Shown here one piece after another: positions 1 through 64,000 of a stretch of 64,000 nucleotides of DNA. The stretch is from Tannerella sp. GTDB lineage: Bacteria; Bacteroidota; Bacteroidia; Bacteroidales; Tannerellaceae. Each line of letters starts with the position of its first letter. Position 1 is the first letter of the stretch. The notes under the pieces are model-generated. The model was not told the DNA's origin and ran no database searches. It saw only the letters and a list, made by a program, of their open reading frames with translations. A program made the translations under genes and the position numbers. The stretch covers positions 1 through 64,000 of the forward strand of contig JAITVY010000030.1 of assembly GCA_031285565.1 (NCBI GenBank), given 5' to 3'.

Positions 1-100
1 TCCTTTAAGATAGTGATTCCCAGAAGATTGAGCAAATATTTAATGCGTTTATTTTATTGATAATTAATATTTTAACATAATAATCGGCGAGCAGTTTCAA

Positions 101-916
101 CTACTGATTCGCATTATTATTTATTCTGAACTCAATATTCAAATTGTATTGTTCTTCGATAGGCACTGCTTTTCTTGAATTCTTATTGATATCCTTTCCT
201 TCTTCAGACCATAAATAGGGATAAAAACTGAATACCTCATTTCCACTTATTTTTGACACATCCGTTTTCCAACCGGTCCATCTGAGCCCTTCATAAAAAT
301 CATCAATATTTCCATTGAAACAAAAGTTTAAAAATTCGGTATATGATATATCCAACGGTTCATATTCGAGGTTATCAGGAGAGAAATAATAGACTTTACC
401 CGGATCATTGCCAAGCCCACCACCGTTAAGCAGAAAAAAGCCTCCTATTACATCATCTGCTATTAATAAAAAGGGAGAAGCCTGTCCAAAATCCTCAAAC
501 GCTTTTCCTTTATTCCAATCCGGAAACGAACGATTCAGCTTTTCACTACCCGATCCAAGAACCCTTATCCAGCCATTATCAATTAAAAGGCCACCTGTCA
601 TATACACAATTGCACCCATTGGAGAACGCGTGGTCACCTGCGTCTTAAATAATGCATCCTGTGCTTTTACACTGTCGGCAGGTAAAACCTCCACCTTATT
701 CTTGGCATCTTTTATCCATTGTTCTACAATCGGCCAGCTGGGATCTGCTGTATTTATTAATTCTTTAATCGGCCGCATTTTGTTTACCGTATTTTGCGTT
801 TCCATAACTATTGTATCTGAATTTTGAGAAATTTCTTCTGCCGCCTTTCCAGTAGCATTCCCGGCACATGATGATAACAAAATCACGATGGTCAAATCTA
901 ATAATAAATGTTTCAT
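101..916 (-). CDS. DUF2625 family lipoprotein
   Basis: A 271-residue protein with a short lipoprotein signal whose lipobox ends in LSSC (Cys17), so it is probably anchored in a membrane facing the periplasm or cell surface. After a linker, residues from about 48 on match my memory of the DUF2625 family: an ELINTADPSWP segment, TTRSPMGAIVY (about 95-105), a GSGSEKLNRSFPDWN stretch, and a glycine-rich NGGGLG segment. The biochemical function of DUF2625 is unknown; most relatives are cytoplasmic, so the lipoprotein form is a modest oddity. It is the last gene of a long minus-strand run of small hypothetical genes. Family assignment is from remembered motifs, not a search. Confidence 0.8.
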   Translation of the reverse strand: MKHLLLDLTIVILLSSCAGNATGKAAEEISQNSDTIVMETQNTVNKMRPIKELINTADPSWPIVEQWIKDAKNKVEVLPADSVKAQDALFKTQVTTRSPMGAIVYMTGGLLIDNGWIRVLGSGSEKLNRSFPDWNKGKAFEDFGQASPFLLIADDVIGGFFLLNGGGLGNDPGKVYYFSPDNLEYEPLDISYTEFLNFCFNGNIDDFYEGLRWTGWKTDVSKISGNEVFSFYPYLWSEEGKDINKNSRKAVPIEEQYNLNIEFRINNNANQ

Positions 917-1030
917 ATATTTACTGTTATATTTTTTGAGTTATTTTTCAATATAATATGGCGCCCATCCCATTCTACTTATCTTTTATCTCTTCTAATA
1001 TTATTCTGATCTGTTTGAAATATCGTATCA

Positions 1031-1639
1031 TTAATAAAACTGCATTATTGTTTCAATCTCGCCTGTATCTTCATTCAGAAATATATAGACCATCCCGTCA
1101 TCATGGAACAATTTGTTTTTCAACTCTAATTGTCCTACAAAATATAAAGGCTTTTCATCTTTTATGATCCATGCAGGGCTTTGCAACCAATGGGGCGGTT
1201 TACTCTGAAATCTGAAATACTTCTCAAAATTAGTTCGTATTATCTTTTTTAGCTCTGTTTTTGTCAGGTTCTCATCAACAGGCAATATATATTTCTCTAT
1301 AAACGATGTATCAACATCTAAATATTTAGGTTGAGAAGCCAATATCAAATCATAAAGTTCCGGATATTTATTTGTTTTAGAGTAAGTAATCCCTTTTTTA
1401 GCAAAATATAATTCCAATGCGCCAATCGCATTTATCTGACCATCCATTCCGGAATAATCCAACGCTATCAGATAGTTATATAAGTCATTTGCTGCATTCC
1501 CGATATAGGTTCCGCTCCAATCGGTAGACTGCCGAAGCAAGTCTTCCAGTTCTCCATTTATGTACAGTTCATTTTCAAATTCCTGTACAGTCATTTTTCC
1601 TTCTACAAATTTCAAAAGGATAGATGTAACGTTTTCCAT
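1031..1639 (-). CDS. hypothetical protein, possible immunity-type protein
   Basis: A 202-residue soluble, acidic protein with no signal peptide or membrane segment. The N-terminal half looks helical (a KFVEGKMTVQEFENEL segment). The C-terminal part has a PPHWLQSPAWI motif followed by KPLYFVGQLEL and ends in a beta-like segment. WLQ-P-W plus FVGQ arrangements of this kind occur in several small proteins of polymorphic toxin-immunity loci, so an immunity-like role is possible. That is inference; no toxin gene is adjacent. I do not recognise a named family with certainty. Confidence 0.6.
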   Translation of the reverse strand: MENVTSILLKFVEGKMTVQEFENELYINGELEDLLRQSTDWSGTYIGNAANDLYNYLIALDYSGMDGQINAIGALELYFAKKGITYSKTNKYPELYDLILASQPKYLDVDTSFIEKYILPVDENLTKTELKKIIRTNFEKYFRFQSKPPHWLQSPAWIIKDEKPLYFVGQLELKNKLFHDDGMVYIFLNEDTGEIETIMQFY

Positions 1640-2062
1640 AAAATAAATCTTATTACCATTGATTGCACGAATGAAATATATTTAATTGACGCATATTTTG
1701 ACAGCTTAATAATTTTCGTCTGTTTCTCCGTGACCTCAACAATATTCTCCGCACACTTTGCCAAATTTATATCATTATTCAAAATCTTAATCCATTCATT
1801 GACCAAAATCTACAATTTTACTACAAAAAAATGCGAACAAGCAAATTCTCCATAATATTCATAAATATCTAAATTACAATCAATAAAACGACGAATATTA
1901 TCCCCAAAATTCTTTCTCCGCACATTTTGCTCAAAATTACCGGCAATAATGGCTTCCCAATAGCAATGAAAACCTTGTCCCCATTTTTTCATCTTCCAAC
2001 AGTCCGGCATATTGCTGACGACTTTATATAAACTTCAAAAATATACTTACGGAGAAAATCTT
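1640..2062. other. spacer with possible degenerate coding sequence
   Basis: About 420 bp with no convincing gene. Two short minus-strand open frames (1612-1806 and 1810-2010; 64 and 66 codons) lie end to end, and their products do not resemble a folded domain. The spacer carries two imperfect copies of one motif, TTCTCCGCACACTTTG at 1745-1760 and a close relative at 1914-1929, which suggests a decayed repeat or gene remnant. Confidence 0.35.
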
Positions 2063-2821
2063 TTAAGATATATAACGTGTATCCGTTTTAGTGATAATCC
2101 ATTCGCCGTCACGCTTTACGAGCCAAGCTGTCATCCCAGACTCACCATCGTGATACTCCACATAAGCTGCATCAAAATCTTTATTCAGAATAATTATATG
2201 TATAATCGGCTCTTCAAAATAAGTCCCAAATCCTCCTCTAATATAGTATTTGATAAAATCAAATTTTTCACGCCTTTCCAATCTTGTTTCGTGATCCCAC
2301 TTCAAAAAAGCATCAATGTACCGACGATAAGGATCCGTCCACATTATAATTTTGCGTTCTAACAATTTCTCGTTCGGGCGAAAATACATAGTATCATTAC
2401 CTGATGTCATCGCATAATATCTCTCATTTTCATACGAACGAAAAGCAGTATCAATAACAGAGTAATATATTTCGGAAGGAAAAATTGCATACTCACGATA
2501 CCCTTTATAAGAGCTAAATCCGTTATCATGAATTACTTTAAATATCGCATCCATATCGGTGCGATATGGAAGATCCAGTGTGCGGTCCGTTTTAATTGTA
2601 TGTTGATACCAACTTTCAAAAAAGGGACGAAATGCCCCTATATCCCGTTTCTCCCAGGAATCTGCAATAAGATTATACCATGTACTATCTTCAAGTGGTT
2701 CGAGACTCCGCATCCAATATTTTCCTGATGTATCTGCAGGAATACTACATTCTTTTTGCGTACGGCTATTGCACGACACTAAAATCAGCAAGAACAAGAA
2801 AACAAATAATGAATGCTTCAT
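2063..2821 (-). CDS. hypothetical lipoprotein
   Basis: A 252-residue lipoprotein. I chose the ATG at 2821 because it begins a clean signal peptide (MKHSLFVFLFLLILVSC, lipobox Cys17); the open frame extends 24 codons upstream but that part does not look like a signal. The mature protein is rich in aromatic and charged residues. Its last third (a DAAYVEYHDGESG segment, then AWLVKRDGEWIITK) resembles the closing strands of NTF2/SnoaL-like folds, which is only a fold-level guess. It lies 55 bp downstream of the next minus-strand gene and is probably cotranscribed with it. No function is known to me. Confidence 0.65.
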   Translation of the reverse strand: MKHSLFVFLFLLILVSCNSRTQKECSIPADTSGKYWMRSLEPLEDSTWYNLIADSWEKRDIGAFRPFFESWYQHTIKTDRTLDLPYRTDMDAIFKVIHDNGFSSYKGYREYAIFPSEIYYSVIDTAFRSYENERYYAMTSGNDTMYFRPNEKLLERKIIMWTDPYRRYIDAFLKWDHETRLERREKFDFIKYYIRGGFGTYFEEPIIHIIILNKDFDAAYVEYHDGESGMTAWLVKRDGEWIITKTDTRYIS

Positions 2822-2876
2822 ATTTTTGTATTTAATTGTAATAAAGATTGTTTTCATTAATAATCTGTTTAGAACA

Positions 2877-3422
2877 CTACAGCATCTTTCCAATCAACTG
2901 TGCAGATTCGTCACTCAATCGCCTGTAATGTCCTTGTAGATTTACGTGTGATACTTTGCCATCTTTCAGGGGTAAAAGCTTTTCTTTTCCTTTGGCTCCC
3001 AACTGTAACATTTGCAATACAGGTACAGGAATGATACAATCGAAGCGAATTGTCGTGCCATGTCCCAAAGCTGCATCATCCACACAATTACGAGGGACAC
3101 GGTGCCCAAAATGCGGTTTCAGTTTTAATAGTTCCGGCCCATAAGTATCCCACAATTGCCCTTTCGCACAAGATATACCCTCCAAAGCCAGATAAGTATC
3201 AGCATCCTTTATCTCAGATACCTGCATACGTCCTAAAACGAATAAACAACCGTTTTTTATACGCACAGGATATATAAAGTCGCCTACTGAAACTTTTCCC
3301 AATGGAGGTACGGACGTATGAGGCCCACCATACATAACTGTTAGCTCACTTTGTTCACCTGCTTTTTCAAGCATGGTACACCAATCGTTAGGCCATAAAA
3401 TAAAATAAGATGATGATTCCAT
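2877..3422 (-). CDS. hypothetical cytoplasmic protein
   Basis: A 181-residue protein with no signal peptide or membrane segment. The central part (GKVSVGDFIYPVRIKNG then LFVLGRMQVSEI) reads like a small beta-barrel of the PUA/EVE kind that handles modified nucleotides or RNA. This is a resemblance in pattern only. A cysteine- and histidine-containing stretch follows (ISCAKGQLW, HFGHRVPRNC). The downstream lipoprotein gene begins 55 bp after this stop. I do not recognise the family. Confidence 0.65.
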   Translation of the reverse strand: MESSSYFILWPNDWCTMLEKAGEQSELTVMYGGPHTSVPPLGKVSVGDFIYPVRIKNGCLFVLGRMQVSEIKDADTYLALEGISCAKGQLWDTYGPELLKLKPHFGHRVPRNCVDDAALGHGTTIRFDCIIPVPVLQMLQLGAKGKEKLLPLKDGKVSHVNLQGHYRRLSDESAQLIGKML

Positions 3423-3553
3423 TGTTTTTTATATTATTAGAAGATAACAGTCTCTATTATAAATGATGCAAAATCATTCGTTTTTCCACATCACGATTAT
3501 TCCTCATCCGAAATATACGATAATACTTTCAAAACGAACCTTTCCGGATAAAT

Positions 3554-3982
3554 TCATGCAGATTTTTTCATCTTCCAATGAGTTCTTACCTGTGGCTTAC
3601 TTTTATTCAAAATAAAATCGAAACGCATTGTTTTTCTAAAATGATTAGTGTATCGGGCTTGAAACACAGGCGATGGCGTCTGATCGGTGGTGTCCACATG
3701 GATCCAGGTGCTTTGGGCTAATTTAAACAAATACTCTCCGTTTACATCTGTATAAGTTACTTGTTTCTCGCTCGGAGCATAAGATTCGTAAGCTCCCTTA
3801 AAAAAATGATTTCGTAAAACCACTTTTACCCCTTCTTTCGGGTGACCGACCAAATCCGTGACTTTACCTTTCACTGTAACATTACTTACATCCGAATAAA
3901 ACGGGTATAGAAATGCACTCAATATATATAGAAAGAATATTATAACAATCCCTAAGATTATTTTGGCTCTGAGGTACTTCAT
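3554..3982 (-). CDS. membrane-anchored carboxypeptidase-regulatory-like domain protein
   Basis: A 142-residue protein with one N-terminal transmembrane or uncleaved signal segment (about residues 8-27). It is followed by a single carboxypeptidase-D-regulatory-like beta-sandwich (about 34-115), recognisable by VTVKGKVTDLVGHPKEGV and by YTDVNGEYLFKL. Such domains are common in Bacteroidota as N-terminal modules of SusC or peptidases; here it stands alone. Its role is unknown, possibly surface or envelope binding. It lies just downstream of the radical SAM gene, separated by about 100 bp. Confidence 0.7.
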   Translation of the reverse strand: MKYLRAKIILGIVIIFFLYILSAFLYPFYSDVSNVTVKGKVTDLVGHPKEGVKVVLRNHFFKGAYESYAPSEKQVTYTDVNGEYLFKLAQSTWIHVDTTDQTPSPVFQARYTNHFRKTMRFDFILNKSKPQVRTHWKMKKSA

Positions 3983-4081
3983 CGAGCTAATTTTTTTAAT
4001 CTTCTTCGTCTTTAGGCAACAGCAAGAATGATAAACAATGTTGGTAGAGATCTACGACAAATGTTTCAAAGTCAATCTTTC

Positions 4082-5536
4082 TTATTTCCAGAACTCTTTC
4101 AGTTTCATTTTGTCTTTAGACAATTTCGTCACAAAGAAAAACTGAATAAGTTCCCATACCCAAACCCGTTTGCCGATATTCGAATACCAGAACATCGCTT
4201 TCCGGATTCTCTTCTCTTTATGAAAGCATAGTCTCTTCAATGCTTTTGGACGGGTTTGCATAATCACCTCAATCAGCTTCACATAAAGAATCACCTGCCA
4301 GGGTTTCAAATGCTTAATAGCCAGCACCTGATGCTTATAATCCCACTTTCGCTGGTCGGTCAGTATGATTTCTTTATCCTCCGCATCTTTAAAATAAGGT
4401 GTCCATTTGTGAGGCGTAACATATAATAACTGAATCTGGTCAGGATCATAAGTCAAAAGCTGCCTCAAACTATTATAAAAATCTTTTGTCCGCTCTTCGC
4501 CGAAACCAACTACATACGTTGCCATCGACAGTATATTATGCTTCCGAAGCAGTTGAATCGCCTCCCGGTCCTTTGATATCGTTCCGGACTTCTTTATATT
4601 TTTCAGTACTTCCTCACTATAATTTTCAATACCAAGTAAAAACCGTTCAAATCCGGCTTTCTTATAGAGATGAAGAATCTCTGCATCCCTCACGATATTA
4701 TCTGCCCGAATGGATCCGACCAGAATAATATTCATTTTTTTTGCGATCAATGCTTCCAGAAAAGCCTTCCAGGCACTCGCATCTGATGCAGGATTCTCAT
4801 CTGCAAAGTTAAAGACCACCACGCCATATTTTTTGTGCAGCATCTCAAATTCATCAGCAAGCGACTGGGGACTACGATGCCTCCATTTTCGCCAGAATAA
4901 GCTTTGCCCGCAATATGTGCAGGGGTAAGGACATCCTCTCGAAAATTGAATAACTACAGCCTTATGTTTTCCCCAATAAGTGTAATTATAACCATTCATC
5001 AATTCCCAACCGATACGAACTTCATCCAGATTTTTGATGATTTCTGCCGGTAGCGTCTTCGCTGGAACACCACTTATTCTGAATGCCAAACCTTTTAATG
5101 TTCTTGGATTGATCTCATTTTCGAGAGCCAGAATTAAATTTAATGCCGTTTGCTCTCCTTCTCCACAAATAATATAATCAATCTGTGGATTCAATTCCAA
5201 TATTTCTTTCCAATGATAAGTCGGAAATACACCTCCCAGTATGATTCTGATGTCAGGATTTTCCTCTCTGATTAATTTTGTAATCTCATTTATAATTGGT
5301 TGTGCAGACGTTGAACCGGAGTGTCCCAACATAACAACATCCGGTTTTCTCTTTAAAACCTCATCAACAACCTGCGGTATTTTGTAGTTATAATAATCCG
5401 CATCAAACAATTCAACATCGTACCCTGCATCAATCAATGGCCCTCCTATCGACAGCAGCCCCAAAGGAGGCAAATGTTCTTTTGCCAACCGGCTGCCAAT
5501 AGACAAATGCGGAGCGTTTACCAATAATATATTCAT
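4082..5536 (-). CDS. B12-binding domain radical SAM protein
   Basis: A 484-residue protein with a two-domain layout. Residues 1-150 form a Rossmann-like cobalamin-binding module (MNILLVNAPH, PPLGLLSIGGPL, VVMLGHSGSTSAQP, a GGVFPTY turn and ICGEGE). It lacks the classical DxHxxG histidine motif, as BchE-type proteins usually do. A radical SAM barrel follows, with the iron-sulfur motif CPYPCTYC (Cys202, Cys206, Cys209). The C-terminal 120 residues are basic. Members of this class perform radical methylations, cyclisations or ring contractions. No substrate can be read from the context, because the neighbours are hypothetical envelope proteins. Confidence 0.88.
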   Translation of the reverse strand: MNILLVNAPHLSIGSRLAKEHLPPLGLLSIGGPLIDAGYDVELFDADYYNYKIPQVVDEVLKRKPDVVMLGHSGSTSAQPIINEITKLIREENPDIRIILGGVFPTYHWKEILELNPQIDYIICGEGEQTALNLILALENEINPRTLKGLAFRISGVPAKTLPAEIIKNLDEVRIGWELMNGYNYTYWGKHKAVVIQFSRGCPYPCTYCGQSLFWRKWRHRSPQSLADEFEMLHKKYGVVVFNFADENPASDASAWKAFLEALIAKKMNIILVGSIRADNIVRDAEILHLYKKAGFERFLLGIENYSEEVLKNIKKSGTISKDREAIQLLRKHNILSMATYVVGFGEERTKDFYNSLRQLLTYDPDQIQLLYVTPHKWTPYFKDAEDKEIILTDQRKWDYKHQVLAIKHLKPWQVILYVKLIEVIMQTRPKALKRLCFHKEKRIRKAMFWYSNIGKRVWVWELIQFFFVTKLSKDKMKLKEFWK

Positions 5537-5590
5537 GTTGCTATAATAACCTATTACCCGTATCTATTTATAAATTAATTCCTTATTCAA

Positions 5591-6562
5591 TCAATCGGTA
5601 TATGAAATAATAGTTTGTCTTTCCTCTGTCATATTCCCTTTAGTATCATACGAATAATAATTTCTGCTTTCTATATCAGGAAAAATAAGCACTTCTCTAA
5701 TAATCAGATCATTTTCGTAATAAATGCTGTCACCTGTATTCTGCTGGATATCCCATGATATTACCGTTTTCTGAGCGCCATTCGTAATCTCTGTATATTT
5801 AGTGCTGTGTCGGCCCTTATAATAACTATCCTGCGACATATAACCTGGTGATCTTTTTATCTTATATGATAAAACTCCTTCAATATAAACATCCTGTATA
5901 AGCGTATCGCCCGATTGTTCGGCAGTATAATGCTGTAAATGAACCTCATTGTTTAGCCAATCAGTTACTTTTTCCGAAATAACAGTCTCCGTATCATCCT
6001 TATAGGTAACGACAATTTCGCGATGACTGTCATATGCATAATTGGTATTAGATTTGCTGATCTTTCTGTACAACCTGTCTTGCTCATCAAAAAATGATTC
6101 AAATTCAAAATAAATATATTTAGACCCTCCATTATAAGGAGAATCCAAGTAACCGCGACTCACATCTTTAACAACACGCTTTTTATGATCATATACTTTT
6201 AATTCATAAGACGTTGTGTCTTCTCCCTCTATAGATATTATTTCTTTGGAGTTCGGAGTATAATTCGTAATATCAACCACGTTACCATCTTCGCTACTGT
6301 GTATAGCTTCCGTACGAATTACTTCATTACCATTCAATGTATGTAAATAATCAATTTGCCTGGTTGATATGGAGTCTCTGCGATCACCCGCTATTAAATA
6401 CTCTTCCACAATAGTCCTATAAAGCAAACTATCATTATCATAATAGTTTATATATTCCCAAAGTTTTTCCTCACACACAGAAGTTCTTTCCTTCTTTTCT
6501 TCATTATGTCTGCATCCGGCCGACACAATAAACAACAGAGATATCACTATATACTTTTTCAT
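5591..6562 (-). CDS. hypothetical lipoprotein with YD-repeat-like C-terminus
   Basis: A 323-residue lipoprotein with signal MKKYIVISLLFIVSAGC (lipobox Cys17). The body is made of beta-rich segments with recurring tyrosine-aspartate turns (for example YDHKKRVVKD, DEQDRLYRKI, and YDTKGNMTEER near the end). This resembles the YD/RHS-like repeats seen in many Bacteroidota surface proteins. It is far too short for an Rhs toxin. It lies directly upstream of the radical SAM gene (about 55 bp). Function is unknown. Confidence 0.7.
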   Translation of the reverse strand: MKKYIVISLLFIVSAGCRHNEEKKERTSVCEEKLWEYINYYDNDSLLYRTIVEEYLIAGDRRDSISTRQIDYLHTLNGNEVIRTEAIHSSEDGNVVDITNYTPNSKEIISIEGEDTTSYELKVYDHKKRVVKDVSRGYLDSPYNGGSKYIYFEFESFFDEQDRLYRKISKSNTNYAYDSHREIVVTYKDDTETVISEKVTDWLNNEVHLQHYTAEQSGDTLIQDVYIEGVLSYKIKRSPGYMSQDSYYKGRHSTKYTEITNGAQKTVISWDIQQNTGDSIYYENDLIIREVLIFPDIESRNYYSYDTKGNMTEERQTIISYTD

Positions 6563-6959
6563 ACGATATATTATTTTTTACATTAAAAATGTATAGGACA
6601 AACTTCATGAGTGATTTTCATTATATTGATGCTGTTTTATCTCTTATTCCACAAATCAAATAGCAGATAAAAATCATAATAGTGAATAATAAATCAGATA
6701 ACATTATCAAAATATGACCCCTATCTGTCATTTCAATTATAAAATTCAGGATTGTGTCTTATAAATGAGTAAATCATGACATACATGACATAAATATCAT
6801 TCACAATACTAACGACATACCTCCGGTTATCCGCAAAATATAAGGAATTACCCAAAGCTCATCAAAATCAAGAAAGCTCCGGTTACTCTGAACAAATATA
6901 CGTATATTGATATTTCCACTAATTCTCCGTATTTCAATGATCCGCCGCCACGGCCTATT
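6563..6959. other. AT-rich intergenic spacer
   Basis: About 400 bp between two minus-strand genes with no open frame that looks real and no strong hairpin. A short CTCCGGTTA-like motif occurs twice (near 6817 and 6884). I see nothing else. Confidence 0.5.
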
Positions 6960-7607
6960 TCATTGGCTCAAAGCACTATTACAATCCTTTTTCGCACATG
7001 TTGCGGCAAAAAACCAATGATATACCACCATCGAAGTATCAGAAATAGAATAAGCCGCATTTTCATTCAGCTGCTCTCCCTGCCAGGTTCCCAATGGGGT
7101 GATTTGATTATCAGCATATAGTAACAACGTTACCTTGCCGCCCGGATGCATTTGCGCTATAATAACAAAATCAAGTTCCTGAAACGGACTTGGAGCGCTT
7201 TTCTTTTGTATACCTTCTAAATATTTACGGGGAAGATCAACATGAAGTTTCCACTCGGAATCTTCTTCAAGTATAGCCCAATGAAGTTCTGCTTTTTCGG
7301 GAAATATCTTTCTTTCATCTCTGTTTCTCCACGGATAGTATAACCTTTCTTCCTCAGATTTTACTTTGTATATTATATCCGGAACATCTCCGTAGTAATA
7401 TGCACCCCAATCATAATACTTTTCTTTTTCCGAAAAAGCCTTATAAGAAAATATCTCCGTAGTAACATCCGTTGAAGAAATAACACCGATATTCCAGATA
7501 TACCGTTGAAACCTGTGGTATTCAAATTCTTTATATACCAGTATCAATAGTAAGACTCCTAATATAAGAACCAATAACCGGTTGGATTTGTCTTTTATGA
7601 ATTTCAT
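6960..7607 (-). CDS. DUF2931-like membrane-anchored protein
   Basis: A 215-residue protein with an N-terminal transmembrane anchor (about residues 8-27, LLVLILGVLLLILVY). The rest is predicted outside the cytoplasm. Motifs such as WNIGVISS, a GDVPDIIYKV segment and AELHWAILEEDSEWK, with a late GGKVTLLLY strand, resemble the DUF2931 family as I remember it. I chose ATG 7607 because it follows the upstream stop by 4 bp; ATG 7622 would overlap the upstream gene. It forms a tight pair with the small membrane protein before it. Function is unknown. Confidence 0.62.
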   Translation of the reverse strand: MKFIKDKSNRLLVLILGVLLLILVYKEFEYHRFQRYIWNIGVISSTDVTTEIFSYKAFSEKEKYYDWGAYYYGDVPDIIYKVKSEEERLYYPWRNRDERKIFPEKAELHWAILEEDSEWKLHVDLPRKYLEGIQKKSAPSPFQELDFVIIAQMHPGGKVTLLLYADNQITPLGTWQGEQLNENAAYSISDTSMVVYHWFFAATCAKKDCNSALSQ

Positions 7608-7611
7608 TTTA

Positions 7612-7890
7612 TTAAAAGGCATTAGCCAAAGCTAATAAGTATATATAACATAAAAACATTAAAAGTGTTATCACTAACCCAACAGATGCCAGAACAAAAA
7701 AAGTGATACGATATTTTCTATCTTTTTTCTCAATGCATGCAACGAGCAAACTTAAAAACGAGATAGTCCCCGGTATTAACATGGCATAAAAAAAAACGAT
7801 ATCCTCACCCCTGTCTTTATACGAAATCAACAGACAAATTACGATTGCAATTACCGCAATTAAAAATATAGTTTTCCCGATCTTCAGCAT
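7612..7890 (-). CDS. small three-helix membrane protein
   Basis: A 92-residue protein, almost entirely hydrophobic. There are three likely transmembrane helices (about 6-24, 32-50 and 61-88) separated by short basic loops (EKKDRKYR). No recognised family. The next gene starts at or within a few bases of its stop codon, so the two are probably translated together. Function is unknown. Confidence 0.62.
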   Translation of the reverse strand: MLKIGKTIFLIAVIAIVICLLISYKDRGEDIVFFYAMLIPGTISFLSLLVACIEKKDRKYRITFFVLASVGLVITLLMFLCYIYLLALANAF

Positions 7891-7976
7891 ACCGTTATAA
7901 AAAAACTAAATAAATTCCTGTTCGACAGAAATAACATACTTAAAACACCCACTACAATTTATGAGCATACCATAAA

Positions 7977-8726
7977 CTAACAGGCATCCGACTCTTTCGC
8001 AAATAAAATCTTCCCATTCACGACTGATAACATAATATGATAAGCCTCGCCACCATCACCACAGCCGATACTAATGTATAATTCTCCTTCAGAGCCAATA
8101 AAAACAGTCATTCCGTCAACATTAAAATAACTTTTTATCCGGCGGATTGGTAAAGTATATTGTGCACCGTTATTATTAACAGTAAGTTCTTTTATTTCCC
8201 TGTGTTTAACTGTCGTTTCACGCGTAAACTCTGAAACTAAAAGACATTTAGGTATTTCACCATCTATATGAAGTCGTTTATCATCATCCCACGTTACTTC
8301 CAGATATTCAATTTTGTGTGCATCAAAATCAAAAGGCTTCAGAATTAAACGAACTTGTAATGTATCATTTGCACATATAATTGTATCAGACTCACCTCGA
8401 TTTATATGTTTTCTTAACATAGGCATACTATCAAGAGAACAAATATTTTTTTTGTAAACATAGCCTACAGGCGCCACGTAATCTTTTTTCACCGGAATCC
8501 AGTTCGGAGACATCTTTTCAAAATCAAAATCCTCATCTCCGCAAAAATAATCAGCATCAAAAATCAGCTCGTATTTAGATGCTTTATCAATGATCTTAGC
8601 ATTTGTTGTTGGCTTCTCACGTATATTAGTGTATCCATCCTGATCAGTAACAATATAATATTCCTGAGCTTGAACAGCCAAAATCATCACAGTAAAAAAA
8701 ACAGATAATAAAATTTTTGTCCTCAT
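7977..8726 (-). CDS. secreted SH3b-like domain protein
   Basis: A 249-residue exported protein. I chose ATG 8726 because it starts a standard signal peptide (MRTKILLSVFFTVMILAVQAQ), whereas the longer frame would overlap the upstream gene. Residues 22-55 have the pattern of a bacterial SH3 domain (GYTNIREKPTTNAKI), usually a cell-wall or ligand-binding module. The remaining 190 residues are beta-rich and end in a glycine-rich IGCGDGGEAYH segment of unknown role. It follows the phosphoesterase gene by 13 bp, so the two are probably one operon. Confidence 0.72.
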   Translation of the reverse strand: MRTKILLSVFFTVMILAVQAQEYYIVTDQDGYTNIREKPTTNAKIIDKASKYELIFDADYFCGDEDFDFEKMSPNWIPVKKDYVAPVGYVYKKNICSLDSMPMLRKHINRGESDTIICANDTLQVRLILKPFDFDAHKIEYLEVTWDDDKRLHIDGEIPKCLLVSEFTRETTVKHREIKELTVNNNGAQYTLPIRRIKSYFNVDGMTVFIGSEGELYISIGCGDGGEAYHIMLSVVNGKILFAKESDAC

Positions 8727-8739
8727 AAAAAAACAGGTA

Positions 8740-9648
8740 TCAAAGCAACTGATCATTATTTTTCAAAAGCCGGTCTTCACAATTAAAAAAACCGTCAATA
8801 CTGATATCACCGTTCTTATTGACTTCTACAATGGCAAAACTATTATTATCAGGAAAACTTCCTTCAATCATACCTTTCATTGTCCAGTAATGAATACCGT
8901 TTCTGAAACTGTAATTTCCGGGATGATGATGTCCCTGAAATACAGCCAATACATTTTCGTAGTTTTCAAGTATAGGAATAACCTCATCCGCATTCCCGAC
9001 ACAAAGATCTTTTCCCACATCAGAAAACGAATCCAGAAGCTGATGGACAAAAATAAGAACCGGCTGTTGATCCAATAACAGTTCTTTCTGCAGCCATTCC
9101 TGCTGGCTTTTAGGAATATAGGCTTTTGTCCAGTCAAAGTTGCCCGTATCATACGGTGAACCGTCTTCACTATAATTAGCATCCAGCACAATGCATTTTA
9201 TACCTCCGCTGACAAATGAATAATTCGCTTTTTTATCAGCATCTCCATGATTCGAAGTACGGTTTAAAAATTCCTCTTTGGAAATAGAATCCATATCATG
9301 GTTTCCCAATACATGATAAACCGGGCCGTTGAATGTCTGATAAACAGCTTCTATCGTATCCAGGTATCTCAATGTACCATCTCTTTCCGGCTCACTATCC
9401 TGATCTTTGAAATCACCCAATTCAATTATAAAATCAAGATCAGACCGGTTAAAAACCTCAATCGCATTTTTCAGCTTATCAATAGATTGCTTAAAATAAC
9501 GTGTCCCGTATGAATCACGTTCCGAATAATGAATATCTGTAATAATACCGAAACGTAATGAATCAGAATGTTCATTCAATAGAAACGGACTATAAGATGA
9601 TAATATTACGCCTCCCATTGCCCTTTTTAAAAATATACGTCTGTCCAT
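8740..9648 (-). CDS. calcineurin-like metallophosphoesterase, probable Tat substrate
   Basis: A 302-residue protein. The metal-binding motifs appear in order: DIH (Asp38, His40), GDF (Asp79), GNHD (Asn116, His117), a later VHQ histidine, and the closing GHHH. The N-terminus MDRRIFLKRAMGGVIL carries a twin-arginine motif (RRIFLK) and a hydrophobic stretch, so export folded through Tat is likely. The family hydrolyses phosphodiesters or phosphomonoesters with two metal ions; the substrate cannot be told. It heads a two-gene unit with the SH3b protein. Confidence 0.88.
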   Translation of the reverse strand: MDRRIFLKRAMGGVILSSYSPFLLNEHSDSLRFGIITDIHYSERDSYGTRYFKQSIDKLKNAIEVFNRSDLDFIIELGDFKDQDSEPERDGTLRYLDTIEAVYQTFNGPVYHVLGNHDMDSISKEEFLNRTSNHGDADKKANYSFVSGGIKCIVLDANYSEDGSPYDTGNFDWTKAYIPKSQQEWLQKELLLDQQPVLIFVHQLLDSFSDVGKDLCVGNADEVIPILENYENVLAVFQGHHHPGNYSFRNGIHYWTMKGMIEGSFPDNNSFAIVEVNKNGDISIDGFFNCEDRLLKNNDQLL

Positions 9649-9755
9649 AATAATTTCTCATCTTAGATTTGTACTGATTGTGCGAATATACAAAATTCTA
9701 GCTGTTTTTACTGGAAACCAAGTCGCTGTTAGGAATTAAAATAAACTTTTGCAGT

Positions 9756-10358
9756 TTATAGATTTTCAATAAAAATAATCAGACCGTTAAACATCATTTG
9801 AACCCCGATGGCAGCAACAATCAATCCTATGATACGAATCAACGGCATTAAGATGTTGTATTTGGTAAGCACTTTTCCAATAGGTTCGGCAAACCACATT
9901 ACCAGCCAGTTAACGGCAATAGCCAAAAGAACAGCACCTACTGTAATCCATTTGCCACACATCGACGGCATCGAAACAACAGCAGTTATCGTGGCCGGGC
10001 CTGCAATCATCGGTACTGCTAAAGGAACAGCAATAATATCTTTTATTTCCATACCATCTCCGATCGTAAGAAACGTGCCTTTCTGTAAACCCATCAGACC
10101 ATTATATAATAACACCAATCCGCAAGTGAATTGAAAGGCATATATTTGGAGATGGAAAAAATAACTCAGCACAAACTCCCCGACAAAAAGAAAGATCATT
10201 AACACCATCAGTGCTGTCAGATTCGACCGGTTCACGATCTTTTGTAATTCACTCCGATTATAATGATCGCGAAGTGCCATGGTTACAAATAGTTTCTGAA
10301 ACGGATTGACCAAAGCCAGGAAAGCGATAAATGCACTTAATAATTCTTTAAATTGCAT
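9756..10358 (-). CDS. MarC family integral membrane protein
   Basis: A 200-residue protein with about six transmembrane helices. It has the MarC/UPF0056 signature: N-terminal ALVNPFQKLFV, a central MIAGPATITAVVSM, and a C-terminal RIIGLIVAAIGVQMMFNG. Length is normal for the family (about 200-220). MarC proteins sit in the inner membrane; the original link to multiple antibiotic resistance was not upheld and the function is unknown. It starts 3 bp after the stop of the YeiH-type exporter gene, so the two are almost certainly cotranscribed. Confidence 0.9.
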   Translation of the reverse strand: MQFKELLSAFIAFLALVNPFQKLFVTMALRDHYNRSELQKIVNRSNLTALMVLMIFLFVGEFVLSYFFHLQIYAFQFTCGLVLLYNGLMGLQKGTFLTIGDGMEIKDIIAVPLAVPMIAGPATITAVVSMPSMCGKWITVGAVLLAIAVNWLVMWFAEPIGKVLTKYNILMPLIRIIGLIVAAIGVQMMFNGLIIFIENL

Positions 10359-10361
10359 AAG

Positions 10362-11264
10362 TCAGAGGATTATAAGTAATGAAATAATTGAAATCAACAA
10401 CCATAATGCTATACCAAGTGCGATAGGCTTTGCACCCACTTCTTTGATCGCACTCAAACTCATATTACTCCCAATCAGGAACAGCGTCATCGACAGTAAT
10501 TTGTGTGAAAGTACCGAAACCGATTGAAGAAACATTTCAGGAAGTGCGACATAACTGGCAACCATCATAGCCGCGATAAAGAAGAGGATAAACCACGGAA
10601 ATGATATTTTCCGTTTATCGTTGTTATGAAAAAATGACATTGAGACAAACGAAAGAGGGATGATCCAAAGGGTTCGGGTCAGTTTAACCGTTGTAGCCAA
10701 TGCCAATGCCTGGGACCCATACATCGCTCCGGCTCCGACCACCGAACTGGTGTCGTGGATGGCAATAGCTGCCCACCAACCAAACTGTTCCTCTGTCATT
10801 CCCAGCCAATGACCAATAGCAGGAAACAACAACAAAGCGATTGCATTTAATGTAAAAATCACGGCTAACGACACAGATGTTTCATTGTTGTCAGCATTGA
10901 CAACAGGAGCTACCGCAGCAATAGCGCTTCCTCCGCAGATAGCTGTACCGCAAGAAAGCAGGTAAGACAATTTAGGCGGTAGCTTCAACCATTTGCCCAA
11001 TAAAGCTCCAGCAAGCAGTACAACAGAGACTGACACCACAGTAAACAGCAACCCCTCCCTACCCGTTTTAAGTGCCGTATGGAAATTAAGTCCGAATCCA
11101 AGCCCTACAACTGCAACTTGCAATAAGTACTTTGAGACAATTCCGGTAAGTTTGGCATAAGGATTTTTGAAAAACAACGCAAAACCGATCCCTCCAAACA
11201 AAGCGATAGCAGGGGAAACAAACGCAGACGCGATAAAAAGAGATATGAATAAGAAATGTATCAT
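10362..11264 (-). CDS. YeiH/UPF0324 family putative exporter
   Basis: A 300-residue inner-membrane protein with about ten hydrophobic helices. Family marks include FGGIGFALF near the start, LLSCGTAICGGSAIAA in the middle, IHDTSSVVGAGAMYG, and LFLIGSNMSLSAI near the end. In enterobacteria YeiH is paired with a LysR regulator and called a putative sulfate or anion exporter; the substrate is not established. Here a LysR gene lies immediately upstream in the same direction and marC downstream. A -7-like TAACTTTG box on the minus strand (11286-11293) lies 22-29 bp before the start codon. Confidence 0.9.
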   Translation of the reverse strand: MIHFLFISLFIASAFVSPAIALFGGIGFALFFKNPYAKLTGIVSKYLLQVAVVGLGFGLNFHTALKTGREGLLFTVVSVSVVLLAGALLGKWLKLPPKLSYLLSCGTAICGGSAIAAVAPVVNADNNETSVSLAVIFTLNAIALLLFPAIGHWLGMTEEQFGWWAAIAIHDTSSVVGAGAMYGSQALALATTVKLTRTLWIIPLSFVSMSFFHNNDKRKISFPWFILFFIAAMMVASYVALPEMFLQSVSVLSHKLLSMTLFLIGSNMSLSAIKEVGAKPIALGIALWLLISIISLLIIL

Positions 11265-11285
11265 TGCAGGCTTTATTTAATGCTG

Positions 11286-11321
11286 CAAAGTTACAGGGGC
11301 AAGTGTAATTATAGTGATACA
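11286..11321 (-). promoter_or_regulatory. possible exporter promoter and LysR-type site
   Basis: On the minus strand a TAACTTTG box (11293 to 11286) fits the Bacteroidetes -7 consensus TAnnTTTG. Just upstream, 11304-11321 reads TGTAATTATAGTGATACA, whose ends form a TGTA/TACA inverted repeat with the T-N11-A spacing of LysR boxes. Both are short and could be chance matches. Confidence 0.35.
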
Positions 11322-11347
11322 ATTTTTCTATAAGCAATAACAAAAAG

Positions 11348-12229
11348 TTATAGTTCACGAACAAGAAATCGCAAAAATCGTTCCTGTATTTCGGAATAAG
11401 CGCCATGATTTACCACATACGCGAATTCGCGCCCCAGTTCAAATCCATTTATTTCAACTACTTTGAACGTATTACGCAATAATTCTTTGGCTACGGCAGA
11501 AATGGAAACAATAGCAAAAACAGAAGGGCTGTTTTCTATAAACAACTTGATGCTCTCTGTACTGCCAAGTTGAAGTAATATGTTCATTTGCGAAATTTTT
11601 TTGTTGTGCCGTATCAATTCCTGTTCTATAACTTCCAATGTCCCCGAGCCTGTCTCACGTAAAACCAAAGGTAGTGCAATCAATTCGTCAAGCGATATTT
11701 CATCCCCAATTTTATTGTTCACACCTGTTATCAATACCAGTTCGTCTTTCTGGAAAGCCGTATATTTCAACGATTGCTTGCGGTGTGCTCCCTCAACAAG
11801 CCCGATGTCTATTTCATGTTTCTCCAGCGCTTGTTCAATCTGTTCCGTATTTCCGGAAGTAACCGTAAGTTTTACATCCGGAAACCTCGAAATAAATTTC
11901 GCTATGATAGGCGGAAGTATGTACTGTGCTATAGTTGTACTGGCTCCTATACTCAATTCGCCCGAGAAATTCCCGGTCAGCAGATTCATTTCCAATTGTA
12001 AATTGTGATACGTTTCCAGTATAGTTTCGGCATATCTGAGCAAGGTTTCGCCTGAAACAGTAAGTTTGACTTTATGACCTGAACGTTCAAAAAGTTGTGT
12101 TTTATAAGCTGATTCCAGTTCCCGGATATGGCGGGATATGGCAGGCTGGGAAATATGCAGCTCGCTTGCAGCCCTGGTAAAATTTAGATTATGAGCTACG
12201 CATACAAATACAGTCAGACGAAAATCCAC
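11348..12229 (-). CDS. LysR family transcriptional regulator
   Basis: A 293-residue regulator beginning with GTG. Residues 1-60 are the winged helix-turn-helix (NFTRAASELHISQPAISRHI, then LFERSGHKVKLT). A LysR substrate-binding domain follows (about 88-293; LSIGASTTIAQYILPPII, the small-molecule fold used by CysB/CbbR-like regulators). It lies 83 bp upstream of the YeiH-type exporter gene, the arrangement seen for YeiE/YeiH, so it very likely controls that gene. A perfect 13-bp inverted repeat covers its own promoter and ends one base before its start codon, which points to autoregulation. Confidence 0.92.
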   Translation of the reverse strand: MDFRLTVFVCVAHNLNFTRAASELHISQPAISRHIRELESAYKTQLFERSGHKVKLTVSGETLLRYAETILETYHNLQLEMNLLTGNFSGELSIGASTTIAQYILPPIIAKFISRFPDVKLTVTSGNTEQIEQALEKHEIDIGLVEGAHRKQSLKYTAFQKDELVLITGVNNKIGDEISLDELIALPLVLRETGSGTLEVIEQELIRHNKKISQMNILLQLGSTESIKLFIENSPSVFAIVSISAVAKELLRNTFKVVEINGFELGREFAYVVNHGAYSEIQERFLRFLVREL

Positions 12230-12258
12230 CTTTGTAATAACATTTTGTTATTACAAAG
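12230..12258 (-). promoter_or_regulatory. palindromic operator at LysR gene promoter
   Basis: CTTTGTAATAACA (12230-12242), a 3-bp spacer and TGTTATTACAAAG (12246-12258) form a perfect inverted repeat. On the minus strand a TATCTTTG -7 box (12261 to 12254) overlaps its outer arm, and the LysR start codon begins at 12229. A protein bound here would block the promoter, so negative autoregulation by the LysR protein is the simplest reading. Confidence 0.65.
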
Positions 12259-12310
12259 ATAGAAAAAGAATCCGACGATTACTTGAGAATTATCAAAAAC
12301 CCATAAACAA

Positions 12311-12826
12311 TCACCCTTGATAAACTTCAATAGACTTATTGACAACTTCTAACGTCGGCATAATCGTTCGGTTATACGGACCGATTTCCCGGACAATAAA
12401 GTCGGTCATGATCACTTTGTCACCAATCACCCGCGCACTTGTAAAATAATACTGAGTCTCTTCATCCACCTTAAAACTCTTCCGGATGAACTGATCCGTG
12501 ACAACTAAATCATCATAAGGTTCATAGCCACCTTCTTTCACAAACACCTCATAGAGGTTCAACTTCAACTCTTCAAAAAAGTGTTTGTCAATAGCGTTAC
12601 CTTTCCACTCTGTTTGATAGTTGGTAATCGTTATCATTTTTTTTCCATCATCTGTTTTTGCCCTGAACTTATCGCTTTCATAAGGGACAAACTCTACAGG
12701 TAATTTCATCACAAAAAAATTATCAACTAAATGAGGGCGCAACTCAAGCTGAAATTCAACACTTCCTTTTTCGGCTTCAGTGCGTTTTATTTCACTCGTC
12801 TTTTTCTTTTTAAAAAATGAAAACAT
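12311..12826 (-). CDS. hypothetical protein
   Basis: A 171-residue protein if started at ATG 12826 (MFSFFKKKKTSE); an ATG 12 codons upstream is also open. There is no signal peptide or membrane helix after the lysine-rich start. The body has alternating beta-like segments (VEFQLELRPHLVDNFF, KKMITITNYQTEW) and a VFVKEGGYEPYDDL segment. The composition suggests a cytoplasmic alpha/beta protein. I recognise no family. It stands alone between the LysR gene and a repeat-bearing spacer. Confidence 0.6.
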   Translation of the reverse strand: MFSFFKKKKTSEIKRTEAEKGSVEFQLELRPHLVDNFFVMKLPVEFVPYESDKFRAKTDDGKKMITITNYQTEWKGNAIDKHFFEELKLNLYEVFVKEGGYEPYDDLVVTDQFIRKSFKVDEETQYYFTSARVIGDKVIMTDFIVREIGPYNRTIMPTLEVVNKSIEVYQG

Positions 12827-12910
12827 AACAATACGGTTTATTAACTTATTTAATGATGCCATTTTATTCGATATTCCATAAATCTAATTACAGCATTGTT
12901 ATGTAACAAT

Positions 12911-13043
12911 CAGCACCCAAAATCACTCTTCCCTGACCTTGTGTGGTGAGCCTTCAAGAATGGTAAATGGAAAGTAAATGGAAGCCAATCACTAAAGCAG
13001 ACAGTACCCAAAATCACCCTTCTTCGACCTTGTGTGGTGAGCC
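12911..13043. repeat. 42-bp direct repeat pair overlapping repeat element copy 1
   Basis: Two near-identical 42-bp segments lie at 12911-12952 and 13002-13043, 91 bp apart. Both run from CAG-ACCCAAAATCAC into GACCTTGTGTGGTGAGCC. The second leads into the full palindromic element that follows; the first is followed by unrelated sequence, so it looks like a duplicated or abandoned left end. Confidence 0.75.
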
Positions 13044-13228
13044 GACAGAGCCGTGAAGAAAGGCGTTAAGAAAAATCCGCTGTCTGAAAGTGCCGTTTAA
13101 GCGAGAGCAGAAGACAAGTTTACTTGTGTTTTGCCGAGTGAAGGCACTTCGCTGTGATAACAGCAAAATGCCGAGTTCGGATTTTTTAGACTTTCAAACG
13201 AGCTCTGTCGAGTGAAGCACACAAAGTC
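13026..13228. repeat. ~203-bp imperfect palindromic repeat, copy 1
   Basis: The outer ends GACCTTGTGTG (13026-13036) and CACACAAAGTC (13218-13228) pair at 10 of 11 positions. Inside, CGACAGAGC (13043-13051) pairs with GCTCTGTCG (13202-13210) and AAAAATCCG (13071-13079) with CGGATTTTT (13178-13186). GAAAGTGCC (13086-13094) pairs with GGCACTTC (13143-13150). GCAGAAGACAAG (13107-13118) pairs 10/12 with 13123-13134 around a TTTA loop. A second copy lies at 15634-15838. No protein is encoded. It sits just past the stop codon of the beta-galactosidase gene. Confidence 0.85.
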
Positions 13229-13238
13229 TTGTTCTTTG

Positions 13239-13262
13239 CTACTTTGCAACAAGGCAAAGTAG
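13239..13262. terminator. hairpin after beta-galactosidase gene
   Basis: CTACTTTGC (13239-13247) and GCAAAGTAG (13254-13262) form a perfect 9-bp stem with a 6-nt loop, starting 11 bp past the stop of the minus-strand beta-galactosidase gene. No T-run follows on the minus strand, so termination is uncertain; it may be part of the adjoining repeat. Confidence 0.45.
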
Positions 13263-13273
13263 GGAAAATGAAA

Positions 13274-15598
13274 CTACTTCTTAAACGCCTCCATCTTCAA
13301 ATAAACACGATAATCCTTTATCATCCCTGTTTTATTAGCTTCCGCGCGTGGCAGATAAGAAAACCCGGTAATCACCTTTTCTTCACCCAGATCAATCACA
13401 ATCTGATGCGGATGAGCAGGCTTGATCGTTGAATAATCCGTATGCCAGAAAGTTGATTCCTGAAGATCGAAAACATTACTTGCTATATTATTGGCTTCAT
13501 TTGTTTCTTCGCTGTCGGCATATACCACTTTCCAGTGCTGACGCGACACATTCTTGCCATCTTCGCCGGTTAGTTCCAGTTCCGCTATGGCAGCAAAATC
13601 ATCCCCGCCATGTGTATTCAATGTCTCCAGACAAATATAACGGATTTTTTCGCCCTGATTGAATTTTACCTGTTGCCATCCGTTTCCGGGTTTGAACGAA
13701 CCAGTCAGATAGACTTTTTCTTCCGACAAATCAAGATTCTCCCCCAATTTGCGGTGTGTATAAGCACCGTTACCACTCAACTGATCCAATATAGGTTGCC
13801 GTAAGCCTTCGGTTTTAGCTTCCTTAGGAGATGCCAGGTCAAAAATAATGATCTCATTCTCTCCCTCTTTTAGCCAACATCCCGGTAAATACAATGTCTG
13901 TTGTGGCCCAATTTCCCAATAACGTCCCAGCGCATGTCCGTTTACCCAAACAAGACCTTTACTCCATTTGCTCATATCCAGAAATGTATCTCCGGCCTTT
14001 TCAACTGTAAAAGTACCTTTATAATATGCCGACTTATCCTTTACAATGCCTGATACCACATACTTCTTATCTTTTGCAAAATCATACTCAACCGGGAAAA
14101 AGTAAACCTGCCAGTCTTTTTTCTCTACACCATCAATTTCAACCTTTTCAGTAATACCCTTCCAATCATATATACCTTTTCCGAAATTCATACGTCCCAT
14201 CGGTTCTACCAATATATCAAGTACGGCACCTTCGGCCACCGGAGGCAATATAACCATCCCTTCTCCTTTCATACGACTCAAAGTCGCGATTCTTTTGCCA
14301 TCTACAAATACCTGTGTCCAATCATGTGCTTCGGTAATAAGCATCGTCTGTTCCTTATCCGATTTAGCAAGTTGTGTACGATACATCACACTTCCCCATC
14401 CGAAATCAAAAAACTCCATTGCCTTTACATTTTCACTGATTTTCGGCTCTGGTAAATTATCAAATAAAGAAGCCGTTTCTGTTAATTCAAAAGCAGGAAT
14501 ATGAATCGTTGGTATTGAATCCGGAACTTCACTCAGTTTTTCTCCTTCGGGAAGATATTGCTCCAGTAACTTACGCACTTCATAATATTTAGGAGTAGCC
14601 CTACCCGACTCTCCGATAGGTGCATCATAATCGTAAGATGTACATGTTGGAGAAAAATTCGGGAAGTTTGCACCGGCCCAATGTCCGAAACTCGTTCCGC
14701 CATGCGTCATATACAAACTGAATGAAATATTACGGTCCAGCATTTCTTTCATTCCTTTTACCAGTTCTTCCGCACTCCGGGTTTCATGCTGTGCACCCCA
14801 GTGATCAAACCAACCCGACCAGAACTCACTACACATAAGCGGTGTATTCGGACGCAATTCTAACAATCTCCTAAACTGATCGTCAATATTAGCGCCGGTA
14901 CCGAAATTGATAGTCCACACTAGATCATCAAGCGCATTATTCTCAAAATTGGAATTCCAGTCACACTGGAACAACGGCACATCTGTGAATCCGGCACCCT
15001 TTACAATATCACGTATTTCAGCAACATACGGTTTATCAGTTCCAAATGCTCCATATTCGTTTTCTACCTGTACCATAATGATGTTTCCGCCTTTGGTGAT
15101 CTGCTGATCAGCCAGTTGTTTGCCAACTTCATTCATAAACAATCGCGTACGCTCCATATAATACGGATCTTGCTCACGTAGTTTAATATCGCCCTTTTTG
15201 AGCAACCACCAAGGCAATCCACCCATCTCCCACTCAGCACAAACATAAGGTCCGGGACGAACAATCACATATAAATCATTTTCCTGTGCCAAACGGCAAA
15301 AAGCCGCAATATCCTTTTGTCCGGTGAAATCATATACCCCTTCTTCCTCTTCATGATAATTCCAGAATATATACAAACAAACCGTATTCATACCAAGCGC
15401 CTTACACATCTGTATACGGTGCTCCCAGTATTCTTTCGGAATACGCGGATAATGGATTTCGGCCGCTTTAACCACAAAAGGTTCTCCATTCAGGAGAAAA
15501 GTCTTATCACCTATCTCAAATGAGCCTGAAGCCTCTTTTTGAGAACATCCTGATACTAAAACAAGGAAAATACCTAAAATAAGAAATAACTTTTTCAT
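13274..15598 (-). CDS. GH35 beta-galactosidase lipoprotein
   Basis: A 774-residue exported enzyme. ATG 15598 starts a lipoprotein signal (MKKLFLILGIFLVLVSGC, Cys18); the longer frame reads back into the upstream repeat and is rejected. Residues about 32-350 are the GH35 barrel: EIHYPRIPKEYW, RPGPYVCAEWEMGGLPWWL, the acid/base glutamate in VENEYG (Glu181) and the nucleophile in SEFWSGW (Glu258). Beta-sandwich domains follow, and the last 130 residues resemble a discoidin/F5-8C carbohydrate-binding module. It should release terminal beta-galactose from glycans in the periplasm or at the surface. It lies downstream of, and in line with, the GH127/GH43 gene. Confidence 0.93.
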   Translation of the reverse strand: MKKLFLILGIFLVLVSGCSQKEASGSFEIGDKTFLLNGEPFVVKAAEIHYPRIPKEYWEHRIQMCKALGMNTVCLYIFWNYHEEEEGVYDFTGQKDIAAFCRLAQENDLYVIVRPGPYVCAEWEMGGLPWWLLKKGDIKLREQDPYYMERTRLFMNEVGKQLADQQITKGGNIIMVQVENEYGAFGTDKPYVAEIRDIVKGAGFTDVPLFQCDWNSNFENNALDDLVWTINFGTGANIDDQFRRLLELRPNTPLMCSEFWSGWFDHWGAQHETRSAEELVKGMKEMLDRNISFSLYMTHGGTSFGHWAGANFPNFSPTCTSYDYDAPIGESGRATPKYYEVRKLLEQYLPEGEKLSEVPDSIPTIHIPAFELTETASLFDNLPEPKISENVKAMEFFDFGWGSVMYRTQLAKSDKEQTMLITEAHDWTQVFVDGKRIATLSRMKGEGMVILPPVAEGAVLDILVEPMGRMNFGKGIYDWKGITEKVEIDGVEKKDWQVYFFPVEYDFAKDKKYVVSGIVKDKSAYYKGTFTVEKAGDTFLDMSKWSKGLVWVNGHALGRYWEIGPQQTLYLPGCWLKEGENEIIIFDLASPKEAKTEGLRQPILDQLSGNGAYTHRKLGENLDLSEEKVYLTGSFKPGNGWQQVKFNQGEKIRYICLETLNTHGGDDFAAIAELELTGEDGKNVSRQHWKVVYADSEETNEANNIASNVFDLQESTFWHTDYSTIKPAHPHQIVIDLGEEKVITGFSYLPRAEANKTGMIKDYRVYLKMEAFKK

Positions 15599-15633
15599 AC
15601 GATAATATTTTATTTTTATTACATCCGTCCTAC

Positions 15634-15838
15634 GACCTTGTGTGGTGAGCCATAAAACAAGTGATAACAGTGTCAAAATCTATGCTGTCTGAAAGTGCCG
15701 TTTAAGCAAGAGCATAATACAAGTAAACTTGTCTTCTGCCGAGTGTAGGCACTTCGCTGTGATAACAACAAGGCTGAAAGCACGAGTTCATAGATTTTAG
15801 CTGCTGAGAGCAGTTTTATGAGTGAAGCACACACAGTC
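15634..15838. repeat. ~205-bp imperfect palindromic repeat, copy 2
   Basis: It has the same ends (GACCTTGTGTGGTGAGCC at 15634-15651; GTGAAGCACACACAGTC at 15822-15838) and the same core (from GCTGTCTGAAAGTGCCG at 15684) as copy 1. The intermediate arms differ from copy 1 but still pair with each other: CATAAAAC (15651-15658) with GTTTTATG (15813-15820), and AAAATCTATG (15675-15684) with CATAGATTTT (15789-15798). The core hairpin at 15712-15739 keeps 10/12 pairing around a TAAA loop. It lies between the GH127/GH43 stop and the GH35 start. Confidence 0.85.
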
Positions 15839-15954
15839 TTGACTTTTAGTGACTCTTGGGTTAAGCCAAAAGTTACAAAATCGTAACATAGGCTTCAATG
15901 CGATAAATTTGCGACTTTACCTTGTTGCAAATCGGAATGACGATTAGTATCTTT

Positions 15955-15986
15955 AATTGTCAATTGTCCACTGTCAATTGACAATT
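15955..15986. terminator. AATTGTCAATTG-type inverted repeat after GH127/GH43 gene
   Basis: AATTGTCAATTG (15955-15966) and CAATTGACAATT (15975-15986) are perfectly complementary around an 8-nt loop. It lies 2 bp past the stop codon of the minus-strand glycosidase gene. The same motif family recurs at 28659-28745. It is probably a transcription end or 3' stabilising hairpin; there is no clear T-run. Confidence 0.5.
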
Positions 15987-15988
15987 AA

Positions 15989-18900
15989 TTACGGCCTCAC
16001 CTTCACCCTACGTATCGCTCCGTTCTTATCAAACTCCATTTTATCCATACATACCTCACGATGATACCCAGCCGCATCTCCCATTGTTATTCCATTCGGC
16101 TTACTGAAACGATGATATACGATATACCACTCGTCCTTGCCGGGAATCTGAATCACAGAATTATGACCTGTCCCAAATACCCCGTCCTCCGGTTTTTTTG
16201 CTAATATAAGATTATTTTCAGGAATAACCAGTGGTCCTGTTGGTGATTTTGCTGTAGCATATCGCACACGGTAATCTTCACTTCGCGTGTCATTTTCAGA
16301 CCAAAGGAAATAATAAGTTCCTTTCCGGTAAAATACATATATACCTTCCCGGAAGGTTTTATCAGGTGTCATGACCTGAATAGTTTCTTTGTTAATAGAA
16401 ATCATATCATCATTGAGTTCGGCCACTGCCAGGTATCCATTACCCCAGTACAAATAGCTTTTTCCACTCACAGGATCAACAAATACATCCGGATCAATCT
16501 CCTGTCCTCCCTTAACCCCTTCAGGTTTAAAATCAATCAATGGCTTACCCAAATCAAAAAACGGCCCCAACGGATCATCTGCCGAAGCAACACCTATCTT
16601 TTTCTGTCCGCCATCCTGTCCTCCACTGAAATAGTAGAAATATTTATAAGCGCCATCCACTTTCTTTTCAATGATACATGGTGCCCAGGCATTACCGTTT
16701 GCCCACGATACATCCCTTTTTTGATCCAGGATAACACCTTCATCTTTCCAATCGACAAGGTTATCAGACGAGAATACTTTGAAATAATATCCACCCCAAC
16801 CCGTGAATCCGTCACTTGTCGGATAGATGTAATATTTCTTTGTTTTTTCGGAATAAAGAACCTCCGGGTCAGCATAATAACCCTCCAATACAGGATTGGA
16901 CGGAATCGCAGGAAAGCCTTTTGGCATTCCCCATTTATTGGTAATGCGTTTTAATTCCTGACGGGTGATTGAAACCACCGAACCATGACGTGGGTGGAAA
17001 TCCATCGAGATAGACTCATCAATAACACTGAAATTTTCCAGATCAACGCTCTCTGTGAATTGGTATCCTCCTTTCTTATAAACATCATACATCATGATAT
17101 ATTTATCGGAATGATTCAACTTAAAGATTCCGGAACCTTCTACAGCTTCTTCTGTTTGTTGCTTATAGTCCGGATATTCTGTCCATTTGCCGGAAGTAAG
17201 AGATTTTGTTGTAGCCAGTTTAATGCCGTCCCCATGCCCTTCCGTTTTATAAAACATATAATACATATCGCCTTTCAAAACAATGTCACCATCTATACAC
17301 GATTTCCCGTTCGAAGGAAAAAATAATTGTTTAGGCTCTCCCTCTATATCCGTAAAATCGTCGTTCGCATATGCATAATAGATAATATCTACCCCATCAC
17401 CATGCAACATCGACCAATAAATCATATATTTCCCGGCTTCCCGGTCATAAATTGTTTGCGGAGCCCACACTCGTTTCAAATCCCCCTGTCCGGAATATTT
17501 TGTCTGAATATTTACAACACTCGAAGTCCAGTTAACAAGATCAGTCGATTTCATCAGCACCATCGCCCGGTTAGAATCCCATCCTTTTGAGGAAGTCATA
17601 TCAGTGACTACCATATAAAATGTCTTTCCGTCTTCACATCTGATGATATGCGGATCACGCACGCCACCAGTGGAACTGATCTTCTTTGAATCAATTACAG
17701 GCAGATTACCATTCAGAGCCTTATAATTGTAACCATCCATACTGATGGCAAAATTAATCTGTTCATCCTCCACGCTGTTTCCCCTGAAATATGCGAATAA
17801 ATATCCAACGAAATCTTTCTCTTCAGCTCCAAACTTATAACCAGGCATATTTTGAGTGATCATCTCTTCACTTAAAATCCGCACTTCAGCTATTTTAGCT
17901 GTCATAGCATCCGGATGAGCAGCAAATCGAACTGTAAGGGTTTCTTCTTTTTGACTATTATCAGGAATCCGACAGCATATTGCAACGAGTTCATCGTTAT
18001 TTTCTCCATTTAAGTAAACAGATCTTATCTTCTTATCATTCACAAAAATGTCAAAATTACGCCCCCGATCCCTATTATAATAAGAGAGATACAAGTATTT
18101 TGTATTCTGCTTGTTGTTCTTCAACTTATAACTGAAAAAGCCACGTGCCTCACGCCAATGAATATCATCCGTAAATCCGGTAGTTGAACGTTCCGACTGA
18201 ATAAAATGATCTGATTCGGGTTGTTGTTCACCACACACCACTTTATCAATAGTCACCTCATCCAAACAGATGGCTTCTTTTTCACTCTGCTCCATCTTAC
18301 GCTGCATCTCTACCAGCCCTTCCTTAGTCGCTTGTGGCCAGTAGATAATATATCTTGACTCATGTAAACGGAAAAAAGGTATTAATTCCGTTTTGCTCCA
18401 CTTATCTTCAGGATAAAGATTTGCCAGACTAAATGTAAGGGATTTCCCTTCTATCGGTTTTACCAGATTTACCAGCGATTCAGGTTCACTGACAATTACA
18501 GGCATATCTTTTAGCGGTATTTGCCGGCCGTGTGCAATATGACCTCCACGACTGTCGTCGGCAAACTGTCCTTTCAGGTCTTCTGTGCCGGTCTTAGCGG
18601 CCAGTACAATGGGTCCATAGAAAAAAGAATAATAATTCGATTTATCCGGCATTTGCTCCGCACTCACCGACATCGGCATTTCCATAACAACTTTATCTCC
18701 TTTTTTCCATTCCCGATTTATGGAAACATATCCATTGCCGGATAATGATATAGATTGCTCCTTTCCATTAACAAAAACTTTCAGTGTATTATCTTTCACC
18801 CATGCAGGATACCTTAAATTGAGTGAAAAGGTTATTTTCTTCTTAGGGTTAATGGTTAAAGACGTCCTTCCCTCATCGGGAAACGAATTTTCCTGTATCA

Positions 18901-20227
18901 CTTCCACATGTTTCTCTTTCCAGGAAAGATGCGAAGGAATAAACAGGTTTACATACAAACTGTTATCATCATACGAATAAATCATTTCGCCATATTTGGC
19001 ATGATTTTCTATACCCGAACCCACACAGCACCACATACTTGTTTGCGGCTGTGAATAAACACGGTAATGTCCCGGACGCATCTGCGTGAAATAGACCAAA
19101 CCTCCGTTTTCGGGATGCTGGGACGCAAGGATATGATTATAAAGCGCACGTTCATAATAATCAACAAACTTTTTATCAGCCGATGTTTCAAAAAACATCT
19201 TCGAAAGACGCAACATATTATATGTATTGCATGTCTCCGGACCTTCTATACTACGCAGCATCCGCGAAAAATCATCAGTCGGATTAAAATGTTCTCCTGT
19301 ACTGTTTCCTCCGATACTTACGGAACGTTGTCTCACAACTATCTCCCAAAAGAATTGCGAAGCCGCATCCCAATCCTTATTGCCCTCAAGGTCTGCAATA
19401 CGTTTATACCCTATCACTTTAGGGATCTGTGTATTTGCATGCAGCCCGGTCAATTTATCCTCCTTGTTCAAAAGAGGATCGAGTATCGCATTATGTGAAA
19501 ACCGGTGAGCTAGTTTCAGATATTTGTCATCACCTGTTATGGCAGCCACATCGGCAAAAGTCTCATTCAGTCCTCCATGCTCACTACGAAGCATATCCTG
19601 CATTTGTTCATCCGAAAGACCAGACGTAATATCAAGCATCCAATCCGTCATTTTTACAAGCATTTGCTTTGCATCTTCACTTTTTGCATATATCCAGGCA
19701 TCCCGGAGTCCGGCATATGTTTTATGTATATTATATAGAGGAACCCATTTCTCATTCAGGCTGAATCCGTGTGCATCAATATTTCCAGCCTTTATTTCCG
19801 GCCACATGGCATTTCCTCCCGGTACACCACCTATATACCCATTTCCATTCGCATCCTGGCAACGTTTCAGTTCCGAGATCATATAATCAAGCCGTTCTTT
19901 GACTACTTTATCGCCCGTTGCGGCATACATGATGGATAATGCCGACAGGTAATGTCCCCCAATATGTCCGTCAAGACCGGTATTTTCCCAATTGGTATAA
20001 CTCTCTGCTTTCGGTTGAAGACCTGCCTCACGCAAAAAAGGCGCCAGCAAACGATCGGCATCCAGTTCAAGCAGATATTTTTTATCCAGCTCCTGGGCAT
20101 TCAAAAATGGGGAATCTAAAAGCCGCACATCCGACAAAGAGAAACTTTTGAGAACAGTTTTCGTCTGTGCTGTCAATAATAGAGATACACTTATACTAAG
20201 TAATAAGATCAGGTTTACTTTTTTCAT
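15989..20227 (-). CDS. GH127-GH43-GH43 three-enzyme fusion, exported
   Basis: A 1412-residue protein with a cleavable signal peptide (about 1-21). Residues ~25-640 are a GH127 (DUF1680) beta-L-arabinofuranosidase: the zinc-cysteine site is visible as ETC (Glu331, Cys333) and WCC (Cys400, Cys401), and GEHF (Glu312) may hold the acid/base. Residues ~650-790 form a beta-rich linker domain. A first GH43 five-blade propeller (~800-1105) has RDPHI (Asp858), IDGD (Asp979) and VEGSG (Glu1030). A second (~1110-1412) has YADPE (Asp1120), IDPDVF (Asp1245) and FREGIY (Glu1294). All catalytic residues seem present. Together they suggest complete removal of arabinofuranose or xylose branches. GH35 lies downstream. 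Confidence 0.9.
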   Translation of the reverse strand: MKKVNLILLLSISVSLLLTAQTKTVLKSFSLSDVRLLDSPFLNAQELDKKYLLELDADRLLAPFLREAGLQPKAESYTNWENTGLDGHIGGHYLSALSIMYAATGDKVVKERLDYMISELKRCQDANGNGYIGGVPGGNAMWPEIKAGNIDAHGFSLNEKWVPLYNIHKTYAGLRDAWIYAKSEDAKQMLVKMTDWMLDITSGLSDEQMQDMLRSEHGGLNETFADVAAITGDDKYLKLAHRFSHNAILDPLLNKEDKLTGLHANTQIPKVIGYKRIADLEGNKDWDAASQFFWEIVVRQRSVSIGGNSTGEHFNPTDDFSRMLRSIEGPETCNTYNMLRLSKMFFETSADKKFVDYYERALYNHILASQHPENGGLVYFTQMRPGHYRVYSQPQTSMWCCVGSGIENHAKYGEMIYSYDDNSLYVNLFIPSHLSWKEKHVEVIQENSFPDEGRTSLTINPKKKITFSLNLRYPAWVKDNTLKVFVNGKEQSISLSGNGYVSINREWKKGDKVVMEMPMSVSAEQMPDKSNYYSFFYGPIVLAAKTGTEDLKGQFADDSRGGHIAHGRQIPLKDMPVIVSEPESLVNLVKPIEGKSLTFSLANLYPEDKWSKTELIPFFRLHESRYIIYWPQATKEGLVEMQRKMEQSEKEAICLDEVTIDKVVCGEQQPESDHFIQSERSTTGFTDDIHWREARGFFSYKLKNNKQNTKYLYLSYYNRDRGRNFDIFVNDKKIRSVYLNGENNDELVAICCRIPDNSQKEETLTVRFAAHPDAMTAKIAEVRILSEEMITQNMPGYKFGAEEKDFVGYLFAYFRGNSVEDEQINFAISMDGYNYKALNGNLPVIDSKKISSTGGVRDPHIIRCEDGKTFYMVVTDMTSSKGWDSNRAMVLMKSTDLVNWTSSVVNIQTKYSGQGDLKRVWAPQTIYDREAGKYMIYWSMLHGDGVDIIYYAYANDDFTDIEGEPKQLFFPSNGKSCIDGDIVLKGDMYYMFYKTEGHGDGIKLATTKSLTSGKWTEYPDYKQQTEEAVEGSGIFKLNHSDKYIMMYDVYKKGGYQFTESVDLENFSVIDESISMDFHPRHGSVVSITRQELKRITNKWGMPKGFPAIPSNPVLEGYYADPEVLYSEKTKKYYIYPTSDGFTGWGGYYFKVFSSDNLVDWKDEGVILDQKRDVSWANGNAWAPCIIEKKVDGAYKYFYYFSGGQDGGQKKIGVASADDPLGPFFDLGKPLIDFKPEGVKGGQEIDPDVFVDPVSGKSYLYWGNGYLAVAELNDDMISINKETIQVMTPDKTFREGIYVFYRKGTYYFLWSENDTRSEDYRVRYATAKSPTGPLVIPENNLILAKKPEDGVFGTGHNSVIQIPGKDEWYIVYHRFSKPNGITMGDAAGYHREVCMDKMEFDKNGAIRRVKVRP

Positions 20228-20262
20228 GGCACATATATTTTAGAACAAGAATATTTAAGTGT

Positions 20263-20270
20263 CAAAAATA
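20263..20270 (-). promoter_or_regulatory. possible -7 box for GH127/GH43 gene
   Basis: On the minus strand TATTTTTG matches the Bacteroidetes -7 consensus, 36 bp before the start codon. A TTG (20296 to 20294) lies 23 bp further upstream, slightly wider than usual. Confidence 0.4.
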
Positions 20271-20451
20271 CGTTTTATTTTTATTATAACACTCAATAAA
20301 TAAGTCAAAAGAGGATAAAAAATAGATCAAAGTTTAACGAATATATACCTGAAACAAATTATACCTGATATTACACCCCATTTTTATCATCAAGATTAAA
20401 ATAAAAAATGTAAATAAATGTATCTCATTGTAAGAACAAGACATTTAGGGG

Positions 20452-20484
20452 AACCTAAGACAGACCTAAGACGGACCTAAGAGA
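20452..20484. repeat. 11-bp tandem repeat, three units
   Basis: The units aacctaagaca, gacctaagacg and gacctaagaga follow one another without gaps. The shared core is ACCTAAGA. No role is evident. Confidence 0.7.
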
Positions 20485-20677
20485 ATACATGGTAAATGTA
20501 AAAATAAAATCAAGCAAAAAGAGATGGGAATTTAACAAATATTAGCGAACAACAAATAAATAGCAGTGATGTTATTCATATTGATAAGTACCGGTTACAC
20601 TATCGGTAGATTTATAACCTATCACCATTTCCGGTTGATAGGTATGGTAACTTTGAATTTTGTTATGAAATGAAACA

Positions 20678-21097
20678 TCACCCGATCCGCCGTTCACCAA
20701 TAATCAAAAAAGCCTCATCCTTCAGGGCATCAGGTAAGTCAATCCCCCGTAACTGTAAACTACGAATCCATCCGGCAACTTCAATTTCTTTTAAGGTATA
20801 AAATACTTCCCTGAATTCATCCACAACATTTTCAGGATAAGCATCGGAAGATATCCCACGATAAGTATCTAACTCTTCATCATCATAATATTCGATTTCT
20901 TTGCTGACTGCTGCGAGCAAACTATCACGTTCACAAACGGCATGCTGACCGCAACAATCTTCATCAATGGTTTTAGGTTCGTCTACCTGGTCAATCTCAC
21001 CCCGTTCAAGCATACGTTGATGTTTCCGGTTATTCACATAACCGATAACACCTGCAACAACACCTAAAAACACAATACCCAATATTATATACCACAT
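20678..21097 (-). CDS. conserved small membrane-anchored protein
   Basis: A 139-residue protein with one N-terminal transmembrane helix (about 2-20, IILGIVFLGVVAGVIGYV). A basic stretch follows, then a cytoplasmic acidic region containing CCGQHAVC, which could bind a metal, and a helical C-terminus (VDEFREVFYTLKEIEVAGW). It starts 3 bp after the aroA stop codon, so it is cotranscribed and perhaps coupled to it. I believe similar proteins sit beside aroA in other Bacteroidales, but no function is known to me. Confidence 0.7.
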   Translation of the reverse strand: MWYIILGIVFLGVVAGVIGYVNNRKHQRMLERGEIDQVDEPKTIDEDCCGQHAVCERDSLLAAVSKEIEYYDDEELDTYRGISSDAYPENVVDEFREVFYTLKEIEVAGWIRSLQLRGIDLPDALKDEAFLIIGERRIG

Positions 21098-21100
21098 ATA

Positions 21101-22333
21101 TCAATCTATCTGATCACATTGAAATCCTGCCTTCTGCAAATCACCCCAAAAAGACGGATAACTCTTCGAAACCACTTCGATATCTGCCATCCTGATTCCT
21201 TCTTTATGGCAAATAGCCATCGGAGCAAAAGCCATGGCCATACGGTGATCTTCGTAAGTTGCCACAACCGGCTCTTTTTCAGGCTCACACCGTTCACCAT
21301 TCCATTCAAGAACAGATTGATCATATTCAGTTAATACATAACCGAATTTGCACAGCTCTGTTCGAAGCGCAGCTAAACGGTCTGTCTCTTTGATCTTTAA
21401 ACTTTGCAGTCCGCTAAAACGAAATGGGATTCCTAAATTTACACAAGTGACAACAAAAGTTTGTGCCATATCCGGAATATCTACAAAATCATATGCTAAT
21501 CGCTCACACTGAGCCTTTCCCTCTTTCTTTAACAATACACCTGATGAAGTAAAAATGGTTTCTACCCCCAACTGCTTAAACAACGATGAAATCGTTGAAT
21601 CACCTTGTAAACTATTCCTGAATAAGCCTGATAGCTCAACTTCCGCATTTGCAGACAAAGCAACCATTTCATACCAATAAGACGCAGCACTCCAGTCAGA
21701 CTCCACTGTAAACGGAATCGATGTGTATTGTTGAGGCTTTACGATGATAGTCTGATCTTCTTCATATACGAATAGACCAAATTGCTTCATCAATTCAAGT
21801 GTCAAACGTAAATAAGGCTTCGAAATAATTTCGCCGGTTAAATGCAGCTTTAAGCCATTAACCATCAAAGGAGCAGCCATTAACAATGCAGATATATATT
21901 GTGAGCTGATACTTCCATCCAGAGAAATTTCTCCTCCCTGCATCATTTTTCCTTTAATACGCAATGGAGGGTACCCCTCTTTATCAACATATTCAATCTC
22001 TGCACCTAACGAATTCAACGCATCTACCAATATTTTGATTGGACGGTTTTTCATGCGTTCCGTACCGGTTATAACCCACTCCCCTGCTGTTCCGGAAAGA
22101 TAAGCCGTCAAAAAACGCATCGCTGTTCCTGCCGCTTTAATATCAATCAATGAAGACCCTGATTGCAAAGCATTCAGCATCACATTTGTATCATCACAAT
22201 CAGAAAGGTTTTGCACTTCTTGTGGTTTATTACTTAATGCATTTAATATCAACACACGATTGCTTATACTTTTAGAAGCAGGCAATTGTATAGTTGCGCT
22301 TAATTGATCCGGAGCTTTAATCAAATAATTCAT
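21101..22333 (-). CDS. aroA: 3-phosphoshikimate 1-carboxyvinyltransferase (EPSP synthase)
   Basis: A 410-residue cytoplasmic enzyme of the shikimate pathway, joining phosphoenolpyruvate to shikimate-3-phosphate. Markers: LPASKSISNRVLILNAL at the start (the catalytic lysine of the substrate loop), GTAMRFLTAYLSG, SSQYISALLMAAPLM, DIPDMAQTF (active-site aspartate), KIKETDRLAAL and EDHRMAMAFAP. I chose ATG 22333; the 10-codon longer frame adds a hydrophobic tail not found in the family. A TATCTTTG -7 box on the minus strand at 22396 to 22389 lies about 55 bp upstream. Length is slightly under the usual 420-450. Confidence 0.96.
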   Translation of the reverse strand: MNYLIKAPDQLSATIQLPASKSISNRVLILNALSNKPQEVQNLSDCDDTNVMLNALQSGSSLIDIKAAGTAMRFLTAYLSGTAGEWVITGTERMKNRPIKILVDALNSLGAEIEYVDKEGYPPLRIKGKMMQGGEISLDGSISSQYISALLMAAPLMVNGLKLHLTGEIISKPYLRLTLELMKQFGLFVYEEDQTIIVKPQQYTSIPFTVESDWSAASYWYEMVALSANAEVELSGLFRNSLQGDSTISSLFKQLGVETIFTSSGVLLKKEGKAQCERLAYDFVDIPDMAQTFVVTCVNLGIPFRFSGLQSLKIKETDRLAALRTELCKFGYVLTEYDQSVLEWNGERCEPEKEPVVATYEDHRMAMAFAPMAICHKEGIRMADIEVVSKSYPSFWGDLQKAGFQCDQID

Positions 22334-22666
22334 CGAAATAGAAATAGTAAAATTAATGAGCAAAATTTAAACAGGCTCTTATGACAGACAAAGATACGCC
22401 TTTAATTCCAAAATAGATTAACAGGATCATTCATATTTACTGTGTGGCCGATATTATTCATTTTATTGAGTTTGTGAAAAGAATCAATTTCGGTTTTTTT
22501 CCGAATAAAATTCAAAAGAGTATCGCAAAGAGAAATATTTTCATCATATTTGTATGTCTTCTATGCATTTCATTGTTAACTAAATAATTTAAAAAACAAA
22601 GTAACCTTGAAATCGATAAAATGATTGTTATTTACATGATTCTATAAGCGTCTAATTTACCATGAT
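22334..22666. other. divergent intergenic region aroA / DoxX fusion
   Basis: About 330 bp between divergently transcribed genes. On the minus strand a TATCTTTG box (22396 to 22389) is a likely aroA -7 element. No clear promoter box for the plus-strand gene and no hairpin was seen. Confidence 0.45.
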
Positions 22667-24163
22667 ATGAAAAAATTAATAATCACAATCATACGAATGG
22701 CCGTTGGCTGGCACTTCTTATATGAAGGACTGGTTAAATTGATGGACCCGAATTGGTCCGCCGAAAGCTTTTTAACAAATACATTTGGTTTCACCTCCGG
22801 TTTTTATCAATGGCTGGCAGCCTCTCCCGGGAGAATGCAACTGGTTGACTGGCTAAACATCTATGGACTGATAGGAATAGGACTTTGTTTATTTTTAGGA
22901 ATAATCATCAGATGGAGTTCCTTAGCAGGCATCGCATTACTCGTTTCGTATTATTTTGCCTATCCGCCATTTGGAATTTCATTGCTTGGAAACCATGACG
23001 GAAGCGTATTTATTGTTAATAAAATATTTATAGAAGCAGCAATATTGGTTTTCATTTTCTTCTATAAAGAGAAAGGATATGGGATAGGAGCCATGGTGCA
23101 CGACCTCAAAAAGAGCCAAACACGTTCTCCTCAAAAATCTACGATTGAGAACAGACGCGAAGCCATTAAAAATTTAACAGTATTGCCTGTTCTTGGAGCC
23201 ATAGGATGGGGAGCATGGGATAATACCAAGAAGTATCAGATCGATGCATCCTCCGGGGCAACAATCCAAATAAATCAGGTCGCACTAAGCCAATTAAAAG
23301 GAGAACTACCAAAAGGGAAAATAGGCGGGCATGAAATCAGCCGGTTAGTTATGGGAGGTAATCTGATCGGAGGATGGGCACATGCACGTGACCTCCTTTA
23401 TGCAGGAAGCCTGTTTAAAGCATATAATTCGGAAAAGAAAATCATAGAAACACTGATGCTCTGCGAACAAGCCGGCATAAACTGTATTAATATCGGTTAC
23501 CCAACCATGTCGATGATGCAAAAATATAGAAAAGTCACCGGTAGTAAAATAAAAGTAATTGTGCAGGTCGGTATTGACGAAAATAATGATGACATCTACG
23601 ATAATGTTACACAAGCAATTGACAGCGGTATGGATATAATCCAACTACAAGGCAACTGGTGCGACTGGCTCGTGAGAGATCAACGGATAGATGTAATAGC
23701 CGGATTAATGGACCGGATCAGAAGCCAGGGATATACTGCCGGAATGGCGGCACACACAATCGATTCACTCATTCTCTGTGAAGAAAATGGAATTATCCCG
23801 GACTATTATATGAAAACAATGCACCACGATAACTACTGGTCAGCTCATCCACGTGAAAACAGAAAAGCGTTTGAAGTAGACGGTGAACGATCATCCGATC
23901 ACAATATGTTCCATGACAATTGTTTCTGTCCGTTTCCGGACCGAACAGTGGATTTTATCAACAAAACAAAAATCCCCGTTATGGGGTTTAAAGTGTTGGC
24001 AGCAGGGGCTATACAACCCAGTGACGGATTCAACTGGGCTTTCGAAAACGGAGCTGATTTTATTTGTGTTGGTATGTTCGATTTTCAGGTTGTAGATGAT
24101 GTTAATATTTGCATCGACACATTGCAAAATCTCCGGAACCGGAAGAGAAAATGGTATGGTTAA
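22667..24163 (+). CDS. DoxX-type membrane domain fused to aldo/keto-reductase-like TIM barrel
   Basis: A 498-residue fusion. Residues 1-140 have four transmembrane helices in the DoxX pattern (RMAVGWHFLYEGLVKL, ending in an FFYKEKG loop). A linker and one more hydrophobic stretch (NLTVLPVLGAIGWGAW, ~167-182) lead to residues ~215-498, which look like a TIM barrel. ISRLVMGGNLIGGWAHARDL resembles the start of aldo/keto reductases, followed by INCINIGYPT, a MKTMHHDNYW segment and a PVMGFKVLAAGAI strand. The classical reductase tetrad is not obvious, so activity is uncertain. A membrane-tethered redox enzyme is a reasonable guess. It is a single-gene unit. Confidence 0.7.
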   Translation: MKKLIITIIRMAVGWHFLYEGLVKLMDPNWSAESFLTNTFGFTSGFYQWLAASPGRMQLVDWLNIYGLIGIGLCLFLGIIIRWSSLAGIALLVSYYFAYPPFGISLLGNHDGSVFIVNKIFIEAAILVFIFFYKEKGYGIGAMVHDLKKSQTRSPQKSTIENRREAIKNLTVLPVLGAIGWGAWDNTKKYQIDASSGATIQINQVALSQLKGELPKGKIGGHEISRLVMGGNLIGGWAHARDLLYAGSLFKAYNSEKKIIETLMLCEQAGINCINIGYPTMSMMQKYRKVTGSKIKVIVQVGIDENNDDIYDNVTQAIDSGMDIIQLQGNWCDWLVRDQRIDVIAGLMDRIRSQGYTAGMAAHTIDSLILCEENGIIPDYYMKTMHHDNYWSAHPRENRKAFEVDGERSSDHNMFHDNCFCPFPDRTVDFINKTKIPVMGFKVLAAGAIQPSDGFNWAFENGADFICVGMFDFQVVDDVNICIDTLQNLRNRKRKWYG

Positions 24164-24270
24164 AATACTGTCCTAACATAGGAGATCGATGGATTAAAGC
24201 CACATGTAGTTAATTAGTGTTAATCGAAAAGTTTTTGTTTTTTATGCTTTTATACTTGTGAAAAAAAAAG

Positions 24271-24278
24271 TAGCTTTG
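24271..24278 (+). promoter_or_regulatory. -7 promoter box for TPR lipoprotein gene
   Basis: TAGCTTTG fits TAnnTTTG and is followed by CA, placing the transcript start near 24285 with a leader of about 90 nt before the ATG at 24374. A leader of this length and an A-rich upstream tract suit an abundant protein. Confidence 0.6.
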
Positions 24279-24373
24279 CACATTGAAGGACTGTGGATTC
24301 TTTTAAAGATATTGATTACAAGGATGAAGATGAAGAACTGAGAACCAATAATAATTATCAAAAATCAATCACG

Positions 24374-26065
24374 ATGAACAAAAAAATTTTATTGCCATTA
24401 CTTGCATTTGTTGCGATTTTAGCACTTCCTTCTTGTTCCGGGAAGTTGAAGCCTTTGTCCGCACAGTACATCAAAGCTGACCCTCAGCCATTAGAAGCTA
24501 TTGGCGGAGAAGTGCCTGTTACTATTAGTGTTACCTATCCGGCTAAGTGGTTTAACAAAAATGCCACAGTAACCGTTACTCCGGTACTTCGTTATGCAAC
24601 CGGTGAAACATGGGGAACAGCATACACGTATCAAGGCGAAAAAGTAAAAGCCAACAATACAGCTATTCCTTATGGCACAGGAGGAAACGTGACGATGAAA
24701 TCGTCTTTCAAGTACAAACCGGATATGAAAAAATCCGAACTTTATTTAACATTTGATGCAAAAATCAAAAACAAAACTGTAAAGCTTCCGGATATTAAAA
24801 TCGCTGACGGCGTACTTGCTACATCCGAACTTGCTGATGCAGCAACTGCTAATCCGGCTGTCGGTGCAGATAAATTCCAACGTATCATTAAAGAAGCGCA
24901 TAATGCAAATATCATGTTCTTAATCCAACAAGCTGAGTTACGCTCAAAAGAGTTGAATAAAGAAGAAATCAAAGACTGGAAAGATTTAGTGGAAAACGCA
25001 GACCAGACTCCAAATCAGAATGTATCTATTGAAGTTTCTGCTTATGCTTCTCCTGATGGTGGTCTTAAATTAAATGATGCTTTGGCTGAAAGACGTGAAT
25101 CTACTACAACTAAGTATGTAGAAAGAGAAATGAAGAAGCGTAAAGTAGATGTGCCTGTAGATGCACATTATACTGCTCAGGACTGGGATGGATTCCAGGA
25201 ACTGGTATCTAAATCAAACTTCCAGGATAAAGATCTTGTATTACGTGTACTCTCAATGTACAAAGATACAGAAGAAAGAGAACGCGAAATAAAAAATATT
25301 TCTACTGTATTCAGTCAGTTAGCCGAAGATATCCTACCCCAATTACGTCGTTCACGCTTAACTGCTAATATTGAAATCATCGGTAAATCAGACGAAGAAA
25401 TCACCCAGTTGGCACAAAGCAATCCAAGCGCTTTAAATGTAGAAGAAATCTTATACGCAGCGACTTTGACTAACAATCAGACAGACAAAGAAGCAATCTA
25501 CATGAAAGCAAGCCAATTATACCCGAATGATGCTCGTACATGGAATAATATCGGTATGCAACGTTTCCGTGCAGGTGATTTAGCGAAAGCACAAGAAATG
25601 TTCAACAAAGCTAACAGTATCCAAAACAATAGTGCATCTAACATCAACTTAGGTCTGATTGCATTAATCAATGGTGATACAAACAAAGCTCAACAATTAA
25701 TTGGTGGTGCATCAGATGCTCCTGAATTAGGCGAAGCGTTAGGTATCCTGTATTTACAGCAAGGAGATTATGCTAAAGCTGTTAGCTCATTTGGTGCTGC
25801 AAAAACAAACAATGCAGCATTAGCTCAAATCTTAACAAAAGATTACAGCAAAGCATCGCAGACTCTAAGTGCTGTTACAAATGCAGATGCTGCTACAGAT
25901 TACTTAAAAGCTGTTGTTGCAGCCCGTACAAATGACACAAATGGTGTAATAGACAACCTGAAAGCTGCAATTGCAAAAAAACCAGCGCTTGCTAAAGAAG
26001 CTGCTATAGATCTGGAATTTGCAAAATATGCAACTAACTCATCTTTCACTGGTTTAGTGAAATAA
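24374..26065 (+). CDS. OmpA-like/TPR outer-membrane lipoprotein
   Basis: A 563-residue lipoprotein. ATG 24374 begins MNKKILLPLLAFVAILALPSC (Cys21); the 27 codons upstream are charged and lie in the leader. Residues ~22-140 form a beta-rich domain. A helical-beta region around 215-265 (SIEVSAYASPDGG, then LNDALAERR) resembles the peptidoglycan-binding OmpA C-terminal fold. The last 180 residues are tetratricopeptide-like repeats (YPNDARTWNNIGMQRFRAGDL, LGILYLQQGDYAKA). The strong promoter box and simple, uniform codon use suggest high expression. It is likely an outer-membrane structural or scaffold protein of Bacteroidales; its exact role is unknown. Confidence 0.78.
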   Translation: MNKKILLPLLAFVAILALPSCSGKLKPLSAQYIKADPQPLEAIGGEVPVTISVTYPAKWFNKNATVTVTPVLRYATGETWGTAYTYQGEKVKANNTAIPYGTGGNVTMKSSFKYKPDMKKSELYLTFDAKIKNKTVKLPDIKIADGVLATSELADAATANPAVGADKFQRIIKEAHNANIMFLIQQAELRSKELNKEEIKDWKDLVENADQTPNQNVSIEVSAYASPDGGLKLNDALAERRESTTTKYVEREMKKRKVDVPVDAHYTAQDWDGFQELVSKSNFQDKDLVLRVLSMYKDTEEREREIKNISTVFSQLAEDILPQLRRSRLTANIEIIGKSDEEITQLAQSNPSALNVEEILYAATLTNNQTDKEAIYMKASQLYPNDARTWNNIGMQRFRAGDLAKAQEMFNKANSIQNNSASNINLGLIALINGDTNKAQQLIGGASDAPELGEALGILYLQQGDYAKAVSSFGAAKTNNAALAQILTKDYSKASQTLSAVTNADAATDYLKAVVAARTNDTNGVIDNLKAAIAKKPALAKEAAIDLEFAKYATNSSFTGLVK

Positions 26066-26098
26066 TATCAGGCAAAATAACAATCTCCTGAGGAGATA

Positions 26099-26147
26099 GA
26101 AAAAGGCGGAATTTCCATTTTGGATTTTTCGCCTTTATTTTTTTATA
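26099..26147 (+). terminator. probable terminator after TPR lipoprotein gene
   Basis: An imperfect stem pairs AAAGGCGGAATTTCC with GGATTTTTCGCCTTT around a short loop, followed by a run of T residues (26138-26144). It lies 34 bp past the stop codon at 26065. Confidence 0.65.
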
Positions 26148-26191
26148 TTTTACAAAAAAGCTGTACTTTCGAAAAGATTTTGTGTATTAAA

Positions 26192-27604
26192 ATGGAAATT
26201 GTACAATATATTGGATATTCAATTTACCTCATCACAATCATTGGAACAATTCTGGTTGTGATCTCAGAAAATCGTAATCCCATCCGCACATTAGCATGGG
26301 TACTGGTACTTATATTTATTCCTGCAATCGGTATTGTCCTCTTCTATTTTTTCGGACAAAATAATCGCAAAATCCGAAGCATTTCATCTAAATACAAAGA
26401 ATGGAAAGGAATCCGGCATTCTGAGGCACTAATTGCAGAACACAAATCAAACAAACCCAAACAATTTATTTCGCTTTCAAAATTATTGTCACAGGTAAAT
26501 GATTCACTCCTCTTACGAGGTAGTAAAGTTGAAATAATCACCAGTGGACCACGAAAATTTGAAGCCTTATTATCAGATATCGAAAAGGCGACCCATCATA
26601 TTCACATGGAATATTTCATCTTTAACAATGATGAAACAGGGCGTAAAGTTAAGCAAGCTTTGATGAAAAAAGCTTCAGAAGGCGTCAGTGTCCGCTTTTT
26701 ATATGATAACGTAGCAAATATCGGGATCCCGGCCGGATTTTATAATGAAATGAAAAAAGCAGGCGTGGAAGTCTGTCCCTTTATGAAAATCCGGTTTGCC
26801 TCATTTAAAAGCCGTGTAAACTACCGGAATCACCGGAAAGTAGTGGTGATTGACGGAACAATTGGTTATATAGGCGGAATGAATATCGGAGATGAATATG
26901 CTGCAAATCCGAATTGGCGCGATACGCATTTGCGAATTCAGGGCAGAGGCGTCTATGCACTTCAGATTAACTTTCTCAAAGACTGGTTTTCTACGTTACA
27001 AAAAGAAGTTGGGAGTGATGACGGAAGTTACTTTCCGGATTGCGATATTTATACCGACAATCTATTACAAGTAGCAGTCGGAGGGCCAAATACGCAATGG
27101 CCTAATCTATTACAGGCAACTATTTCAGCTGTAATTTCATCAAAAAAATATTTATACATCCAAACTCCTTATTTTTTACCAACCGATTCACTGTTTGAAG
27201 CACTCCAGATTGCCGCATTATCAGGAGTCGATGTCCAGCTAATGGTATCCAGGAAATCTGATTCTTCATATCTTGACCCCGCTATAAGATCGTATTATAG
27301 CGACTTACTACGTTCCGGACTACGGATTTTTGAACATCAAACACAGTTTATTCATGCAAAAACCATGGTTGCCGATGATTATTTATCAGTAATCGGCTCA
27401 GCAAATATGGATTTCCGGAGCTTTGAATCGAACTTTGAAATCAACTGCTATCTTTATGATCAGGAACTTGCAATACAAAACAAAGAAATATTTTTGAAAG
27501 ATCGTGAAGGTTGTAAAGAAGTCCTTCTGGAAGAGTGGGAGAAACGTTCACGACTGAAGAGAGTATTCGAATCACTAATGAGATTATTCGCTCCGTTAAT
27601 GTAA
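26192..27604 (+). CDS. cls: cardiolipin synthase
   Basis: A 470-residue inner-membrane enzyme that condenses phosphatidylglycerol to cardiolipin. ATG 26192 starts a normal N-terminus with two transmembrane helices (about 5-27 and 34-54); the longer frame would begin inside the upstream terminator. Two phospholipase-D HKD motifs are visible: HRNHRKVVVIDGTIGYIGG (about 213-231) and HAKTMVADDYLSVIGSANMD (about 388-407). Length is standard. It is a single gene, about 100 bp before the cysK promoter and gene. Confidence 0.94.
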   Translation: MEIVQYIGYSIYLITIIGTILVVISENRNPIRTLAWVLVLIFIPAIGIVLFYFFGQNNRKIRSISSKYKEWKGIRHSEALIAEHKSNKPKQFISLSKLLSQVNDSLLLRGSKVEIITSGPRKFEALLSDIEKATHHIHMEYFIFNNDETGRKVKQALMKKASEGVSVRFLYDNVANIGIPAGFYNEMKKAGVEVCPFMKIRFASFKSRVNYRNHRKVVVIDGTIGYIGGMNIGDEYAANPNWRDTHLRIQGRGVYALQINFLKDWFSTLQKEVGSDDGSYFPDCDIYTDNLLQVAVGGPNTQWPNLLQATISAVISSKKYLYIQTPYFLPTDSLFEALQIAALSGVDVQLMVSRKSDSSYLDPAIRSYYSDLLRSGLRIFEHQTQFIHAKTMVADDYLSVIGSANMDFRSFESNFEINCYLYDQELAIQNKEIFLKDREGCKEVLLEEWEKRSRLKRVFESLMRLFAPLM

Positions 27605-27648
27605 TAATAGAGTAGCGAAACTTGAATAAATATACCCTGAGTAAGGTA

Positions 27649-27679
27649 TTGTTCTACAACTATAATCCGGTTACTTTTG
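27649..27679 (+). promoter_or_regulatory. cysK promoter
   Basis: TTG at 27649-27651 and TACTTTTG at 27672-27679 are separated by 20 bp, a good Bacteroidetes -33/-7 pair. The start codon of cysK is 29 bp downstream. Confidence 0.65.
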
Positions 27680-27708
27680 TTATTCATTCATCATAAAACG
27701 AATATACA

Positions 27709-28656
27709 ATGGCAAAAATCGCACAACAACTAACAGACCTGATTGGAAATACTCCTTTAATGGAACTTTCCAACTATAGCGCAACTCTGCATTTAAAATC
27801 GCATATCATAGCTAAATTAGAGTATTTCAATCCTGCAGGAAGTGTAAAAGACCGCATCGCTTTTGCTATGATTACGGATGCGGAACAACGTGGTATACTC
27901 CAACCCGGCGGTATTATTATTGAACCGACAAGTGGAAATACAGGAGTAGGACTCGCACTTGTTGCGGCAGTTAAAGGATATAAATTGATATTAACAATGC
28001 CCGAAACAATGAGCATCGAACGACGTAATCTGTTAAAGGCATTAGGTGCGAATCTGGTTTTAACCTCCGGAAACGAAGGCATGAAAGGAGCTATTGCAAA
28101 AGCCGAAGAATTACGTGACAGCATATCGGGATCTGTTATTTTGCAACAGTTTGAAAACCTTGCCAATCCGGCCATACATGTACGCACAACAGCCGAAGAA
28201 ATCTGGCGCGATACTGATGGAGAAATTGACATTTTTGTCGCAACTGTTGGTACCGGTGGAACAATCAGTGGAGTAGGAGCCGGACTGAAAACTCACAACC
28301 CGAAAATTAAAGTAGTAGCCGTAGAACCAAAAGAATCGGCAGTCCTTTCAGGAGGGAATCCAGGTCCGCATAAAATTCAGGGAATCGGTGCTGGGTTTAT
28401 ACCAAAAACGTATAATGCATCTGTTGTTGATGAAATTATTCCGGTTGCAAGCGACGATGCAATCCGTATAAGCCGCGAACTGGCACGCAAAGAAGGTCTA
28501 TTAGTTGGTTTCTCTTCAGGTGCTGCTGTTTTTGCAGCTACAGAGTTAGCTAAACGTCCCGAAAATCGCGGAAAAAATATAATTGTATTACTGCCTGATA
28601 CAGGAGAACGATACTTGTCGACAGCTTTATATGCTTTTGAAGATTACCCGCTATAA
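27709..28656 (+). CDS. cysK: cysteine synthase A
   Basis: A 315-residue PLP enzyme, O-acetylserine (thiol)-lyase, the last step of cysteine synthesis in the cytoplasm. The PLP lysine is in [11 protein letters not shown] (Lys47). The substrate loop TSGNTGVGL and the phosphate-binding [10 protein letters not shown] are intact, as is the late [11 protein letters not shown]. The full length and pattern match CysK rather than CysM or cystathionine beta-synthase. It has its own promoter and converges with the response regulator gene; the two stop codons overlap by 6 bp. Confidence 0.96.
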
Positions 28657-29412
28657 ATAAATTGACAATTGATAATGGAAAATTGACAATGCATGATATT
28701 TCACCCTCTTTAATTGTCTATTATCCACTGTCAATTGTCTATTAAATAAGTATTCCGTCATATCAACCAAACCGATACAAGCCGCATACTTTGATGCCTC
28801 AAGGGCATTATTAACCCCTATTTTACGAAAGATATTTTTGCGATGTGTAGCAATGGTATGAACACTTAAACAACGTTCTTCGGCAATTTGTTGACTGGTT
28901 TTTCCTTCTGCAATGCTTTTAAGTATTTCGTGTTCAGTCGTAGTCAGTGATATATGTTCAACATATTCTTTTTTACTATTTAAAATAGTCTTTACACGAT
29001 CACATAAAAATTGCTTTTTCGTTAATCCTGCCTGAATAGCACCCATAATCTGATCAATCGGAGCCTCTTTCATTACAATACTATAATGACTCAGGGGAAT
29101 AACACGGCGTAGAAAAGATTCACTAAGATCATCACTGAACAAAATCCAGCGTGTATGAGGAAATCGCGTTCCGGTAATCAATAAAGAATCCAAACCGGAA
29201 AAATCAAATAATGTATAATCCAATACAACCAATGCAAAAGGATATTGTATGAGAGCACTCTGTAATTCGGATTTATTAAAAGCCGATACAATTGTTCCGT
29301 CCGGAACAACCTTATTCCAAACAGTCAACACACCCAACCGCGTAATAGGTTGGTTGTCTGCTAATATAAGAATTTTATCCGTATCGTTCACAACATTATT
29401 TTCTATATACAA
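28651..29412 (-). CDS. LuxR-type response regulator with repeat-derived tail
   Basis: A 253-residue protein. Residues ~12-130 form a receiver-like domain: the acidic pocket is reduced (ILADNQ), the phosphoacceptor is probably the Asp in VVLDYTLFD, and a lysine is present in IVMKEAP. Residues ~160-218 are a LuxR/NarL helix-turn-helix ([27 protein letters not shown] in outline, then [15 protein letters not shown]). The last 30 residues are read from an inverted-repeat spacer (28659-28745) and are unlikely to be ancestral. No sensor kinase is adjacent. lolD lies divergent on the other side. Confidence 0.88.
28659..28745. repeat. long AATTGACAATT-type inverted repeat
   Basis: A left arm of about 31 nt (from 28661) and a right arm ending near 28743 are complementary at most positions, using ATTGACAATTG-like words. 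It spans the spacer after cysK and would act as a convergent terminator, but lies inside the 3' end of the opposing regulator frame. Confidence 0.7.
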
Positions 29413-29458
29413 AGATGATCATTTTTTTTGATTAATAGAATGAATAATTTAATTTTTC

Positions 29459-29489
29459 TTTGTAAATGGTGAAATTGTATCTATTTTCG
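29459..29489 (+). promoter_or_regulatory. lolD promoter
   Basis: TTTG at 29459-29462 and TATTTTCG at 29482-29489 are separated by 19 bp, a good -33/-7 pair with one mismatch in the -7 box. The chosen lolD start codon is 27 bp downstream. Confidence 0.6.
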
Positions 29490-29515
29490 TGATTTCGTTT
29501 TATTCACGCACTTTT

Positions 29516-30169
29516 ATGATACAAACAAAAGGCATCACAAAGAGTTTTGACAAACTGCAAATATTGAAAGGAATCGATCTCGAAGTCAGACAAAAAGAGA
29601 TCGTTGCAATAGTTGGTCCCAGTGGCGCCGGAAAAACAACGTTATTGCAGATTATCGGGACATTAGACAAACCGGATAGTGGCAATTTAGTCATTAACGG
29701 AGTAGAACCTTTTCGGTTGAAGGAAAAGGAAATTGCCCGTTTCCGTAATCAGCAAATTGGATTTGTATTTCAGTTTCATCAACTATTACCCGAGTTCACT
29801 GCTTTAGAAAACATCATGATTCCCGCTTTGATCGCACGAGAAAAGCCATCTGTTGCAGAAAAAAAGGCAAAAGAACTGCTTGATTTTCTCAAATTGTCGG
29901 ATCGGAAAGAACATAAGCCGGCCGAACTTTCAGGTGGCGAAAAACAGCGGATTGCTGTTGCACGTGCTCTTATTAATAATCCATCCGTTATTCTGGCCGA
30001 CGAGCCATCAGGAAGCCTTGATTCTAAAAATAAAGAAGAGTTACATATGCTGTTTTTTGATTTACGTAATCAAATGGGACAAACATTTATCATTGTTACG
30101 CACGATGAACATTTAGCAATGCAAACGGATCGCATAATCCCAATGAAAGACGGCATTATTACTAAATAG
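29516..30169 (+). CDS. lolD: LolD-type ABC transporter ATP-binding protein
   Basis: A 217-residue ATPase of the LolD/MacB subgroup. LolD powers release of lipoproteins from the inner membrane toward the outer membrane. Motifs: Walker [12 protein letters not shown]-loop [17 protein letters not shown], signature LSGGEKQR, Walker [13 protein letters not shown], switch THDEH. ATG 29516 is chosen because the promoter box lies across the longer start. The permease (LolC/E-like) gene is not adjacent. The next gene begins 6 bp after the stop. MacB-like roles cannot be excluded. Confidence 0.85.
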
Positions 30170-30175
30170 ATTGAA

Positions 30176-31540
30176 GTGAACCAACAACGAACGACATTTG
30201 GCCGTATTGGAGTTATTCTGGCAACCGTCGGAAGCGCTGTCGGACTTGGTAATATCTGGCGTTTTCCTTACATGCTGGGAACAAACGGAGGCGCAGCTTT
30301 TTTACTTATATATATTATTTGCATTTTATTACTGGGGCTTCCGGTAATGATTACCGAATTTTTTATAGGCCGTCATACAAAACGGAATACAGCGGGAGCT
30401 TTTAAACAATTAGCTCCCAATACAAAATGGCAGCTTATTGGTTACAACGGGGTATTAGCAGCGTTCCTGATTCTTGGATTTTATTATGTGATTGCCGGCT
30501 GGACATTAGAATATCTATTTCAGTCCATTACTATGCCACTGGAAGGACGAACAGCGACAGACTTTGATGCTGAATTCAAGTTATTTTCTTCCGGTATATT
30601 CCGCCCTATCTTGTGGACATTAGTCTTTATAACAATTACCCATACAATTGTTACAACCGGTGTAAAAAAAGGAATAGAACGCGCATCAAAAATATTAATG
30701 CCATTACTATTCCTGATTCTGATAATCATGTGTATCCGTTCCCTTACACTTTCAGGAGCCAAAGAAGGACTTGATTTCCTATTCAAACCTGATTTCAGTA
30801 AAATAAATTCATCGACAATATTAAGTGGTATGGGACAAGCCTTTTTCTCACTAAGTATCGGAATGGGCTGCCTGATTACTTACAGTTCCTACTTTAGCGA
30901 TAAAACAAACCTACAACGCACGGCTCTTGAAGTCACGATATTAGATACTACAGTAGCTCTTTTAGCCGGAATTATGATTTTCCCTGCCGTATTTCATTTT
31001 AACATTGAACCATCAGCAGGAGTTGAGCTTGTTTTTGTCACATTACCGAATGTTTTCGGGCAATTACCCTTCGGCAACGCCTGGTCTTTCATATTCTATA
31101 TACTATTGGCAGTTGCAGCTTTAACTTCCACCATTTCTTTGCATGAAGTCGCAACATTATATATCAATGAAGAGTTTGGTATTACACGTAAACGTGCCAC
31201 ACTATATGTATCGTTAGGTGTTGTTATTTTATGTGTTTTAAGCTCATTGTCATTTGGTTCGCTAAAACATGCAACAATCTTTGGGTTGACGTTTTTTGAA
31301 CTGCTGGATTATATTACAGCCAAAATAATGTTGCCGTTAGGAGGAATGTTTATTTGTATTTTCGTAGGTCACCGCATCGATAAAAAAATACTTAAAGCAG
31401 AGCTTACAAATAAAGGAACTATTGCTTTTTACTTTTTCAATAGTTATTGCTTTTTTATCAGGTATATTGCACCTGTAGCTATCGGATTTATATTTCTGAA
31501 TGAACTAGGATTACTTCAATGGATTAAATCGGTATTCTGA
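30176..31540 (+). CDS. sodium-dependent transporter, SNF/NSS family
   Basis: A 454-residue symporter with about eleven to twelve transmembrane helices, beginning with GTG 6 bp after lolD. The unwound first helix that binds sodium and substrate is clear (GSAVGLGNIWRFPY, then GTNGGAAFL), as is GMGQAFFSLSIGMGCLITYSSY in helix 6. Family members move amino acids with sodium into the cell; the substrate is unknown. The C-terminus is normal in length. Confidence 0.92.
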   Translation: MNQQRTTFGRIGVILATVGSAVGLGNIWRFPYMLGTNGGAAFLLIYIICILLLGLPVMITEFFIGRHTKRNTAGAFKQLAPNTKWQLIGYNGVLAAFLILGFYYVIAGWTLEYLFQSITMPLEGRTATDFDAEFKLFSSGIFRPILWTLVFITITHTIVTTGVKKGIERASKILMPLLFLILIIMCIRSLTLSGAKEGLDFLFKPDFSKINSSTILSGMGQAFFSLSIGMGCLITYSSYFSDKTNLQRTALEVTILDTTVALLAGIMIFPAVFHFNIEPSAGVELVFVTLPNVFGQLPFGNAWSFIFYILLAVAALTSTISLHEVATLYINEEFGITRKRATLYVSLGVVILCVLSSLSFGSLKHATIFGLTFFELLDYITAKIMLPLGGMFICIFVGHRIDKKILKAELTNKGTIAFYFFNSYCFFIRYIAPVAIGFIFLNELGLLQWIKSVF

Positions 31541-31604
31541 TTTTTTGACCAGACATTCGCTCCTGAAGTATCATGAATTTTGCTTAAACTCTAAATGTAA
31601 TAAT

Positions 31605-32327
31605 ATGTCCTGGCGTGATTACTTCTATTTTTCCAAAGGAGAAAGAAGTGCTTTAATTATATTATTGTGCCTGATCACAATAGCTGGAATTGTTTTGGTA
31701 ATTACTGATTCAAACAATGCGGAAACTCCTGAAATAAAACCGAATATTTCGCAAATTCAACAGGCAGATTCATCTGGAATCATTTGCTATGAAGACACAT
31801 TAGTTATATCGAAACCTAAAAACGTACAAAAAGAAAAAACGCAAAAAAAAGAAACCGTTTCCGAACGTGTAAAACGACTAACCTCCTCACAGCCCGGATA
31901 TACACGTACAGAGAAATTTACTGCTGGAACAGTCATTGAACTCAATTCGGCAGATACTACTACACTCAAAAAAGTTCCGGGAATTGGTTCTGCTTTTGCG
32001 AATCGCATTGTAAAATACCGGAATTTACTGGGAGGCTTTTATTCTGTATCCCAACTAGGCGAGGTGTATGGCATTGATGAAGAAAAATACAATAGTCTCG
32101 CTCCCTGGTTTACTGTGGACATTCTATTGATTAAGCAGCTTAACATTCATACACTACCACAGGAGTCATTACGAAAACATCCCTATATTAATTACCAGCA
32201 GGCAAAAGCCATCAATAAGCTCCTGCAACAGAAAAAAAAGCTTTCAGGATGGGAAAACCTACAGCTTTTAAACGAATTTACCGAACATGATAAAGCCCGG
32301 TTACAGCATTATTTATCTTTTGAATGA
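31605..32327 (+). CDS. membrane-anchored helix-hairpin-helix protein (ComEA-like)
   Basis: A 240-residue protein. ATG 31605 (MSWRDYFYFSKGERSAL) is chosen over a TTG upstream. There is one transmembrane helix at about 18-37, then a polar linker, then helix-hairpin-helix motifs: VIELNSADTTTLKKVPGIGSAFANRI is the ComEA-like block, and a YINYQQAKAINKLLQQKKK block follows. Such proteins bind DNA without sequence preference; in competence systems they pull in DNA, but no other com gene is nearby. It is the last gene of the lolD unit. Confidence 0.85.
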   Translation: MSWRDYFYFSKGERSALIILLCLITIAGIVLVITDSNNAETPEIKPNISQIQQADSSGIICYEDTLVISKPKNVQKEKTQKKETVSERVKRLTSSQPGYTRTEKFTAGTVIELNSADTTTLKKVPGIGSAFANRIVKYRNLLGGFYSVSQLGEVYGIDEEKYNSLAPWFTVDILLIKQLNIHTLPQESLRKHPYINYQQAKAINKLLQQKKKLSGWENLQLLNEFTEHDKARLQHYLSFE

Positions 32328-32416
32328 ATTATATTATCAGGCACTAATAAAACTTCTATTGAAAATAACAAATTTAAAGAATATAAAAATTCTGTCGACT
32401 TTCTGACAAAAATACA

Positions 32417-32424
32417 TATATTTG
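32417..32424 (+). promoter_or_regulatory. -7 promoter box for ECF sigma gene
   Basis: TATATTTG matches the consensus and lies 30 bp before the sigma-factor start codon. No clear -33 TTG is seen at the usual distance. Confidence 0.5.
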
Positions 32425-32454
32425 CAAAGCTAAACGTTAGTTAAGGCTATTATC

Positions 32455-33024
32455 ATGAAATCATCAGATATACAATCTTTTAATAAAATCTATCATGATT
32501 ACTATAAACGGTTGTTAAACTTTGCCTGTACGTATACACAAGACTTTCAGATGGCAGAAGATTTCACAACAGAGGCTTTCATGAGTTATTGGGAGAATAA
32601 GGACAAGCTGGAACCCGACTCCAATATTCCGGCCTACTTATTGACAACCATTAAACATAAATGCCTTAATTTTCTTCAACGGAAAGCACTTCAACTCAAA
32701 ATTATGAATGAAATGTTCGATGACGAAAACTGGAAACTACACACAAACATTATTACTCTGAAAGCATGCGAACCTGAAGATCTTTTTGTCAACGATGTAA
32801 AAAAAATAATCAAGGAAACATTGAATACACTGCCTCAAAAAACACATGATATCTTTGTTTTAAGCCGTTTTAAAGATAAAACATATAAAGAGATAGCTTC
32901 TATTTTTAATATGACGTCTAAAGGGGTAGAATTTCATATATCCAAAGCCGTAGAACTTCTGCGTAAAAACCTGAAAGATTATCTGATCTTAATTATAAGT
33001 TTTCTCTTCTGGAAATCAAGTTAA
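32455..33024 (+). CDS. ECF RNA polymerase sigma factor
   Basis: A 189-residue sigma-70 of the extracytoplasmic-function type. Region 2 spans about 10-75 (FNKIYHDYYKRLLNFACTY, DFTTEAFMSYWENKD) and region 4 about 120-172 (LPQKTHDIFVLSRFKDKTYKEIA in outline, then a helix-turn-helix). It is followed by a FecR anti-sigma gene and a SusC with a signalling domain, so it should direct transcription of that uptake unit when the receptor is occupied. The last 15 residues are hydrophobic, which is unusual but common in Bacteroidales sigma factors. Confidence 0.94.
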   Translation: MKSSDIQSFNKIYHDYYKRLLNFACTYTQDFQMAEDFTTEAFMSYWENKDKLEPDSNIPAYLLTTIKHKCLNFLQRKALQLKIMNEMFDDENWKLHTNIITLKACEPEDLFVNDVKKIIKETLNTLPQKTHDIFVLSRFKDKTYKEIASIFNMTSKGVEFHISKAVELLRKNLKDYLILIISFLFWKSS

Positions 33025-33102
33025 AGAAAAAAGTTGTAATTTTTTTAAATTTTCACTAGGTGTTGCTCCTGTTCATTTGTTATTAATATAGAACAGGGAA
33101 TA

Positions 33103-34047
33103 ATGGACAAAAAAATACTATACAACTTTTTCAAGGGACAAGCAACCGAAACGGAAGATGAAGCTATCAGAAAATGGCTGAAGGAATCGCCGGATCATTT
33201 GCAATCTTTTATAAAAGAACGTAAAGCATTTGATCTATTCCTTTTAAATGCAGAAAATACGGAATCAGAAGATATATCTATTCCGAAAAACACATTCCGC
33301 TCTTTTTACAGAAAAGATATTGTCAGAGTTGCTGCATCTATCATTATTACATTCTTAATAAGCGGGTATTTTTTCATCCATATCTATGAAAATAATGATG
33401 TTGCAATGCAAACAATCAGGGTGCCAGCCGGCCAGCGCCTGAATATGACTTTAGTTGACGGAACAGAAGTGTGGTTGAACGCTCAGACAACATTACAATA
33501 TCCGGCTAAATTCAATAAAAAACATCGGACGGTAATACTGGACGGACAGGCATATTTTAATATCGCAAAGAACGAGAAAGCGCCTTTCATCGTAAATACA
33601 TCTTTTGGAAATGTAGAAGCACTCGGAACAGAATTTGACCTGTTTGCCTATTCTGATATGTCGGAATATGAGACAGTCTTAATTAACGGCAAAGTGAATG
33701 TAAGCCTGAAAGATGACCCAACCCAGACAAAAACATTATCTCCAAGCCATAAATCATATCTTGAAAACGGAGAACTAAAAACCGAATTCATCGATGATTT
33801 TACAGAACTTTTATGGAAAGAAGGACTAATCTGCTTTAAAGACGAACCTTTTGAAATAATTATGAAATCCTTTGAAAAAATATATGATATCCGCATTATC
33901 ATAAGAAATCCGTTAAAACGGGAATCTCTATATACCAGTAAATTCCGCGTATCCGATGGAATAGAATATGCTATGCGCGTATTGCAAAAGGATGCACATT
34001 TTAGTTATGAAAGAGATGTAGATAATAATACAATTACTATAAATTAA
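33103..34047 (+). CDS. FecR-type anti-sigma factor
   Basis: A 314-residue single-pass inner-membrane protein. The cytoplasmic N-terminus (1-~78) would bind the sigma factor. The transmembrane helix is at about 80-100 (VAASIIITFLISGYFFIHI). The periplasmic FecR domain follows (VPAGQRLNMTLVDGTEVWLNA, VILDGQAYFNIA, GNVEALGTEFDL). The C-terminal domain (ICFKDEPFEIIMKSFEKIYD) is the part that touches the signalling domain of the receptor. It lies 78 bp after the sigma gene and 144 bp before susC. Confidence 0.95.
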   Translation: MDKKILYNFFKGQATETEDEAIRKWLKESPDHLQSFIKERKAFDLFLLNAENTESEDISIPKNTFRSFYRKDIVRVAASIIITFLISGYFFIHIYENNDVAMQTIRVPAGQRLNMTLVDGTEVWLNAQTTLQYPAKFNKKHRTVILDGQAYFNIAKNEKAPFIVNTSFGNVEALGTEFDLFAYSDMSEYETVLINGKVNVSLKDDPTQTKTLSPSHKSYLENGELKTEFIDDFTELLWKEGLICFKDEPFEIIMKSFEKIYDIRIIIRNPLKRESLYTSKFRVSDGIEYAMRVLQKDAHFSYERDVDNNTITIN

Positions 34048-34108
34048 ACTAATTATAAAACCAAAATGCCTATGACAAATAACTGAGAAAAACACTACTA
34101 ACAAAAAA

Positions 34109-34136
34109 GTCGACAGATGCTGCTACATCCATCGAC
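34109..34136 (+). promoter_or_regulatory. hairpin in leader of SusC gene
   Basis: GTCGACAGATG (34109-34119) pairs with CATCCATCGAC (34126-34136) at 9 of 11 positions around a 6-nt loop, 55 bp before the SusC start. It could affect messenger stability or processing between fecR and susC. Confidence 0.35.
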
Positions 34137-34191
34137 TCCGAGAACTAACACAAATTAATTACTTATATTAATACTCTAACATCGTAAATAT

Positions 34192-37100
34192 ATGAAGAAT
34201 ATTTATAGTAAAAGTGTTGTTTTGCTTAAAAACAGCGCTTCAAAACATTTTTTTAGAATAATGAGATTATCTGCACTATTATTATTTCTAGGAATGCTCT
34301 CTGTTTCTGCTGAAAACACATATTCGCAAAACGCCAGAGTGACTATCAACCAGAAGAATGCCAGATTGGACAATATTCTTTCTGAGATAGAAAAACAGAC
34401 GGATTACCTTTTCCTGTACACCAATGAGGTAGAGGTTGCACAACGTACATCCGTGAAAGCAAAGGGAGAACCGGTTTCCCAGGTATTAAATGATTTATTT
34501 AGTAACACACACATTAATTATGTGATGGAGGGTTCACACATTATCCTGACTAACAAGTCTACCCAAAAAAACGGTGTGACCCAATCCAAAACAATAACGG
34601 GTAAAATTACGGACTCTACAGGAGAGGCCCTGATTGGAGTTAGTATCCTAGTGAAAGGAACTACAAACGGTACTATTACGGATGTAGATGGAAATTTCAC
34701 GATTAATGCAGCTGTGGGGCAAACGTTGGAAATCAGTTATATCGGTTATACAACACAAGATATAACAATTACATCAAGTACAAATAAACTAAATATTGTG
34801 CTTGCAAACGATGTTATTGCAATCGATGAAGTGGTTGTAACTGCGTTAGGTATCCAGCGTTCGCAAAAAGCATTGAGCTACAATGTACAGGAGCTAAAAG
34901 GCGAAGAATTGTTAGGCGTTAAAGATGTAAACTTCATGAACTCCTTATCAGGTAAAGTTGCTGGAGTAAACATTTCAGCTTCATCAGCCGGTGTAGGGGG
35001 AGCTACCCGTGTAGTGATGCGTGGTGCAAAATCAATCAGTAAAGATAATAACGCATTGTATGTTATTGATGGGGTACCCATTTTTAATACAAGTAAAGGC
35101 GAATTAGACCAGAAAAATGAATATGCCGGACGAACCGGAACAGAAGGAATCAGCGATTTGAACCCTGAAGATATAGAAAGTATATCTGTATTGACTGGCC
35201 CTGCTGCTGCTGCGCTTTATGGTTCGAATGCTGCCAATGGAGCTATCATTATTACAACCAAGCGAGGAGCTGCCGGAAAACCTAAAGTAACGCTTTCTAA
35301 CCAGACCACTTTCACAAGTCCGTTTGTAATGCCGGATTTCCAGAACAGATATGCAAATGCAGATGGTTCATACAAAAGTTGGAGCAATAATCTAGGAGGT
35401 ACAACTAACTATGATCCTGCTGATTTCTTCGAAACCGGTACAACTGTACAAACAACAGCCAGTGTATCTGTAGGTAGTGACAAAAGTCAATCTTATGTGT
35501 CATTGGGAGCTACTAATGCCAATGGTATGATGCCAAACAATGCGTACAATAAGTATAATGCTACTTTCCGGAATACAACCAAATTCTTAGATGATAAAAT
35601 GACATTGGATTTCGGTTTTAGCTATATCAAACAAAATGATAAGAACATGGTGGCTCAGGGACAATATTACAACCCATTGGTATCTGCTTATACCTATCCA
35701 CGTGGAGCATCTGTCTCTGATCTGAAAACGTATGAAAAATACGACGAAGCAAAGGCTTATAATGTACAGCAATGGCAATGGGGAAGCAATAATTTAGGGA
35801 TGCAGAACCCATATTGGATACTGTATCGTAACGTATTCCAGAATAAACGCGACCGTTATATGATGAATGCCAGTTTAAAATATGACATTTTGGATTGGTT
35901 AAATGTAGCCGGACGTGTTCGTTTGGATAATGCTAACGCCAAGGAAACACAAAAGAATTATGCTACCACAGATCAATTGTTTGCCGGTGAAAACGGACAA
36001 TACAAGTCGGGAATGGTGTTCGATAAACAAACGTATGCCGACTTCCTTGTGAATATTAATAAATACTGGGAAGAGATTTCTTTTGTAGCTAATATTGGTA
36101 CCAGTATCTCCGATATCCGGAATGATGCACAATCGACAGACGGATCTCTTATGATCCCGAACTTTTTTGCCATAACCAATATAAACAGGACATCTCCAAC
36201 TTCAAATATAAACCAGAGTGGCTGGCATGAACAGACCCAATCTGTATTTGCAAATGTTGAAATGGGCTGGAGAAGCATGCTTTATCTTACATTAACCGGA
36301 CGTAACGACTGGGCCTCAGCTTTGGCAAATACAAAAAACAGTTCTTTCTTCTACCCGTCAGTAGGGCTTTCAGGTATTGTAACAGAAATGATCGATATGC
36401 CTGATTTTCTTTCCTATATGCAGGTTCGGGGTTCATACTCATCTGTAGGTTCACCGATTCCCCGTAACCTTTCTGTCGCAACTTATCCATTTGATGCACA
36501 GGGAGGCGTTTGGAGTACCAATACGTATAAACCGGTAGATGAATTGAAGCCGGAAAAAACAAACTCATGGGAAGCAGGTCTTAGTACCAAATTCTGGGGC
36601 AACCGTTTGTCATTAGACTTCACTTGGTACAAATCAAATACGAAGAATCAGACATTGAATATTCCGATATCTGCATCATCCGGATATACTTCTATGTATG
36701 TGCAAACAGGAAATGTACAAAATACAGGTATTGAATTTTCTTTAGGTTCAGAAAATAAATTCGGTGGCTTAATCTGGTCATCCTCATTCACTGCCACTTA
36801 TAATCAGAATAAAATCGTACAATTAATAGAAGAAGGCAAATTCTTTGATCCGTCGGGAGAAGCAATTACACTTGATAAAATAGGTCAGGGAGGTATTGGA
36901 GCTTCAGAATTCCGCCTGACAAAAGGTGGTACAATGGGCGATTTCTGGACAGAAAAGAGATTAAAAAGAGATGATAACGGAACCATTGTTCTCGCTGAAG
37001 ACGGCTCACCTGTCCTTGAAAACGAATGGGAAAAACAAGGATCCGTACTACCTAAATGGAATCTTGGTTTTCGTAATGATTTCTATTATAAAAATATAAA

Positions 37101-37545
37101 CTTAGGTTTCCTTGTTTCTGCCCGTTTGGGTGGTATAGTAGTTTCACCTACCCAAGCTATTCTGGATGGATTCGGCGTTTCCGAAACTACAGCAAAAGTT
37201 CGTGATAACGGGGGTAAAGTCGTTATTGACGGAGTTTCAATGGATGCAGAAAAATATTATAATGTGGTTGGTCAGGCACAAGGTTTGTTGAGAGATTACA
37301 CATATAGTGCAACCAATGTACGTTTGCAGGAAATAAGCCTCGGATATACACTCCCTTCATCCTGGTTCAACAATGTAATGAAAATGAATGTATCTGTGAT
37401 AGCGCGTAATTTATGGATGATCTATAACAAAGCGCCATTTGATCCGGAAACAACGGCATCAACCGGGACCTATTACCAGGGCATCGACTATTTTATGCAA
37501 CCAAGTGCACGGAGTATCGGTTTCAATGTAAGAGTAGAGTTCTAA
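34192..37545 (+). CDS. SusC/RagA TonB-dependent receptor with STN signalling domain
   Basis: A 1117-residue outer-membrane receptor. After the signal peptide (about 20-43) comes an STN domain (~50-115; NQKNARLDNILSEIEKQT, ending in SHIILTNK), typical of receptors that signal to FecR. A carboxypeptidase-regulatory-like domain follows (~130-205; ITGKITDSTGEALIGV). Next come the TonB box and plug (IDEVVVTALGIQ near 212, then DVNFMNSLSGKVAGVNI). The 22-strand barrel runs to the end and finishes in VRVEF. It imports an oligomeric nutrient with the SusD partner and TonB energy. The substrate is unknown. Confidence 0.95.
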   Translation: MKNIYSKSVVLLKNSASKHFFRIMRLSALLLFLGMLSVSAENTYSQNARVTINQKNARLDNILSEIEKQTDYLFLYTNEVEVAQRTSVKAKGEPVSQVLNDLFSNTHINYVMEGSHIILTNKSTQKNGVTQSKTITGKITDSTGEALIGVSILVKGTTNGTITDVDGNFTINAAVGQTLEISYIGYTTQDITITSSTNKLNIVLANDVIAIDEVVVTALGIQRSQKALSYNVQELKGEELLGVKDVNFMNSLSGKVAGVNISASSAGVGGATRVVMRGAKSISKDNNALYVIDGVPIFNTSKGELDQKNEYAGRTGTEGISDLNPEDIESISVLTGPAAAALYGSNAANGAIIITTKRGAAGKPKVTLSNQTTFTSPFVMPDFQNRYANADGSYKSWSNNLGGTTNYDPADFFETGTTVQTTASVSVGSDKSQSYVSLGATNANGMMPNNAYNKYNATFRNTTKFLDDKMTLDFGFSYIKQNDKNMVAQGQYYNPLVSAYTYPRGASVSDLKTYEKYDEAKAYNVQQWQWGSNNLGMQNPYWILYRNVFQNKRDRYMMNASLKYDILDWLNVAGRVRLDNANAKETQKNYATTDQLFAGENGQYKSGMVFDKQTYADFLVNINKYWEEISFVANIGTSISDIRNDAQSTDGSLMIPNFFAITNINRTSPTSNINQSGWHEQTQSVFANVEMGWRSMLYLTLTGRNDWASALANTKNSSFFYPSVGLSGIVTEMIDMPDFLSYMQVRGSYSSVGSPIPRNLSVATYPFDAQGGVWSTNTYKPVDELKPEKTNSWEAGLSTKFWGNRLSLDFTWYKSNTKNQTLNIPISASSGYTSMYVQTGNVQNTGIEFSLGSENKFGGLIWSSSFTATYNQNKIVQLIEEGKFFDPSGEAITLDKIGQGGIGASEFRLTKGGTMGDFWTEKRLKRDDNGTIVLAEDGSPVLENEWEKQGSVLPKWNLGFRNDFYYKNINLGFLVSARLGGIVVSPTQAILDGFGVSETTAKVRDNGGKVVIDGVSMDAEKYYNVVGQAQGLLRDYTYSATNVRLQEISLGYTLPSSWFNNVMKMNVSVIARNLWMIYNKAPFDPETTASTGTYYQGIDYFMQPSARSIGFNVRVEF

Positions 37546-37575
37546 TAAATGAGTCACTAAATGTATTTTAAAATT

Positions 37576-39159
37576 ATGAACAACATGATTCTAATCAATA
37601 AAATAAAGAAATTACCGGTTTATATATTGTCCATGGTAGCACTTGTGGGATGTACGGACAAATTTGAGGAATTCAACCGCGACCCTTCCAAACCAACCGA
37701 TCAGGAAATTATGGAAGGAAACTATAAGTTGGGAGCTTTCTTCCCACAAATGCTTAACTATGCATATCCGGCACAGGAAAATGCATACCAAATGGGTGAA
37801 AACCTGATTGGTGATCCGTATGGTCGTTACCTTTCTATTGCAAACAGTGGTTTCAGCAGTAATTTTTCCATATTCAATGCACCATCAGGCTGGATTAATT
37901 CGCCTTTTAACGATGTATTCGGTAAAGTATATGGTGGATGGTCTCAAATAAACCAACAGACCGGAGGCGAAGGATATCTTTTTGCCTGGGCCGAAATTAT
38001 ACGTGTAACAGCGATGCAACGACTGACGGATATGTACGGACCTCTTCCGTATTCACAGCTTCAATCCAGAAGCATTGCTGTTGCTTACGACAGCCAGGAA
38101 GAAGTATATAATGGTATGTTTAAAGACTTAGACAATGCCATTGCAATATTAACTGATTTTGTTCAAGAGAATCCTTCATACAGGGGAATGGCAACTTTTG
38201 ACCAGGTTTACGCCAGCGATTTTAGTAAATGGATTAAGTATGCTAACTCGTTAAAATTACGTTTAGCGGTCCGTATTGCGTATGCAAATCCGGCACTGGC
38301 ACAGCAAAAAGCAGAAGAAGCAGTAAAGCATTCGATTGGTGTAATGACCAGCAATGATGATAATGCAGAAAATCCATTCCCTAAAAATCCTATATGGACA
38401 GTAACAAATGCCTGGGGAGACTCACGTGCTTGCGCTGATATTGTAGCTTATATGGTGGGATATAATGATCCGCGTATTTCCAAATACTTTACAGAAACAA
38501 CATTGGAAGGTGCTGTTGACGGATATTTAGGAGTGCGTACCGGTTATTCTTTGCCTGAAAAAGTGGTTACATCTAAATATTCTTCTACTACTTATGCCCA
38601 GACAGACCTCACACTATGGATGCCATCTTCTGAAACAGCATTCCTGAAGGCTGAAGGCGCTTTAAGAGGTTGGGATATGGGTGGAACCGTAAAAGATCTC
38701 TATGAAGAAGGTATTCGGTTATCATTCACTCAATGGAATGCAGGCGGAGTAGACTCTTATCTGGAAGATGGAACCAGTAAACCTGCTGATTTCAATGATC
38801 CGGATCCTGCTGTAGCTGCTAAAGCGATCAGTACGATGACAATCAAATGGGATGACGCAGCTAATTTCGAAACGAAACTGGAACGATTGATTACCCAAAA
38901 ATGGATCGCTATGTATCCGTTAGGACAGGAAGCATGGAGTGACAATCGTCGTACAGGATATCCCCGATTCTTCCCGGTTTTGGTAAATGCAAGTGATGAT
39001 CCGAATCTGACAACCCGTTTGGCTTCCCGTATTCCTTTCCCTCCGGATGAAGCAAAAAACAATACGGAAAACTATAAAGGAGCCGTGCAGTTATTAGGAG
39101 GCGAAGATAAATATGGAACTAAACTTTGGTGGGATAAAAACCCGAACAAAGGCTGGTAA
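37576..39159 (+). CDS. SusD/RagB-like nutrient-binding lipoprotein
   Basis: A 527-residue surface lipoprotein that caps the SusC channel and binds the substrate. I chose ATG 37576 (MNNMILINKIKKLPVYILSM, lipobox VALVGC); ATG 37561 is also possible. The mature N-terminus (FEEFNRDPSKPTD) and later blocks such as RVTAMQRLTDMYGPLPYSQL belong to the SusD-like 2 subgroup, which often binds peptides, glycoconjugates or other non-starch ligands. It follows susC by 30 bp and is followed by a strong terminator, so the unit ends here. Confidence 0.94.
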   Translation: MNNMILINKIKKLPVYILSMVALVGCTDKFEEFNRDPSKPTDQEIMEGNYKLGAFFPQMLNYAYPAQENAYQMGENLIGDPYGRYLSIANSGFSSNFSIFNAPSGWINSPFNDVFGKVYGGWSQINQQTGGEGYLFAWAEIIRVTAMQRLTDMYGPLPYSQLQSRSIAVAYDSQEEVYNGMFKDLDNAIAILTDFVQENPSYRGMATFDQVYASDFSKWIKYANSLKLRLAVRIAYANPALAQQKAEEAVKHSIGVMTSNDDNAENPFPKNPIWTVTNAWGDSRACADIVAYMVGYNDPRISKYFTETTLEGAVDGYLGVRTGYSLPEKVVTSKYSSTTYAQTDLTLWMPSSETAFLKAEGALRGWDMGGTVKDLYEEGIRLSFTQWNAGGVDSYLEDGTSKPADFNDPDPAVAAKAISTMTIKWDDAANFETKLERLITQKWIAMYPLGQEAWSDNRRTGYPRFFPVLVNASDDPNLTTRLASRIPFPPDEAKNNTENYKGAVQLLGGEDKYGTKLWWDKNPNKGW

Positions 39160-39181
39160 GAAATAGTATTTATATTAAAAC

Positions 39182-39217
39182 AACGGCAGAATCCCCAAAT
39201 GAGATTCTGCCGTTTTT
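39182..39217 (+). terminator. terminator after SusD gene
   Basis: AACGGCAGAATC (39182-39193) pairs perfectly with GATTCTGCCGTT (39203-39214) around a 9-nt loop, continuing into a T-run. It lies 23 bp past the stop codon and closes the sigma/FecR/SusCD unit. Confidence 0.85.
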
Positions 39218-39344
39218 ATTATATCTTTATCAGATCCTGATGAAACCGGAGTTTTCGTTCATGCATTAAAAAGAAACCATTCATGCATAAACGGAAAATT
39301 TTTTATGCGGGAACGAATATTTTGAGAGACTTTTGGCCTTTTAT

Positions 39345-39725
39345 TCAATTACCATATATAGGAGAACACTCATCATGTGTGAGATTGTCTTTTTCATAAT
39401 CACCATTAAAAAGATTTTCCAGATACGAACCATCCTGAAAATCTTTTCTTACATGCATTTTTCCAAAAATCCCTGTTGCATAATACACCTGAATCTCTGC
39501 AACATACAATGCTTCAACTTTCAGGTAATAACGGCTAAAAATAAAATAATTATCACGGCACATTGAAAGGCTCATAACATTTGCAGATAAAAGTGATACT
39601 CCTTTAAAAACCTGGTTATAGGGCGTATTTGAACGAAAATAAGTCTTCGCTTTTTCATTCGTAGGATTAGTTAACAAAAGCCCAAAAAAGCCCAAAACCA
39701 GTACGAAAATCAGAAACTTCTTCAT
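39345..39725 (-). CDS. hypothetical exported or membrane-anchored small protein
   Basis: A 126-residue protein with an N-terminal hydrophobic signal or anchor (about 3-18, FLIFVLVLGFFGLLLT). The rest is polar and tyrosine-rich, with no recognised domain. It lies alone on the minus strand between the SusCD unit and mutS, and a TATATTTG promoter box with a structured leader precedes it by about 140 bp. Function is unknown. Confidence 0.6.
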   Translation of the reverse strand: MKKFLIFVLVLGFFGLLLTNPTNEKAKTYFRSNTPYNQVFKGVSLLSANVMSLSMCRDNYFIFSRYYLKVEALYVAEIQVYYATGIFGKMHVRKDFQDGSYLENLFNGDYEKDNLTHDECSPIYGN

Positions 39726-39789
39726 AATAAATAGTTATTTTGTTTTAGCAACATTCAATTAATTATTTCCTGCAACTGAAAGATTCAGT

Positions 39790-39869
39790 ACTGCCCGGAC
39801 TCGAATTCCGGCAAACAAACATTTCTCTCAAATCTATTGTTTGACACAAGTCAACAATCGGCAAATATA
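39790..39869 (-). promoter_or_regulatory. promoter and structured leader of small exported-protein gene
   Basis: On the minus strand TATATTTG (39869 to 39862) is a perfect -7 box. The following ~130-nt leader holds two hairpins: TTGTTTGAC with GTCAACAA (39837-39856), and CCGGA-ATTCGAG-TCCGG (39796-39812 on the plus strand). The second looks like a tRNA T-arm. The gene itself starts at 39725. Confidence 0.45.
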
Positions 39870-40004
39870 CTAAAAAACAAATTGAATTGATAAATAGAAT
39901 ACTTTCATTACAGGCAATATGCGATAAATCACCTGATTAAACAGGCTAAATTTAAACATATCTTAAAATTTTATTCCCATTTTTTCCATTCGCGATTAAA
40001 ATGT

Positions 40005-40012
40005 TACCTTTG
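40005..40012 (+). promoter_or_regulatory. -7 promoter box for mutS
   Basis: TACCTTTG matches TAnnTTTG and lies 28 bp before the mutS start codon. No clear TTG at the expected -33 position. Confidence 0.55.
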
Positions 40013-40040
40013 TTATCCTGTAACTTTTAGTAAAAAAAGT

Positions 40041-42650
40041 GTGTCAAAAAAAATTGTAGAAACTCCATTAATGAAGCAATTCTTCGACATAAAGTCGAAG
40101 CATCCGGATGCGATTCTGCTTTTTCGCGTAGGCGATTTTTACGAGATGTATGGCGAAGACGCTGTTATCGGAGCCGGAATCCTCGGGATTGTACAAACCA
40201 AAAAAGCCAATGGTGTTGGTCAACACGTCGAAATGGCCGGATTTCCCCACCATGCCCTAGATACCTATCTACCTAAATTAGTCAGGGCAGGCAAACGGGT
40301 CGCAATCTGTGACCAGTTAGAAGATCCCAAAATGACCAAGAAACTTGTCAAACGAGGTGTTACAGAATTAGTTACACCCGGAGTATCTATAAATGATAAC
40401 ATTCTTAACCACAGGGAGAATAATTTCCTGGCAGCTGTTCATTTTGGAAAATCTGTATGTGGAATCTCATTGCTGGACATTTCTACCGGTGAATTCCTGA
40501 CTGCCGAAGGACCGGTTAACTATATTGATAAATTGCTTAATAACTTTTCGCCAAAGGAAATATTGATTAAGCGTGATTTACGTAAGCGTTTTGAAGAATC
40601 ATTTGGGAATCGTTTTTTCCTGTTCGAACTTGATGACTGGGCATTTACATCTGAAACAGCGAACGAACGCCTGCTAAAACATTTTGAAACAAGCAATCTG
40701 AAAGGTTTCGGGATACATGAACTGCAACACGGGATTATTGCTTCGGGAGCTATTATGGTATATCTTGATATCACACAACATACACATAATTCCCATATCA
40801 CAAGGATTTCCCGTATCGAAGAAGAACGGTTTGTCCGGTTAGATAAGTTTACCGTACGTAGCCTCGAACTGGTACATACAATCAATGAGGGTGGTACAGC
40901 ACTGATTGATATCATTGACAAAACTTCTTCACCCATGGGTGCACGCATGCTGAAACGTTGGTTGCTATTTCCATTAAAAGATATCAAAGCTATCCGAAGG
41001 CGGCAGGATGTTGTGGATCATTTTTTCCGTCATCCTGACCTGAAAGACCAGTTAGACAATCTGATCAGCGAAATAGGTGATCTGGAACGGATTATTTCAA
41101 AAGTTGCAGTGGGCCGGGTTTCTCCCCGCGAAGTTACACAATTAAAAGTAGCACTTCGCGCAATTGAACCTATCCAAGCCCTCTGCAAGTCAAGCGAAGA
41201 AGCCGAATTAAAAGCAATCAGCGAAAAGCTAAATCCTTGTATCGACATCCGTGAACGAATCGAAAAAGAAATCACCAGTGATCCTCCGCAACTTGTTCAT
41301 AAGGGAGGTATTATAGCCAAAGGTATCCATCCCGATCTGGATGAGCTACGTGAAATCGCATATTCCGGCAAAGACTATTTAATGAAGGTACAGCAACGCG
41401 AAAGCGAACGCACGGAAATTCCAAGCCTGAAGATAGCCTTTAATAATGTTTTCGGATACTATATTGAGGTACGGAACACGCACAAAGAGAAAGTCCCTCC
41501 TGAATGGATACGTAAACAGACGCTTGTTAATGCTGAACGGTATATTACCGAAGAATTGAAAGAATATGAAGAGAAAATCTTAGGTGCCGAAGAGAAAATT
41601 ATCGAATTGGAAACAAGATTATTCAATGATTTGGTGATTGCGTTGGCTGAATATTTAGTGCCTATTCAACAAAATGCACATGTAATTGCCCAATTGGATT
41701 GTTTAATTTCATTTGCTAAAAGCGCTTTTTGTAACAAATACATTCGTCCCGTAATTGAAGAATCAGATATAATCGATATCAAAGCCGGCAGGCATCCGGT
41801 AATCGAAAAACAGTTGCCTCCCGACCAACCATATATTGCCAACGACATACAGCTTGACAGGGAAAAGCAACAGATTATCATCATTACCGGACCCAATATG
41901 GCAGGTAAGTCGGCATTACTTCGTCAAACCGCCCTGATTACGTTATTGGCACAGACAGGAAGTTTCGTGCCGGCAGAAAGTGCACGTATAGGGTTGGTAG
42001 ATAAAATCTTCACCCGTGTAGGCGCTTCAGATAACATTTCAGTCGGCGAATCCACATTTATGGTCGAAATGAACGAAGCGTCTGACATTTTAAATAATGC
42101 ATCCCCCCAAAGCTTAATTCTATTCGATGAATTGGGACGTGGAACAAGTACATATGATGGTATTTCAATTGCATGGGCGATTGTTGAACATATTCATGAA
42201 AATCCGGCTTGTTCGGCAAGAACCTTATTTGCAACCCATTATCACGAATTGAATGAAATGACACATTCGTTTAAACGAATAAAAAATTTCAATGTTTCTG
42301 TTAAGGAAACCGGAAACAAAGTAATCTTCCTCCGAAAACTGATACCGGGAGGAAGCGAACATAGTTTTGGTATCCATGTTGCAAAAATGGCCGGAATGCC
42401 TAAAAGCATTGTAAAACGGGCGAATGAAATACTAAAACAATTAGAAACAGACAATAATCAAGCCGGAATTAAAAAACCGGTAAAGAAAATCGCATCCGGA
42501 GGTGAAGGATATCAATTAAATTTTTTCCAGTTGGATGATCCAATCCTAAGCCAGATTCGTGATGAAATAAAAAATCTGGATGTAAATAATCTCACTCCTA
42601 TCGAAGCATTAAATAAACTAAATGAAATCAAACGGATTATTAAAGGTTAA
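40041..42650 (+). CDS. mutS: DNA mismatch repair protein MutS
   Basis: An 869-residue ATPase that recognises mismatches and recruits MutL. It begins with GTG (the only start in register with the family N-terminus). The mismatch-wedge phenylalanine lies in [13 protein letters not shown] (residues ~27-39). The connector, core and clamp regions follow. The ATPase has [15 protein letters not shown] (Walker A, about 617-631) and [16 protein letters not shown] (Walker B and signature). Length is normal for MutS1. Confidence 0.97.
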
Positions 42651-42737
42651 ATTATTAAGTTTTATATCCGTAATTTTCACTCTTTCCCAAAATTTTGAAC
42701 AAATCCAAACCGGATTTGTTATTTAATCACAAATAAG

Positions 42738-42782
42738 ATATATAATGATATCATCCCGACCCAGGATGATATCATTATATAT
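42738..42782. repeat. 19-bp perfect inverted repeat after mutS
   Basis: ATATATAATGATATCATCC (42738-42756) and its exact complement (42764-42782) flank a 7-nt loop. It lies about 90 bp past the mutS stop and has no long T-run, so it may be a factor-dependent end, a messenger-stabilising hairpin, or a protein-binding palindrome. Confidence 0.75.
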
Positions 42783-43066
42783 TTGTACAGTTAAGTGTCA
42801 TTTCAAATTGTTGATGAATATGGTTAAATAACCGGATTAATGCGATATTAGAACGATCTATGATCTTTCAATGCCTATAGTTTCAATATATAATTTTTAC
42901 AACATTTTTGAATTTAAATACAAATCCATGGTTATATGAGAGAAAATATTTCTACTTTTACAAAAATCAGAGTTAAAAACGAACTATTTGAGTGTAAAAT
43001 TATCTAAAAATAAACGTATTTAAAGATAATTTATAAATTAAGTGTTTATATTCCGATTTAATCAAC

Positions 43067-43074
43067 TATATTTG
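43067..43074 (+). promoter_or_regulatory. -7 promoter box for isomerase-like gene
   Basis: TATATTTG followed by CC, 60 bp before the start codon at 43135. No clear -33 TTG. Confidence 0.5.
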
Positions 43075-43134
43075 CCAACATCAAAAAACTCAACGAGAAG
43101 CTTTTAAAGGCGATCGTTATAAAAAAACTCATAT

Positions 43135-44019
43135 ATGAATTGCATTTCAAGAAGAACAGCGATTAAAACGGCTCTCATTGGAGGAGTAGCATTAGCGACA
43201 GAAAACCTAAACGCAGCTAAAAATCAATCCAAAAAGAATACTAAACCGGAAAAACCATTGAAAGGAAATATTCGACACTCAGTAAGCAAATGGTGCTTTG
43301 GAGAATATTCGTTAGACGAATTTTGCGGAATATGCAAAGAGATCGGCATCGAATCAGTCGAATTATTGGATCCGGCAGACTGGCCGATTGTAAAATCTCA
43401 CGGATTAACCGTTGCTATGGCACAAGGGGCAGGATTAGGAATTGATCGTGGATTTAATGATCCGTCTCTTCACGATGAACTCGTCGCAAGCTATGAAAAA
43501 GTAATACCAATGGTAGCAGAAGCAGGTCTGACAAATCTAATATGTTTTTCCGGCAAACGAAATGGTGTAACCGACTTACAGGGATGGGAGAATTGTGAAA
43601 CAGGGCTAAAACGAATTATTCCGATAGCAGAAAAATATAATGTTGTCTTAACTATGGAATTATTAAATAGCATTGGTCACAAAGACTATTTATGTGATCA
43701 TACCGTGTGGGGCGCCGAATTATGCAAACGGGTCGGATCACCTAATTTTAAACTATTATATGATATTTATCATATGCAAATTATGGAAGGAAACATCATT
43801 GAGCATATTCAGAAATATCACACATATTTTTCTCATATTCATACCGGAGGTGTTCCCGGACGAGCTGAGATAGACGAGACGCAGGAACTCTATTATCCCG
43901 CCATTATGAAAGCACTTGTTGATACAGGATATAAAGGCTTCGTCGGTCAGGAGTTCGTACCGAAACAAGTTGATAAAATAGCATCGTTAAAAAAATGTAT
44001 CCGTATTTGCGACATATAA
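43135..44019 (+). CDS. exported hydroxypyruvate-isomerase-like TIM-barrel protein
   Basis: A 294-residue protein of the sugar phosphate isomerase/epimerase (AP endonuclease 2) superfamily. The N-terminus SRRTAIKTALIGGVALA looks like a Tat signal. The barrel shows the hydroxypyruvate-isomerase pattern: KWCFGEYSLDEFC, MELLNSIGHKDYLCD (metal glutamate), LLYDIYHMQIMEGN, SHIHTGGVPGRAEID and a final GQEF. The family interconverts hydroxypyruvate and tartronate semialdehyde or epimerises ketoses; exported Bacteroidota members have unknown substrates. It starts a two-gene unit with a broken SMP-30-like gene, which suggests sugar-acid metabolism. Confidence 0.85.
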   Translation: MNCISRRTAIKTALIGGVALATENLNAAKNQSKKNTKPEKPLKGNIRHSVSKWCFGEYSLDEFCGICKEIGIESVELLDPADWPIVKSHGLTVAMAQGAGLGIDRGFNDPSLHDELVASYEKVIPMVAEAGLTNLICFSGKRNGVTDLQGWENCETGLKRIIPIAEKYNVVLTMELLNSIGHKDYLCDHTVWGAELCKRVGSPNFKLLYDIYHMQIMEGNIIEHIQKYHTYFSHIHTGGVPGRAEIDETQELYYPAIMKALVDTGYKGFVGQEFVPKQVDKIASLKKCIRICDI

Positions 44020-44037
44020 TCATTAAAACAAAAGAAA

Positions 44038-45017
44038 GTGACTCGTTTATATATTTCATCGGTATTAATTGTTCTCTTTGAAGTGATAATCCTTCTCTGC
44101 GGAACATCTTGTACTGATATAAAATTGCACGAATTCGGTGCAGAACTTGCATTCTATGATGAAGCAAAAACATCTAATGCAATACTCTGGCATCCGGATA
44201 GAAAGTCTCTTTTCTGGGTAGATACGGATCAAAAGAAATTATTTGAATATATACCGGCGAAAGATGTATGCTATTCATGGTCTTTTGATTCTAAAGTAGG
44301 GTGTATTGTTCCTGAAACAAAGAATACTGTAATTCTTGCACTGGAGAATAAAATCATACGTTACCATTTAAATGATCAGGTTGAAGAATTAATAGCTCCC
44401 ATTGATAACGAAAACGGGAGGCTTCGTTGTAATGACGGTAAATGTTCTCCTAATGGAAAACTCTGGATTGGAACAGTTACTCATGATTACGAAAAAGGAG
44501 CCGGCACGGCATATTCTGTACATACGGATGGGAATGTAAGCAGAATGTTTAAAGGCTTAACTGCTGCAAACGGAATTGTCTGGTCTGCCGATAAACAATT
44601 CATGTATCATAATGACGTACCCAGCGGAATGATAAAACGCTATCGTTATGACATAAAAACCGAAGATGTTATATACACAATGGAGCAGCAATAATGATTC
44701 CTAAAGAAACCGGTATTCCCGAAGGAATCACAATTGACAAAAACGACAATTTATGGATTCCGCAAAGAGGAGGTTTTGGTGTATATTGTTACAATCCTTA
44801 TACCGGACAACTCATAGCAAGGGTTAGTGTTCCAGTACCAAATCCAACTTCCTGTACATTCGGAGGGGAAAATCTTGATACACTTTTCATAACTACTTCA
44901 CGTTATGGATTAACAGAAGAAGAATTAGCCAAATATCCACTTAGTGGTAGTATATTTGCAAGCAAAATAGCTCCGGTTGGAGTAAAAGCATTTTACTTTG
45001 GTAGAATAAATTATTAA
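44038..45017 (+). pseudogene. SMP-30/gluconolactonase-like lipoprotein, split into two frames
   Basis: Two consecutive frames, 44038-44694 (GTG start, 218 codons) and 44694-45017 (107 codons), together make one SMP-30 beta-propeller. The first carries a lipoprotein signal (Cys near 23), LRCNDGKCSPNGKLWIGT and ANGIVWSADKQFMYHND; the second begins at the GIPEGITIDKNDNLWIP block and has TSCTFGGENLDTLFITT. They meet at TAATG, where the stop codon and an ATG share one base. The usual metal-binding Glu near the N-terminus seems replaced (TSNAILWHP). This is probably a frameshifted gene; translation of the second half by coupling is possible. The family opens sugar lactones. Confidence 0.75.
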
Positions 45018-45043
45018 TCAGAGGTTGTTTAAATTTTATTGCG

Positions 45044-47218
45044 ATGAATGCAAAAAAGAACAAGACGAAAACAATTGCAAAACTACAGGGGAAAAAAGGC
45101 AAGAAAAAACGCATGAAAAAAGATGCAATGGTACAGGCTGTCTTAAATACGTTTCAAACCAACCCTAAAGCAATTTATAACTATAAACAAATTAGTAAAC
45201 AAATTGGCATTGAAAGCCAGGTTCAAAAGTTACAAATATCAGATATCCTCTATGATTTATCATATGATGGAATCGTAACTGAATTAGAACCGGGACGGTT
45301 CCGTTATAACAGTCTGGGAACTGTGGCTGTCGGGACATTTCAACGCCGCAGTAACGGAAAGAATTCGTTCATTCCTGAAGATGGAGGCGAACCCATCCGT
45401 ATAGCTGAACGAAATTCACACCATGCTATGGACGGCGATAAGGTGCGCGTACAGCTCTTTGCCCGTCGGAGGGGAGAACCCGAGGCGGAGGTCGTTGAGG
45501 TCTTAGAAAGCAAAAGAAGCACCTTTGTCGGCAAATTGCAAATATCAAGGGATATTGCTTTCTTAATTACGGAAGATAAAACACTGGCAAACGACATTTT
45601 TATTCCTAAAGACCTTCTGAAAGGAGGGAAAAACAATGATAAAGCAATTGTTCGCATCACCGAATGGCCTGATAATGCAAAAAATCCGTTAGGAGAAGTC
45701 ATTGATATATTAGGGGTTGCCGGACAGAATAACACAGAAATGCATGCTATTCTGGCTGAATATGGACTACCTTACACATATCCCAAAGAGGTAGAAGATG
45801 CAGCGGAAAAGATTCCGGAAACAATTACGCAAAAGGATATTGAGGAACGGGAAGACTTCCGCCAGATAACGACTTTTACAATTGACCCGCACGACGCAAA
45901 AGATTTTGACGATGCGCTTTCACTTCGTAAAACAGGAAATGGAAACTGGGAAATAGGCGTTCATATCGCTGATGTGACACATTACGTTAAGCCGGATACA
46001 ATCATTGATAAAGAAGCCTATGAACGGGCAACATCTGTTTATCTGGTAGACAGGACGATCCCCATGTTGCCCGAACGGTTATCTAACGGCTTGTGTTCAT
46101 TACGTCCAGACGAAGAAAAACTTTGTTTTTCCGTTATTTTTGAAATGAATGACAATGCCGAAGTACTTAATTCACGCATTTGCCACACAGTTATCAAAAG
46201 CGACCGCCGATTTACATATGAAGAAGCGCAACAGACAATCGAAACAGGAGAGGGAGAGCTGAAAGAAGAAATCCTTACCTTAAATAAGCTCGCGCAGGAA
46301 CTTCGGAAGAAACGTTTTGAAAACGGAGCGATAGACTTTGACCGTTACGAAGTGAAATTTGAAATTGATGAAAAAGGAAAACCTTTAAGAGTCTATTTTA
46401 AAGAGGCTAAAGAAGCCAATAAACTCATTGAAGAATTTATGCTGTTAGCAAATCTGACAGTAGCAGAATATGTAGGTAAACCTGAAAAGGGAAAACGTAA
46501 AAAAACATTCGTTTACCGCATCCACGAAACACCGAATCCTGAAAAAATGGAGAATTTTGCAGCATTTATTCGCCGTTTCGGATATAAATTGAAAACAACC
46601 GGTAGTAAGAATGATATCACAAAAAGTATAAACAGCCTGTTGGACAGTGCTAAAGGAAAGCCTGAAGAAAACCTGATAGAAACATTGGCTGTACGTTCGA
46701 TGCAAAAAGCTAGGTATTCCACCGAAAACATCGGACACTATGGATTAGCTTTCAGTTACTATTCACACTTTACATCACCTATCCGCCGTTATCCGGATAT
46801 GATGGCGCATCGCCTGCTGGAACGTTACCTGGCTGACGGAAGAAGTGTCTCTAAGGAAAAATGCGAAGAAGAATGCGATCATTGCTCACAAATGGAGCAA
46901 ATAGCCGCTAACGCCGAACGCGCATCCATCAAGTATAAACAGGTTGAATTTATGAGCGACAAAGTCGGTAAAATATTCGATGGAGTTATCTCCGGTGTAA
47001 CCGAATGGGGGTTATATGTCGAACTCAACGAGAATAAATGTGAGGGAATGGTTCCCATCCGCGACCTGGATGACGATTATTACGAATTCGACGAAAAAAA
47101 TTATTGCTTAACCGGCAGACGAACAAGACGTACTTATCAATTAGGAGATCCGGTAACAATCAAGGTAGTACAAGCAAACCTTGAGCGGAAACAATTGGAT
47201 TTCGTCCTGGCGGAGTAA
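45044..47218 (+). CDS. rnr: ribonuclease R
   Basis: A 724-residue 3'-5' exoribonuclease. It has a very lysine-rich N-terminus (1-28), then a winged-helix region, cold-shock RNA-binding domains (about 80-240), the RNB catalytic domain (~255-600; FTIDPHDAKDFDDALSL with the metal-binding aspartates, then GVHIADVTHYV), and a C-terminal S1 domain (GKIFDGVISGVTEWGLYVEL). It degrades structured RNA and takes part in ribosome and messenger quality control. It starts 26 bp after the split SMP-30 gene and ends at a bidirectional terminator. Confidence 0.96.
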   Translation: MNAKKNKTKTIAKLQGKKGKKKRMKKDAMVQAVLNTFQTNPKAIYNYKQISKQIGIESQVQKLQISDILYDLSYDGIVTELEPGRFRYNSLGTVAVGTFQRRSNGKNSFIPEDGGEPIRIAERNSHHAMDGDKVRVQLFARRRGEPEAEVVEVLESKRSTFVGKLQISRDIAFLITEDKTLANDIFIPKDLLKGGKNNDKAIVRITEWPDNAKNPLGEVIDILGVAGQNNTEMHAILAEYGLPYTYPKEVEDAAEKIPETITQKDIEEREDFRQITTFTIDPHDAKDFDDALSLRKTGNGNWEIGVHIADVTHYVKPDTIIDKEAYERATSVYLVDRTIPMLPERLSNGLCSLRPDEEKLCFSVIFEMNDNAEVLNSRICHTVIKSDRRFTYEEAQQTIETGEGELKEEILTLNKLAQELRKKRFENGAIDFDRYEVKFEIDEKGKPLRVYFKEAKEANKLIEEFMLLANLTVAEYVGKPEKGKRKKTFVYRIHETPNPEKMENFAAFIRRFGYKLKTTGSKNDITKSINSLLDSAKGKPEENLIETLAVRSMQKARYSTENIGHYGLAFSYYSHFTSPIRRYPDMMAHRLLERYLADGRSVSKEKCEEECDHCSQMEQIAANAERASIKYKQVEFMSDKVGKIFDGVISGVTEWGLYVELNENKCEGMVPIRDLDDDYYEFDEKNYCLTGRRTRRTYQLGDPVTIKVVQANLERKQLDFVLAE

Positions 47219-47221
47219 GAT

Positions 47222-47256
47222 AAAAAAAGGTTCGCAAAAATTGCGAACCTTTTTTT
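47222..47256. terminator. bidirectional terminator between rnr and typA
   Basis: A7-GGTTCGCAA (47222-47237), a 3-nt loop, and TTGCGAACC-T7 (47241-47256) form a perfect stem with A- and T-runs, so it can end transcription from both sides. It lies between convergent rnr (stop 47218) and typA (stop 47264). Confidence 0.92.
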
Positions 47257-47263
47257 ATTCAGC

Positions 47264-49063
47264 CTAAACTTTATTTTGCCGTTTTCGTTCGGTTTCATCC
47301 AGAATAATTTTACGCATACGCATATAATTAGGAGTAATTTCCACATACTCGTCCACCCTGATATACTCAAGTGCATCTTCCAAACTAAAAATAAGCGGAG
47401 GAGCCAATGCCACTTTATCATCCGAACCGGAGGCACGCATATTAGTCAGTTTTTTTGACTTTGTTACGTTTACCACCAGGTCGCCTTCTTTTGTATGTTC
47501 TCCAACCACCTGTCCGGCATATACATCTTCTCCGGGAGCAATAAAGAAACGTCCGCGAGACTGCAGGTTATTTAAAGCATATGCATAAGCCGTTCCTGTT
47601 TCCATCGCAATTATAGAACCATTCTGACGCCGTTCAATCACACCTTTCCAGGGCTGGAATTCAAGAAAACGATGTGCAATAATAGCCTCTCCGGCCGAAA
47701 GAGTCAATAACATATTATTGATCCCGATAATTCCGCGCGATGGTATTGTAAACTCAAGGAAAATACGCCCATTCTTATTTTCCATCTGCAATAATTCCCC
47801 CCGCCGCTTTGTGACCACATCAATGACTTTACTGGCACATTCTTCCGGTAGATTAATAGTTAATTGTTCAACCGGTTCACATTTTTGTCCGTCAATTTCT
47901 TTAATGATAACCTGTGGCTGGCCAACCTGTAACTCATAACCTTCGCGACGCATCGTTTCTATTAGCACAGATAAATGCAATACACCTCTTCCAAATACCA
48001 GCCACGAATCAGCTGAATCAGTCTGTTCAATACGCAAAGCCAGGTTTCGGTCCAACTCTTTCATCAAACGTTCATATATATGGCGCGATGTGACGAATTT
48101 ACCGTCTTTACCGAAGAATGGCGAATTATTAATCGTAAAAAGCATCGACATAGTGGGCTCATCTATTGCGATTGTAGGCAATGGTTCGGGTTGACTAATA
48201 TCAGCTATCGTTTCACCGATTTCGAAGCCTTCTACGCCAATTACAGCACAAATATCGCCTGACTGAACAGATGGGACCTTCGTACGTCCTAATCCTTCAA
48301 AAATATCAATTTCTTTCACCTTCGATTTGACTTGTGTGCCGTCACGCTTACAAAGCATAATTTCCTGGCCTTCCTTCAGCTCACCACGATGAACACGCCC
48401 TACAGCTATACGTCCTACATATTTCGAAAAATCCAGCGATGTAATCAGCATTTGAGAAGGCCCCTCCAATACTTCCGGTTCAGGAATATATTCGATAATA
48501 CCGTCTAACAGCGCAAAAATATTTTCTGCCGGTTGTTTCCAATCCGTAGACATCCAGCCTTGCTTTGCTGAACCATAGAAAGTCGGAAAATCCAACTGTT
48601 CTTCTGTAGCATCGAGACTAAACATCAGGTCAAAGACCATTTCCTGAACTTCAGACGGACGACAATTCGGCTTATCAACCTTATTAATCACAACAATCGG
48701 TTTAAGCCCTATCTGAACCGCCTTTTGAAGTACAAAACGAGTTTGTGGCATAGGACCTTCAAAAGCATCCACCAATAATAGACATCCGTCCGCCATATTC
48801 AATACACGTTCCACTTCACCACCAAAATCGGCATGGCCCGGTGTATCAATAATATTAATCTTATAATCTTTATAATTAATTGAGACGTTTTTCGCTAAAA
48901 TAGTAATCCCTCGCTCACGTTCCAAGTCATTATTGTCGAGAAACTGGTCTAAATCTGCCTGTTCCTCACGAAATAACTTGCCCGCTAAAAGCATTTTATC
49001 TACCAATGTTGTCTTCCCATGATCGACATGGGCAATAATTGCAATGTTTCTTATTTTCTGCAT
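47264..49063 (-). CDS. typA: ribosome-associated GTPase TypA/BipA
   Basis: A 599-residue translational GTPase related to EF-G that acts in ribosome assembly and stress adaptation. The G-domain motifs are intact: G1 [16 protein letters not shown]2 [12 protein letters not shown]3 [15 protein letters not shown]4 NKVDKP. They are followed by the beta-barrel, domains III and V, and the BipA-specific C-terminus, which ends in a basic tail. Length matches the family. On the minus strand TATTTTTG (49091 to 49084) is a possible -7 box 20 bp before the start. Confidence 0.97.
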
Positions 49064-49133
49064 ATAACCTAATTTTCAGGGGACAAAAATAGTCATAAAT
49101 TATCAAGCATCATAAAAAAATAGCCAAAAGGTA

Positions 49134-49163
49134 TTGTGCTTCAGAAAAGAATCTATACCTTTG
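49134..49163 (+). promoter_or_regulatory. rpsO promoter
   Basis: TTG (49134-49136), 19 bp, then TACCTTTG (49156-49163): the best -33/-7 pair in the window. The rpsO start codon is 45 bp downstream, as expected for a strong ribosomal protein promoter. Confidence 0.8.
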
Positions 49164-49208
49164 CATCCGCTTAAATAAAATGGTATTAATTTATTAGAAA
49201 GTAAAAAC

Positions 49209-49484
49209 ATGTATTTAGATTCAGAAAAAAAACAAGAGCTTTTTAGTACACACGGAAGAGCCAAATCAAAAACAGACACCGGTTCTGCTGAAAGCCAGAT
49301 TGCACTGTTTACGTACCGGATTAGTCACTTGACGGAACATTTGAAAAAGAACCGAAAAGATTATGGCACGGCACGTTCATTGAAAATGTTAGTAGGAAAA
49401 CGCCGCCGCTTATTGGATTATTTAATGAAAATTAATATCGAAAGATATCGCTCTATCATTAAAGAACTAAGCATCAGAAAGTAA
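49209..49484 (+). CDS. rpsO: 30S ribosomal protein S15
   Basis: A 91-residue primary 16S rRNA-binding protein that nucleates the platform of the small subunit. Family marks: DTGSAESQIALFTYRISHLTEHL and RSLKMLVGKRRRLLDYL. It is a monocistronic unit with a canonical promoter and a strong terminator. In many bacteria S15 also represses its own messenger; no specific leader fold can be claimed here. Confidence 0.98.
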   Translation: MYLDSEKKQELFSTHGRAKSKTDTGSAESQIALFTYRISHLTEHLKKNRKDYGTARSLKMLVGKRRRLLDYLMKINIERYRSIIKELSIRK

Positions 49485-49503
49485 AAGCTTTTACACAGAA
49501 TAG

Positions 49504-49539
49504 AAAAAAGGCTGTTTGGAAATCCAAACAGCCTTTTTT
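49504..49539 (+). terminator. rpsO terminator
   Basis: GGCTGTTTGG (49510-49519), a 4-nt loop, and CCAAACAGCC (49524-49533) followed by six T residues, 25 bp past the stop codon. The A-run on the left could let it work on the other strand too. Confidence 0.92.
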
Positions 49540-49620
49540 AATGCGGATATTTCTTCCTGCCAGGGAAACTTTTTACTTAACAGCTTAAGGTTGGGTAAAA
49601 CATCCGATAATAGTAAAATC

Positions 49621-49660
49621 AATTACCCCGTTTCTACATCATCTTAGAAACGGGGTAATT
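49621..49660. terminator. 16-bp perfect hairpin between rpsO and ychF
   Basis: AATTACCCCGTTTCTA (49621-49636) pairs perfectly with TAGAAACGGGGTAATT (49645-49660) around an 8-nt loop. It lies 50 bp past the stop of the minus-strand ychF gene. On that strand it is followed by a weak T-rich stretch, so it is probably the ychF terminator. Confidence 0.65.
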
Positions 49661-49709
49661 GCACTATGAAAAAATATACATTATTGGAAAGCTTGCTAAG
49701 CTTAGTCCA

Positions 49710-50813
49710 TTAAACATTAAACCGGAAGTGCATAATATCGCCATCCTGCACGACATATTCTTTCCCTTCGACACTCATTTTCCCAGCTTCTTTTACAGCA
49801 GCTTCCGATCCGTAATGGATGAAATCGTCAAATTTAATCACTTCAGCACGAATAAATCCCTTTTCAAAATCAGTATGAATGACTCCGGCACATTGTGGAG
49901 CTTTACTTCCTCTTAAATACGTCCAGGCACGAACTTCCTGTACACCTGCTGTCAAAAAGGTCTCCAGATTTAATAATTTATAGGCCGCTTTAATCAAACG
50001 GCTTACGCCTGATTGCTCTAGTCCGATCTCATTCAGGAACATTTCACGTTCTTCATATGTCTCTAATTCAGCTATTTCACTTTCTATCTTAGCAGCAACT
50101 ACTAATATTTCAGCGTCTTCATCTTTAACAGCTTCGCTGATTTGTTTCACATGTAAATTCCCACTGACAGCGCTTGCCTCATCTACATTGCAGACATATA
50201 AAACTGGTTTGTTAGTTAATAAAAACAATTCATAAGCTACTTTCTGCTCATCTTTCGTCTCAAAACTAACTGTACGGGCATTTTTACCTTGTTCTAAAGC
50301 TTGTTTATATTTTAATAATACTTCATAAGCCAGTTTAGCCTGTTTATCGCCCCCTGTTTGTGCTTGCTTCTGTACCTTGGTAATACGGCTCTCAACGGTT
50401 TCGAGATCTTTAATCTGCAGCTCTGTGTCGATAATTTCTTTATCGCGCAACGGATTTACACTACCATCCACATGCACGATATTATCGTCATCAAAACAAC
50501 GTAAAACATGCAAAATAGCATCCGTTTCCCGTATATTCGCTAAAAATTTATTTCCTAATCCTTCGCCTTTGCTCGCTCCTTTTACTAATCCGGCAATATC
50601 CACAATCTCTACTGTTGTAGGGACAATCCGTTCAGGATGTATAATTTCAGCCAATTGATTCAACCGTTCATCAGGAACCGTAATAACGCCTACATTCGGT
50701 TCGATTGTACAGAAAGGAAAATTAGCCGATTGAGCTTTTGCATTTGATAAACAATTAAACAACGTAGATTTTCCAACATTCGGAAGACCTACGATACCAC
50801 ATTTTAATGCCAT
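49710..50813 (-). CDS. ychF: redox-regulated ATPase YchF
   Basis: A 367-residue Obg-family P-loop protein that prefers ATP and binds ribosomes. Motifs: GLPNVGKSTLFNCLSNAKA (G1), VEIVDIAGLVKGASKGEGLG (G3 area), the altered G4 NVDE that relaxes guanine specificity, a coiled-coil insert, and a C-terminal TGS domain (FLTAGVQEVRAWTYLRG, then a final DGDIMHFRFNV). Length is standard. Its promoter lies in the first of three tandem repeats. Confidence 0.97.
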   Translation of the reverse strand: MALKCGIVGLPNVGKSTLFNCLSNAKAQSANFPFCTIEPNVGVITVPDERLNQLAEIIHPERIVPTTVEIVDIAGLVKGASKGEGLGNKFLANIRETDAILHVLRCFDDDNIVHVDGSVNPLRDKEIIDTELQIKDLETVESRITKVQKQAQTGGDKQAKLAYEVLLKYKQALEQGKNARTVSFETKDEQKVAYELFLLTNKPVLYVCNVDEASAVSGNLHVKQISEAVKDEDAEILVVAAKIESEIAELETYEEREMFLNEIGLEQSGVSRLIKAAYKLLNLETFLTAGVQEVRAWTYLRGSKAPQCAGVIHTDFEKGFIRAEVIKFDDFIHYGSEAAVKEAGKMSVEGKEYVVQDGDIMHFRFNV

Positions 50814-50850
50814 TTTATTTCTTGATTTGTTAATTATTCAGAATCAGCGT

Positions 50851-51067
50851 GCAAAGATAGTGCAAGCCGAAAGTAATACAAAATAAACAAGTTTATTTTT
50901 ATTACTAAGGCGCAGCCTATTTTATAGAAAGATAGTGCAAGCTGAGAGAAAAGGCAAAAATAAAATATTTTTTGTTTTTAATTTTCCGAGGCGCAGCCTG
51001 TTTTATTGAAAGATAGTGCAAACCGAAAGTAATACAAAATGAGCTTATCTATTTTTATTACCGAGGC
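50851..51067. repeat. three tandem ~78-bp repeats upstream of ychF
   Basis: Units begin at about 50851, 50927 and 51008, each with AAAGATAGTGCAA, then an A/T-rich imperfect hairpin, then an AAGGCGCAGCC or GAGGCGCAGCC word (shortened in the last unit). In the ychF direction the first word reads TATCTTTG, a perfect -7 box (50859 to 50852); in the other two units it reads TATCTTTC. Confidence 0.75.
50852..50859 (-). promoter_or_regulatory. ychF -7 promoter box
   Basis: TATCTTTG on the minus strand, 38 bp before the ychF start codon, inside the proximal tandem repeat unit. Confidence 0.6.
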
Positions 51068-51117
51068 TTTACACATTTCATCTTACAGCAAAACGATTTC
51101 GCATTTTGCCGTACCTT

Positions 51118-52668
51118 CTACCTCTTCTTGTAACGAATCGGTATAATTACACCCATATCAATCGGATCGCCATGTAATGTTGCCGGTTCCCATTTATTTT
51201 TAAGTGATTTAACAGCGTTTATTGCATTCTCGTCAAGCAAGGTATCTCCAGAATCAGTGTATAATTTAACATCTGTCATTGTGCCGTCTTTATGAACCAT
51301 AGCCTGCACCCGGACGATAACTTCATCCCTCATTCCTGTAGATACAGGTGCCAGATATTTCACTAATTCTTTTACCAAACCCTCATATTTAGGCTCTGTA
51401 CGTGTTGTATCTTCATAAAGCGTCTTTAAAGCGCCATGTTCATCCTTTTTCACAAGAGTACAGTAATATTCATTCCCTACAGTATCCAAACTAAATAACA
51501 TAATACGTGAACCTAAGATATCATCATAAAAATGCCGGCGTTTTTTTATGATGTGCACTTCATCCGGATCACAACCCATACTAATAATCATTGTTTTATA
51601 ATATACACTTCCCTCAATACGATATATATCCTTCATAAATTTATTCATATTGTCTCCTCTATATGACTTACTACACAGCTCTTGCGCATCCATCTGTGCA
51701 TTATTCCTATAAATATGATAGGATGAAAAATCCAGAACCGTACCTTCTATTTTAGAATCAAGATATTCGCCTTTTTCAGAAAAATAAAAATCTTCCAGAT
51801 GAAGTTCCACGATGCGGCTGTCATATATCAGGTGTAACATACCATTCTCAAAAGCAGAAACAAGCAAGGGTATCGTATCTAAATAAACCAAATCACCAAC
51901 CATATCTTTTGTTATGGATGTATAATCATACCGGGGAGGTGGAATTATGCTAAGATCAACCAAGCCTGACCGGATATCAAAGAACTGGTGCCCCTTTAAA
52001 TAGAAAGAAAAAATATGGGAAACCGTATCTGCAGTAGACTTTATTTCGTAAACCAACGGCTTACTTTCATCAAGAAAGATATTCCCCTCAAATTTATCTG
52101 ATAAATTATAAATTAACTCAATACAGGCTCCATCTAAAGCTTTCACAGGCTCGGTAACCAATCCGTGCAATTTTGGATTTTCCGGTTGAAATACACGCAG
52201 ATTAAATTGCTGGTAATACGTTTCTTTAGTTAAATTGTTCCCTGCCGGATAATGGCTTTCAAAACGAAACTCATGTAGGTAAAATTCATTTAAATACAGG
52301 TTATCAATGATTGGCTTAAGTATTTCTTTTACTAAAGATGAATCAAAATCTTCATACTTTAACTCAAATGGTGGTAAAATAGAATCCGGATCCAGTATTC
52401 TATTAACCAAGCCTTTTGAAGGATAGTATAGGCTCCATCCACGGTTCATCTTCATTTGACCGCATCTGTCAGCATCTTCAAACTCCGAAATGTGGGCAAA
52501 AAAGTCGGTTGCATCTATATTCTCCGGTTGAAGAGGATCATATTTACCCACCATTTTTATGATCCGGGATAGAGGAGAAGTATTTAAATCATTATCCTGA
52601 TTTAACAAAATATATATGCCTACCAACGCCCAATAAACAATGGTAATCAACAAAAGTTTTTTCATCAA
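51118..52668 (-). CDS. hypothetical protein with N-terminal anchor and TonB C-terminal-like domain
   Basis: A 516-residue protein with an N-terminal hydrophobic helix (about 3-21, LLLITIVYWALVGIYILL). It has a large middle region of unknown fold rich in acidic and aromatic residues, and a C-terminal TonB-like domain (~445-516; IVRVQAMVHKDGTMTDVKLY, then WEPATLHGDPIDMGVIIPI). Such domains occur in Bacteroidota proteins unrelated to true TonB energy transfer. There is no proline-rich linker and no exbB/exbD nearby, so it is unlikely to be the TonB of the cell. It lies 41 bp downstream of uraA. Confidence 0.7.
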   Translation of the reverse strand: MMKKLLLITIVYWALVGIYILLNQDNDLNTSPLSRIIKMVGKYDPLQPENIDATDFFAHISEFEDADRCGQMKMNRGWSLYYPSKGLVNRILDPDSILPPFELKYEDFDSSLVKEILKPIIDNLYLNEFYLHEFRFESHYPAGNNLTKETYYQQFNLRVFQPENPKLHGLVTEPVKALDGACIELIYNLSDKFEGNIFLDESKPLVYEIKSTADTVSHIFSFYLKGHQFFDIRSGLVDLSIIPPPRYDYTSITKDMVGDLVYLDTIPLLVSAFENGMLHLIYDSRIVELHLEDFYFSEKGEYLDSKIEGTVLDFSSYHIYRNNAQMDAQELCSKSYRGDNMNKFMKDIYRIEGSVYYKTMIISMGCDPDEVHIIKKRRHFYDDILGSRIMLFSLDTVGNEYYCTLVKKDEHGALKTLYEDTTRTEPKYEGLVKELVKYLAPVSTGMRDEVIVRVQAMVHKDGTMTDVKLYTDSGDTLLDENAINAVKSLKNKWEPATLHGDPIDMGVIIPIRYKKR

Positions 52669-52709
52669 TATCTATTTTTGTTGCTTACAAAACAATATAA
52701 AACCGTATA

Positions 52710-54002
52710 TCAATTTATTTCAGCAGGTTCATCCTTATCGTTTGCAATATCCAAACGATCAATCAGATAAAACAAACCACCCATTATCATTCCTACAATA
52801 GTAGCCAGACACATCCCTGTCAATTGAACATCTCCTAATTGAATCGAAACGCCCGAAAGTCCTACAACGAAAACAATTGCCGTCATTGCCAGGTTACGCG
52901 CTTTTGCATAATTGACCTTACGATCAACCACCAGGCGGATACCGGAAGCCCCGATCATTCCGTATAATAAAAAACTGATCCCACCCATCACAGGACCTGG
53001 AATAGAACTAATCAAAGCAGATGCCGGGGCAAAGAAAGCAAGCAGGATGGATACAATAGCTGCTCCACCAATCACCCATACACTGTATACTTTAGTGACA
53101 GCCATTACTCCGATGTTTTCGCCATATGTAGTAGTAGGTACAGAGCCACAGAAACCGGAAAGTGTTGTAGAAATACCATCCGACAGTAACGTACGATGAA
53201 GTCCCGGATCCTTTAATAAATCACGACCTACTATTTCGCTCGTTACAACCTGATGACCAATATGTTCTGATATAACAACCAATGAAGCCGGTATAATAAT
53301 CAAAATAGCTTCGAGGCTAAATTTAGGAAACATAAAATTAGGCAATGCGAAAGCATTGGATTCAACAACCGGGGTAAAATCTACCAGACCCATAAACCAG
53401 GCAAGTACATAGCCTGAAATAATAGCAATTAAGATTGAAATAGCAGCAGCAAAACCACGAAATAACACTTGTCCCAAAACTGCAATCGCAATTGTTACTA
53501 CAAAAACAATCACAAAAGACGAATTAATCGCTGTATATGTTTCAGTCAAAATAAGCCCTCCGTTCCGTGCAGCCGTACCGGCAAGTTCTAGTCCGATAAG
53601 CGCTACCACAGGTCCCATAGCAGCAGGAGGAAGCACCAGGTCGATCCATTTGGTTCCTACAAATTTGACTAAACAAGCTACCGTACAAAAAATTAACCCT
53701 GTTACAACAAAACCTCCAAGGGCATACTGGTAACCATAATTAGGATCTGCCAAAAGTATAAATGTAGGCGACAAAAAAGCAAAGCTCGAACCAAGATATG
53801 CCGGCGATTTACCTTTTGTTATAGCTATAAAAATCAATGTGCCGATCCCATTCATCAACAACACAATAGCTGCACTCATTTCAAATAGCCAAGGCACTAA
53901 AACCGAAGCGCTGAACATCGCAAATGTATGTTGAATACTCAAAGGTATCCCTTTAAGTAAAGGAACCTTTTCTTCTACCTGAATAATCCGTTTTTTTTCC
54001 AC
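52710..54002 (-). CDS. uraA: uracil permease (uracil:proton symporter)
   Basis: A 430-residue inner-membrane transporter of the NCS2 family with about fourteen membrane segments. Visible marks: VLVPWLFEMSAAIVLLMNGIGT, a VISEHIGHQVVTSEIVG block with the conserved glutamate and histidine, and GFCGSVPTTTYGENIGVMAVT. It imports uracil, which the product of the gene immediately upstream (upp; 14-bp gap) converts to UMP, so the pair is a salvage operon. Confidence 0.94.
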   Translation of the reverse strand: MEKKRIIQVEEKVPLLKGIPLSIQHTFAMFSASVLVPWLFEMSAAIVLLMNGIGTLIFIAITKGKSPAYLGSSFAFLSPTFILLADPNYGYQYALGGFVVTGLIFCTVACLVKFVGTKWIDLVLPPAAMGPVVALIGLELAGTAARNGGLILTETYTAINSSFVIVFVVTIAIAVLGQVLFRGFAAAISILIAIISGYVLAWFMGLVDFTPVVESNAFALPNFMFPKFSLEAILIIIPASLVVISEHIGHQVVTSEIVGRDLLKDPGLHRTLLSDGISTTLSGFCGSVPTTTYGENIGVMAVTKVYSVWVIGGAAIVSILLAFFAPASALISSIPGPVMGGISFLLYGMIGASGIRLVVDRKVNYAKARNLAMTAIVFVVGLSGVSIQLGDVQLTGMCLATIVGMIMGGLFYLIDRLDIANDKDEPAEIN

Positions 54003-54016
54003 TTCTAAAACGAATG

Positions 54017-54646
54017 CTATTTTGTACCGAAAATACGATCTCCAGCATCACCCAATCCAGGTAATATATAAGCCTGCCCATCTAATCCGTCATCCTTAGC
54101 TGCTGTATAAATATCCACATCCGGATGTTCCTTTTGTACTTTATCTATACCTTGTGGTGCAGCCACAAGGCACATCAGGCGAATAGTCATACACCCTTTT
54201 TCTTTCAGCAGGCGAATCGCGTCCGAAGCGCTTCCACCTGTAGCCAACATCGGGTCGCAAAGAATCACCACCCTTTGCTCAATATCAAAAGGCAGCTTGC
54301 TGTAATAGAATACGGGTTGACATGTCTCATGATCACGATATAACCCTATATGCCCGACTTTAGCAACCGGTAACAGGTTCAATAATCCATCCACCATACC
54401 CAGTCCGGCACGCAGAACAGGCACAATTGCCAGTTTTTTCCCTGAAATTACCTTTGATTTCATTTTCCTCATGGGCGTTTCAATCTCTACTTCCGACAAA
54501 GGCAAATCACGGGTCAATTCATAACCCATCAACATGGATATTTCTTCCAGTAACTCTCGAAAATCTTTTGATCCTGTATTAATATCGCGCATAATTGTCA
54601 ATTTATGCTGGATCATAGGATGATTTACAATATGCAACTCACTCAT
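54017..54646 (-). CDS. upp: uracil phosphoribosyltransferase
   Basis: A 209-residue cytoplasmic enzyme making UMP from uracil and PRPP. The PRPP-binding loop is [19 protein letters not shown]. The substrate-binding segment [14 protein letters not shown] and the C-terminal uracil loop [17 protein letters not shown] are intact. Length is exactly that of the family. It is the first gene of the upp-uraA pair; a near-match -7 box TTACTTTG (54680 to 54673, minus strand) lies upstream. Confidence 0.97.
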
Positions 54647-54691
54647 TTATATTATATTTATTATTTAAATAGCAAAGTAACTGATGGAATT

Positions 54692-57463
54692 TCAATGAGC
54701 TTCCAACCAATTATCACCAACTCCGCAATCAGCGATTAGCGGAACTGCTAATTTAAGAACGCCTTCCATCTCTTCCAGTACAATCTTCCTAACCTGTTCC
54801 AATTCATCTTTCCAAACATTAAAATTCAATTCGTCATGTACCTGCAAAATCATCTTGCTACGCAGTTTTTCATTTTCAAAGCGATCAAAGATACGCACCA
54901 TTGCTACTTTAATAATATCAGCAGCACTTCCCTGAATAGGTGCATTAATCGCATTTCGTTCCGCATAACCACGGACAACCGCATTATTTGAATTGATATC
55001 TGCTAAAAACCGCTTACGACCATAAATAGTCTCTACATAGCCATTTTCTTTAGCCAGGTGAATACTTTTATCCATATAATCTTTGACAGCCGGATACGTC
55101 ATAAAATAGCCGTCTATGAGTTCTTTAGACTCTCCACGTGGAATACTTAAACGTTCGGACAATCCAAAGACGGAAATCCCATATATAATACCAAAATTAG
55201 CAGTTTTGGCTTTCCTACGCATATCGCTTGTGACATCACCAATCGGAACATTGTAAATTTTAGCTGCTGTAGCTGCATGGATATCAGCCCCACTATGGAA
55301 TGCTTCAATCATGTTTTTGTCGCCACTCAGATGTGCCATAATACGCAATTCGATCTGCGAATAATCCGCCGAAAAGAAAACACAATCTTCATTATCTGCT
55401 GTAAATGCTTTCCGTATTTCACGCCCCAGCTCATCACGAATAGGGATATTTTGTAAATTCGGATTAGTAGAACTTAACCGCCCTGTTGCTGTAACTGTCT
55501 GGTTAAATGATGTATGGATTTTGTTTGTTTCAGGATTAATTAATTCCGGAAGAGCGTCAATATAAGTACTTAATAACTTTTTCAAACCACGATATTCCAG
55601 AAGTTTTCCTACAATTGGATGTTTATTGCGGATTTTCTCCAATATGTCTTCACTGGTACTATAACTGCCCGTTTTTGTCTTTTTCGTCTTTTCTTCGATT
55701 TTCAACCGGTCAAAAAGAATTTCACCTACTTGTTTTGCGGAATTAATATTAAACTCCATTCCGGCTAACTGGTAAATTTCTTTTTCTAATGCAGCCAGTT
55801 CCCTGGTTAGTTCTTCCGAAGATTGTTTCAATGCCTTACGGTCGAGTGCAACACCGGTACATTCCATTTCTGCCAACACATATACCAAAGGCATCTCAAT
55901 ATCAAAAAACAAGGTATTCAAACCCTCTGATGCTAATTGGGGAGCAAAAAGATTTCTTAATTGCAAAGTAATATCAGCATCTTCGGCAGCATATTCACAG
56001 ATTTGATCCAGCGCTACACTACGCATCGTACGTTGGTTCTTACCTTTTGGACCTATTAATGATTCAATCGCAACAGTTTTATAATCCAAATATGTTTGCG
56101 CCAGATAATCCATGCCATGCCTTAATTCCGGATTTAACAGATAATGTGCTATCATCGTGTCAAATAACTGACCCGAAACCCGGATTCCATATTTCCTCAA
56201 GACTAATATATCAAACTTTATATTCTGACCAATTTTAATTGATTTTATATCTTGTAATGCTTCCACAAAAGGTTTCAATACCTTTTGTGCTTCGTCCATA
56301 GGTTCAGGAACCGGAACATACCAGGCTTCATGTTCTTTAACGGCAAATGACATGCCAACTAAACGGGCTGTCAAAGGATCAATTCCATCTGTCTCGGTAT
56401 CAAAAGCAAATTGTTCCTGCGATAATAAAAATGCAGCTAAATCTTCCCGTTTTTTATCCGTATCTACCAGATGATAGGTATGGGCTACTTTCGAAATATC
56501 CAGCAAATCGGAATCGGGTAGGGTAGTAGGGGCTACTGTTTCATTATATGCATCTCCGAAAAGCGATAATTGAGCAGGTTGGGTAGCAACCTTTTTTACA
56601 CCATCATCGTTTAAACGATTAATAAAAGTGCGGAATTCCAGTTCCGTATATATTTCTATCAGCTTTTCTTTATCCGGAGCTTCCCGTATACAAGCAGCTG
56701 CATCAAACCGGATAGGAACATCCGTAACAATGGTCGCTAAAAATTTAGAAAACCGTATTTGTTCCGCATTGGTCTCTACCTTATTCTTCAGGCTTCCTTT
56801 TAATTTATCAGTGTTAGCCAGCAGATTTTCAACAGATTCAAATTCAGCCAATAGCTTTTGAGCGGTCTTTTCGCCTACTCCCGGACAACCCGGAATATTA
56901 TCCGAACTATCACCCATTAATCCCAATAAATCAATCATTTGACATACTGAAGTCAGTCCATATTTTTCCAAGACTTCAGTAACACCCATGATTTCATAAT
57001 CACCACCAAATTTTGGACGGTATTGGAAAATATGATCGGAAACTAATTGACCATAATCTTTATCCGGAGTCATCATATACACATCAAAGCCCTCTTTTTC
57101 AGCTTGTTTTGATATTGTTCCGATTACGTCATCCGCTTCATAACGGGGAACCTCTAAGATAGGGATCCGATATGCTTCAATAATATTTCGGATATAAGGA
57201 ACAGCTAACTGGATATCTTCCGGTGTTTCTTCACGCTGTGCTTTATACTGTTCAAAAGCCTCATGACGAAAAGTAGGTCCTTTAGGATCAAATCCTACTG
57301 CAATATGAGTAGGATTCTCACGTTTCAACACATCTTCGAGTGAATTGATAAAACCAAAGATTGCAGAAGTATTCATTCCTTTAGAATTAACCCGGGGATT
57401 TTTAATAAAGGCATAATACGAGCGATAAATCAAAGCATAAGCATCTATTAAGAATAGTTTCAT
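54692..57463 (-). CDS. polA: DNA polymerase I
   Basis: A 923-residue enzyme with all three activities visible. The 5'-3' exonuclease spans about 1-290 (FLIDAYALIYRSYYAF, DKDYGQLV, LMGDSSDNIPGCPGVGEKTA). The 3'-5' exonuclease starts near 350 and keeps the catalytic DTE motif (FAFDTETDGIDPL), so proofreading should be active. The polymerase (~520-923) has DYSQIELRIMAHLSGD, RRKAKTANFGIIYGIS and QVHDELNF. It acts in Okazaki-fragment maturation and repair. A TAACTTTG box on the minus strand (57491 to 57484) is a likely promoter element. Confidence 0.97.
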   Translation of the reverse strand: MKLFLIDAYALIYRSYYAFIKNPRVNSKGMNTSAIFGFINSLEDVLKRENPTHIAVGFDPKGPTFRHEAFEQYKAQREETPEDIQLAVPYIRNIIEAYRIPILEVPRYEADDVIGTISKQAEKEGFDVYMMTPDKDYGQLVSDHIFQYRPKFGGDYEIMGVTEVLEKYGLTSVCQMIDLLGLMGDSSDNIPGCPGVGEKTAQKLLAEFESVENLLANTDKLKGSLKNKVETNAEQIRFSKFLATIVTDVPIRFDAAACIREAPDKEKLIEIYTELEFRTFINRLNDDGVKKVATQPAQLSLFGDAYNETVAPTTLPDSDLLDISKVAHTYHLVDTDKKREDLAAFLLSQEQFAFDTETDGIDPLTARLVGMSFAVKEHEAWYVPVPEPMDEAQKVLKPFVEALQDIKSIKIGQNIKFDILVLRKYGIRVSGQLFDTMIAHYLLNPELRHGMDYLAQTYLDYKTVAIESLIGPKGKNQRTMRSVALDQICEYAAEDADITLQLRNLFAPQLASEGLNTLFFDIEMPLVYVLAEMECTGVALDRKALKQSSEELTRELAALEKEIYQLAGMEFNINSAKQVGEILFDRLKIEEKTKKTKTGSYSTSEDILEKIRNKHPIVGKLLEYRGLKKLLSTYIDALPELINPETNKIHTSFNQTVTATGRLSSTNPNLQNIPIRDELGREIRKAFTADNEDCVFFSADYSQIELRIMAHLSGDKNMIEAFHSGADIHAATAAKIYNVPIGDVTSDMRRKAKTANFGIIYGISVFGLSERLSIPRGESKELIDGYFMTYPAVKDYMDKSIHLAKENGYVETIYGRKRFLADINSNNAVVRGYAERNAINAPIQGSAADIIKVAMVRIFDRFENEKLRSKMILQVHDELNFNVWKDELEQVRKIVLEEMEGVLKLAVPLIADCGVGDNWLEAH

Positions 57464-57834
57464 GGATTACCTATTTTTTATTTCAAAGTTATATCAGGAT
57501 CATATACAATAATTCAAAATTTTGCGTAGAGTTTCTACAAACCTAAAACCCTATCTATAAGTTATATGTTCAATTTCACTAGTCGTTTTGGGTATGCCCG
57601 ATTTACGATTCGCTCCAATTCATATAAAAGAAAGTGCTACGTCCGGTAATAATTATACAAACATATTATTACGCTCACTAAAACACACTTTTGCGTGATT
57701 CGGCATAGTCTAAATAAGTTTCTTAAAAGTGCATTTGCTTGTCTTGGCATGATCCGAACACGTTCGGCTTCTGCTCTCATCCTTGCAAACGTTAGCTTTT
57801 GCGCTCGCTACTTTAAACGTTCAATTCTATTAAT

Positions 57835-57850
57835 CGTTTCATGTGAAACA
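57835..57850. other. parS-like site 1
   Basis: CGTTTCATGTGAAACA matches the ParB-binding consensus TGTTNCACGTGAAACA at 14 of 16 positions. The mismatches are the first base and the central C to T. It lies in the polA/polyprenyl-synthase spacer. Confidence 0.45.
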
Positions 57851-57940
57851 TTTACGCTTAAAAAATTGTTTGAATATAAAATGATACTCTGTTTTTACGG
57901 GTAAAAGTACGAAAAATCTATATTACTCGGCACTTTTTCT

Positions 57941-57948
57941 TATTTTTG
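57941..57948 (+). promoter_or_regulatory. -7 promoter box for polyprenyl synthase gene
   Basis: TATTTTTG followed by CA, 18 bp before the chosen ATG at 57967. This position argues against the TTG start at 57946, which would lie inside the promoter. Confidence 0.55.
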
Positions 57949-57966
57949 CACTTCACAAAATTATTT

Positions 57967-58941
57967 ATGACTGATATAAACGACATAAAACGACCTGTAG
58001 CCGGTGCATTTATACAATTTGAAGAAGAGTTTATCAATGCACTACAAAGCAATATACACACTATTCAAGAGGCTATTGATACAATCCATCATTCAAACGG
58101 CAAACACGTTCGTCCTTTATTGTTATTACTGACAGCTAAAGCTTGTGGAGGACAAAATCTAACGTCTGTTCATTCTGCCGTATTAATTGAATTGTTACAC
58201 ACTGCATCTTTGATTCATGATGATGTAGTAGATGAAACAAAACAGCGGAGAGGAGTTCCCTCTGTAAGCGCAATTTATGATAACCGGATTGCGGTTTTGG
58301 TAGGTGACTTTATTCTTGCTGATACACTAATCCGTGCCGTAGAAACCGGAAGTAATCAGATTGTAAAAATCATCGCTATGCTTTCACGTGAAATGGCTGA
58401 AGGTGAGATAAAACAACTCGAAAATATTAACGAATTAATTCTCAAAGAAGAAGATTATTTTATAGCTCTTGAGAAAAAAACAGCTATGCTGCTATCTTCT
58501 TGTACTGAAATAGGAGCTATTACAGCCAATGCAAAGAATGAGTTACAACAAAAATGTAAAGAATTCGGTCAGATTCTAGGATATTGTTTTCAACTTAAAG
58601 ATGATTTGTTTGATTATTTTGATAGTCCTGAAATAGGAAAACCAAGTGGAAATGACATACGTGAAGGTAAAGTAACATTGCCCCTGATACATGCCCTTGA
58701 AAAAGCAAATCCTTCAGAAAGAAACACTTATTTAACAATGCTCTCATCACAAGAAATTCCTTCTGAAAATATAGATGCACTCATTCAATTTGCCAAAGCA
58801 AATGGTGGAATTGAATATACAGAAAAACGGATGCTTGAATATAAGCAAAAAGCAGATAAAATCATTCAATCATTCCCGGACTCGGATGCAAAAAAAAGTC
58901 TATTACTTTTATCTGACTATATTGTAGAACGAACTAAATAA
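57967..58941 (+). CDS. long-chain trans-polyprenyl diphosphate synthase
   Basis: A 324-residue prenyl chain-elongating enzyme. Both aspartate-rich magnesium sites are present: LIHDDVVDE (first) and QLKDDLFDYF (second), with KHVRPLLLLLTAKACGG upstream as the IPP-binding segment. Such enzymes make the all-trans side chain of menaquinone (octaprenyl class); the exact chain length cannot be read. I chose ATG 57967 over an upstream TTG. A terminator follows 20 bp past the stop codon. Confidence 0.93.
   Translation: MTDINDIKRPVAGAFIQFEEEFINALQSNIHTIQEAIDTIHHSNGKHVRPLLLLLTAKACGGQNLTSVHSAVLIELLHTASLIHDDVVDETKQRRGVPSVSAIYDNRIAVLVGDFILADTLIRAVETGSNQIVKIIAMLSREMAEGEIKQLENINELILKEEDYFIALEKKTAMLLSSCTEIGAITANAKNELQQKCKEFGQILGYCFQLKDDLFDYFDSPEIGKPSGNDIREGKVTLPLIHALEKANPSERNTYLTMLSSQEIPSENIDALIQFAKANGGIEYTEKRMLEYKQKADKIIQSFPDSDAKKSLLLLSDYIVERTK
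58380..58395. other. weak parS-like palindrome inside coding sequence
   Basis: The 12-bp palindrome TTTCACGTGAAA (58382-58393) is the exact core of parS, but both outer base pairs differ, giving 12 of 16 matches. It lies within the polyprenyl synthase gene and could be chance. Confidence 0.2.
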
Positions 58942-58960
58942 AAATAAAATCTTAATAAAT

Positions 58961-59002
58961 AAAAAGTGCGGAATCATTAACCTGATTCTGCACTTTTTAT
59001 TT
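58961..59002 (+). terminator. terminator after polyprenyl synthase gene
   Basis: AAAAAGTGCGGAATCA (58961-58976) pairs with TGATTCTGCACTTTTT (58983-58998), one mismatch, loop of 6, followed by ATTTT. It lies 20 bp past the stop codon. Confidence 0.85.
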
Positions 59003-59538
59003 TCCATTGAAAGATCTATCATACCCAGCAGAGTGTTACTAAATGTATATGTTTAAAAAACAGAAATATAACAGAACATATCAATCGTATTACCAGAAGA
59101 ATACCATATTTCGTTAAAAAAATCTTTGGCAGAGTTAAGAATTAAATATTAATAAGCTGTGCATGAGTTAAATAAGTTGTATTTTACAATGTTATCAGTT
59201 ATTAATCAATACTTTATATACGATTTATATATCCATCTAATATCGATCGTATATCCATTGTATATCGATTGTATATCGATCTATCGGAAATGCTAATCTG
59301 TATATCTTTTTGTTAAGCAGGCATACATAATAATGAACTGCCCCACCGCAAACGGTCAGGATATGAATAGAGAGCAATAATTATTTATTATCAGCAAAGC
59401 AGCTGGAAATTACACCTTAAAAGATTAAAAAGAAGATAATTAGATTCTATAATACACATTTAATATTCACAAGTACAATTAGTTACATCATTTTTGGACA
59501 TAAAATAAATCCAGAAACCAACTATTTTGATTGATACT
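59003..59538. other. AT-rich convergent spacer
   Basis: About 540 bp with no gene, between a plus-strand terminator and the end of the minus-strand deoC gene. It holds an 11-bp tandem repeat array at 59221-59286; nothing else is apparent. Confidence 0.5.
59221..59286. repeat. 11-bp tandem repeat array, six units
   Basis: Six contiguous units of the type TCGATTGTATA, with variants such as tccattgtata and tcgatcgtata. The middle units are most alike and the outer ones are degenerate. The repeat is AT-rich with a period close to one helical turn, so the tract may be curved or easily opened. Confidence 0.8.
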
Positions 59539-60411
59539 TTATAAGCCTAGTTGTTTTTCAATAGTTGTAACTAAATGACTTGCACCAATCCGGAAATACT
59601 CATTACTTAACCATTCGTCTCCTAAAACTTCTTTTACTATTGTATAATATTCAACCGCTTCTTCAGCTGTCCGTACACCACCGGAAACTTTAATACCAAT
59701 TTTATTCCCTGATAATGTATGATAAGTTTTGATTGTGTTACAAATAGTATATACTGCCTCTAATGATGCTCCTGGATATCCTTTCCCTGTTGAAGTTTTT
59801 ATAAAATCAGCTCCCGAATATAACGATAAAATCGTTGCCCGTTGAATATTTTCTGCTGTAGCCAAAGCTCCTGTTTCAAGAATAACTTTCAATTTTGCTT
59901 CCCTACAACTATCTTTAATTTCGTTTAATTCGTCTGCAACCTCCTCAAATGAATCTTCCATGAAATAACTTAAATTTAAGACTACGTCTATTTCATCCGC
60001 ACCCGACATAACTGCCATGGCAACTTCTGCAATCTTTACTTCAGGAAACGTTTGCGAAGATGGAAATCCAGCTGCAACAGAAGCTATTTTTACATCTTTA
60101 GCCATCAAACCTTCTTTGACAACCTCTACAAAAACGGGATATGTACATATCGCTGCTACATTCGGCATTTCAGGATGCGATCCTTCAAATTTATTTACTC
60201 TTTCAACTAATTGCCAAATTATTTCTTTTGTATCCAATGTATTTAAACTGGTTAAATCAATACATCCATACACTTTTTTAAGAATCTCGGGTGTAAAGTT
60301 ATCAGCAAATTTTTTACCAATTATATCTTTAACAATAGATGAAATCGTTTCATCGGGTAGGGGAGCCTCAAATCTCTCAAAGCATTCCTGATACTTATCT
60401 TTATTTTCCAT
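59539..60411 (-). CDS. deoC: deoxyribose-phosphate aldolase
   Basis: A 290-residue class I aldolase cleaving deoxyribose-5-phosphate to acetaldehyde and glyceraldehyde-3-phosphate. The Schiff-base lysine is in ADFIKTSTGKGYPGAS; supporting motifs are EIDVVLNLSYFMED, LKVILETGAL and KIGIKVSGGVRTAEEA. The N-terminal extension of about 40 residues before the barrel is typical of the longer DeoC subgroup. It lies 9 bp downstream of the MazG-like gene and ends the mnmG-to-deoC operon-like run. Confidence 0.95.
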   Translation of the reverse strand: MENKDKYQECFERFEAPLPDETISSIVKDIIGKKFADNFTPEILKKVYGCIDLTSLNTLDTKEIIWQLVERVNKFEGSHPEMPNVAAICTYPVFVEVVKEGLMAKDVKIASVAAGFPSSQTFPEVKIAEVAMAVMSGADEIDVVLNLSYFMEDSFEEVADELNEIKDSCREAKLKVILETGALATAENIQRATILSLYSGADFIKTSTGKGYPGASLEAVYTICNTIKTYHTLSGNKIGIKVSGGVRTAEEAVEYYTIVKEVLGDEWLSNEYFRIGASHLVTTIEKQLGL

Positions 60412-60420
60412 ACAATAATA

Positions 60421-60756
60421 TTATAATTTTGAATTGTTTTGATGTCTGTTTTTATCCCGTAGTGTTTTCTTTTCCATATTTTTATTAAAGGCAGCTGTTA
60501 AGTCTACATTCGTTTGATTAGCCAAACATAAAAGCACCCAAAGGACATCAGCCATTTCATCGGCTAAATTATGTTCTTTATCACTTTCTTTCCATGATTG
60601 CTCACCATAAGTGCGCGACATAATCCGGGCAACTTCGCCAACCTCTTCCATCAAAATAGCCGTATTTGTCAGCTCATTAAAATATCTGACGCCATACGTT
60701 TTAATCCATGCATCTACTTTTTGTTGAGCTTCCCTTAATGTTAAATCAATACTCAT
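60421..60756 (-). CDS. MazG-like nucleotide pyrophosphohydrolase
   Basis: A 111-residue single-domain protein of the all-alpha NTP pyrophosphatase superfamily. The metal-binding EExxE ... DExxD pattern is seen as MEEVGEVARIM and ADEMADVLWVL. Such enzymes remove aberrant nucleotides by releasing pyrophosphate. It starts 5 bp after dtd and is followed 9 bp later by deoC, so it belongs to the same transcript. The basic C-terminal tail is probably disordered. Confidence 0.88.
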   Translation of the reverse strand: MSIDLTLREAQQKVDAWIKTYGVRYFNELTNTAILMEEVGEVARIMSRTYGEQSWKESDKEHNLADEMADVLWVLLCLANQTNVDLTAAFNKNMEKKTLRDKNRHQNNSKL

Positions 60757-60761
60757 ATTTT

Positions 60762-61214
60762 CTATTCCTTATTTTTTGTATCAATAATAATTGTAACAGG
60801 ACCATCATTTATCAATTCAACTTTCATATCTGCACCAAATTCACCTGTTTGAACTTTTTTATTCAGACCAAGGCTAAGTTCTTCACAAAATAAATTATAA
60901 AGTGGAATAGCTATATCAGGTTTGGATGCACGGATATATGATGGACGATTACCTTTTTTTGTAGAAGCATGTAATGTAAATTGGCTTACTACTAAAATTT
61001 CACCATTTATTTCAATAATAGAATTATTCATTACACCCTTTTCATCATTAAATATACGTAAATTACATATTCTGTTTACAAGCCAATTAATATCTTCGAT
61101 AGAATCGTTATCCTCAATTCCTATTAATACAAGTAAACCCTTTTCTATTTTAGACTTTATAGTTCCATCAATAGAAACCGAAGCTGATGATACCCGTTGA
61201 ATAACAGTCCGCAT
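60762..61214 (-). CDS. dtd: D-aminoacyl-tRNA deacylase
   Basis: A 150-residue homodimeric enzyme that frees tRNAs charged with D-amino acids. The two signature motifs are present: SQFTLHASTKKGNRPSY and, near the end, NDGPVTIIID. Length is standard. It starts 13 bp after uvrC and is followed within 5 bp by the MazG-like gene. Confidence 0.96.
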   Translation of the reverse strand: MRTVIQRVSSASVSIDGTIKSKIEKGLLVLIGIEDNDSIEDINWLVNRICNLRIFNDEKGVMNNSIIEINGEILVVSQFTLHASTKKGNRPSYIRASKPDIAIPLYNLFCEELSLGLNKKVQTGEFGADMKVELINDGPVTIIIDTKNKE

Positions 61215-61227
61215 TTTTATTAAAATT

Positions 61228-63033
61228 TCATTTTATATGATTCAATCCACTTACTAAAATATTCGCTTTACTTTTTCCTATCAATCCTTCTAATTCATCC
61301 AAAGAAGCTTCGCGTATTCGTTTTACACTCTTGTACTTTTTAAATAATACTTGTTTTGTTTTTTCACCTATTCCATTAATAGAATCAAGTTCGGACTTTA
61401 TTTGTTTCTTACTTCGCAAACTCCGGTGAAAAGTAATACCAAAACGATGGGCTTCATCGCGAAGTTGCTGGATTACTTTTAATGTCTCCGAATTTTTATC
61501 TAATATTAAAGGAATAGGATCTCCCGGAAAAAATATTTCTTCCAATCGTTTAGCCAAACCAATTATAGTAATTTTATCCAGTAAATCTAATCGCCGAAGT
61601 ACTTCCGTAGCTGCATTTAATTGACCTTTTCCTCCATCAATTACAACAAGTTGTGGGAGCGGTTCGTTTTCGTCTTTCAAGCGGGTATAGCGCCGGGTTA
61701 CTACTTCAATCATCGAAGCAAAATCATCAGGACCCTCAACTGTTTTTATATGGAAATGCCTATAATCTTTTTTTGAAGGTTTAGCCTTTTTAAAAACAAC
61801 GCACGCTGCAACCGGATTTGTTCCTTGTATATTTGAATTATCAAAACATTCTATATGCATAGGCATAACATTCATGTGCAAATCAGTTTGGATTGTTTTT
61901 AAAATACGGGTGGTACGTTGTTCCGGGTTAAACTTCTCAGCTTGCTTTAACTTATCTACTTTATACTGCTTCACATTTTGAATAGACAATTCTAATAATT
62001 TTCGTTTATCTCCTTTTTGCGGAATAAAAAAACTTGCATCATCTATAGATGCATCCGGCAAAAAAGGGACTATTATTTCTTTTGCAGTACTATTGAAACG
62101 TTGACGCATCTCAATAATTCCCAATCCTAATAATTCTTCTTTAGCTTCGTCTAAACGTTTTTTATATTCAATTGTATACACCTGCACGATTGCACCATTT
62201 CCTATATGCATGAAATTAATAAAAGCCGAAGAATCATTTTCCTCAAAAGAAAATACATCTATATTATGTAGGGTGGGAGGTACAACTGTTGACTTAGAAC
62301 GATAGTTTTCTATTAAATCATATTTTTCTTTTAAGACTTGTGCTTCTTCAAATTTCATTTCAGCAGAAAGTTCTTTCATCTGATCCAATAACAAACGAGT
62401 AATACGAGAACTATTACCTTTTAAAATTTCTTTTACTTCAGTAATATTTTCATTATAATCTTCAACACTCTGTAATCCCACGCAAGGACCTTTACATCGT
62501 TTAATATGATATTCCAAACAAACTTTATATTTACCGGCTTTAATATTTTCGGGAGTAAGAGGTAATAAACAAGTACGGATTGGATAAATATTCTTAATTA
62601 AGTGAAGCATTATTTTTGCTATATATACAGAAGCATAAGGACCAAAATAATTAGATTTATCTTTTACTATATTACGCGTTTGATAAACACGAGGAAAATA
62701 TTCATTTTTGACAACTATAAAAGGATATGTTTTATCATCTTTCAACATTACATTGTAACGCGGACGATATTGCTTTATTAAATTATTTTCTAAAAGTAAT
62801 GCATCTTCTTCAGAATCTACTACTATGTATTTAATATCAAAAATATGTTTTACTAAAACACGCGTCTTATTACTATTAATATGTTCTTTTTGAAAATAAG
62901 AAGAAACTCGTTTTTTTAAATTCTTAGCTTTACCTACATATATAATTACTCCATTTTTATCAAAATATTGATAACATCCAGGTTTGTTAGGAAGAACTGA
63001 AATAATAGTAGATATATGCTTTTCTTTATCCAT
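61228..63033 (-). CDS. uvrC: UvrABC system protein C
   Basis: A 601-residue nucleotide-excision-repair nuclease that cuts on both sides of a lesion. The N-terminal GIY-YIG domain (~12-95; GCYQYF, GVIIYVGKAKNLKKRVSSYF) makes the 3' cut. A UVR motif (~205-240) contacts UvrB. The RNase-H-like endonuclease domain (~375-530; MHIECFDNSNIQG, VVIDGGKGQLNAA) makes the 5' cut. Helix-hairpin-helix DNA-binding motifs close the protein (LDSINGIGEKTKQVLFKKY). It lies between mnmG and dtd. Confidence 0.97.
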   Translation of the reverse strand: MDKEKHISTIISVLPNKPGCYQYFDKNGVIIYVGKAKNLKKRVSSYFQKEHINSNKTRVLVKHIFDIKYIVVDSEEDALLLENNLIKQYRPRYNVMLKDDKTYPFIVVKNEYFPRVYQTRNIVKDKSNYFGPYASVYIAKIMLHLIKNIYPIRTCLLPLTPENIKAGKYKVCLEYHIKRCKGPCVGLQSVEDYNENITEVKEILKGNSSRITRLLLDQMKELSAEMKFEEAQVLKEKYDLIENYRSKSTVVPPTLHNIDVFSFEENDSSAFINFMHIGNGAIVQVYTIEYKKRLDEAKEELLGLGIIEMRQRFNSTAKEIIVPFLPDASIDDASFFIPQKGDKRKLLELSIQNVKQYKVDKLKQAEKFNPEQRTTRILKTIQTDLHMNVMPMHIECFDNSNIQGTNPVAACVVFKKAKPSKKDYRHFHIKTVEGPDDFASMIEVVTRRYTRLKDENEPLPQLVVIDGGKGQLNAATEVLRRLDLLDKITIIGLAKRLEEIFFPGDPIPLILDKNSETLKVIQQLRDEAHRFGITFHRSLRSKKQIKSELDSINGIGEKTKQVLFKKYKSVKRIREASLDELEGLIGKSKANILVSGLNHIK

Positions 63034-63050
63034 AATAACACAAAAAGTAG

Positions 63051-63066
63051 CGTTCCACGTGAAACA
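63051..63066. other. parS-like site 2
   Basis: CGTTCCACGTGAAACA matches the ParB-binding consensus TGTTNCACGTGAAACA at 15 of 16 positions, differing only in the first base. It lies in the 50-bp gap between mnmG and uvrC, outside coding sequence. mnmG (gidA) is often found near the chromosome origin, where parS sites cluster. Confidence 0.65.
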
Positions 63067-63083
63067 ATTTTTATTTTTTAATA

Positions 63084-64000
63084 TTAACGCCCAAGTAAAA
63101 CCAATAATATATTAATATCACTTGGAGAAATACCTGGAATTCTACTAGCTTGCGCTATTGTCTCAGGATTTATTTTCGTGAGTTTTTGTCGTGCTTCAAT
63201 AGAAAGAGATTGAATAGAATTATAATCGAATTTGTCTTTAATCGTAATATTTTCTAGCCGACTTATTTTATCAGCTATTTGTTGTTCTCTTTTTATATAC
63301 CCATTATATTTAATTAAAATTTCTGCTGCCTCTATAATTTCTTCTTTTCTTTTATCAGGAAAGATATCGATTTTAGATTTCAATGCAGGAAGCATATCTG
63401 CTAATGAATAAATAGTAACTTGGGGACGCATCAAAACATCTATCAATTTACAACCATGAATTAAAGGAGTAGATCCTAATTTTACTAAACCATTATCGAT
63501 TTGATCGGGTTTAACAGAATATGTTTTGAAAAAATCTATTAAAGTATCCCTCCATATTTTCTTTTCTCTCAATAAATTATTTCTATAAGAGTCAGCTAAT
63601 CCCAATTGATGCGATTTTTCAGTTAACCGCATATCAGCATTATCCTGGCGCAATAAAATACGATATTCAGCTCTGGATGTGAACATTCGATAAGGTTCAT
63701 CAACTCCTTTCGTAACTAAATCGTCTATTAAAACACCTATATATGCTTCATCACGACCTAAAATAAAAGCATCACCACCATGACAATTAATATGTGCATT
63801 TATCCCCGCCATCAAACCTTGTGCCGCTGCTTCTTCATAGCCTGTTGTACCATTTATCTGACCAGCAAAAAATAAATTAGTAATATTTTTAGTTTCCATG
63901 GTATGTTTCAATTGGGTAGGATCGAAAAAATCGTACTCAATAGCATAACCAGGTCGATATATTTGAATATTTTTAAAAGCAGGTATTTCTTTTAATGCAT
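63084..64000 (-). CDS. mnmG: tRNA uridine-5-carboxymethylaminomethyl modification enzyme, 3' part
   Basis: The C-terminal ~305 residues of MnmG (GidA); the gene runs off the right edge of the window, so the start is not seen. The frame is open to the last base, reading PGYAIEYDFFDPTQL before the LFFAGQINGTTGYEEAAAQGL block that contacts FAD. The DEPYRMFTSRAEYRILLRQDNAD motif (in outline) and the C-terminal helical domain that binds MnmE follow (ending in a GISPSDINILLVLLGR region). With MnmE it modifies U34 of several tRNAs. The full protein is usually about 620 residues. Confidence 0.96.
   Translation of the reverse strand, partial: ALKEIPAFKNIQIYRPGYAIEYDFFDPTQLKHTMETKNITNLFFAGQINGTTGYEEAAAQGLMAGINAHINCHGGDAFILGRDEAYIGVLIDDLVTKGVDEPYRMFTSRAEYRILLRQDNADMRLTEKSHQLGLADSYRNNLLREKKIWRDTLIDFFKTYSVKPDQIDNGLVKLGSTPLIHGCKLIDVLMRPQVTIYSLADMLPALKSKIDIFPDKRKEEIIEAAEILIKYNGYIKREQQIADKISRLENITIKDKFDYNSIQSLSIEARQKLTKINPETIAQASRIPGISPSDINILLVLLGR

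Follow-up and report, generated by a model that had tools for sequence, protein, structure and literature searches.

Integron attC sites are strand-specific folded hairpins with core ends of the form GTTRRRY/RYYYAAC, and their structure is conserved while their arms drift. REP/BIME sequences are multicopy, intergenic, imperfect palindromes that occur in head-to-head pairs and in species-specific versions, as described in the available sections of PMC3733652 and PMC6006769. For subclass 2.6 of TnpA-REP, from the Bacteroidetes, the available sections of PMC6006769 report "atypical secondary structures" beside the gene, with copies elsewhere in the genome. HMP2_4205 is a 132 bp palindromic candidate structured RNA from the human microbiome, found mostly in Bacteroidetes, which the available part of PMC8040213 calls a predicted terminator and places on both strands. 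In this report, we describe a folded repeat from a 64,000-nucleotide stretch of Tannerella sp. DNA (the window), for which an initial annotation had known of no described family. None was found in Rfam or in the literature searched. The window gave no Rfam match at gathering score, and the one Rfam match among seven loci (E 0.81) fell below its gathering score and lay away from the element. A description of the family is absent from the literature searched, including the available sections of PMC8040213, PMC6006769, PMC3733652, PMC10969869, PMC5771137, PMC7366714, and PMC4596501; an earlier catalogue entry is possible.

Both palindromes are present in the window (Table 1). By direct reading of the sequence they share the ends GACCTTGTGTGGTGAGCC ... 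GAGTGAAGCACACNNAGTC and a core of 88 nt with 90% identity, and the arm pairs quoted in the initial annotation were found exactly as written. The annotation's count of two applies to full copies; the set is larger, with a third copy that consists of the head only. The fold of copy 1 was better than that of all 200 shuffled sequences (z = -6.9). The fold of copy 2 was weaker (z = -1.95, with 6 of 200 shuffles as good), and its tail hairpin did not pass the hairpin finder. Taken alone, the fold of copy 2 is unconvincing, and it is the evidence from the family that settles the reality of the repeat.

Table 1. Parts of the folded repeat in the window.
Feature	Positions	Strand	Description
Head-only copy, without tail	12911-12952	+	leader 12911-12934 and head motif GACCTTGTGTGGTGAGCC 12935-12952, motif exact; 88% identical to 13002-13043
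Leader of copy 1	13002-13025	+	same kind precedes many heads in the window's genome
Copy 1 of the folded repeat	13026-13228	+	arm type GACAGAGC...GCTCTGTC; contains the nested core module; model match 13026-13265, 127.5 bits
Copy 1 nested hairpin core module, 88 nt	13079-13166	+	common to copy 2; parts match other contigs
Copy 1 foot and tail hairpin	13228-13262	+	foot CTTGTT 13228-13233; stem 13239-13247 / 13254-13262; loop AACAAG 13248-13253, complementary to the foot
Copy 2 of the folded repeat	15634-15838	+	arm type ATAAAAC...GTTTTAT; contains the nested core module; model match 15634-15877, 109.3 bits
Copy 2 nested hairpin core module	15684-15771	+	90% identical to 13079-13166
Copy 2 foot and decayed tail hairpin	15838-15877	+	foot CTTGAC 15838-15843; loop GTTAAG 15860-15865, complementary including one G-U

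The repeat belongs to a dispersed multicopy family, with 36 matches to its covariance model (R1) in the window's genome (G000). The copies are intergenic. A scan of this genome gave 49 head motifs at up to 3 mismatches, with 2 for the reversed control; for the tail motif and its control the counts were 29 and 0. The unit is composed of an imperfect hairpin of about 130 nt and a tail hairpin, and it spans 127-273 nt in G000, where the longer units contain nested modules. Two parts of the initial description apply to the window's pair of copies and not to the family at large. The "conserved ends" covary too once more copies are compared (GACCTTGTGTGG/CACACNNAGTC vs GGCCTTGTACGG/CGTACTAAGCC), and the "core", a hairpin module nested within the unit, is missing from most of the 32 G000 units listed. 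Whole arm blocks vary between copy types yet pair within each.

A search of related Bacteroidales with R1 gave matches in 11 of 41 genomes of the genus (E <= 0.001; none in the other 30) and, across the order, in 124 of 393 genomes, which represent 83 of 206 genera. The matches within the genus numbered 36 in G000, 35 in G035, 27 each in G031 and G049, 17 in G047, and 1-6 in six further genomes. The richest genomes hold tens of copies, and the distribution is patchy. The close relatives G031 and G014, both 99% complete and with DNA identity of 86-95% where alignable, have 27 and 3 matches, respectively. The letters differ between species while the fold is kept, and there are genome-specific versions; a DNA similarity search in 30 other genomes gave one chance match only (L058). 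In three records of Parabacteroides distasonis a copy lies in one same small gene cassette, an observation that is not generalized here. No phage or plasmid match was found for the window copy, and these origins were rejected; the matches to viral contigs L081 and L082 look like chance.

The arms, the inner stem, and the tail hairpin differ between species yet remain paired. For 27 aligned copies, 203 double-change cells were counted, each changed on both sides of a pair, against a shuffled mean of 70.4, with none of 500 shuffles as high, and against 20-49 in slid controls. Four of five covariation measures exceeded all 500 shuffles. The fifth, further pair types, gave 72 against 68.5 for the shuffles, 75 of 500 of which were as high, and this counts against the reading that we prefer below. 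A second alignment, itself fitted to the model, gave 1347 double-change cells against 420.3 shuffled and 194-310 slid. The compensatory divergence proposed from the two window copies is thus genuine and order-wide, since the counts exceed both kinds of control. Certain positions are fixed and non-complementary: C4, present in at least 90% of copies, faces an invariant A, and in 27 of 27 copies G14-A15 faces an invariant G-A. Between orthologous copies of G031 and G014, the one pair examined, there was no clear compensation in place, and other changes break pairs. An apparent G-C to A-U change in place was discarded, the two positions being paired in the G014 fold and not in that of G031. The lack of clear compensation counts against the preferred reading; discarding this one case left the odds of that reading as they were and made the mutational reading considered below slightly more likely.

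The fold is better on one strand. Using RNA parameters, the head-to-tail strand had the lower energy in 33 of 34 copies from the window's genome, 29 of 32 from the genus, and 38 of 38 from the order; using DNA parameters it was better in 33, 30, and 36 copies, respectively. G-U cells outnumbered A-C cells by 139 to 21, 104 to 38, and 91 to 24 in the same three sets, which favors the head-to-tail strand, toward which the model-fitted alignment itself leans. Free folding is a fairer test, with the orientation of the copies there also set by the model. This asymmetry between the strands is a sign that selection acts on a single-stranded fold and not on a symmetric cruciform. Together with the compensatory changes, the fold appears to be selected, as the initial annotation had suggested. 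The annotation had set "RNA or extruded DNA" against a "MITE-like origin". The either/or does not stand, since a kept fold and the behavior of a mobile repeat are both seen; the extruded double-stranded cruciform is disfavored by the strand difference in folding.

In 34 of 41 copies, at least 6 nt of the tail-hairpin loop are complementary to the CTTGNN foot, compared with a mean of 13.0 and a maximum of 20 copies after shuffling, and this holds across genera. Complementarity is the milder statement; a linker-less H-type pseudoknot was initially judged sterically doubtful. The complementarity looks RNA-like and counts against the mobile reading.

We give about an even chance to the reading that these sequences are a family of non-autonomous, REP/BIME-like mobile repeats. 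The behavior that points this way consists of copy numbers that are uneven among relatives, versions particular to a genome, nested modules, and, in one genome, complementary outer ends. Head-to-head pairs are found in several genera (C104 in G000; G173 and G254; L245, L250, L258, L265, and L270; L440) and are not universal. An enzyme supplied in trans would recognize the single strand in its folded state, whether accessible during replication or present as a transcript. Recognition of the fold would leave the arm sequence free to drift so long as pairing holds, and the CTTGNN site may have its internal guide or lock in the tail loop. No replication-strand bias was found in G173 (10 of the 17 copies with clear skew, one genome), which counts against the mobile reading, as an IS200/REP-like mechanism might predict such a bias.

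The RAYT/Y1 enzymes were considered and rejected as the mobilizing system, because the copies do not flank Y1 genes despite a moderate overlap at the level of genomes. PF01797 (Y1) is present in 268 of 393 genomes of the order. No match was found in G000, and 22 of the 124 genomes that carry the repeat lack one at E <= 0.001. Carriers without Y1 include the nearly complete G329 and G055 (16 chosen carriers were also searched). Repeat and Y1 occur together in 102 genomes, the repeat alone in 22, Y1 alone in 166, and neither in 103 (Fisher p = 4e-5, odds ratio 2.9, kinship ignored). Y1 loci were scanned with R1 in sets of 30, 20, 30, and 20, giving 97 distinct loci with three places taken twice; 80 of the 97 were from carrier genomes, 17 of the first 30 were from genomes without R1 matches, and several had weak PF01797 matches. 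One copy was found, 1.3 kb from the gene (L353, E 1e-17), and the remaining R1 matches listed had E values of 0.22 or more. That these searches gave no mobilizing enzyme counts against the mobile reading.

It is somewhat unlikely, in our estimate, that the repeat is instead a structured RNA within transcripts, a 3'-end element that would block exonucleases or attenuate transcription, with the loop paired to the foot and the copies kept as useful. The complementarity of loop and foot across genera favors this, as do the better folding of one strand and the excess of G-U pairs per free fold on the better-folding strand in G000 (5.85 vs 3.74) and in the order (4.79 vs 1.45), which is not seen in the genus set (3.22 vs 3.44). 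The gene on the head side is on the strand of the element at 37 of 52 G000 head sites with a called neighbor, and few copies lie between divergent genes (3 of 32 full units in G000, 1 of 22 loci with both neighbors called across the order). Gene orientation is nevertheless inconstant: in 19 of 26 order-wide loci the element and its tail-side gene are on opposite strands, and 9 of 23 G173 copies sit between divergent genes. None of 32 units had the Bacteroides-type promoter motif in the 120 nt before the head, a result that, given a background of just 0.6%, rules out a common promoter only. Neither the drop from 27 copies in G031 to 3 in G014 nor the lack of a conserved gene partner in G000 fits this reading. 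The glycoside hydrolase neighborhood noted at first is real in the window (GH35 and GH127-GH43) and is not typical of the family; the 59 neighboring genes in G000 are unrelated, with 112 Pfam families and none in more than 3 genes, and a link to these or other specific genes was rejected for this genome.

Returning to mobile repeats, a further reading, which we regard as doubtful, is an order-wide mobile class copied via a folded intermediate that is strand-specific and carries an internal guide, and moved by an enzyme other than RAYT/Y1 or via an RNA intermediate. The six-base tail loop would pair with the CTTGNN foot and set the cut or end site, its letters covarying with the site. No better placed is a classical MITE, in which double-stranded DNA would be moved by a DDE transposase via terminal inverted repeats, the inner folds being incidental. 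The uneven amplification agrees with this, as does a composite unit in G173 with complementary outer ends of the type TATGTCAATCAGTAGTTG...ATGTTC (left end located for 17 of 23 copies, some degenerate); in G000, however, no complementarity is visible between the leader and the sequence past the tail. Inner stems far from the ends covary across genera, which recognition of the ends alone would not need, and there is no transposase among the 25 commonest neighbor families of G000. In the one colinear stretch of G031 and G014 (about 27 kb), a truncated G031 copy lies within a mosaic of other repeats that G014 lacks, and neither a clean full-length empty site nor a target duplication was found, which weighs against the preferred reading as well. 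Least probable is that the pairing of the arms is mutational, one arm being copied from the other by template switching in hairpins or by gene conversion: bacteria are known to correct palindromes, entire arm blocks change from one copy type to another and still pair, and the one orthologous pair lacks clear compensation in place, but correction would erase the fixed mismatches (C4/A and G14-A15/G-A), the better fold is kept on one strand, and the tail loop covaries with the foot, which is not part of the loop's own stem.

A single conserved fold, present in 83 or more of the 206 genera sampled in an order, is apparently undescribed in the literature searched. Many copies per genome, with arms that drift yet pair, provide a natural experiment on how nucleic-acid structure is selected. 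If the repeat is mobile, a mobilizing system still to be identified is implied; if it is transcribed, the same structured RNA stands beside many unrelated genes. Parabacteroides distasonis is a named, cultivable carrier in which both readings are testable.

Among the known systems, integron attC sites resemble the present family as strand-specific folded hairpins that keep their structure while the arms drift. They differ from it in their core ends, which by eye are absent here, and the present copies have mixed gene orientation and diverse neighbors. The REP/BIME sequences mobilized by RAYT (TnpA-REP) share all of the properties given above from the available sections. A REP is a stem-loop of 20-40 bp, however, whereas the present units are 127-273 nt long (G000) with several conserved internal loops, and the tail hairpin with its foot-complementary loop is a feature of the present family. 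No common tetranucleotide comparable to the REP foot GTAG/CGTC precedes the head by eye in copies from G000, G031, G035, and G173. TTCGTC lies a few nucleotides ahead of many heads in G031, and not in the other three genomes. A REP has a cognate RAYT (Y1) gene flanked by copies; here there is no flanked Y1 gene, with the single copy at 1.3 kb in 97 loci.

The structures of subclass 2.6 are alike in phylum, in being atypical, and in having further copies in the genome, as far as the available sections of PMC6006769 describe them. No R1 match lies near the genes that proved to have 2.6-like motifs (L366, L368, and L370-L372), one of which, L372, has a different palindrome flanking it. The BrickBuilt MITE of Porphyromonas gingivalis is likewise an intergenic Bacteroidales repeat with inverted repeats; it contains a minisatellite, according to the available sections of PMC4596501, whereas the present family has a conserved multi-loop fold with compensatory change. 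HMP2_4205, compared by its description in the available part of the source, is similar in size, phylum, palindromic form, and discovery by covariation. It is seen on both strands, whereas the present family favors one; judged from that description, HMP2_4205 could be an earlier partial sighting of the present family.

Direct reading of the sequence agreed with the initial annotation, which had reported two palindromes with shared ends in the window, copy 1 and copy 2; its statement that the arms are unlike between the copies and yet paired inside each was also borne out. The core common to the two copies is 88 nt long with 90% identity. The fold of copy 1 was more stable than that of shuffled sequence (z = −6.9, with 0 of 200 shuffles as good), and the advantage for copy 2 was modest (z = −1.95, with 6 of 200 as good). 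The nested core module (CCGTTTAAGYGAGAGCA ... TGCCGAGYGTAGG) was also observed at other positions of the unit (contigs C41, C53, and C6 of the window's own genome, G000) and, in another species (locus L188), inserted past a CTTGA foot, the foot being the CTTGNN at the base of the unit. The module may be a hairpin repeat of its own. A perfect inverted repeat (TTAATTGTCAATTG / CAATTGACAATTAA) is located directly past copy 2.

Coordinates of the repeat copies and associated features
Feature	Location	Position
Copy 1	window, + strand	13026-13228
Copy 2	window, + strand	15634-15838
Nested core module	window	13079-13166
Head-only copy with leader	window	12911-12952
Perfect inverted repeat	window	15953-15988
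Unit with rearranged inner stem	G000, contig C64	17934
Copies embedded in composite units	G173, L399-L418	e.g. around 1078601
RAYT-like gene	L372	~2193-2841

The head motif was found 49 times in G000 at no more than 3 mismatches (2 for the reversed control) and the tail motif 29 times (0 for the control). The scanned stretches contain 32 head-to-tail units of 127–273 nt, which differ in length because of nested modules. Most of these units lack the core hairpin seen in the window copies, and a few carry it in the outer arm or past the tail. There are three main arm types (GACAGAGC, ATAAAACAAG, and TGAAAAGCAGCG) and a few others, and two compensated versions of the outer ends were observed, GACCTTGTGTGG/CACACNNAGTC and GGCCTTGTACGG/CGTACTAAGCC. 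For 11 heads, the next head on the same strand follows ~80–130 bp further on. Simple AT-rich repeats (TTGAAAATTGAAAATG, AGTTAATAGTGAATAG) follow head-only units in two species, G000 (C2, C20, C51, and C56) and G035 (L187, L188, and L190), which resembles a second standing form.

A DNA similarity search of 30 other genomes recovered almost nothing beyond G000, the single outside match being a chance one. A looser head pattern identified versions in the genus that are specific to each genome. In total, 64 units were gathered, 32 of them from G000. Alignment A1 was made with MAFFT from 27 units (13 from G000 and 14 from other members of the genus), omitting near-duplicates, units with the core module, and the unit with a rearranged inner stem, and provided the covariance model R1. 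At E ≤ 0.001, R1 matched 11 of 41 genomes of the genus and left 30 without a match; the counts were 36 (G000), 35 (G035), 27 (G031 and G049), 17 (G047), 6 (G037), 5 (G032), 3 (G014 and G034), 2 (G033), and 1 (G009). Across the order, with seven candidates scored per genome and rough E-values, matches were obtained in 124 of 393 genomes and 83 of 206 genera. The unit or its tail was visible in 27 of the 28 loci inspected (L245–L272), each the best match of one of 28 genomes. At E ≤ 0.01, six genomes gave 66, 34, 26, 14, 12, and 8 matches, and many of the 66, from the order-wide carrier G173, are reversed partner hairpins. Two carriers have names, a Tannerella sp. MAG (L080) and Parabacteroides distasonis TSDC17.2-1.1; from these it is inferred that the window's genome lies close to them in Tannerellaceae and that the order is Bacteroidales.

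No structure guided the A1 alignment, although the structure itself came from the same 27 sequences; 87.1% of the A1 cells are paired and 35 of 57 pairs have changed on both sides. The double-change cells number 203, versus 70.4 in shuffles (reached by 0 of 500) and 20–49 with the partner slid. The number of further pair types (72 versus 68.5) did not beat the shuffles. All 27 sequences have a 100% paired inner stem, in which six of nine pairs are doubly changed. In the broad alignment A2 (116 matches, 112 distinct), which was fitted to the model and is hence biased towards it, there are 1347 double-change cells versus 420.3, with double changes in 50 of 51 pairs. The orthologous copy in the close relatives G031 and G014 offered no clear case of compensation in place: a double change from G-C to A-U is paired in the G014 fold only, and other changes disrupt pairs of the G031 fold.

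The hairpin 3′ of the foot has, in most copies, the six-base loop NNCAAG, the reverse complement of the foot. Loop and foot were compared in 41 copies, 39 from A2 (mostly one per genome, 27 of them at order-wide loci) plus two P. distasonis copies. Complementarity of at least 6 nt was found in 34; with loops shuffled among copies, the mean was 13.0 and the maximum 20. At 5 nt or more, the count was again 34, versus 26.4 on average and at most 31 in the shuffles. The CTTG is almost constant, and the loop start covaries with the next two bases (AT, AA, GT, AG, or TT). Both foot and loop differ in L272 and are still complementary to each other. The seven copies below the cutoff include L260, L267, L269, and L270, whose foot sequences differ.

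The strand preference was determined by free folding of 104 of the 116 A2 rows, after removal of duplicates and rows shorter than 120 nt. With RNA parameters, the head-to-tail strand was more stable than its complement in 33/34 G000, 29/32 genus, and 38/38 order-wide copies (the last from 28 loci); with DNA parameters, the values were 33/34, 30/32, and 36/38. The mean gap is large, about 7–12 kcal/mol, with orientation taken from the model match, itself possibly biased to the head-to-tail strand. A single-stranded form, RNA or DNA, requires such an advantage; a cruciform with a role for both strands would have no need of it. The best reading is a kept, strand-favoring fold on an order-wide repeat family with mobile-like behavior; a role as a structured RNA in transcripts is possible, though less likely.

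The close relatives G031 and G014, each 99% complete, contain 27 versus 3 R1 matches. Within a colinear stretch of ~27 kb, a truncated G031 copy lies inside a mosaic of other repeats that is missing from G014, which fits a gain, and no clean target duplication was found in this stretch. The G031 intergenic regions (L178, L181, and the compared site) seem to be mosaics of several unrelated repeat families, e.g. GTCATTCCGAACGCAGTGAGGAATC, that are missing from G014 at the compared site. Head-to-head units are frequent in other genera, and the composite unit of G173 combines a reversed partner hairpin with complementary outer ends (TATGTCAATCAGTAGTTG... and ATGTTC...). A RAYT (TnpA-REP-type) transposase as the mobilizer is unsupported: PF01797 had no match in G000 or in 22 of the 124 carriers, and R1 found a single copy near the 97 distinct Y1-match loci (80 in carriers).

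The units are intergenic, except where they overlap open frames that are short or uncertain, with genes called as the longest ORF. The glycoside hydrolases noted initially are present beside both window copies; they are incidental, because none of the 112 Pfam families among G000 neighbors matched more than 3 of 59 genes. Flanking genes were co-directional, convergent, and divergent for 22, 7, and 3 of the 32 full G000 units, for 12, 9, and 1 of the 22 order-wide loci (of 28) with both neighbors called, and for 12, 2, and 9 of the 23 copies examined among the roughly 35 strong ones of G173. The nine divergent G173 cases contradict a general gene-orientation rule, and the orientation of the repeat relative to genes is not constant. 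In G173, copy orientation showed no link to GC skew (10 of 17, omitting six in windows of near-zero skew). In all three P. distasonis records (L440, L441, and L442), a copy adjoins an HU-family gene within the cassette DUF3987 - DUF4248 - HU - element - smalltalk - amidase; a second, oppositely oriented copy is present in L440.

The initial annotation knew of no described family, and none was found in Rfam or the literature searched, where the palindromic Bacteroidetes candidates listed in PMC8040213, one of 132 bp, were available by description only. TnpA-REP subclass 2.6, mostly from Bacteroidetes, is described as having "atypical secondary structures" alongside its genes (PMC6006769); compared by that description only, the repeat may have an old or partial link to these structures. 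The RAYT-like gene of L372 (NHFHF, YIHTNP) has a different palindrome on both sides (AAACATTCCATTTCTCTC ... AGAAATGGAATGTTT) and is possibly a REP system of this subclass. The family itself lacks the defining features of REP but is like REP/BIME in its behavior.
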